From: Ianthella basta
Taxonomy: Eukaryota; Porifera; Demospongiae; Verongiida; Ianthellidae
Assembly (NCBI GenBank): GCA_964019415.1
Contig: OZ025868.1
Coordinates: 8,043,649-8,107,648 of the forward strand
Direction of reading: 5' to 3'
Length of the DNA: 64,000 nucleotides
In this document: positions 1 to 64,000 of the stretch, in pieces
Position numbering within the stretch: the first letter of the stretch is position 1
Layout of the letters: each line of letters begins with the position of its first letter
The notes under the pieces: generated by a model
What the model was told of the DNA's origin: nothing
What the model saw: the letters and a program-made list of their open reading frames with translations, nothing else
The model's database searches: none
Program-made: the position numbers and the translations under genes

Positions 1-145
1 ACTGCCAAAAAAGGAAAGTTCTGACGATGAACTTGCACAGTATGGTTAAGACACCAGAGGTTAACTATGTACAGGGGTTACAACAGCTTAAACATAAACA
101 TGCAGCAGAGTTCAAGAGGAAAGAAAAAAAAAGGATCAAGCAAAC

Positions 146-3100
146 TTAACTACACCAGTTCCGTTTACACCAGATGTCGTAGGACGATGCAACCACATGC
201 TTAATTATGTCAATCTCAAAGTTCTGTCGGTCTTTGGCTTTGGCTTGTAGCAGTTTGAAGAGCTGCTGAAAGCCCACTGTGCTCAGGAAGCCTCTCGACC
301 CGACCTCGAGAGTGATGATAGATGTGTGGTGGGAACAAGCACAGGCAGCTGCAAGGTCCCGGTACCGATGGACCTTCCTCTCTGCAGCGTCTGCAATGTT
401 GGTCTCAAAAGGCACCGTCAGCTCTACCAGGTAGATGGCTGAAGTTCCCCAGATAACCATGTCCGGGCGCAGGTCCGTGGGAGCAATGTCTTGGGGGAAC
501 GTGTACTGCTGGCCCGGTAGGTCAGCTATGACTTGCATTCCTGATGTCAGGTTGCGCTTGGAAAAGTCAAAGATGACCTTGAGCACATCATCGTGCCTGG
601 TGGTGTAGCGTCGCAGACTGAGGGCCTTCTGGCAGGAGTTGAGAACATGGGCCAGAGACTGTACCTCTCCACAGAGTTGGCACCGTGGTGAGGACAGCTT
701 CTTCCACCTGAACAAGTTGGCATTGTGGGGAAGAGTGTCCGTCACCGCGTTGAGAGCAAACTTGAATACCCACTCTGGGAGGCTGAAGATGGCAGTGGAC
801 CAGTTCTGGGCCGCCCTGCCCTCGAACTCCCGCACAGTCAACCCTTGGACTGGAAGGCTAGTGGTGTGAGCCAGTCTGGAGGCGGTGTCCTCGGCCTGGA
901 TCTTGGCCTTGACATGAGACACCACTTTCTTCCTGGGAGCCCCAGGGTCCTCCTTCATTACCCCCACCACCTCCTGGTAAGGCCGGAACAAAGCACACTG
1001 AAGTTGGGACTCACGGAGGGTGATTTGTGTGGCGATAGCTCGGACACTGGAGTCGCTTGAGCACATGTGTGAACCAGCCTTGGCAGCATGGAGCTTCTTG
1101 TACACAGTGACCAGGTGTGGGAGCTCCAGCCCACCGTTGGACTTGGGAAGAAAGAGTCGATTGGGATCAGCAGAGCGGGCCAGACCACACCATCTTTTCA
1201 GAAACCTGGTGGCGATGGGCTGGAGGTGGTTCTGCAACCAGGAGATTGGCAGGTCTGAGATGGACAGGTCCCAGGTGAGACGAGGACAGATGCTGACCTT
1301 GAAAAGCTTTAACTTCTGCTGACGGGTGATGGGAGTGGCATCGACCTTCTCCAGCATGGACAATAGCTTGGTCTTGAGGTGCTCCCTGGATTCCTCAGAG
1401 GTGGAGTGGATGGCCACCGGGGCTCCAAGGAATCGAAATGTGGTGTCTCCCAGGTAGGGGATGGGCTCATTGCCAAGCTTGAGTCCAGGGTCGAAGGCCT
1501 TCCCAGAGGAGGCTTTGATCGCAACACTCACACACTTGGGGACATTAGCCCGCATCCCTGACCAGGCCAACCATGACTCAGTGAGACGCAACAGGTGCTG
1601 GCATGAGGAGGGTCCATCACCGATCAGGGAGGTGTCATCTGCGTACTGCAGCAGGTTGATCCTACTGCGGACGGAGGTGAGGCTGTAGCCAAGCTGGGAG
1701 CAGCATTGGGTAATGGAGTCCACCAGGGTGTTCATCACCGTATTGAAGATGATGACGGAGAGGGGGTCACCCTGGTAGACTCCAAGCTGGAGGTGGATGG
1801 GGACGGTGGTCCACGGCTTGGTGGTGATGATGGCAGTGAGTCCATCATAGATGTTTGACACCAGATGAACCAGCTCCGGAGGAGCATGGTAGTGTGCCAG
1901 AGAGAAGGTGATTAAGTCATGGTGCACACTGCCGAATGCGTTGGCCAGGTCCAGCCAGCAGACACAGAGCGACTTGCGCCTCCTTCGAGCCTCCTGAAGG
2001 ATGGATAGCAGCTTCAGGTGGTGCTCAGTGCAGCCAGGCACACCATTGATGAAGGCCTTCTGGGTGGTGGTGTTGAGGAACTTGTTGTTCACCATGTAGG
2101 ACAACCACCTACCCTTCACCAGGCTGGTGAACACTTTGCTCACGCAGGACGTCAGAGCAATGGGGCGGAAGTTGGACGGGTTGGAGGAGTCATCAACAGC
2201 CTTCTTCTTGCCCAGCAAGTGGATGATGCCAATCTTCCAAGCTGCAGGGACAGACTGGGTGGTCCAGCAGCAGTTAAACAAGTGCAGCAGTGTGGGCAGT
2301 AATGAGGGGCACCTCTTGAAGACGACATAGGGTATCTGGTCGGCAGGACTGGGGGTGGATGAAGACTTGAGGCCGGAGATGACACCTGTCACCTCCTCCT
2401 CAGTGAAGGGGTCAGTGGACATGGGAATGGACGGGGGAGGGCAATCTGGCATCCACTCAGGGCGGGTAAAGGTCCTGGGGCTGGCAGAGTATACCTGAGA
2501 AAAGTGCTCTTCTGCTTGCTGCTGACTGAAGGAAGGCTGGATGGATGCATAGCAGTCATCGTCAAGGACCCGTCGCGCAAACTTATGAATGTCTCGATGG
2601 CATTCCCTCCTCATCTGCTTAGCAGAGGCCTTAGCAACTAGTTTCTTAGCTTCCTTGGCCAATTTGCTGTGATTGCGGACTAGCAGATGAAACTTCTCAG
2701 CTAGCGCTTTGACCTCCTCAGGAGAGGACCCACTTCTCCTAAGCTGACGCAATTCTCTCTTGGCAAACTTCTTCTCCTTAGCAACCTCACACATTGCATT
2801 CCTCTTAGCTGCTGACAGATTGTCACGCTGGAGGTGTTGATGCCGTTGATTGTCTGGCATGACTCCAAACCTGGACACCAAGTAGGTGTACAGGCCATGA
2901 GTTATGGTATACTGCATGGCATTGACATCCCCCTCTTGCAGCACAACAGGGGTGATGTTGGCTAGTATGAAGTTGTCAACCTCAGTCCACTGCTCTGGGG
3001 TGGAGGGAAGTTTGGCACGGGGTAGGAGTGTTGGAGGTAGGGGCCGGTGGGTGACTGGTGGAGCAGGCTGTGCATTGGATAAGGGTGGAGGTGATGCTGA

Positions 3101-3199
3101 CACAGGGTGGATTAGTGATGGATTACTCAGCTCATCTGGGAGGGATACACTCTTGCAGGAAGCATTTGTCCTCAGATGTGTTTCAAGTCGAGTTTCCAC
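146..3199 (-). CDS. Reverse transcriptase with C-terminal restriction-like endonuclease (non-LTR retrotransposon)
   Basis: The open frame is 1017 codons, counted from a GTG that is not a real start. Reverse-transcriptase motif A is near residue 417 (WLDLANAF). The motif B region is near 474 (VYQGDPLS) and the catalytic YADD box is at 519-522. A C-x2-C-x7-H-x4-C knuckle sits at 840-856. A restriction-like endonuclease follows, with RPD near 912 and ELTVPFE near 927, as in R2-like elements. Residues 130-200 are rich in Lys and Arg and may bind nucleic acid. The product would copy the element RNA at a nicked chromosomal target. The frame has no internal stop, so the copy is young or recently active apart from the break at its 5' end (see 3183-3437). 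The clade within the endonuclease-bearing group is not resolved by eye. Confidence 0.9.
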   Translation of the reverse strand: METRLETHLRTNASCKSVSLPDELSNPSLIHPVSASPPPLSNAQPAPPVTHRPLPPTLLPRAKLPSTPEQWTEVDNFILANITPVVLQEGDVNAMQYTITHGLYTYLVSRFGVMPDNQRHQHLQRDNLSAAKRNAMCEVAKEKKFAKRELRQLRRSGSSPEEVKALAEKFHLLVRNHSKLAKEAKKLVAKASAKQMRRECHRDIHKFARRVLDDDCYASIQPSFSQQQAEEHFSQVYSASPRTFTRPEWMPDCPPPSIPMSTDPFTEEEVTGVISGLKSSSTPSPADQIPYVVFKRCPSLLPTLLHLFNCCWTTQSVPAAWKIGIIHLLGKKKAVDDSSNPSNFRPIALTSCVSKVFTSLVKGRWLSYMVNNKFLNTTTQKAFINGVPGCTEHHLKLLSILQEARRRRKSLCVCWLDLANAFGSVHHDLITFSLAHYHAPPELVHLVSNIYDGLTAIITTKPWTTVPIHLQLGVYQGDPLSVIIFNTVMNTLVDSITQCCSQLGYSLTSVRSRINLLQYADDTSLIGDGPSSCQHLLRLTESWLAWSGMRANVPKCVSVAIKASSGKAFDPGLKLGNEPIPYLGDTTFRFLGAPVAIHSTSEESREHLKTKLLSMLEKVDATPITRQQKLKLFKVSICPRLTWDLSISDLPISWLQNHLQPIATRFLKRWCGLARSADPNRLFLPKSNGGLELPHLVTVYKKLHAAKAGSHMCSSDSSVRAIATQITLRESQLQCALFRPYQEVVGVMKEDPGAPRKKVVSHVKAKIQAEDTASRLAHTTSLPVQGLTVREFEGRAAQNWSTAIFSLPEWVFKFALNAVTDTLPHNANLFRWKKLSSPRCQLCGEVQSLAHVLNSCQKALSLRRYTTRHDDVLKVIFDFSKRNLTSGMQVIADLPGQQYTFPQDIAPTDLRPDMVIWGTSAIYLVELTVPFETNIADAAERKVHRYRDLAAACACSHHTSIITLEVGSRGFLSTVGFQQLFKLLQAKAKDRQNFEIDIIKHVVASSYDIWCKRNWCS

Positions 3200-3437
3200 A
3201 CTTGGGGCATGGTAGCTTCTTGGCTTTGCCTCTTGCCTTGTTGGCCAATGTCCCTTGAGCTAATAGATGCTGATAGTCTGCTCCACGCCTTTCAGGGCAA
3301 CCTTTGTAGTGGTTCCCAAGACTTCTGAAACATTTCTGACAGAAACAACAGCGTTTGGATGTAGACTGATCCATGGAGGAGGTGTTAAAATGAACAGGCT
3401 GCCAGAACTTGAAAACTAGCAATGGGGTTGCAACCAA
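3183..3437 (-). CDS. N-terminal zinc-finger part of the same retrotransposon, in a shifted frame
   Basis: This frame encodes a CCHC-like finger (CFCQKCFRSLGNHYKGC) and then a basic stretch. It ends just after CPKCGNST. The reverse-transcriptase frame starts in the +1 frame over the same bases and reads TRLETHLRTNASC. The two halves together would make one C-x2-C...H...C finger, so one protein has been split by a one- or two-base indel or is read by frameshifting near 3185-3200. N-terminal fingers that recognise the target DNA are usual in R2-type proteins. The ATG at 3437 is a possible start, but it is not supported by anything else. Confidence 0.65.
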   Translation of the reverse strand: MVATPLLVFKFWQPVHFNTSSMDQSTSKRCCFCQKCFRSLGNHYKGCPERRGADYQHLLAQGTLANKARGKAKKLPCPKCGNST

Positions 3438-3593
3438 ACTTTGCCAGACTAGTCACTAGGTTAAGTACTGTAGAAAAACCTAGAAAACAAGCAGAGTTGC
3501 TTGCCTAGACAGCTAGAATGGTTAAGCTCACTGAGCTCTAGCCTTCACTCTGGTCACTCTGGTCTACACCAATTCACACACCCACACCCACAC

Positions 3594-3596
3594 CCA

Positions 3597-3685
<89 letters not shown>

Positions 3686-3690
3686 ACACA
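3594..3690. repeat. (CA)n microsatellite
   Basis: The tract begins with CCCACA units and continues as pure CA for about 80 bases. It lies just outside the 5' side of the retrotransposon. Reading frames through it are artefacts. Confidence 0.97.
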
Positions 3691-3699
3691 AAAGAATAA

Positions 3700-5715
3700 T
3701 AAGACACCTGTTGCTGTACTAGTAAAGTAACATCTTCTATATACATTGAGGTCTGAATGAGTGTGATGTATGATATGTATATGTGAGAAGATTCAACCTC
3801 AAAACACAGAATGTGAACAGTTAGAAACAGAAAGTACAATCCTTGCACTGTTCCGTGTAGTGTGTAGCAGAGCGATGGATTACTGGCCATTCAACCCTCA
3901 CCTGATCTAACATGAATGAATGGGCACTCTATTTATACACGTCATACTCTTGTCATGGTATGAACATCCATCACTTCCATTCATTCGCTTCCATTGTACG
4001 ACTGAATGTAGCATCTGAACAAAGTGGTCACTAGACATTTCGTTCCCAAAGGCTTTCATCAACTGTAGAGGGTGCTGAAACATCCAGTGACAGCTTTGTT
4101 CAGATTGTACAGTCAGTGCTCAATAGAAGCCTATTCATTTCATCCCAAACATAGCAATGACTCTTTACTACGTAGCTACATTACTCTTTTCGTCTTCAAG
4201 AAAACAATTGTGCCAACAGTGAAAACTCCACAAGCCTCTACCACGAGATTATACAGGCGTACTGTACAATAACACACAGTTAGCACACAGTAAGTCCTCC
4301 CTCCCCTTCTCCTCCTCCTCCTCCACCCTCCCTCTCTCTTTAACTCTCTCACATACACAACTTTTATCCAATCTGCACAGCCTTGCCACTGAAAGTCTTC
4401 ATCGAAACAAGGATGTAGTTTCAATGGTTTCAGAGTGCATAGATACAGCATCAGGTGCACGATGCACAGCTGGGATGACATCACATTATGAACATACTCC
4501 CAAAGTACATCTTTAGGCATTAGTACAATACAAATGTGATAGGTAGTATATAATTTGTTGTACTAAAATACTATGGCCATCAAACTGTCACTGATGTCAT
4601 ATACAGCAGACTTTAGTCTACACTGAAGATCATATCATTAGAGATTACAGTGACAACTGTTTCGGACTACAGCAACCACAATGACAGTACAATTGCTATC
4701 CTAGCAACATATATGCAGTGCTCCCCCAAGAAAGTTAGGAAGGGTACATTGGACCATTAGACATGTGAGGAGTGGCCAGTGGATGGTGGATTGTGGGGAG
4801 AGGGTCTCAGCTTCCTGTGGACAGCACAGTAGGGAGGATGTATGGAGAGCCTCATGACACAGAATGTAATGCATGCAAGCCAATGTCACATGACTAGTGG
4901 TACCTTTCACGGAGGGTACATTGCTATGTTTATAGCCTCAAGGAGGGTTATTTTGGGAGCAAGAAGGGTTCTGTACCCTTCAAAAACAGCCTAGAGAGAA
5001 CACTGCATATTCATTGTAGAAAGCACATGCATAATATGACAGAATACCTATAGGGGTATCACTAGTAACCACCAATGTGGCTGAAGCAGTCAACTTAACA
5101 GAGTCTACCTCTGTACTAGGATTAAGGCAAATTGCATAGTAGTATGTAGGTAGCTATGCCACTAGCTAAAAGCAGGAAAACTCTCAAATTGTTTCAACAC
5201 AAGTGCACATACACATGCACAGACAGACTCCAAGTATCGAGCATATGCCGAGGGGATTATCTTTCAAGTATACACACCAAACGTCTACAGCGATTTGCTT
5301 ATAAGCCTGATATGTCAGATCCCTCGCCACCCTGCGTCCCTGACCTATATGGGTACCCCACGGAACCACGAGGAATAATGTGCACGTGATCAATACTCTG
5401 ACTTCATGCCGCACGATCTAGCTCTACCGTCCAAGGACTGGGAGATCGAAAACTCATGGCACACGGCTAAGGCGGTATGTATAGATTTAGGACAGTTTAA
5501 TTGCATGCATGCACATGTGCGTACCTTGAAATGATCGATGACGCCATTTTGTTCGAACTATTGAATGGGGATCACCGAATACACCTTACACACTGCTTCG
5601 AGCGTGATCATAATAATGATTATGTTAAAAGTATACACTCAAATTGACTTGTCCTGTATTGGTCTGTTTATGTATACATGGAATTGCAAAGTATATAACA
5701 TGTACAGTACTAGTG
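3700..5715. other. Non-coding stretch with a CT-rich patch
   Basis: I find no supportable gene here. A pyrimidine-rich patch lies at 4292-4345. A possible small inverted-repeat element occupies 4711-5010 and is listed separately. The remainder is AT-rich unique-looking sequence. Confidence 0.5.
4711..5010. mobile_element. Possible 300-bp MITE with ATATGCAGTG ends
   Basis: The left end reads ATATGCAGTGCTCCCCC. The right end is GAGAGAACACTGCATAT, so a 10-bp perfect inverted repeat brackets 300 bases with no coding frame. CAGTG ends with short imperfect inverted repeats recall hAT-type elements, but I cannot identify an 8-bp target duplication. Confidence 0.3.
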
Positions 5716-6877
5716 TTAGTGTTTCTGGTCGTCTCCGGTGGCCTCATCCACTACTTTGACAACTGCAAGCACAAGCTCCTTCATACTTCTCCCAAGCTGC
5801 AGCACCACACTGTCAGGGACACCTTCCTTCTCATCCCTTCTCTCTGCAGAGCAGACAGGTTCACATTAGCAGCAGTTCTTACTCAATCTTGCAAAATATT
5901 ACATGTCAGTTTAAAATGAAAGTAGCCTACGGTGTGCTGCTTTGCAAATGTGTAGCTAACTATATAGCTGCTATGCAATTGGGCATCTTTCTTCATAAAA
6001 ATCACCATTTGTTAGCACAATACAATTTTCACTACGCAGCAAAGCTAAAAATAACAGCCAGCTATCAATTGAGAGGAATATATTGCAATACTCCATTAAT
6101 TGGGCCTGCATTCTACGTGGATGCATTGATATCTCACCGGCTTCAACAGTCAAGTTAAGAAACACTTCTGGCAGTGGTCCACAGCAGGTTCGCAGAGTTA
6201 CACCAGGCGCTCCCCCAATCCTCCCATGGAAGATATGTTCACCTGGACTAAGCCCACTGTAGTCATACACCATACGCCAGACGGTGCTATTGTACTCAGC
6301 AACGGAGTGAGGAGAGATAGGCTCATCATCAATGTACCACTGAGGAAGTTCCCACATGCTGCTAGTATCATTGCGGTAGAGACAGGTCAGAGCACTGTCC
6401 ACATTGCTGCAGGATACTGCAGTATAGGACCAGAGTAGAGTAAATACAAGCAACACAAGAATGTGTATGTAAATGTACAGTATGCATGCATGCTACACTC
6501 AGTTGGACTGGAATACTTCACTTACAATATGCACAGTGACCTCCTAAAGAGAAGAACTGCTGGCAAGACATACCGCACACCACTTCTTGGCAGAGCTGTG
6601 TGGGACAAGAAGTGCATGCAATGAGCACTGCAATTCGTATGCAGGGCATGTGACTTCAATCCACTAATACGTGCACTCAAACAACAAAATTATATGTGGT
6701 AGGTAAGACTAAACATGTACAAGATATACACCAACAGTACACGGGAGTACAGTACACTAGAGCAGTGTTACTGTGCTAAAGGGTGCCATATCTTGTTACT
6801 GGCTTGCTATAGCACACAGAGCTACTCACTGCTAACACGGAGGCAACCAGCAAAAGGTTCATTGCAGAGCCAGTCAT
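5716..6877 (-). CDS. Small secreted protein candidate, Cys-rich, possibly Ig-like (4 exons)
   Basis: The model has exons at 6830-6877, 6526-6595, 6138-6416 and 5716-5843, giving 174 residues. All junctions are GT/AG and the phases match (0, 1, 1). Exon 1 encodes a hydrophobic leader (MTGSAMNLLLVASVLA) that looks like a signal peptide. Exon 2 is Cys-rich (LCQEVVCGMSCQQFF). Exon 3 holds a Cys/Trp pattern (ALTCLYR, WELPQWYID, FHGRIGG, LRTCCGP) with several N-glycosylation sites, loosely like an Ig fold. The last exon is charged, ends at a TAA and has no membrane segment. The final exon is the weakest part, because the plus strand over 5715-5840 also reads open with a hydrophobic run. I do not recognise the family. 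Confidence 0.4.
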
Positions 6878-7952
6878 CTCTCTTTGCATGTTCTTCCCTT
6901 GACTGAGCAGAGTTTCTTTTCTTCGCTTTGTGCTCTGTTGACTCTAGCTGTTTACTGCTTAATATTGCAGTCACCAAGTCAGCTGGCTTTATATATACAC
7001 AGTTGACAGCTGTAGGTAATTTCCCACCTCATCCCAATGACCATATTCATTATACAGTAATTGGAACATGAAAGAACATGCAGGGGTTGGTCAGGAAATC
7101 TGAGGGAATTAATGCTGCACACACAATCCCCTGCAAATGCCCTCTTGTGTGGTTAACACCTCACAGAGAAGCAAAAGTGAAAGAGAAAGGCTGCACAATG
7201 CATGGGAAGTCACATGACGTATGCCATATGCTTGCAGACCACCATGCAGTGTGGCATGCATCCTGTGCGTCACGTCACCACCGGTAATATTCCCATAAGA
7301 GTCCCATGTAGTTATAATTAGAGACACATGTGAATTCATATTTAATGCAGTTTCCCTACATGAATGACGTCGAATTAAGGGACATAGTCCAGTACACAAA
7401 GGAATTATTTACAATGTGAAGGCAGTGAATGCAAAGCTGGCAGGACAAGAGCGCGCCGATGAAGGCCATGAAAGTGTACAATGGATTGGATGGATGTGGA
7501 GATAGTTGTGCAAGCTATATACACCCTGTAATTCCACTCACGGTGGACAGATAATGGACACAGTCAAGGACTTGTAGTGGAGAAGGTCTAGCAATCTAGA
7601 CAAGTGGAGGAGTATATGGAGGGATGTGGACATGGTGAACTAGCAATAGCCCAGCATGGACAGACTGTACCTTCTGCTACTAGACACCTCTAGCATAGGC
7701 TCTAAGCTATGCAATTGACACTATGTACAATTAAATAGGAGGAGATAGGCTGCATGAGGTGAACAAGATGAACTTCACTAAATATCAAAGTGGCTTGGGA
7801 TGTATCCAGCCTAGCTTGCTAGTTCCACTCTGTTGACATCATCTCACAAGATGGCAACAAAGGTGTCCATGCAATGCAAAGTTGCACAACACCACTCACT
7901 GTATACGTAATATATAAAAGCACAGCCATATGCAGGCACACAAGTACTTCCG

Positions 7953-8155
7953 TAGAGCTACGCTTTAACTTTCGTGAGGTTAAACGTTTGCGAGTTTTTG
8001 CAGTTTTTGCATATATACTTTTGCAATTGCAGAGTCTCAAGCAGGCGAAATAAAGCCTTGTGTAAGTTTTCGTGGGGTGAAACCTTCACGGATGGCTGCT
8101 GATCCGCGAAAACCACAAAAGTTTAACCCCATGAAAGTTAAAGCGTATACGGTAT
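7953..8155. mobile_element. MITE-like inverted-repeat element
   Basis: The left end reads TACGCTTTAACTTTCGTGAG and GTTAAAC. The right end has GTTTAACCCCATGAAAGTTA then AAGCGTATACGG, so the ends are imperfect inverted repeats of about 30 bases. A related CGCGAAA...CTATACGGTATA stretch recurs near 63230-63295, which supports a dispersed family. No coding capacity is seen. Confidence 0.45.
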
Positions 8156-10268
8156 AACAAAGTCTGCCCGACATACATTATACATATATACGTATAAAGT
8201 ACAACAGTAGCACCTGTATGCACCCGGTGCATGTGCGATCAGAGTAGAAACCTAAAAAATCAATAAGTATGGCACTCACATTCCTTAGATGCCTCAGGCA
8301 TGGCAACCCCCCACAATGAATCATCTAAAGGCTAATCACAGATTGTACTGTAATTTGTCTTATGTAGAGAGCTGAGGTCAGCATTTGTAGATCTAAGATT
8401 AGCTGTACTCTTCATCATCCATCACTTTAAATAAGTAAAATAGTAATCCACATGCATGCCCCTAGTATTAGGCAATATGAAGTGCTTTGCAGTTACTTCT
8501 CAGCTTCTAGCTAGTTCCGTCTATGACTATCATTAATTAATACTATGAAAGTGATAACACGAATAAGGTACTGAGAAACAGCCAGCCTCCCACGTGTTCT
8601 CACGCTGACACAATCGTTCTGTGTGTGAGAAACCACTGCTCCAATATCTATTCACACAATCAAGTACAGAGCACATTTGGTATAGTTAGGTTAAACTTTC
8701 AAGCAAACTACGTAGATCAATGAATGTGGGCAAGCAGTATAGGAGACCAAATAGAGTGGGATCTCGAGCAATACATAAATACTGCTACATAGGCAAATTG
8801 CATCATAGTACAGACAATTGCTGCTAATAAGCATGACAAACTCAGTAGTGCACACAGAGATAACACTAACAGCTTCAAAGCATCATCCTTGCAACATCGA
8901 CAGTGAGCAAAGAGTGAAGCATGATCTATTCACTTACATACGTACATGAAATAGAAGTACCAAAACAGGCACACAACATCATACCGAGTCAGAGCGGTAA
9001 ATGTGGCCTGGCACACGTCTGCTCTCTCTTGCAGCAACTATCAACAAAACTCTGCACCAGTCATCAGCAATGTACAGTAAGCAGCTAGAAGCTTCGGCTT
9101 CAGACACTCTCACAAACACACACATATGTACACATGTGATTCAATAAATCACTCAGTAAATCAGCCATTGTAATACTGCTCTGCAGGCAGCATCTGATGG
9201 CAGCAGGATAACATGCAGTCCCACCGCTTGATGCAAGCATGCGTTGATACAAGGAAGGTCCTAGCAGCTGTGCAGCTTGATTGAGATAAATGGGGGGAGC
9301 TACATAGAGGTGAAAAGCTGCAGTGTACAATACAACAGTACGCTGAAGTATACAACATCACATACATTGTATTCTACCATAGAGAATATTCGCCCAAAAA
9401 AGGAGACATTAACTGCATACAAACTGAATACAATTCAAATGCTCATTATCGCATGCAACACAAATAACAATACCTCAATAAGTACTGAAAGGTGAAATAC
9501 ACACAATAGTCAATACCTACAATATCCTGTATTTTGTGAATACACACATTCTCCTATGTACAGATTCACGTCATTGTGGATTTCTTGATTGTTTATCTGA
9601 CATCGACTACATATTAAGGTGACTGACATTTCGTGATGCAACTGCAACTGGGTACAAAAACGTGCCCATATTTGTACTGTGCCTGTTTGAAAGGGCTATA
9701 CCAAGCTCTTTGTGAGTCACTATATTGACCATTGTTATACTTCTCAATGTCAACTATAGCATCAATGGACATGCAGGCAGTGTACACAGCAGTCTATACT
9801 GTGCATACGAAGTCAGAATGGCATTACTGGGACCAATGCACTTTATGACCTCATATGCCATAATACAGTATGCCTGCATATTATAATGTTGTATTGGAGT
9901 TAAAAACACTAGCTGCATATAACTGTACACTATGAGTAACAAGAGCATTATACTATAGCTACTGACATACCATCCTACTCTCCCACTCTTCTTCCCACTT
10001 ACGTATACGGATATATGTACGAACCTGTATCATAAGAAGCTGCAGCACAATTGTAGCACTATCTGGCTTGTCAATGGTCGCTAGGAACAGTCCACACCAC
10101 TACACTCCTAGGAAGGAGCTTACAACATCTTCATGTGGATGCTACAATGCACTGTTAACATAGAATGATGCAGGCATTTGCCATAGATCACTGACTGGAG
10201 CACTAGATACAGTTCATCCATGGGATAAGGGAAGGAAAGGTTTAGTACCTTGGTGAGGAAGGTGTGAC

Positions 10269-10290
10269 GGGGGGGGGGGGGGGGGGGGGG
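10269..10290. repeat. Poly(G) run of about 22
   Basis: This is a pure G homopolymer. Its true length is uncertain because such runs are often misassembled. Confidence 0.9.
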
Positions 10291-10989
10291 AGGTCATCAG
10301 TCAACTTGTCTCCCCTACCGTCACCTCCTAAAGGGGTGGATCAAAGGTATAAGGGATGTAACCAGGGATAGTTCCAGTAGCAGAGGTGAAGTGCCCTTTA
10401 GCATTGGGAATAGTAGGGGCCCCCACCTTGGGTGGTTTAAGGGGCACCCACCTCCCCACAAAGGTGGGCAGTAAGACAACAGCAGCTGGGCTGTGCAAAC
10501 AAGTTTGGTATTAGATTACACAGGAGGCCAGCATTAATTGACACTAAGCATTTTGGGATATTATGAATCTAATTAGAAAGTTTGTACAAGCACACCTGCT
10601 GGCTTATTACATCTTGCACTGAATGCCACAGCTGTACCTATGAATATAGAGTATGCATAGTTTCACATCCACACACCCACACCCACCCACCCACCCCCCC
10701 CCCCACACACACAACACACACACACAGAGGTGGATGCCTTTCCTCAAAAGGAACTGATATCTGTGACTTCCCTTGACTTCCCAAGAAAGCAATGAATAAC
10801 ATCACTCATAAAAACACATGTCCTTCTTGGTTGAGGAGAAGGACCCAGCTGGCTTAGAGCAACATCTAACACATCTACGCAGGACAAGATGCAAGTTGAG
10901 GGATTGTGAGCAACATGAGATAAACGACATGTCAGCCATCACTGGCATTGTACACTGATACAACAGACATTAATACACTAAAAAGTAAA

Positions 10990-11017
10990 TACATACATAA
11001 CAGTTCTAGCTATATTT

Positions 11018-11054
<37 letters not shown>

Positions 11055-11080
11055 ATGCATGTGCGTGTGTGAGGTACACA

Positions 11081-11141
<61 letters not shown>

Positions 11142-11180
11142 CGCACACACACACACACACACACGCACACACAGGGAAAC
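10990..11180. repeat. (GT)n-(CA)n compound microsatellite module, copy 1
   Basis: The block CAGTTCTAGCTATATT-(GT)n-GCGTGTGTGTATGCATGTGC-GTGTGTGAGGTACACATCACAC also occurs at 13668-13892. The microsatellite is therefore part of a larger dispersed or duplicated sequence. Here it continues into a long (CA)n with GC interruptions. Confidence 0.8.
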
Positions 11181-11864
11181 ATTTGCACCTGGAGACAAAC
11201 AACACTTCCAACTTCCCTGCATACCCATAAAGTAATGAATGACATTATGTTCTGTACTGATAAGCTCATTAATGACCTTGGGTTTGCTGCGGTCACTCAA
11301 ATCATGCCCATAGCATGTGCCCAATGCAGTTATGTAAATGAGGGACATTTCTCAGGACATCCTCCCACCTCTCCATATCCAGGAGGGCAGCAAGTGGATG
11401 TCAAGGAATGTTGGGCACAGGCAAGCTCTGGCACTTTGCCAGATATTTTGCAGAAAATATGTTGGAAGTTGTGAATACAAATGATCCGTGAAGCATTATC
11501 AAGCCAAGTGTATCAGATGCTTCAAACAGTAAAATAGGATTTCATATCAAGCATCACACAAACATGCACATGTGCACAGCACACACACACACACATTATT
11601 GATATAATAGTTCTTATACAAGCACACCTAGCCCTGGTGGCCTATCATGATCAGCATAACAAGGAACTTAAGGCAACAATTACTTCCTGCATGTACTGAA
11701 TGCCATTGCTGTACTCAAGAATGTAGAGCACAGATATACAAGGATTAATTCATAGTTTACATCCGCCCACACACCCCACATGCACAAATGAACGTGTACA
11801 CTCACACACCACATGTAATTATCCATATACGTATACGTGTATGCACATACACCATACACAAACA

Positions 11865-11868
<4 letters not shown>

Positions 11869-11922
<54 letters not shown>
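11869..11922. repeat. (CA)n microsatellite
   Basis: This is a pure dinucleotide repeat of about 54 bases flanked by unique-looking AT-rich sequence. Confidence 0.95.
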
Positions 11923-11925
<3 letters not shown>

Positions 11926-12660
11926 AGATAGAGCTTGAGAAGAGAGGAAAGAAACAATGATCAATACAAATCCACCGCACACACTAGCAGCAACAGAAGA
12001 CATGAAGTCTCTCACAAAACAATCCTACGCTCAGCACATTATAATGAAGCTATAGTTTTAACCCTACTAATAGTTGCCTCTTCATATAAGAATCATAAAA
12101 TAAGCTCACTCAGTGACACAAAGGTGGCTACAAGCAAATGGTAATTATAATCACTGTGTTTGTGATTCTTATGATCAAGAACAGACAACCCTACAACATT
12201 AAGTACACAATAGTGGTTCGATCAATCAGCATCTTGACATTCAAATTGTCACACAGAGCTGAAAATAAATTGAACGGATACGTACGTACACATACGCAAT
12301 AAAAAGCCAATCTGTTTACATGCATGGTGATCACCATTGCACAACCATGACGATCGCCATGACGATGCAGCCATGGTGACAACAACAAATGACCTACGTA
12401 TATATCGTAACACAGTCAACACCCTGACTGTTGTGGCAGTGATAATCGAAACAGAAATAGAAATGGCTCTCAATTGATAATAACAGCTTACGTATTAAGC
12501 ATGAACATTGAAACTTCCACAGATACACAAGGGGAGAACAATTGGAGTTGGGAACATAGTAGTCCCTGCAGTTAGGGGTGAGCAAGGACACCACCGATAC
12601 TAATATAAGGGATGATTTTTGAGTCCTCACTAAAACATGTACGTAGAGTATACAAACATG

Positions 12661-12699
12661 CACACACAAACACACACGCACACACACACGCACACACAG

Positions 12700-12782
<83 letters not shown>

Positions 12783-12808
12783 CACATTCACACAGACACA
12801 CACACAAC
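12661..12808. repeat. (CA)n microsatellite, interrupted edges
   Basis: A pure CA core at about 12704-12778 is flanked by CA units with G and A interruptions. Confidence 0.95.
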
Positions 12809-13192
12809 CTTGGTTAAAGCTTTACCCCCTGTAGGAAACCTCTCAAGTATCATTAAAACATCTAGTTTTCAATTTTGTCTCCCCTGCCCCTCAAAGAAAT
12901 TCCCAAAATCACACTGTACATTAGGTAGGTGCATTTAATACAACTAACACCACAGACATACAGTACAAAGTCATGTATAAAAGTAGTACAACGTCCTACT
13001 TAATAACTCCAGGCTAACTCTGTGTACAGCAGAAAGGCAAATATGAATCCACACACACATCAACTGTAAGTGTGTTAAACTATATACAAAGAGTGTAAAG
13101 GATTCAAACATAGATACTCGAGCAAACGGCAACAAGAACAGGACACGCTCACACAGGCTTCAAAGAACAGACACAGTATAGTCTTTTCTGAC

Positions 13193-19668
<6,476 letters not shown>

Positions 19669-21868
19669 AGCCGGAAAGAAGCAAAGGGTGAAATTGGGCG
19701 ACTCTACAAGTCTCAGGAGAGGCTACGATCACTGATGAACGCAAACAAAGCATAGAAACACGCACGGAGAAGAGACAAGAGCGAGTCTTGCAAGTAAAAT
19801 GGCCGACCCTGCCTTCGCGGGGAAGCCCCGACCAAATTTGCGTGGAATTTTGTGGGGGGGGGAGGGGGCAAGCTACAGCTTATATATACAGTGCAGCACC
19901 AGCTGCCGTGAAAATGTGCGCCCGATCATGTGAAGGTAAGGCAGGTATTAAGACATAGCTACCTTCTACTATTGCAAACATATGCTTTTGGCCAATGAAT
20001 ATTAATCTTGCAGTGTGCAGCATTGAGTAGCTATGTTGCAACACTAATACTGCCTAGATATGCAGTTGTCAAAGTGCAACAACATGCACTGGGGGCAGTG
20101 TGTCTGTCCTGCCAGCTCTCCATTTGTAGAATGAGGAGAGCAATTGATTTCATCAGTAGGTATTGGGCAGGATTGCTATAGGAATCTACCTAACATGATG
20201 GCTAGACCTCTGTCTGCCTGGTAGTGGTGGATGATGCAATATAATATTATTATTTCATGATAAAGTGTAGGTGGGCTGACTCCTCTGGCTCATGTGGACA
20301 GGTGAACTCATGATGCTGTAATCTTATTAGGACAGGAAGTGGTATTATAGCTATTTATAGGGATGAGTCATATACCGTTTTTAGTGTCCACCAACCTTTC
20401 AACATGATTGAATTTTAGTATAATTTTATTTGCAGACAAGTTTCTCAGAGCAAGAAGACAAACACATAATCCTTGCAGTGCTCTTATATGTGTTCATAAG
20501 GTAATGCGGCCATTAGTAGTGGGTTTGGACAAGTTACTAAGTAGTGAGAGAATGTTGACAGGGTTGTCAATCACAGATGTTCTTTTACAGAAAGTTTAGC
20601 TTCATTTGCATGATGCGTACGTTGTGCGTGTACCATTTACTATCATGACCATAGTTAGACATGCTGAGTTTGATAGTAGACTAACTAAATGTCTTTTTGG
20701 GTGATCGAGTTCAGCCAGGAGTGCACACAACTTATGTGCTCCTGGTCCAGCAACAAACATTTTTATTCCAATGCAATGTCGCTGGTCACATCTTCACCAG
20801 GCCTACAAGTCTAGCTAGTGTACACCTGTGATGAAGCTTTAACTTATTTGTACTATAGCAAATTTCGTGTGGCTTGACTATTATGTGAAAACTGAAAAGG
20901 AGAGGGTAGAAGGGTTTCAGAGCCTAGTAACATATTTTGATTTGTTGCTGCAAGCTAGGGTGTATCAGCATGAAGACGTACGTGTGTACAGATACAGTAT
21001 ACACTGTAGTGTTTTCCAAGCATACAAGTGCTGAAAGCATGCAGAAACAATCCCTGGTGCGTGGTGAATGACAGCTGTTCTGTGGCATGACATTGTGCTG
21101 AGTACAGACATGCAAGAGGCAATAATTGTTGAGAATGTCGCTGAAATGTTAGTCTGAATGGCAATTTGAAATGTCTGCATAATTAACATGCATGCACATG
21201 TGGCTGGTCTGTAACACCTATATTGCACTGATTAGCCAAATCATAGAATTGAAAGGGTGGGTGATTACTGAGCACAGTATATTATATAATAATATATAGT
21301 TTGCAGGATTGAAATACGTATTGTATAATTAATTTTGATTATTTGTATTCCGTGTAATGGATTGCACTGAGCATAGTTACAGCTGTTATGAGTGTGATAT
21401 AAGCTCACTCTTTTAGGAGAGAGCCATATTAATGTAAAATAATAATACATAAGGCACACATGCGCACTGCCTTGGACAATTAAAAGCAATGATAACCATG
21501 ATAAACAGGTAATACAGAGTACAGTACATGTAGAGTACAGCTCACTTTCACTAGAGCTCACTTTACACGCTTCCCATGGCACCATTAATTTTTATGGTAT
21601 CCAAGTTGGATGACATCATTATACTAATCCTATAGGTTTTCCACATCCTGAACCTGCTCATGTACAGTAGCCTGATTTCATAATTCACCATGGTCTGTTG
21701 TTAGGCTGATGCAATGCATCACATGCCATTTGCTATTTAAGGGAAGATTTGCAAACTTTGCCCATTCAAGCACTTTAGCTTTATATACAAATTAAGTGTC
21801 CTCGAGACTGGTTGTGTGCAGAACGCTTATATACCCCGAGCTCTTTGCTGAGTTTTGAAGAGTGAACA
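19669..21868. other. FIH upstream region and left end of the 8-kb duplicated unit
   Basis: The FIH promoter should lie just above 19668. No clear core element stands out. From about 20290 onward the sequence aligns with 28310 onward, marking the left part of the tandem duplication. No gene is supported. Confidence 0.55.
21827..21833 (+). promoter_or_regulatory. Putative TATA box of monooxygenase copy A
   Basis: TTATATA lies 36-42 bases upstream of the ATG, and TATAC and CCGAGCTC follow. It is perfectly kept in copy B at 29834-29840. The short distance implies a very short 5' leader. Confidence 0.45.
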
Positions 21869-28068
<6,200 letters not shown>

Positions 28069-28309
28069 GTGGCGTACACAAAGAGCTGGACTGTACCAAT
28101 GAAACTGACACTGCATATTGAGGTCACGAATTTATTCTGGACTATAACATTACATTTTACTGCTTCATCGATCATTTTCCGAATATATTCATTTGTCCAT
28201 GGCCACTTTTGCTCACCCAAAACGTGTATATAGATACAGTATACACTGTAGTGTTTTCCAAGCATGCAAGTGTTGAAAGGTATGTAGGTGGGATGAAACT
28301 CCTCACGTG

Positions 28310-29875
28310 GATGGTTGTGAACTCTTAGATGATGTAATCTTATTAGGATAGGGAGTGGTATTATAGCTATTTATGGGGATGAGTCATATGCCATTTTTAG
28401 TGTTTAGGTCCACCACAACAACTTTTCAACATTGAATTTTAGTATAGTTTTGTTTGCAGACAAGTTACTCAGAGCAAGAAGACAAACATTATAATCCTGG
28501 CAGTGCTCTCTTATATGTGTTCATAAGGTAATGCCATCAGTAGTGGGTTTGGACAAGTTACTAAGTAGTGAGAAAATGTTGACAGGGTTGTCAATCACAG
28601 TTGTTCTTTTACAGAAAGTTTAGCTTCATTTGCATGATGTGTACGTTGCTTGTACCATATACTATCATGACCATTGTTAGACATGCTGAGTTTGATAGTA
28701 GACTAACTAAATCTCTTTTTGGGTGGTCAAGTCCAGCCAGGAGTGCACACAACTTATGTGCTCCTGGTCCAGCAACAAACATTTTTATTCCAATGCAGTG
28801 TCGCTAGTCACATCTTCACCAGGCCTACAAGTCTAGCTAGTGTACACCTGCGATGAAGCTTTAACTTATTTGTACTATACTAATAGCATATTTCGTGTGG
28901 CTTGACTATTATGTGAAAACTGAAAAGGAGAGGGTAGAAGGGTTTCAGAGCCTAGTAACATTGATTTGTTGCTGCAAGCTAGGGTGTATCAGCATGAAGA
29001 CGTACGTGTGTATAGATACAGTATACACTGTAGTGTTTTCCAAGCATGCAGAAATAATCCCTGGTGCGTGGTGAATGACAGCTGTTCTGTGGCATGACAT
29101 TGTGCTGAGTACAGACATGCAAGAGGCAATAATTGATGAGAATGTCGCTGAAATGTTAGTCTGAATGGCAATTTGAAATGTCTGCATAATTAACATGCAT
29201 GCACATGTGGCTGGTCTGTAACACCTATATTGCACTGATTAGCCAAATCATAGAATTGAAAGGGTGGGTGATTACTGAGCACAGTATATTATATAATAAT
29301 ATATAGTTTGCAGGATTGAAATACGTATTGTATAATTAATTTTGATTATTTGTATTCCGTGTAATGGATTGCACTGAGCATAGTTACAGCTGTTATGAGT
29401 GTGATATAAGCTCACTCTTTTAGGAGAGAGCCATATTAATGTAAAATAATAATACATAAGGCACACATGCGCACTGCCTTGGACAATTAAAAGCAATGAT
29501 AACCATGATAAACAGGTAATACAGAGTACAGTACATGTAGAGTACAGCTCACTTTCACTAGAGCTCACTTTACACGCTTCCCATGGCACCATTAATTTTT
29601 ATGGTATCCAAGTTGGATGACATCATTATACTAATCCTATAGGTTTTCCACATCCTGAACCTGCTCATGTACAGTAGCCTGATTTCATAATTCACCATGG
29701 TCTGTTGTTAGGCTGATGCAATGCATCACATGCCATTTGCTATTTAAGGGCAGATTTGCAAACTTTGCCCATTCAAGCACTTTAGCTTTATATACAAATT
29801 AAGTGTCCTCGAGACTGGTTGTGTGCAGAACGCTTATATACCCCGAGCTCTTTGCTGAGTTTTGAAGAGTGAACA
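28310..29875. other. Intergenic spacer of the tandem duplication
   Basis: This segment is the second copy of 20290-21868. It is colinear apart from small indels, for example a 15-base deletion near 29046. No gene is supported. Confidence 0.8.
29834..29840 (+). promoter_or_regulatory. Putative TATA box of monooxygenase copy B
   Basis: TTATATA lies at the same distance from the ATG as in copy A. Confidence 0.45.
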
Positions 29876-35782
<5,907 letters not shown>

Positions 35783-36001
35783 GTGGCGTACACAAAGAGC
35801 TGGACTGTACCAATGAAACTGACACTGCTTATTGAGGTCACAAAGTTATTCTGGACTATAACATTGTTTGCATCATTACATTTTACTGCTTCATCATTTT
35901 CTGAATATATTCATTTGTCCATGGCCACTTTTGCTCACCCAAAATTCTGAATTAAGATACATATATGAAGTGAGGGCTTCTCAGCTGGCTCAGGCATCAG
36001 A

Positions 36002-36185
36002 AAGGGTTGGTTCTCTAATATCAACTTCACAACAGGGTTGAAAACATTGCCGACGTTTCGACCAGATGCTCTGGTCTTAAGCTTCTTCTTCCATCTTCGC
36101 CCTGAAGAAGACCAGAGCATCTGGTCGAAACATCGACAAGGTTTACAACCCTGTTGTGAAGCTGGTATTAGAGAACCAACCCTTT
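36002..36185. mobile_element. Foldback MITE with arms of about 85 bp
   Basis: The left arm runs from AAGGGTTGGTTCTCTAAT through GTTTCGACCAGATGCTCTGG. The right arm is its imperfect inverse, ending AGAGAACCAACCCTT. Each arm contains the palindrome GACCAGATGCTCTGGTC or its equivalent. No coding capacity. The sequence just before it (35968-36008) is the inverse of an intron 1 segment of copies A and B (near 22303-22350). Confidence 0.75.
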
Positions 36186-36325
36186 AAGATGCATATAATA
36201 ATTGCATTTAAAAATTGAATTCATTGGTATAATAATCAATCTATATATATATTGATAAATAATTTTATATTATCATTACAATTTCTATAGTTATATCTAG
36301 AGTGTGTACAGCGCTTGCTAGACAC

Positions 36326-36549
36326 CAGTCTCGTTCCCGGGCGCAGATTGGTCTCATTTGATAGAATATCCGAATACGACTCACGTCGGTGAGCGAATGA
36401 AGCTGTTACATTGCATATCGCAAGACATATGGAGGCAATTGCCAAGATGTTGGCAAGAGCCCCAAGGATGGTATCAAAATATCAAGCAAATGTGCCAGAC
36501 CAGACCTCATTGCAAAATGGCGGCCAGAAGTGGGCTGGGGACGAGACTA
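36326..36549. mobile_element. MITE of the TAGTCTCGTTCCC family with 9-bp target duplication
   Basis: The ends are CAGTCTCGTTCCC and GGGGACGAGACTA. The flanking 9-bp direct repeat is GCTAGACAC (36317-36325 and 36550-36558). It is the same family as 18987-19300 but has a different interior. Confidence 0.75.
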
Positions 36550-37419
36550 GCTAGACACATGGTTGGAGTCAACAATTTAAAGGGCTTGCAAGTCACAATC
36601 AAGAATATATGCATGCAAATTATAAGTCATATGCCTAAATGGGTACACAGAAAACAGAGTGTGGGTCAAGCTGAAACTTAAGCTGAATAATTTTGAATTC
36701 GAATGAATTGTAAACAATGTCATGCAGCTGCATGTGTATTGCTCTATTGTTTCCATTTTTTATGTTGCAAACAGCACATACGGAATGTGCCATTGGCTGC
36801 CCTGAGATAAGTGTATATAAAGATTGTAGCAATATAACTTATATTGCAATTACTTATTGTGTTACTTGCACTGTATTTATGCAGGGATTTAAAACGCGTT
36901 GCAAATGCAGCTAAACTTGCCTACCTTTTGTGCTATTTGGTTATCATCCATTGAATCTCTAGAGTCGCTCCTTCTCAGAACACATTGAAGGTGCAATTCA
37001 ATTCAGTTCTGAGAACTCATTGAGACTTGAGACTCATAAAAGTAGTCAAGTTTAGCCGCATTTGCGTTGCCCAGGGCTCACCACGTGGAGGTACTTGACT
37101 TGAGCCCCACAATGTGGCTACCTCACGAGGAGGCGCCACTGTATATGGTTTACGTACCCAGATCATAGCATCGTCCGTTGGGGCCCCACCGGGAAGGGGA
37201 CCCGGTGGGGAATTCGGACCGGACCGGACCCACCTAGACGGTCGAGCAATGGACACGCCTGGGCGGTCGACGGACCGGACCTACTACCCGGACGGAATGG
37301 GCTTTCACCCAAACAGCTCCCCAGGCGGTCAAGCTTTCAGCGCAACGGAATCTAGCTCCAGGCGGTGAGACCATGCCGTCGGTACACCAGTCCCCCATAC
37401 TAGGTATGGCCCGTCACTT

Positions 37420-37560
37420 ACGTACGGTAGCGGAACATGACCTTGAGATCGGTTACTTTTTTCACCTCTCTCACCTGGAGTTCGAACCCGAAGCGGTTAC
37501 GGCAAGCACACTGGGTCTTAGCCATTACGCTACTGGGACGACCGAAGGAAGAGGTACAAT
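37420..37560 (-). mobile_element. tRNA-derived SINE-like fragment
   Basis: On the minus strand GTCGTCCCAGTAGCGTAATG and GCTAAGACCC carry an A-box-like TAGCGTAATGG. GGGTTCGAACTCC is a B-box match about 45 bases later. The acceptor stem does not close, so a working tRNA is unlikely. Confidence 0.5.
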
Positions 37561-37614
37561 TTGATCTATTTATACCTCCCTTCATTGCGCCATGAGTAAA
37601 TAAAGATATGACAA

Positions 37615-37700
37615 AACACATGTCTATCGCTGTGCTCGAACCAGGACCTTTGGATTACAAATCGGCTGCGCTAGTCAACGAGCCAATCACCACTCTGTGG
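37615..37700 (-). mobile_element. tRNA-Thr-like SINE head
   Basis: The minus strand reads TTGGCTCGTTGACTAGCGC, then TTTGTAATCCAAAGGTC, then TGGTTCGAGCAC. This resembles the D arm, the anticodon arm with TGT, and the T arm of tRNA-Thr. Substitutions in the stems argue for a SINE or pseudo-tRNA. Confidence 0.5.
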
Positions 37701-37769
37701 GTGCTAATTGTATTTTATGGTTATGAAGCAATGTCATGTGGCCACATGGGCTAGTGTGAACAGTATTAT

Positions 37770-38436
37770 CTAGTCTCCCAGCCCACCACTTCCGCTAACA
37801 AAATGGCTGAGGAATAGGTGGTCTGGTTAGTCAGGCGTCGCGTGACCACTCCTTCCGCGAGGAGGGGTCACGCGACGCCTGACTATGGTCTGGTTAATGC
37901 CCCTCCGCTTACCATTCTTGGCAAATGGCCGGCCGGCGTTGTGCTTCAACATCCAGATCAAGCCGGCCGTCTCTCCTACGATCGCCTAACCATATAACTG
38001 GTTATATTTGGCGGTAGGTCACGTGAAGAGTTCGGTTGTCCGACCACACAGCAGATGGTTTGGACCAGTGTAACCTCCCTCAACACTAAATGACCTGTCA
38101 CATCACAAATCGTGATGGAGAAACAACGGAGAGACGACGGCAGATCCGATTTCGTGCCTCCTGGAGTGGAAAGAAAGGGGAGGAACAACAAACAGGGAAA
38201 CCAACACCAACAACACTATAAAGCCGCAAGGAAGGGAAGGGAAGGGTGGGCGACAGCGAAAGCGTTCACTTCTTGACGAGAGCAAGGAACGTCGGTAACG
38301 TTGCGGCGCAACGCAACGACGAAATGATTTGCCACACGTTCGGGCTCCAGCCATTTAAATTAGCGGTTCCTCCTATTGCACGGGTGTTTTTTCGTATCGG
38401 TTTGCGGAAATTAAGTTTGGAATGGGAACGAGATTA
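37770..38436. mobile_element. Probable nested MITE block (TAGTCTC ends) with an internal palindrome
   Basis: The left end is TAGTCTCCCAGCCCACCACT, then TCCGCTAACAAAATGG. The right end is GGGAACGAGATTA. The left side is the inverse of 47098-47163. A perfect 20-bp inverted repeat with an 18-base loop is nested at 37828-37885. No target duplication was found, so the outer limits are tentative. Confidence 0.4.
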
Positions 38437-39101
38437 AAATGGCCGCTGAAAGGCTGTGCTCGTGCGTGTGCACGGTTGGACGCTTGTTTGCAATATTAGC
38501 TACTTTACAGTTACTATCAAGGTACAGAAATCAACACTGTGCAGTGTTTGGATGTCTGTCAAATTGTAAATACGCCATTTGGCTCTTCCTTTCAAGCGAA
38601 TATTTGTTAGTGAGTATTATCATCGACACTTCATAGCTAATGAATGCAAGTTTTCCTCCGCTCCTGGTTCTGCTGCTGTAATCACTAGGTAGTATGCTTC
38701 ACTTTGATGTTGTAAATTTGCTTGTAGAATTTTTTTGATAAGAGTTAAACATTGTTTGAATATACCTGTGATGATGTGTTATAGGTATAACTACTCACCT
38801 AAACCGTCACTATTTCAAACTGGGGTAATTCCGTGGGGTTGGTCTACAACTGCGTATTGAGAAGGAGTCCGCTCACTCACGAATGGTGTTGTGCTAAATG
38901 TTCGTTGTGAATGAAGAAGAATCTGTACCCTAGTGACTGAATTTCACTGGGTTACCTTATCTGTGATGCTCCAGTTAGTGGTACAATGTCCAGTGTAATT
39001 TATTGTGTGTATTGCATAGGCGGTGTGTATGAAGTGAAGCCAGTCCTTGCTCCCATGCAGAATTTATAAACAGTGTTATTCTTTTTAAATAAATGCTATG
39101 C
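38437..39101. other. Non-coding interval downstream of the RAG1-like gene
   Basis: I see no supportable gene. A 65-codon frame from 38439 starts directly after a MITE end and has no family resemblance. The 3' untranslated region of the RAG1-like gene should lie just below 39102. Confidence 0.5.
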
Positions 39102-42100
39102 TTAATACTTGGTTATCTTACTAGGTGGCTGAATCAAGTCTTTCCGGGTCATTTGTTGAACATGATGCTCTCTGAGAATTAGTTTCAGTTGATTTAAGGG
39201 ATCCTTAATTGTGGCAAATTGACGCTGAAGTTGGTTGAATTTGTTGTGAACAGATTCTCCCCCTTGTTCACCATGGAAGCCAAGGCCCACGTGCCACAAC
39301 TTCATCCATTGGATGACATGCTCTTGTAAAATATGCATCTTGGGAGTTATAGCACACGCCGGGAACATCTTCTGATATTGCTTTAAGAATCTTTGGATGC
39401 TGGATTCTACATAGATTGGAAGTACAGGAATGACAAAATTTTCTATGCAGAATCATTAATGGAACAGGAATTAAGTCTTACCTAAGGAAGCAATGTCGGC
39501 ATCGAACACTGGCTGTGAATGGGAATACCCATTGTGGCAATCTCCGAACAGGGAAAACAATTTCTTGTATGCTTGTGAGAGAAACTCAACTTCAGGAAAG
39601 TTGGCCGACTCTGCAGCTGCTGTGGTCACCATGCTTCTGGTAATGAGGTCAATGTTCTTTGGCTAAAGAGGTTACATTGTATGCAGTAGCAGCAACTACA
39701 AAGTTAAGGGTATGTTATGGATGCTACAGTACATTGAATTGTGCACATTTGTATCACCTGCAGACAAGTGTGCACATGATTGCCCACAAATGCGCCTCCA
39801 TGGTATGCTTGACGATGTACATTGCAGCTAGACAGTGCCTCCTCTAGACCGTGGACAAATGGACCATCTTGTTTGGCAAATGTCAGCTTCGCTTTCCTCT
39901 CCGTGATCATTTGCAGCTATACGAACCAAGAACAATTATGCTATAATTATTCGATCATAATGATAGTATATAATAATGAACAGTTTGTTATATTCAATCA
40001 TTATTGAAGGAGCAGATGTATTATACCTGACTCGTTGCCTTCTCCCTTTCTTCACAAGCTTCCTTCTGTAGCTGCTCAATGAAAGTGTCAGATGTGGGGT
40101 CGGAGTCGCACATGAGGATCAGAGTGCCAGCCATTTCCTCTGTCATCTTAGCATCATCCAGAAGTGTCTTCGCTCTTTCCTCCTCATTGCTAAGTTCCTT
40201 GTACGTTCGAAGAAACTCAATGAATGTCTCTCTTCCTCTTGTCTCGAGTAAAGCCTCAGAGGCCAGGGCTTTCTCATAGCCTAGGCGCAAGTCCAACTCC
40301 TGGCAAGTCGTTTCTAACAATTCGAAGCATTTGCTAAAGATACCCAAGCTGAGGTGTAGGGCTGGAGGACAGACCTGTACATACAGTGTAAGGAAGAAGC
40401 ATGTTTAGTATCATGATTTTGTATTACTATAATGGACTATGTAATTGGGACGATTGCTGTTTTCATACATGTGAATATAGATGGTACTGAGCATGCATGC
40501 ACATATAGCAACAAGTAGTTGCTTTGGTTATGAAAGTCTTAATCATGTACTAATGTTTTGAAACTGCTGCATGAAGATCTTCGCATGGTATACAGAGCTG
40601 TTCCTGTCGCCACATGAATGCTCAGTAACATTCAAGTTCATTCAATGCTTTAGTATGAGCCTCTATATTATATAATGCATCTTATTTTAAATTACCTGTG
40701 TCAGAGGAACATCTATGAAACGCTGGTAGGCTACATTCTTGAACTCCTTCACTCTCTTTAAATTGCCACCAGAGGCTAGAAACTCCGCACAGTTCTTCTC
40801 AATGGAAGACAATGTCCGTTTGGGGATGGCATTGGCGACTGAGGTGAGCTTTAGCTGACTTAGCTCAATCTCACACCACAAACAACAGTGCCGTCCTATA
40901 TGTACAAAGCAATTTTTATATTGAGATGAACAATCATTGTATTTGCATTCTGCATGTATATATAGTCTATATGAATATATACATATATGGACAGTGGGTT
41001 ATAAGGCTAACCGTTTGCTCCTGTTAGGCCATATACACGGCATAGGAACTCATAGTCACCGAACACGAAGAAACGTATGTTCTTTCCCCTGTATGAATTG
41101 ATGCATTCATGCATGCTTACTGTTTGACGTGTGTGTCTACCATGAGTTCCTGCACTATGAAACTGGGCTTACTGCCATTGAGCTGTTTCCATATCTTGTA
41201 TTTCCTTCCTGTACTGTTGAAGGGCCACATGAAGATTAAAGGGGTTGTCTCCAGCCTTAAAGATAGCAAATACCATGGTGTTGTAAACAGAATTGACATT
41301 TTGTACATTACAGAGCTGCAGGGACATCTTAAAGCTTCCTCCTCCCTTGTCTCCACCGAGTTTGATCCACACTTCATCTTCCGGTATCACACCATCATGC
41401 CATGTAAGCTTTCCAGCCCTGTATGTAATATTGAAATGCCACCTAAGATGTGGGATTTAGAGCATGGGATACTAGGGCCCAATGTGCTCAAGTACCAAAT
41501 GGTGTAAATGCCACAGCATTTAAGTGTTATACATCCTTATCAAATTAGCTACTCACCCATGCATCATCACACGTTTTTGTTATAACCTCTACAGTAGTTT
41601 GTTAACCTCTACAGTAGTTTGTGAACCTCTACAGTAGTTTGTTAACCTCTACAGTAGTTTGTTAACCTCTACAGTAGTTTGTTAACCTCTACAGTAGTTT
41701 GTTAACCTCTACAGTAGTTTGTTAACCTCCACAGTATCACGTTTTTATTACTAAGTCTTGCGACAATGGTTGAGCTCACGTGGTTAAGAGAAAACATCGT
41801 AGGATTTTATAAATACCAAAGGGTCTCACTATGGCTTAGTCACCCCTCAACAAAAGGTTATTCCAGGCTGGAAGTATTTGTAGTGTACAAAGGCACTGCA
41901 TGCATGTTGGGGTGTCTTTGAGATTTACAAACAGCAGTTAGAAGCATGCCCATTACCGTGTCAATGGGATGTGTATATAGAGTTTTGCCCAGTGTTAAAG
42001 CTTTGCGTAAATGACGTAACCCCCTTCCGGTCACGTGGGCAATAGTTGGAGGTTTGCGCAGGTTGGAGGTATGCGCGTAACATATATATGCGTGCAGCAT

Positions 42101-44807
42101 ATATATATGTATATATGCTGCTGTAGATGTTATGCTTTGGAAAGTTATTACTGCATGCACGCCAGTATATATATCTACATGTGTACTCCATATTATATAG
42201 AATTCTATCACAAGGCTACTCTTTCATCGTGCACATACAGAATATCACTATTACCTTTGATGTTTGTTTAGCAATGAGAATATTGCTTCCTTCAAATGCA
42301 GTATCTGCACTAGGGGTGCAAGCCGAACCTCACCACCATCACCAGCATTTGGGAAACTCAATGGTACATTCTCAGCTTCAATGGCCAAATCCAGATTGTC
42401 ATCAATAGTCCTTCTCATTTCTCCTTCACTAGCCAACTTGATGTCCCACTGCTTCAACCACCTAAAATGTAGATAGAATTTGTTTTGTTTTTTTAATTTT
42501 ATCTGGGCCACAGTAGCCAGTGTTTGAGCATGCACCAACCGCAGCATGCCTTATGTGTAGAATATGTAATGTATAATGTATATTAACTTCTACCGTATAT
42601 ATATTCATGTACCTTCGAAGCCATCTTAGCTTTAGCCATGGTAACCCAAGACCTGCTTTCAGCTTGAGCACATCAGTGCTAGATACACTCAATCCAACTT
42701 TCTTTAGCAGGCCTGCACGCTCCTCTGATGACATTTGGTTCAACTCGCTTCCAATTTGACGTGATCTGTCATTAATGGATGAGCTGTGCTTGGGTTAACC
42801 ATGCATGCTTGCATGCTGTAAACTGTGTTAGATGACATGGATTTGGTATCGGTATACAGTAATGTATGTGGTCCCACTAACCTGGATGCTTCATCTTCTC
42901 CGCTGATGTAGTCTCGAACAGATGTGAGCGCAGCAGTGCGTTTCTGAAGGGTCCTCTGGTGTACTTGGCATGATGGTTTACGATGCTTTGAAACTCTCAT
43001 CAGGTGCATAGGCTGTGAGGATATGCAACATATTAATAGTTACTAAGTTGAACTTTTTCTTATAAATAGTTAAGTTAGTTTGTACGTGTAATGCTTGCAT
43101 GCATGTGTGTTATTTAATTATGTTGTTTGAATCCAATACATCCACACTGCGCGAAGTTCTACGTATGTGCATATGCATTCACTATAGTTTGTGTGGTTGT
43201 ATACATTGTTTTTATTCCTGCATGCAGCATACCTGTCCACCTAAGAGGACAGTTTGTAGCAGTTGGTCCACTGCTGAGGTTTGATTGACAGAGATTAATC
43301 ACTGGGAATATTACACCAACCAGCCTCCTACACCAATGGTGTCTCAGGAGGCTGGGGGGCATCACGCCCTATTAATGGCAACCAGTGATCACCTGAGACA
43401 CCATTGGTGTAGGAGGCTGGTTGGTGTAATATTCCCAGTGATTAATCTCTGTCAATCAAACCTCAGCAGTGGACCAACTGCTACAAACTGTCCTCTTAAC
43501 AACCTTGCGCCAAGTCACGCTTTTGTAAATGACTTGCAGCCTTCCCCCATTAGTATTCGCTCTTGTCGAAACCACAAGTGTTTCACTAGTGGTGGACACA
43601 AGAGTAGCTAGTCATCCTACCATCCTTCAGTACGCCACACTGATGAGCCCCAACTAGGGCGAAACAGCTGTCTGTGGCTCTACCATCTTTGTAGGATGAC
43701 TAGCGGGGGAAGGCTGTGATCACTGGTTGCCATTAATAGGGCGTGATGCCCCCCAGCCTCCTGAGACACTATTGGTGTAGGAGGCTGGTTGGTGTAATAT
43801 TCCCAGTGATTAATCTCTGTCAATCATACCTGTCCACCTGTTGGCACTGTGATGGTGTTATCAGTGCCACACGTACTTGATGAAGCCATCATTCTTCGGG
43901 TGAGGTGGCCCATTACTCTGCGTTCAACAGTGGATGGTGTGCTGTTGTCGGGCGCATCTAAAACTTGTCGTAGAGTAATGTGAGACGGCGTGTGGGCATT
44001 TGGAAGAGAAGAAGGTGCTCCTGTGCAGAAGCTGAGATGGGTGCACAAGCTTTGCAATGGCACAGATGTGGTACAGTTCCCATTGGTACACTTGTATTGG
44101 AGAGCACCTAGTGAAAACATGAGTAGGTCTGAAGGCTTGGTAATACCCCCTGTTGTGATGGTGTGTCTGCAGTTTGTCACATGACATTGGCAGCTTTCAG
44201 AGATCACTTGCTGCACCAGGCAATTGCCACAGAAAGTGTGGCTACAACTGAGTTGCACTGGCTGGTCTAAAATGCTTCCACAGATCTTGCACGTGAAATG
44301 CTCAAGGCTCAGTGGAGGTTGCAGTGGAGCAAAATTGGCCAATTGCAGACTCATGCTGCTTGTACGGAAGCTGGGCACTTGCTGCATTACGATCCGCACT
44401 TCATGGACAAGTGCACTAGAACCCAACTGTTGTGGACTGGGTCCAGTCTGTGGTGGTCTACCAAGATGCTTGCTTTTTTTGGGTCGTCCTCCCTTCGCTT
44501 GCATGTCATGAAGCTGGCAGGTGATGCAGTTTTCTTCTGCGTGTGGTGACCACTGCCTTGGTGACAGTGTACTCAAATAGCTTACGTTAGCTTTCAGCCG
44601 TTCTTCATGTAGTTTCATGGACGAAAAACAGTTGATGCAGAAGGACTTAGGTTGCACATCCATTTTGTCACCATGAATCCTCACACCAAAAGCTGCCTCC
44701 AAGTTCTCTTCATAAAGGGAGCAAAGATAGCGGCGCGCTGCATTCCTTGAGAATCTGCTTCCACAGATGCGGCATAAGTTCTCTAAACTTGCTAGATGAT
44801 GATCCAT
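39102..44807 (-). CDS. RAG1-like protein with N-terminal zinc/RING modules and DDE core, 11 exons, 1000 aa
   Basis: Exons: 43830-44807, 42882-43012, 42613-42783, 42255-42461, 41173-41418, 41012-41088, 40696-40895, 40027-40374, 39758-39916, 39482-39662, 39102-39406. All use GT/AG with matching phases, and the frame has no stop. The N-terminus has the RAG1 zinc pattern: LCRICGSRF (C12, C15), FCINC (C57, C60), WSPHAEENC (H89, C94, C97). A C3HC4-like RING follows (C173-C213), then a C-x4-C...H finger (C240-C261). Core candidates: D519 (IKLGGDKGGG), D589 with C608/C611 (D-x18-C-x2-C, the spacing of RAG1 D708/C727/C730), H924-x4-H929 (RAG1 H937/H942) and E950 (GGESVHNKF; RAG1 E962). Related families are Transib and N-RAG-TP. 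It may be a domesticated host gene or an intron-bearing transposon; I see no terminal repeats. The start could also be 44837. Confidence 0.88.
41581..41735. repeat. 20-bp minisatellite, about 8 units, intron 4 of the RAG1-like gene
   Basis: The unit is GTTAACCTCTACAGTAGTTT, nearly invariant, and contains the palindrome GTTAAC. Confidence 0.95.
43228..43839. mobile_element. Foldback element inserted at an exon/intron boundary, carrying a hammerhead ribozyme
   Basis: A 15-bp direct repeat, CATACCTGTCCACCT, flanks the insertion (43228-43242 and 43825-43839). Inside, an arm of about 108 bases (43243-43348) meets its near-perfect inverse (43390-43499) across a loop of about 41 bases. A central region follows (43500-43718), then another partial copy of the inverse arm plus inverted loop (43719-43824). 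The centre has its own inverted flanks (GCCTTCCCCC / GGGGGAAGGC) around the ribozyme. No protein is encoded. On the gene strand the 15-bp repeat contains the exon 1 donor site. Confidence 0.85.
43607..43704 (+). ncRNA. Type I hammerhead ribozyme with minimal stem III
   Basis: The conserved core is complete: CTGATGA (43640-43646) and GAAA (43661-43664). Stem II is GCCC/GGGC with loop CAACTA. Stem III is CAG/CUG with no loop, followed by the U-C cleavage position (predicted cut after 43672). Stem I is GCCACA/UGUGGC (43634-43639 with 43673-43678), six perfect pairs. Past internal loops of 13 and 12 bases, stem I continues as a 14-bp perfect helix (43607-43620 with 43691-43704). Stem I is open-ended, so the topology is type I. 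A very short stem III is known from animal retroelement hammerheads, which often act as dimers. It is antisense to the surrounding RAG1-like transcript. Confidence 0.9.
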
Positions 44808-44837
44808 TGACCTATCATGATAACAATGATGATACAT

Positions 44838-45834
44838 AATTTTTTATGCATTATTAATTTTTCATGTATTTTCATTAGCAATGGTGATTGCAATTGTGAA
44901 ATGTTTTCATTTGTGGTATAAGATCTTGTGCAATTTTGTAAATTCATGACTTAACAGCTGCTTCATCAGATATGCATTCATAACTGTATGTGCGCAGGTC
45001 CAAAGTTAGCATGCATAATGCATAATTATTATCAGAGGATATATGTAATAAGCACATCTTGAATCTTCGAATTCTGCAGTGGACTTGCATGCATGTACAT
45101 CATATGGCTTCTGTTTACTTATAATTAGCGCAGCTTTTATGGCACCCCAATGTTTGCATAAGTGGCCATGGTAAGTGATGTCACGCGCGAGCATGTTTGC
45201 AGCAACCCCGCGCATGATCAATAATTCATTATAATAAAATACTTACCAGTTCCCTTTGGGTCCGTTGCGCGTACGTACAGATATATAGGCGATCGAAACT
45301 GCTGCGATTAGAGTCCTTCGCTAGAGCAGGGTTTACGCGCTGCACAATTTTAAACGATGCAAACAAGCAGTATATCCGGCCCAGCCGGATGCACAAGCAC
45401 AACATCGCGAAAGACCGCCAAACTACCGCACTAGCACTTGAAACTAACGCTCAATAAATCGCATTAATGATATGTAGTGAAAAATTCTACATTAAAATGT
45501 ATGGCATGGTAATGAAGGTCACTGTCCAGTCTAGCTGTCTCTGCTAATGCTGTTCCCAGGAAAACTTGCGTAGCTTGACGAAGTACACCTGAAAAATGGG
45601 AAAATACATGCAGTAACATACGTGACCGTGCAAACTGATGACGTCATTACAACCGTCCAAACTTCCATTTTAAAACTAAGTTTCCACGCAAAAACACCCG
45701 TGATTGGTCCGTTCGTCGGGTATCCATTTTTACAAGGAGCATGCACCTTTCCACTCCCAATATTGCTAGGAAGGGAATGAGAATGGGCGCCTCGGCATTA
45801 ACCACGTCTAACTGCGTTAAACTCCATTATATAT
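44838..45834. other. Upstream region of the RAG1-like gene
   Basis: No further exon or clear promoter element was found. AT-rich sequence gives way to a CpG-containing stretch at about 45240-45420, which may be the promoter region. This is inference from composition only. Confidence 0.4.
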
Positions 45835-45931
45835 TAGTCTGGCTCGCTAGACCGTCCCAATAAACGCCTTGGGGCGACCCTTCCTTACCACGCCTACCGG
45901 CGCTTATGGGACGGTCTAGCGAGCCAGACTA
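45835..45931. mobile_element. Small foldback element with perfect 25-bp inverted ends
   Basis: TAGTCTGGCTCGCTAGACCG then TCCCA at 45835-45859 is exactly inverted at 45907-45931. Only about 47 bases lie between. No clear target duplication. Confidence 0.75.
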
Positions 45932-46343
45932 GATGTCTTTGGGCCGATTCCTTGGTTCTCGCCAGCCCAAATAATTCTGGCCAATCAGATCGCTGCTTGG
46001 TCACGTGTCTACCGAAAACCACGCACGAACCTCGTACGTGAGGCTGAATAGGGAGGAGTCTCAAGGTGTAAGCGTTCTTTCTTGGATTATGGATAGTCCA
46101 CGATTGGGGATTATGGATAGTCCACGATTGGGGATTATGGATAGTCCACGATTGGGATCCAGTTCTGTGGCATATGCAGGATCCATAAAAGAACGTTTGA
46201 GAGTCATCTCCTATACCCTCGCGTACGAGGCTCACGCGTGGTTTCGTAAGCACGTGATCAAGCGGCGATCTGATTGGCCAAAAGTATTCGAGATGCGTCG
46301 AGGCGAGCCAAGGAATGGGCCCAAAGATACCAGACCAGGGGGG
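45932..46343. mobile_element. MITE with imperfect inverted arms of about 150 bp and an internal 24-bp tandem repeat
   Basis: The left arm has CTTTGGGCCGATTCCTTGG, then CCAATCAGATCGCTGCTTGG, then TCACGTG. The right arm is its diverged inverse, ending CCAAGGAATGGGCCCAAAG. The centre has three 24-bp units containing GGATTATGGATAGTCCACG (46084-46155). No coding capacity is seen. Confidence 0.65.
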
Positions 46344-47173
46344 GGTCGGTCAAGGTCACGTGTGTCCGCAAAATGGCCGACGCTGCTGCTCTTTCCTGTG
46401 TATTTTACCTATACTAGCTAAGAGCAGACATATTTCGAGAAATACGTCGCATCGCTTGTTTCTTTGCTTCTGAGCACACAGTTGGACAAGGGCTATCAGA
46501 AAATGGACCCTTCCCCGCCCTTCCCCAGCATCTAGGTAGGTTTTGCGAGCATTTTCCAACACCGGTATACGAGTGTTCTCTGATGCTGGCTACGAGGCAG
46601 ATGGGGCCTAATCTGGAGTACTGAGCAAGTGCTCCTGTGGAAGTGACTCCTTAGAAGCTGGTAGCGAGTCAGCATTGATCATTTCAGGACTGCAAGACTG
46701 ATAGGTTGACTGCTTCTGCAATGGGAGTGTAATCGGCAGCCACGTCCTTGCAATCGTCTTGGTTCTGTACATGATTTGTCACATTCAATAGCAGGGATGC
46801 TAGAAATGGCTTAAACGTGCTGGCAATCCTCAAGAAACGCTGCGATAGCTTGCAAAACTAAATGGTGAAAGCGGTCAGACAATTAAGCCCAATCCACCGT
46901 ATGGCTCCTTGGCTACGTACGTACGGGTCATACTAGGGGCGCGAATGCAGTACAAGGCCCTGCCATGGCTCAGGGTATGTACATTCGGCCTTGGAGCACA
47001 GTCAGCTAACATATGGAAACGCGATTAGAATGTCAGGAATGCAATTATTGAGGTGCTGGTATTGCGCAATCCCAGGACTTGTCCGACCCCCCCTGATACC
47101 AGACCACCTTTTCCGCGGCCATTTTGTTAGCGGAAGTGTTGGGCTGGGAATGAGACTAAGTATTATCACTGTA
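46344..47173. other. Repeat-derived non-coding interval
   Basis: GGTCGGTC and GCAAAATGGCC near 46345-46377 are echoed in inverse near 47080-47130. The right side (47098-47163) matches the MITE left end at 37770 in inverse, and the interval ends GGGAATGAGACTA. No gene is supported. Confidence 0.45.
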
Positions 47174-47445
47174 CTCACCCAATCCCATGTCGTTATGCAA
47201 TCCACAATGTCATGTGATCACATAGGATTGGGTGAACAGTAGTTTCAGTGCTTTGGCACCCAATCCCACGTGGTTATGCAATCTACAATGTCATGTGATC
47301 ACAATGAATTCGCTGTGTTGACCCAATCCTGCGTGGTTACACAATCCACAATGACGTGTGATCACATGGGATTGGTGAACAATGAATTCTCTGTGTTGAC
47401 CCAATCCTGCGTGGTTATGCAATCCACAATGTCATGTGACCGCAT
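47174..47445. repeat. ~80-bp minisatellite, block 1
   Basis: The units share GTTGACCCAATCC-GTGGTTATGCAATCCACAAT-GTCATGTGATCACATGGGATTG. Each unit carries internal inverted repeats (ACCCAATCCCATGTGG / CCACATGGGATTGGGT) and could form a hairpin. Unit length is about 79-80 bases. Confidence 0.85.
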
Positions 47446-47622
47446 GCCCCTCTTTCAATTATGTACACTTTGCAATGCATGCACACTGAGCTTGAGGCTG
47501 TAGACGCCTTTCTGAAGCCCAAGCTAGTGGAGAATATCTGGCAGCAATAGTACAGCTAATGCATTGCTAATAGTGCACCATGTAGGGTTGTAGGGCCAAT
47601 ATGAACAGTAATGACACATGAA

Positions 47623-47628
<6 letters not shown>

Positions 47629-47692
<64 letters not shown>
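47629..47692. repeat. (CA)n microsatellite
   Basis: A pure CA run next to the 3' end of the tryptophanyl-tRNA synthetase exon. Confidence 0.95.
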
Positions 47693-47694
<2 letters not shown>

Positions 47695-47711
47695 TACAGA
47701 CGGACACACAG

Positions 47712-48047
47712 TCAAAGTATTCCTAGTAGGTCTTTGACTTTGTCCACTTGCACTGACGCTACTTCTCTTGCCCTTGTCTGACCAGTAGCTAGAATCTCCT
47801 CCACATGTCCTTGTTCACTTGTCAACAGCTCATCTAATTGCTTCTGAACAGGACTCAGTGTCTCCACCAATACACCACACAACTCCATCTTCAGGTTTAC
47901 TGTCTGCATGCCACTGAAGTGTTGACACTCTTGTTCACATGACAATGAACACAAGCTAGCATAGATACGGATGAGGTTGGACACTCTGGGTCGCTCCTTG
48001 GGATCAAAGGTCACAGCTCCAATGGAATCTGTCACGGCCTCCAGCAA
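47712..48047 (-). pseudogene. WARS2: Mitochondrial tryptophanyl-tRNA synthetase, C-terminal fragment (last exon or captured piece)
   Basis: About 111 codons match the C-terminal helical domain of class I mitochondrial/bacterial-type Trp-tRNA synthetase: EAVTDSIGAVTFDPKERP, VSNLIRIYASL, and a tail of the HVEEILATGQTRAREVAS type. It ends with a natural stop after KDLLGIL. The frame is intact. Its 5' side runs directly into the minisatellite at 48041, with no AG acceptor at the joint, and no other WARS2 exon is visible. It is therefore either an exon truncated by repeat expansion or a gene fragment moved here. The catalytic HIGH and KMSKS regions are absent. Confidence 0.75.
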
Positions 48048-48357
48048 TCCACAATATCATGTGACCACACAGATAGGTGAACAATGGATTCACTGTGTTG
48101 ACCCAATCCCACATGGTTATGCACTCCAAAATGTTATGTGACCACATGGGATTGGGTAAACAATGAATTCCCTGTGTTGACCCAATTCCACATGGTTATG
48201 CAATCCAAAATGTAATGTGACCACATGGGATTGGGTGAACAGTAGATTCTCTGTGTTGACCCAATCCCATGTGGTTATGCAATCTGCAATGTCATGTGAC
48301 CACATGGGATTGGGTAAACAACATTGGATTCACTGTGTTGACCCAATCCCATGTGGT
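48041..48357. repeat. ~80-bp minisatellite, block 2
   Basis: Four units of the same repeat as block 1 lie in the same orientation (for example, unit starts at 48172 and 48251). The first unit is fused to the WARS2 fragment. Confidence 0.85.
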
Positions 48358-48379
48358 GGTGTAAGCACTGTTCTTGCTG

Positions 48380-48834
48380 TCATGTAAATGGGTGCCCACA
48401 ATTTCTGGAAAAGGGAGGAAAGGGTATGCAAAGAGTGCGGCAGTAGAGAGGTGGAGGATGTAGTCCATTGGCTGATCAGGTGCCCACCCTGGATTGGACA
48501 TCAAGAGGCACTTTTGAAACAATGTCATGATCATTCCTCCAATTTCTGATGAAGATGCCACGGCAAGACTCCTGTGCCTGGCTTGCCACAACCACAAGAT
48601 AGCAGAGGATATCCACACCATGTGGAAGGCGCGTTTTGGCACATAGGGCCAGAATGAACTCCCTATACCCTGCAGGCTCTTAACTGATTTGTATATTGTA
48701 TATGTGAAGGACATCATCTAAACAGTTATATGTAAATGTTTGTGTACATAGTGCTGCTTTGGACCAGTCTGGGCCCTAGTGCTGTATGGCATGATTCACT
48801 CAAATATCGATTGATTGATTGATTGATATATCAT
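48380..48834 (+). mobile_element. LINE 3' end fragment with (TTGA)n tail
   Basis: The plus strand reads RVCKECGSREVEDVVHWLIR then CPPW, the Cys-His knuckle seen after LINE reverse transcriptases. After a frameshift it continues DEDATARLLCLACHNHKIAE. About 170 bases of untranslated sequence end in TTGATTGATTGATTGA near 48810-48830, a short-repeat tail like those of CR1/L2-type LINEs. It is 5'-truncated and frameshifted, hence inactive. Confidence 0.65.
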
Positions 48835-48920
48835 GACCATGATCTATTAACTCTCACATGCACACAAACAGTACCATGAGCTCAACGCAACCTTGTTCTG
48901 TCCATCTGTCTTCATTGCAG

Positions 48921-49687
48921 GGTGGACTTAGAACTAACGAGGAGATGTGCGTGTCCTTTCGGATGAATTATCTCAGGTCACTTCAGTCATGTTACAATGC
49001 CATCAACTCGAGCACCTGCTATAATTTATATTCCTTTCCCCTTAATTCGTGAAGGGATCAGGACTCGTGTATATAAGTGCAGTGTGTTATACCTCCATGC
49101 AGAACAAAGCATATAATAATATGAAAGGGTCTGATTATTGATTCATGTAGATATATTCATTTGGCATCCATCCATCCTACGTACATGATAATATTATAGT
49201 TGCCTGTAATTATAATGCATTTATACCTAAGCACTTCCCTGATCTATTAAATTTCTCTATTGATTATATTAAATTTACAGGCCTGATACTGTGAACGAGG
49301 TGCAGGCAAATATCTTTCTCTTCAGTGAAAACTTAAAGGACCACTTTAGCACTTTCCAATGGAACAGGACAATTGTTGAGGACTTGCAGGCCTAACAGCA
49401 CGACAGTGAACGTGAAAGTACCTGCCAAGCCTTCCAGGTGAGTGCATCTGTTTGCTGCATGTGCAGTATTAAAATGATCTACAACTCAACATTCCACTAA
49501 CTGTTATGTATAGCGAGTATTTAACTTTGTTTGGCTTTAATTTTGTTTACTGTATGCATTAATTATTTTGTGTATATTGACTGCAATAATTTCTGGCGAT
49601 GACAGCATGAATGGAGCAAGGTCTCTGTTCTCTGCTGGCGCTGCCCTCACCGTGTCTCTTGCCGGTGTGCTTGCCCTCTTCTTGTGA
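48921..49687 (+). pseudogene. Remnant of a copper monooxygenase gene (exons 11-13)
   Basis: Exon 11 (from 48921), exon 12 (49281-49437) and exon 13 (49580-49687) of the family are recognisable in order with shortened introns. Exon 11 is disrupted after SCYNAINSS-type sequence and runs into a stop. Exon 12 has an in-frame TAA (DLQA then stop). The exon 13 acceptor AG is lost (ATTG instead of ACAG). Only the 3' fifth of the gene remains, just after a LINE tail. It resembles copies A and B more than copy C. Confidence 0.9.
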
Positions 49688-49689
49688 GC

Positions 49690-50434
49690 GGTATACACAA
49701 AGAGCTGGACCATATGCCGAACCGAACTGTACCAATGAAACTGAAACTGCCCATTGAGGTCACAAATTTTATTCTGGATTATAACATTGTTTGCATCACT
49801 ACACATATTGCCACATCTTTATCTAAAGCTTTCATCTCCTCTCAATTATGCAGACCCGGAGGAAGCACTTTAAAGGTTGTCAGGCCACATTAAGACAATC
49901 TCACCTAGATGGCCACATGCACAGGCACATCTTTAATATACAATAGAATGGCCAGACCTAAAAATCTGGTCAGGCCATGGCCTGGGCAGCATGGGCTGTT
50001 CTGCTGGGCATGCTATGGTATGAAAACAGGACAAACTTCCACTGTAGTACTACTGCATAGTGATGTAATCCTGCAGTGGCAGCAATGTGCCATGCGTGAT
50101 CAGGTTGTTATGACCATACTAAGTCACCTAAAACAGGACATGTAAGAGCATTACATTACATGAATCCTGAGAGTGAGAATGTAAAGCACACAAAGCATGC
50201 ATGGTGTCCGTACACGTATACATGTAACACAATCGACCACAGCATCCCACACAGGATCTAGTCATGTACCTATTTGGAAGCACGCCTACATGCAGAGTGA
50301 GTCACATGAGTTAGTCACATGCGACGAAACACGTCATCTTCCTAAATGTGGCAACAGACGTAGCTACCGGTATTCCAAAAACGGCAGGCACGCCCGTTCA
50401 GCAACACATACTCCGTGGTCTCTCCTAACGCGCA
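49690..50434. other. Intergenic region upstream of copy C
   Basis: No gene is supported. No TATA box as clear as that of copies A and B was found before the ATG at 50435. Confidence 0.5.
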
Positions 50435-58410
<7,976 letters not shown>

Positions 58411-59142
58411 GAAGATCTGTGAGGACTGTACAATATCATACAACAATTATTAAAGAAGCTGCCATTAAGCTGTAATATCAATGCACATCAACATTAGTTT
58501 TATAGGAACTAGTTCTAGAACAGCTGGCTGTATATAGTGATGAGCAACTATCCTTAGGAGCTATAACAGTGTATATACATGTGTATTGGGTTCTTATGTA
58601 TTATATGTAGTGAATTTATTACTGACTATTATGTATGTATAATGTATTGTGATCAGGTACTTCAATCTACAAAGGCAATTAACATCACATTGTCAATGCC
58701 ACAAGCATGACGCGACACATGCATGCATAATTAGCATAATTATACTTGTGAACATTAATTTTCTTGCAATTATATATAAATTATAGTATATGGCAGTGAT
58801 CATGCACACATGCATATTTATGTGCACACACATTAATATTTCAGACCAATGCAGCTGGGGGCATGGCATAAACCATCAACTTCAGTTCACTTTTGTATAG
58901 GGCTAGGCTTGAACGGAGATGCACAAGCCCATGAATGAACATCCATCTAGATCTACTAGCTGTACCACCTGCCATTCACACTAGTATGCATGTGCACAAG
59001 TGTACATAGCTATATGCACTTGTGTGCATATATACACTCACACTACGTAACAAAGTGCACACGTGCACCACACAAACGCATGCACACACATGCACACACA
59101 CACACACTCACATGCACAACACATTTGTACACGTGGTAATAC

Positions 59143-59409
59143 CATTACCAAGGTTTGGCTATATGCGTGGACCCCATGCTATTAATGGGGTAAGCCAGCA
59201 GGCGGCAAAATTTATAAGACTAGTACTGGTGGCACTGTTTGCTGCAGAGACATCACCCTATCACCCTATAGATAGTTGCATATGGCCCCCTTGGTGCAGT
59301 AGGGGTCCTCATCTGTAGGGAGAGTGGTGGAGTACAGCCTTAAGTGACAGCATCAGAGTATCCGTCCTGGGCTCCCTGCCGTAGAATTCCCCACCTACGC
59401 TTGGTAATG
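59143..59409. mobile_element. Possible MITE with CATTACCAAG ends
   Basis: A perfect 10-bp inverted repeat, CATTACCAAG / CTTGGTAATG, brackets 267 bases of non-coding sequence. Inner sequence is not clearly inverted. No target duplication identified. Confidence 0.4.
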
Positions 59410-60559
59410 TCCATGCAGGTGGCTATATAGCATAAGTTGCAGTAGTGCTAAGTGTGGCTGGAAAGTGCACTAGCAGCTAGCAGAGAATTATGCAAGTTGC
59501 TATAATATACGTACCCAGCTAGTGGTTTGTGTTTCACAAATATAATTATAATTATGACTAGACTTGTAAACAAAGCAAAACCCAAGTTTTCAACCTTCTG
59601 ACTGCCAGTCCGGCTTCTGATGATTGAACACTGCATGAGGTGCACGTGCACACATGGAATCGAATTTGCCTACTTTTAAGAAGACATCACACAATTAATG
59701 TCCTTGCAGCTTTGAGGGGTTGTGTGTATGCGTGCATATACTGGCCATGACTGTGCGTGCGTGTGTTCATGTGTATGTGTGCATGACTTTAAACATAATC
59801 CCTCGCTGCACAAGCTAGTGATGCAGGCATGCATGGATGCAGCTGCCAGACAGGTCTTGACAAGGACAAAATTATGACACTTCCTAAAGAACGGAACATG
59901 TGCATGACATGGGGCATGGAGGCACTGCCAAACAGGTCAAGGACATTTAACATTTCCAGTACATTCAGAACAGCGTAGGTTCAATCATGACATTTCCTGT
60001 TGTAAAAAAGTTAAGGATTGGTGCGCAGGAAATGCGATTTTCACATTCCTTTCAAAATAATAATATATCCTGAAGTCAGGAAATTTGACCTTTGTTCCTG
60101 TGATTGTTCTGGTTATTATAATACATAATTTTATGTGTGCAGTAATTGTTGTGTATGTTCCTGTGTGTAACTATACATGACTACAGTATTTCATTACAGA
60201 TACACTACTAAAAATAGGGAATGTGATTGCACCAATTATAGTGTACATTGTTTCTCACTGTTTTCACACTCATTTGCATGCAGCTAGAGTGATGTTCACT
60301 CCAATTGCAACCATGCAGTAAACAACATACCATAAATTTATCAGAATAGTCTGTAAGAGGATAAGCACTTCAGCCTATACTAAGGGAGTGTGAGTCACTG
60401 CTTCAATTTGTTCTGGTCAGTACCCGTAAAATAATCCTGGAAACCCTTCACTCTTTGATAAGACTGTAGCTACCAGCTGACTGTGTGTTTTTGACACTTC
60501 AAAGCATGACTTTAAGTAATGAACTACTGTTGTCCGAAGTGCTATTAGAGTGTGCTGGA

Positions 60560-60575
60560 TGTGTGTGTGTGTGTG

Positions 60576-60618
<43 letters not shown>
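60560..60618. repeat. (GT)n microsatellite
   Basis: A GT run with a single GC interruption. Confidence 0.93.
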
Positions 60619-60619
<1 letters not shown>

Positions 60620-61014
60620 TTGCATGGTGTGCATGCATGTGGTGTGTCTTCTCACTCGTACACCAGTACTGTTTCCATCACTTCAATACCTTTGCACTAT
60701 CCCATACCCTCCCCACACCCCGACCTCCATCCCCACTCCCTTAGACACTTCAGGGCTATTGACTGTGTGCTTCTCTTAATTAGGAACGCATTGCAATTAT
60801 GTGCTGCTATCCTCCTAGTAGCTAGAGATGTCAGCACAGTGTGGACGTGCTATATGGCAGTTTATCGTATATAGGACCTAGCTGGTATGAGTGGTGGAGT
60901 ACCTATGTATGTTTACATGGCTTTTTGTTTTTCCTCCTATAGCTGCAACAGATGGCTGGCTGTATTCCCTTCCATCACCTCACATTCTAGCAATGGCATA
61001 ATGTAATGTGATAA

Positions 61015-61255
61015 AGTTTTCTACAAAAGCTACTAAAGATGTAGGGCTGACATAAAACTTAAATACAGAAACAAGGATAGGCTACTACACAGTGAAACAT
61101 TCACTATTGTCCCTACATGCAAGAGTGTAGTACTATATGGTGCAGCACTCTTCAATGTAGGGACAATGGTGAATGTTCCACTGTGTAGTAGCCTATCCTT
61201 GTTTCTGTACTTTTTATGCCAGCCCTACATCTTTAGTAGCTTTTGTAGAAAACTT
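61015..61255. mobile_element. Foldback MITE with arms of about 100 bp
   Basis: AGTTTTCTACAAAAGCTACT and following sequence at the left is inverted at the right, ending CTTTTGTAGAAAACT. The arms continue through GGATAGGCTACTACACAGTG and TTGTCCCTACAT with few mismatches. The loop is about 35 bases. No target duplication is obvious. Confidence 0.8.
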
Positions 61256-62360
61256 TCATTCTTTCCTGTTTCTACACTTTTTATAGAGTGTATAAGCTCA
61301 GATATGATACATTGCCACAACCACAGGACAGCACTGCAAGTATATGGCCCTCATGTTTTTATTCTGGAGTGGAACCAAAGTGGCAGCTAGAACCTAGGCT
61401 CCACACTATAAGTCAGGAACGTCCACCAGAAGCTACCTAGCAGTAATTTAAATGACGGCCCACTGACACAACCACTGCGGATGTCCTTCTAAATGGCATG
61501 CTGCATGGCTGATGGTGGCCAAAGCTTGTCCCGTATGCACTTGTGAACACTCATCTGACCGCATTGAGGGGCTATTGACCCAAAACTTTAATAGAGAAGT
61601 ATTCACTAAGCGACAATTGCTGTATGGAATAGAAAAGGGAAGTTGATCACTGAACCATATCCACATTACATTAGCACATCCTAAAACAACATGTTTATGT
61701 TTTGGTGACTCTTTTCCTAAATAGGCCATCACATTTCCACACAGCTGTTGTATGCACGCAGAGAGTATTATTGAATTATCACACAGGTTCACACAGTACT
61801 GAGTAGTACGTACAATCTAGCTTACAGACCCGACTGGACACTGCCATTAGTGTGGGTGTGGGTGTGCTGGTTGGCATGTACGTAGCTTTGTGGGCATACA
61901 GTATGTTAGATCTAGAGTATGTGTGAGAGTGCATGTGTTTGGGTGTCAATGACATTCACTGGGTCACATTGGGGACAGACTGAGTGACATTCACATTACT
62001 TATATTCGCAACATTTATAATAGCTATAGCTCCTCTGCATATATGTATTATATTTATCACTTGTCTGCTTAAGTCATGTATTTTTATGAAGTTCAAATTC
62101 CCATGCAAGCATTGTGCTGATGATGAAAGTGAAATGTATTATGCCTGGAAAACCTAGAATGTAGACAGATGAGGGGGTCCACATATTTCAGGGTAGCTAG
62201 GTCCAAAGATTTTAGTCCATTTCTGAAATAGTAGTTCCAGAGGTTCAAATATCTCGAAATATTTGGACTGGGGTGGAACCTTTTCAGGGTGGTCCAATTT
62301 TTTCGTGACGACCAACCGTACATGTGATTACGTCATTGTAAAATGGCATATTGCGCCTAG

Positions 62361-62404
62361 CATAGATATTCTACACTACGCAACCGTAGTGTAGAATATC
62401 TATG
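62361..62404. repeat. Perfect 20-bp palindrome arms with 4-base loop, flanked by an 8-bp direct repeat
   Basis: CATAGATATTCTACACTACG, loop CAAC, then the exact inverse. GCGCCTAG lies directly before it (62353-62360) and again at its end (62404-62411). This looks like a tiny insertion with target duplication. Confidence 0.85.
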
Positions 62405-63344
62405 CGCCTAGCAACGTTTCACGAGGCTGGGGAAACCTCCACTTGTGGACTGGCTCGCAGAGCCATCTAACCTACAAAAGGCCCTTACCTGCCAAAAGCG
62501 TCATAGAACTGTGGGTAATTTATCCTCCTAATCCCTGTCGTTCTTGAGTCACAGCTAACGGAGAAGAATAAGAATAAGACGAAACACGGTAAAAGGCGTC
62601 GACGCTTTCTACATGACGGGGCCCTGGCGCTTGGAAATTAGGTTAGCTCTGTAAACTGTACAGCCTCCCCTCCTCGCTGACGGTTCATTTTGTTGGTTCT
62701 TGCTTCTGTTCAGGAGTAGCACTACTTTTCCTTTGTATTACAGCATACAAACAACCATGGCCATCCCTACATAAACAGCACTACCGTGCTGTCGGATATA
62801 TTCAGTGACCAGGTTCCAGTATCGAGCCAATATCACTGGACCATGCACATGTTCCATATTAGATGCGTGCATCTCCTCTCCCTCGTGTGGAAGAACAACA
62901 GCTAGATGTGTGTGGGGTGGGATGGGGTGTGTGTGTGGGGGGGGGAGGAGGTTTTTGCTGCCTCTCATGCAACAATAATGCTCACAAACACATATGCACG
63001 CATGAAGACCTACCTGTGAATACCCCCACCTACATTAATCCCTGCCGCCAGCTGCTCCTATGCCTTTCTATCCTCTGCAGGTGTATTCACTCCACTTTGT
63101 TCGGATCACTCTCAAACATGACAAAGGAGCTGTCTGTATATTTATCAGGAAGTTACCGTGCCAACTGGAGCACACACCAACTTCAAAGTATAGTGTGTGG
63201 GTGTGAATGTGCATAGAGTTAATACAAAATATTCGCGGGGAATATTTTCGCGAATCGTAATCTACCCGCGAAACCTTAGGGCTATACGGTATATACGACT
63301 ACATGGCCATTCAACCTACATTTCCTCCCAGCCGTGAACGCGTT

Positions 63345-64000
63345 ATGGCTCCTACAGCCCTGTATGTCGCTCTGCTACTGCTCCTCGCTAGCCACTGCCA
63401 GGCTCAGGATCTCGCTAGCTATGAGAATTCCAAGATCCTCATCAGCGGCCAATACGAGTTGTACTGGACCTACAGGGCCGCTGATAGCAGAATGGATATG
63501 GCTGTGCGAGTGAAGACCCTTGGGTGGTTCGGCCTAGGTATCTCCCCTGACGGACAAATGAGCAACTCGGACGTGGTGACCGGATGGGTGACGGCAGGCG
63601 GAATGGCAATGCTACAAGTGAGTGGGCTGCAAATGATAGGATGGTGCACGCCACATGTACTTTTACTAACTAATGGCAGCAACTGCGTACACATTGTACA
63701 TACATTCGCTTTATGTCAATGGCGGAATGTTCTGCTGCAGGACCGCTTCGCAGATGCGAGATCTCGACCCCCCGTGGACACCCAGCAAGACTGGACTATG
63801 GTTTCAGGGAGGGAGGAGAACGGATGGACCATTATGGCCTTCAGTCGAGCTCTCCAGACTGGTGATACCCGCGACAGAGATATTGTTCAGGTGTGTATGG
63901 CCACAGCTGTGTGCATACATACAGCTATGCAAGCAGTGTGGCTTCTTTGGCCAAATGTCTCTTTCTGCATACATGATCTAGCATGTGCCCAGCAAGAGGC
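63345..64000 (+). CDS. MOXD1-like: DOMON/copper type II monooxygenase, copy D, 5' part (2 exons, runs off the window)
   Basis: Exon 1 (63345-63617, 91 codons) and exon 2 (63741-63890, 50 codons) are nearly identical to those of copy C, including lengths and phases. A signal peptide (ALYVALLLLLASHCQAQ) precedes the start of the DOMON domain (SGQYELYW, MDMAVRVKTLGWFGLGI). Intron 1 is only 123 bases here and 890 in copy C, which fits later insertion into copy C. The copper domains lie beyond the window, so whether the gene is intact is unknown. Confidence 0.9.
   Translation, partial: MAPTALYVALLLLLASHCQAQDLASYENSKILISGQYELYWTYRAADSRMDMAVRVKTLGWFGLGISPDGQMSNSDVVTGWVTAGGMAMLQVSGLQMIGWCTPHVLLLTNGSNCVHIVHTFALCQWRNVLLQDRFADARSRPPVDTQQDWTMVSGREENGWTIMAFSRALQTGDTRDRDIVQVCMATAVCIHTAMQAVWLLWPNVSFCIHDLACAQQE

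Follow-up and report, generated by a model that had tools for sequence, protein, structure and literature searches.

An intact-looking DNA transposon, very probably of the Chapaev superfamily, with a RAG1-like N-terminus in the sponge Ianthella basta

Introduction

The described systems closest to the locus considered here are the Chapaev transposons that have a "Chapa" domain and a RING, which occur in two Chapaev subgroups and were treated in a paper reportedly by Kapitonov and Koonin. Passages of PMC4411706 (2015) place the N-terminal Chapa domain of these two subgroups before a RING, as in RAG1, cite Kapitonov and Jurka (2007) for Chapaev with both parts, and infer an ancestor that had both the Chapa domain and the RING. 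According to an excerpt of PMC3985635, the DUF1280 family corresponds to Chapaev transposases and groups with RAG1 in one small clade. The hallmarks given for Chapaev in part of PMC4079192 are a target site duplication (TSD) of 3-4 bp, CAC/GTG ends and the motifs C(2)C, LH and H(4)H, and horizontal transfer of Chapaev is reported there as well. CACTA, Mirage, Chapaev, Transib and RAG1 all have C(2)C and H(3-4)H (PMC12730594, in part), and thus this spacing marks the whole clade rather than RAG1. As for RAG-like elements, the RAG1L transposon proteins of amphioxus and molluscs have the same N-terminal zinc motifs and RING (PMC7204232, in part).

Here, we analyze a stretch of 64,000 nucleotides from the demosponge Ianthella basta (GenBank GCA_964019415.1, contig OZ025868.1, positions 8,043,649 to 8,107,648), hereafter the window. 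The original prediction, made from the sequence alone, saw in it an intact RAG1-like gene, possibly a domesticated one. Judged from its sequence and its genomic copies, the feature is almost certainly an intact-looking cut-and-paste DNA transposon of the Chapaev superfamily (CMC clade). What are its borders? How close is its protein to RAG1? And what can it tell us about the origin of the two halves of RAG1?

Borders, Termini and Insertion Site

The borders were found by comparing the window with the rest of its own genome (209 Mb in 96 contigs). Homology with two other copies, C18 and C21, starts exactly at 38379, and homology with a third, C9, stops exactly at 45702 (Table 1). The termini of the element are CACGGGTGTTTTT...AAAAACACCCGTG, and the CAC...GTG termini that are a hallmark of Chapaev lie within its inverted repeats. 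Terminal repeats were said originally not to be visible; this was wrong, as the first 17 bases of the ends at 38379 and 45702 agree at 16 positions and ATTG is duplicated on both sides.

The flanks of the window, joined with a single ATTG, were used as an empty-site query against the same genome and gave 11 matches. Six other places span the junction at 95-100% identity, two of them at 100% over 250-251 bp, and two further places span it at 67-69%; the remaining matches are the window's own two flanks, which overlap by exactly 4 query bases, and one 34-bp piece. We read the six places as paralogous empty sites, so that the Chapaev element would have landed in a copy of a different repeat, with the 4-bp duplication as the result. 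As both ends are present in only one copy, the TSD length of 4 bp rests on one insertion together with the six empty sites.

The host of this insertion is an outer repeat of about 2.06 kb (37771-47158) with inverted ends TAGTCTCCCAGCCC.. and ..GGGCTGGGAATGAGACTA, to which a 9-bp duplication, AGTATTATC, belongs, and the middle of which is matched by six other places at 95-100%. A 52-bp inverted repeat at 37776/47149, tried as the ends of the element, was rejected as part of this outer repeat.

Table 1. Features of the element, by position in the window.
Feature	Position	Strand	Basis
DNA transposon, very probably Chapaev, 7,324 bp	38379..45702	gene on (-)	copy borders and empty sites
Terminal inverted repeat CACGGGTGTTTTTTCGT, 3' side of gene	38379..38395		16/17 bases alike with the other end
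Terminal inverted repeat, 5' side of gene, reverse complement CACGGGTGTTTTTGCGT	45686..45702		end comparison
Target site duplication ATTG	38375..38378		flank comparison and empty-site query
Target site duplication ATTG	45703..45706		flank comparison and empty-site query
Exon 1: RAG1-like N-terminal zinc motifs, RING finger, then Cys/His finger	43830..44807	-	
Exon 2	42882..43012	-	exon join
Exon 3, first-read model; start probably 42765 instead	42613..42783	-	sister-copy acceptors
Exon 4	42255..42461	-	exon join
Exon 5: putative first catalytic Asp (D519, GGDKGGG)	41173..41418	-	
Exon 6: putative second catalytic Asp (D589)	41012..41088	-	
Exon 7: C608-x2-C611, putative zinc pair	40696..40895	-	
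Exon 8: LH motif, then possible coiled coil	40027..40374	-	
Exon 9: conserved RQAYHGGAFVGNHVH	39758..39916	-	
Exon 10	39482..39662	-	exon join
Exon 11: H924-x4-H929, putative catalytic E950, stop	39102..39406	-	

Sister Copies

The gene is not a lone one: the genome search gave three incomplete sister copies and, in addition, related families. In C18, exon 11 and the greater part of exon 10 are missing, as is the right tip, and about 3 kb has been inserted. C9 retains exons 1-4 only, exon 1 with one gap. C21 has no exon 1, and stops interrupt its exons 2 and 7. The window copy alone among the four has both ends, all exons and an open frame. Except for the right tip of C18, the sister copies share the borders of the window copy wherever they reach them. 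At the left end, three genomic copies including the window are identical over 222 bp, and a fourth place matches over 55 bp at 95%; at the right end, two copies including the window are identical over 223 bp, and C18, its tip absent, matches over 195 bp at 99%. Aligned stretches of more than 300 bp are 96.8-99.8% identical to the window, and shorter ones, in tandem repeats, as low as 95%. Such identity, together with the identical terminal 222-223 bp, points to recent movement.

Over 1172 codons, counted in exons aligned whole and gap-free, the window differs from the three copies at 2 synonymous and 11 amino-acid-changing codons; the latter include the two C21 stops in exons 2 and 7 and one stop at the last residue of C21. 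Within the reach of small numbers and dead copies, these differences show no sign of constraint for a host task.

Gene Structure

The minus-strand gene (44807..39102) joins 11 exons in frame into a protein of 1000 amino acids without an internal stop, and in the first-read model all 10 internal donors are GT and all 10 acceptors AG. To this extent the predicted structure stands, and its exon 3 acceptor is probably 18 nt off. At 42784-42785 the window copy alone has AG, whereas C18, C9 and C21 have GG; an alternative acceptor 18 nt further in leaves a frame open for 994 amino acids. Since the latter is kept in all three sister copies, the start of exon 3 at 42765 is preferred and probably marks the real acceptor.

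The border of exon 1 and intron 1 carries an insert of 583 bp (window 43229-43839) that has long inverted repeats and, on either side, a 14-bp duplication (ATACCTGTCCACCT) which takes in the splice donor. The window and C9 copies share this insert and C18 does not have it; it is possibly a mobile element that enlarged the intron.

Protein Domains and Homologues

The motif residues are D519, D589, C608, C611, H924, H929 and E950, and these positions, like the N-terminal zinc pattern and the RING, agree with the original description. Pfam DUF1280 (PF06918) matches residues 475-572 (E 1.4e-12, 48.1 bits against a cut-off of 25), and RAG1_imp_bd (PF12560), the importin-binding region in the RAG1 N-terminus, has its best stretch at residues 39-114 (E 1.7e-5, 25.0 bits against a cut-off of 23.3). 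The RING model zf-C3HC4 scores 20.3 against a cut-off of 21 in the whole protein and 26.9 in the exon 1 frame alone. A phmmer comparison with PDB finds mouse RAG1 residues 102-375 (E 4.5e-8), and the RING matches TRAF6 nearly as well (E 4.3e-7). The two Pfam matches and the mouse RAG1 match rule out a chance resemblance; the D-x18-C-x2-C and H-x4-H spacings, described earlier as those of RAG1, are indeed equal in mouse RAG1.

Among 8000 scored candidates, 29 homologues were found, 27-36% identical to the window protein. Their hosts include the sponges Ephydatia muelleri and Sycon ciliatum, Hydra, Antedon, two starfish, a sea cucumber, Lytechinus, amphioxus and the hemichordate Ptychodera flava, whose homologue of 1089 amino acids (P0001) is 31% identical over the full length. 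DUF1280 is found in 28 of the 29 and RAG1_imp_bd in 10 (E up to 0.1), several of the homologues being fragments or lacking the N-terminus. The motif residues are widely conserved in the 30-row alignment, window included: D519 in 29 rows (one S), D589 in 29 (one gap), C608 in 26 (three gaps, one G), C611 in 26 (four gaps), H924 in 29 (one gap), H929 in 28 (two gaps) and E950 in 26 (three gaps, one Q). Core identity to the homologues reaches at best 37%, and in a core tree of 25 rows, drawn from this protein family only with no Repbase, Transib or RAG reference in it, the branch of the window row is long (1.26) and no sister of it is supported.

A profile of the 29 homologues gave 51 PDB matches from E 0.072, mostly on a coiled-coil-like stretch. 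These weak matches to coiled-coil chains, the best at E 0.072, give a hint of a coiled coil in exon 8; the RAG1 core is not among the matches of this profile with E up to 10. In a scan of viral contigs, none of 29 candidate stretches was confirmed as a relative.

Relation to RAG1

The profile of the 29 homologues was compared with that of 16 vertebrate RAG1 proteins, hand-chosen from 120 listed. At whole length the two match collinearly over 708 columns (probability 98.8, P 9.7e-17), the listed part ending before H-H-E. When the halves are taken separately, the N-terminal halves match strongly in hhalign (probability 99.8, P 1.3e-29, 237 columns) and the cores weakly (probability 17.4, P 0.0014, 166 columns); crossed controls of core against N-terminus give 0.2-0.3. 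The aligned part of the cores pairs the second Asp, the Cys pair and the LH motif correctly; the first Asp and the H-H-E end lie outside it. From these split results, the N-terminus of the window protein appears plainly homologous to that of RAG1, and the core, by its order of motifs and the weak profile match, looks like a distant relative. A tree of the N-terminal part branches without resolution.

Membership of RAG1 itself is not supported by the core, which is that of DUF1280/Chapaev and matches RAG1 at the weak level just given; seven families were found in the protein (E up to 1), and PF12940, the model of the RAG1 core, is none of them. Neither PF12940 nor a human RAG1 core query found anything in the genome, both searches being run without a positive control. 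For a GG-x-P stretch after the RING, the whole-length match made homology with the RAG1 nonamer-binding domain tempting; this was set aside, since a profile comparison of this region only gave P 0.07 and aligned it to another part.

Vertebrate RAG1 and the sponge protein are thus alike in the order of parts, the N-terminal zinc motifs, the RING and the finger that follows it, and in D-x18-C-x2-C, H-x4-H and E. They are unlike in that the core sequences are barely similar, the C2-to-H2 interval is about 106 residues longer in the sponge, no match to the nonamer-binding domain is detectable, and the sponge element is mobile and without a visible RAG2 partner.

Comparison with Other Transposons

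All the Chapaev hallmarks that were tested are present: DUF1280, CAC...GTG ends, a 4-bp TSD, C(2)C, LH, H(4)H and the DDE residues. With the Chapaev elements that have both Chapa and RING, the sponge element shares these features and also the RAG1-like N-terminal zinc domain and the RING; it differs in its sponge host and in its 27-36% identity to the 29 proteins found, none of them from Repbase. RAGL/ProtoRAG transposons are similar in their CAC ends and, in the molluscan and amphioxus forms, in the N-terminal zinc motifs and RING, and according to part of PMC7204232 they have a 5-bp TSD and a RAG2L gene, unlike the 4-bp TSD without a visible partner here. Transib has CAC ends, C(2)C and H(3-4)H and DDE as well, but lacks the RAG1 N-terminus and makes a 5-bp TSD (passages of PMC8355894, PMC7204232 and PMC12730594). 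The Aplysia N-RAG-TP also carries a RAG1 N-terminal-like sequence in a transposon; as an excerpt of PMC8355894 has it, that element consists of such sequence throughout, whereas in the sponge protein a DDE core follows.

The claim that one protein joins both halves of RAG1 stands insofar as N-terminus, RING and RAG1-type catalytic layout occur together in a sponge, but not as a novelty (PMC4411706 and PMC7204232, in part). The kinship of a RAG1-like front end, a RING and a DDE core in Chapaev is already published. No earlier report of the sponge element was found among the titles and opening lines of abstracts searched; Repbase, the usual home of such elements, lay outside the search.

Related Families and Neighborhood

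Nineteen loci, mostly chosen for N-terminal matches and excluding the window's sister copies, were examined in the genome. In twelve, at least one match that ends before residue 160 is accompanied by a core match, nine of these twelve having at least five core pieces, and some pairs of loci are 93.9-99.2% alike over 6.9-9.9 kb. DUF1280 occurs at no fewer than nine places and RAG1_imp_bd at no fewer than eleven. From these counts, the genome holds several Chapaev-like families with RAG1-like N-termini. L017 and L023 (C5, C2) represent one other family with such an N-terminus and a core, and L019, L020 and L021 (C1, C22, C4) another; both have long stretches 96.7-99.2% alike, apparently inside larger repeats, and the edges of these other families were not found within 10-kb stretches. 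Elsewhere, at G000, C5:9.0-10.3 Mb, open frames of about 140-560 residues whose RING matches the query are densely clustered, which may reflect a TRIM/TRAF-like expansion.

The neighboring gene is HIF1AN. Its closest species-named protein, surpassed by two unnamed ones, is that of Halichondria panicea, a demosponge (56%), which lends modest support to the early-branching animal originally proposed as the source. Next best, tied at 53%, are a frog protein and Em0010g680a, which we take to be a protein of Ephydatia muelleri. The window also holds a tandem segmental duplication of about 8 kb (20302-28222 and 28317-35944, at 95.5-97.5% identity), in which one frame matches DOMON below threshold, and a minus-strand open frame of 1037 residues (149-3259) with reverse transcriptase and below-cut-off zf-RVT matches, probably a non-LTR retroelement.

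Alternative Readings and Evolutionary Implications

The idea of a domesticated RAG1-like host gene had two attractions: the many introns, and the fact that, of the four copies found, only that in the window has all exons and an open frame. Inverted termini, a 4-bp TSD, paralogous empty sites and near-identical incomplete copies speak against it, as does the ratio of 2 synonymous to 11 changing differences with no sign of constraint. Nor do introns mark domestication, because the matches to other families of this genome are likewise split into numerous pieces, as would hold for genes with introns. We regard domestication as very improbable. A RAGL/ProtoRAG transposon, direct kin of RAG1, would explain the RAG1-type N-terminus, the collinear whole-length match and the CAC ends, but two hallmarks of RAG transposons, a 5-bp duplication and a RAG2 partner, were not found here. 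Outside the gene the element has 723 + 895 bp with no open stretch above 79 amino acids, and no RAG2L gene was found inside its termini. Kelch and PHD models matched none of 10 scanned open frames (67-121 amino acids; flanks and introns 1 and 4), one of which has a weak Ndc10_N match (E 0.087). With a core that is DUF1280 and matches RAG1 weakly, and with the empty genome searches for the RAG1 core, run without a positive control, such a transposon is hardly credible. The element is far better read as Chapaev.

On top of the Chapaev identification stands an evolutionary claim: that full-length RAG1-type proteins were ancestral to the Chapaev-Transib group, that the RAG1 N-terminus descended vertically, and that the sponge family is an early witness. 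The strong match of the N-terminal halves, the same order of parts and the spread of the family over sponges, Hydra, echinoderms, a hemichordate and amphioxus are in its favor, and the scenario was proposed earlier in a passage of PMC4411706. However, the N-terminal tree lacks resolution, Chapaev horizontal transfer is reported in part of PMC4079192, and the sponge location alone gives no date. We consider vertical descent plausible, somewhat short of an even chance. A further proposal, less likely than not, is that the complete RAG1 plan, meaning N-terminal zinc motifs, RING, following finger and DDE core with a C2/H2 zinc site, was already present in sponge transposons; N-RAG-TP would in that case be a Chapaev fragment, and the halves of RAG1 would never have needed fusing.

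Possible Mechanism and Significance

The single recognized gene of the element encodes a DDE transposase, which presumably binds the CAC-ended inverted repeats and may cut at the border between CAC and flank with an RNase-H-type active site of D519, D589 and E950, the C2/H2 zinc site bracing this site. Insertion of the ends into target DNA at a stagger of four bases would account for the ATTG duplication. The RAG1-like zinc motifs and RING, which have a common origin with those of RAG1, may serve regulation or dimerization. The borders, inverted repeats, TSD, empty sites, sister copies, protein family and conserved motifs are observed, whereas we infer this catalytic chemistry, the zinc binding, the role of the RING and any present-day activity of the copy.

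The accepted origin of RAG1 is not changed by the sponge Chapaev. Being intact-looking and recently mobile, it is a good test object for the role of a RING in a transposase, and likewise for the question of whether RAG1 received its N-terminus by descent, together with the core, or through a fusion.
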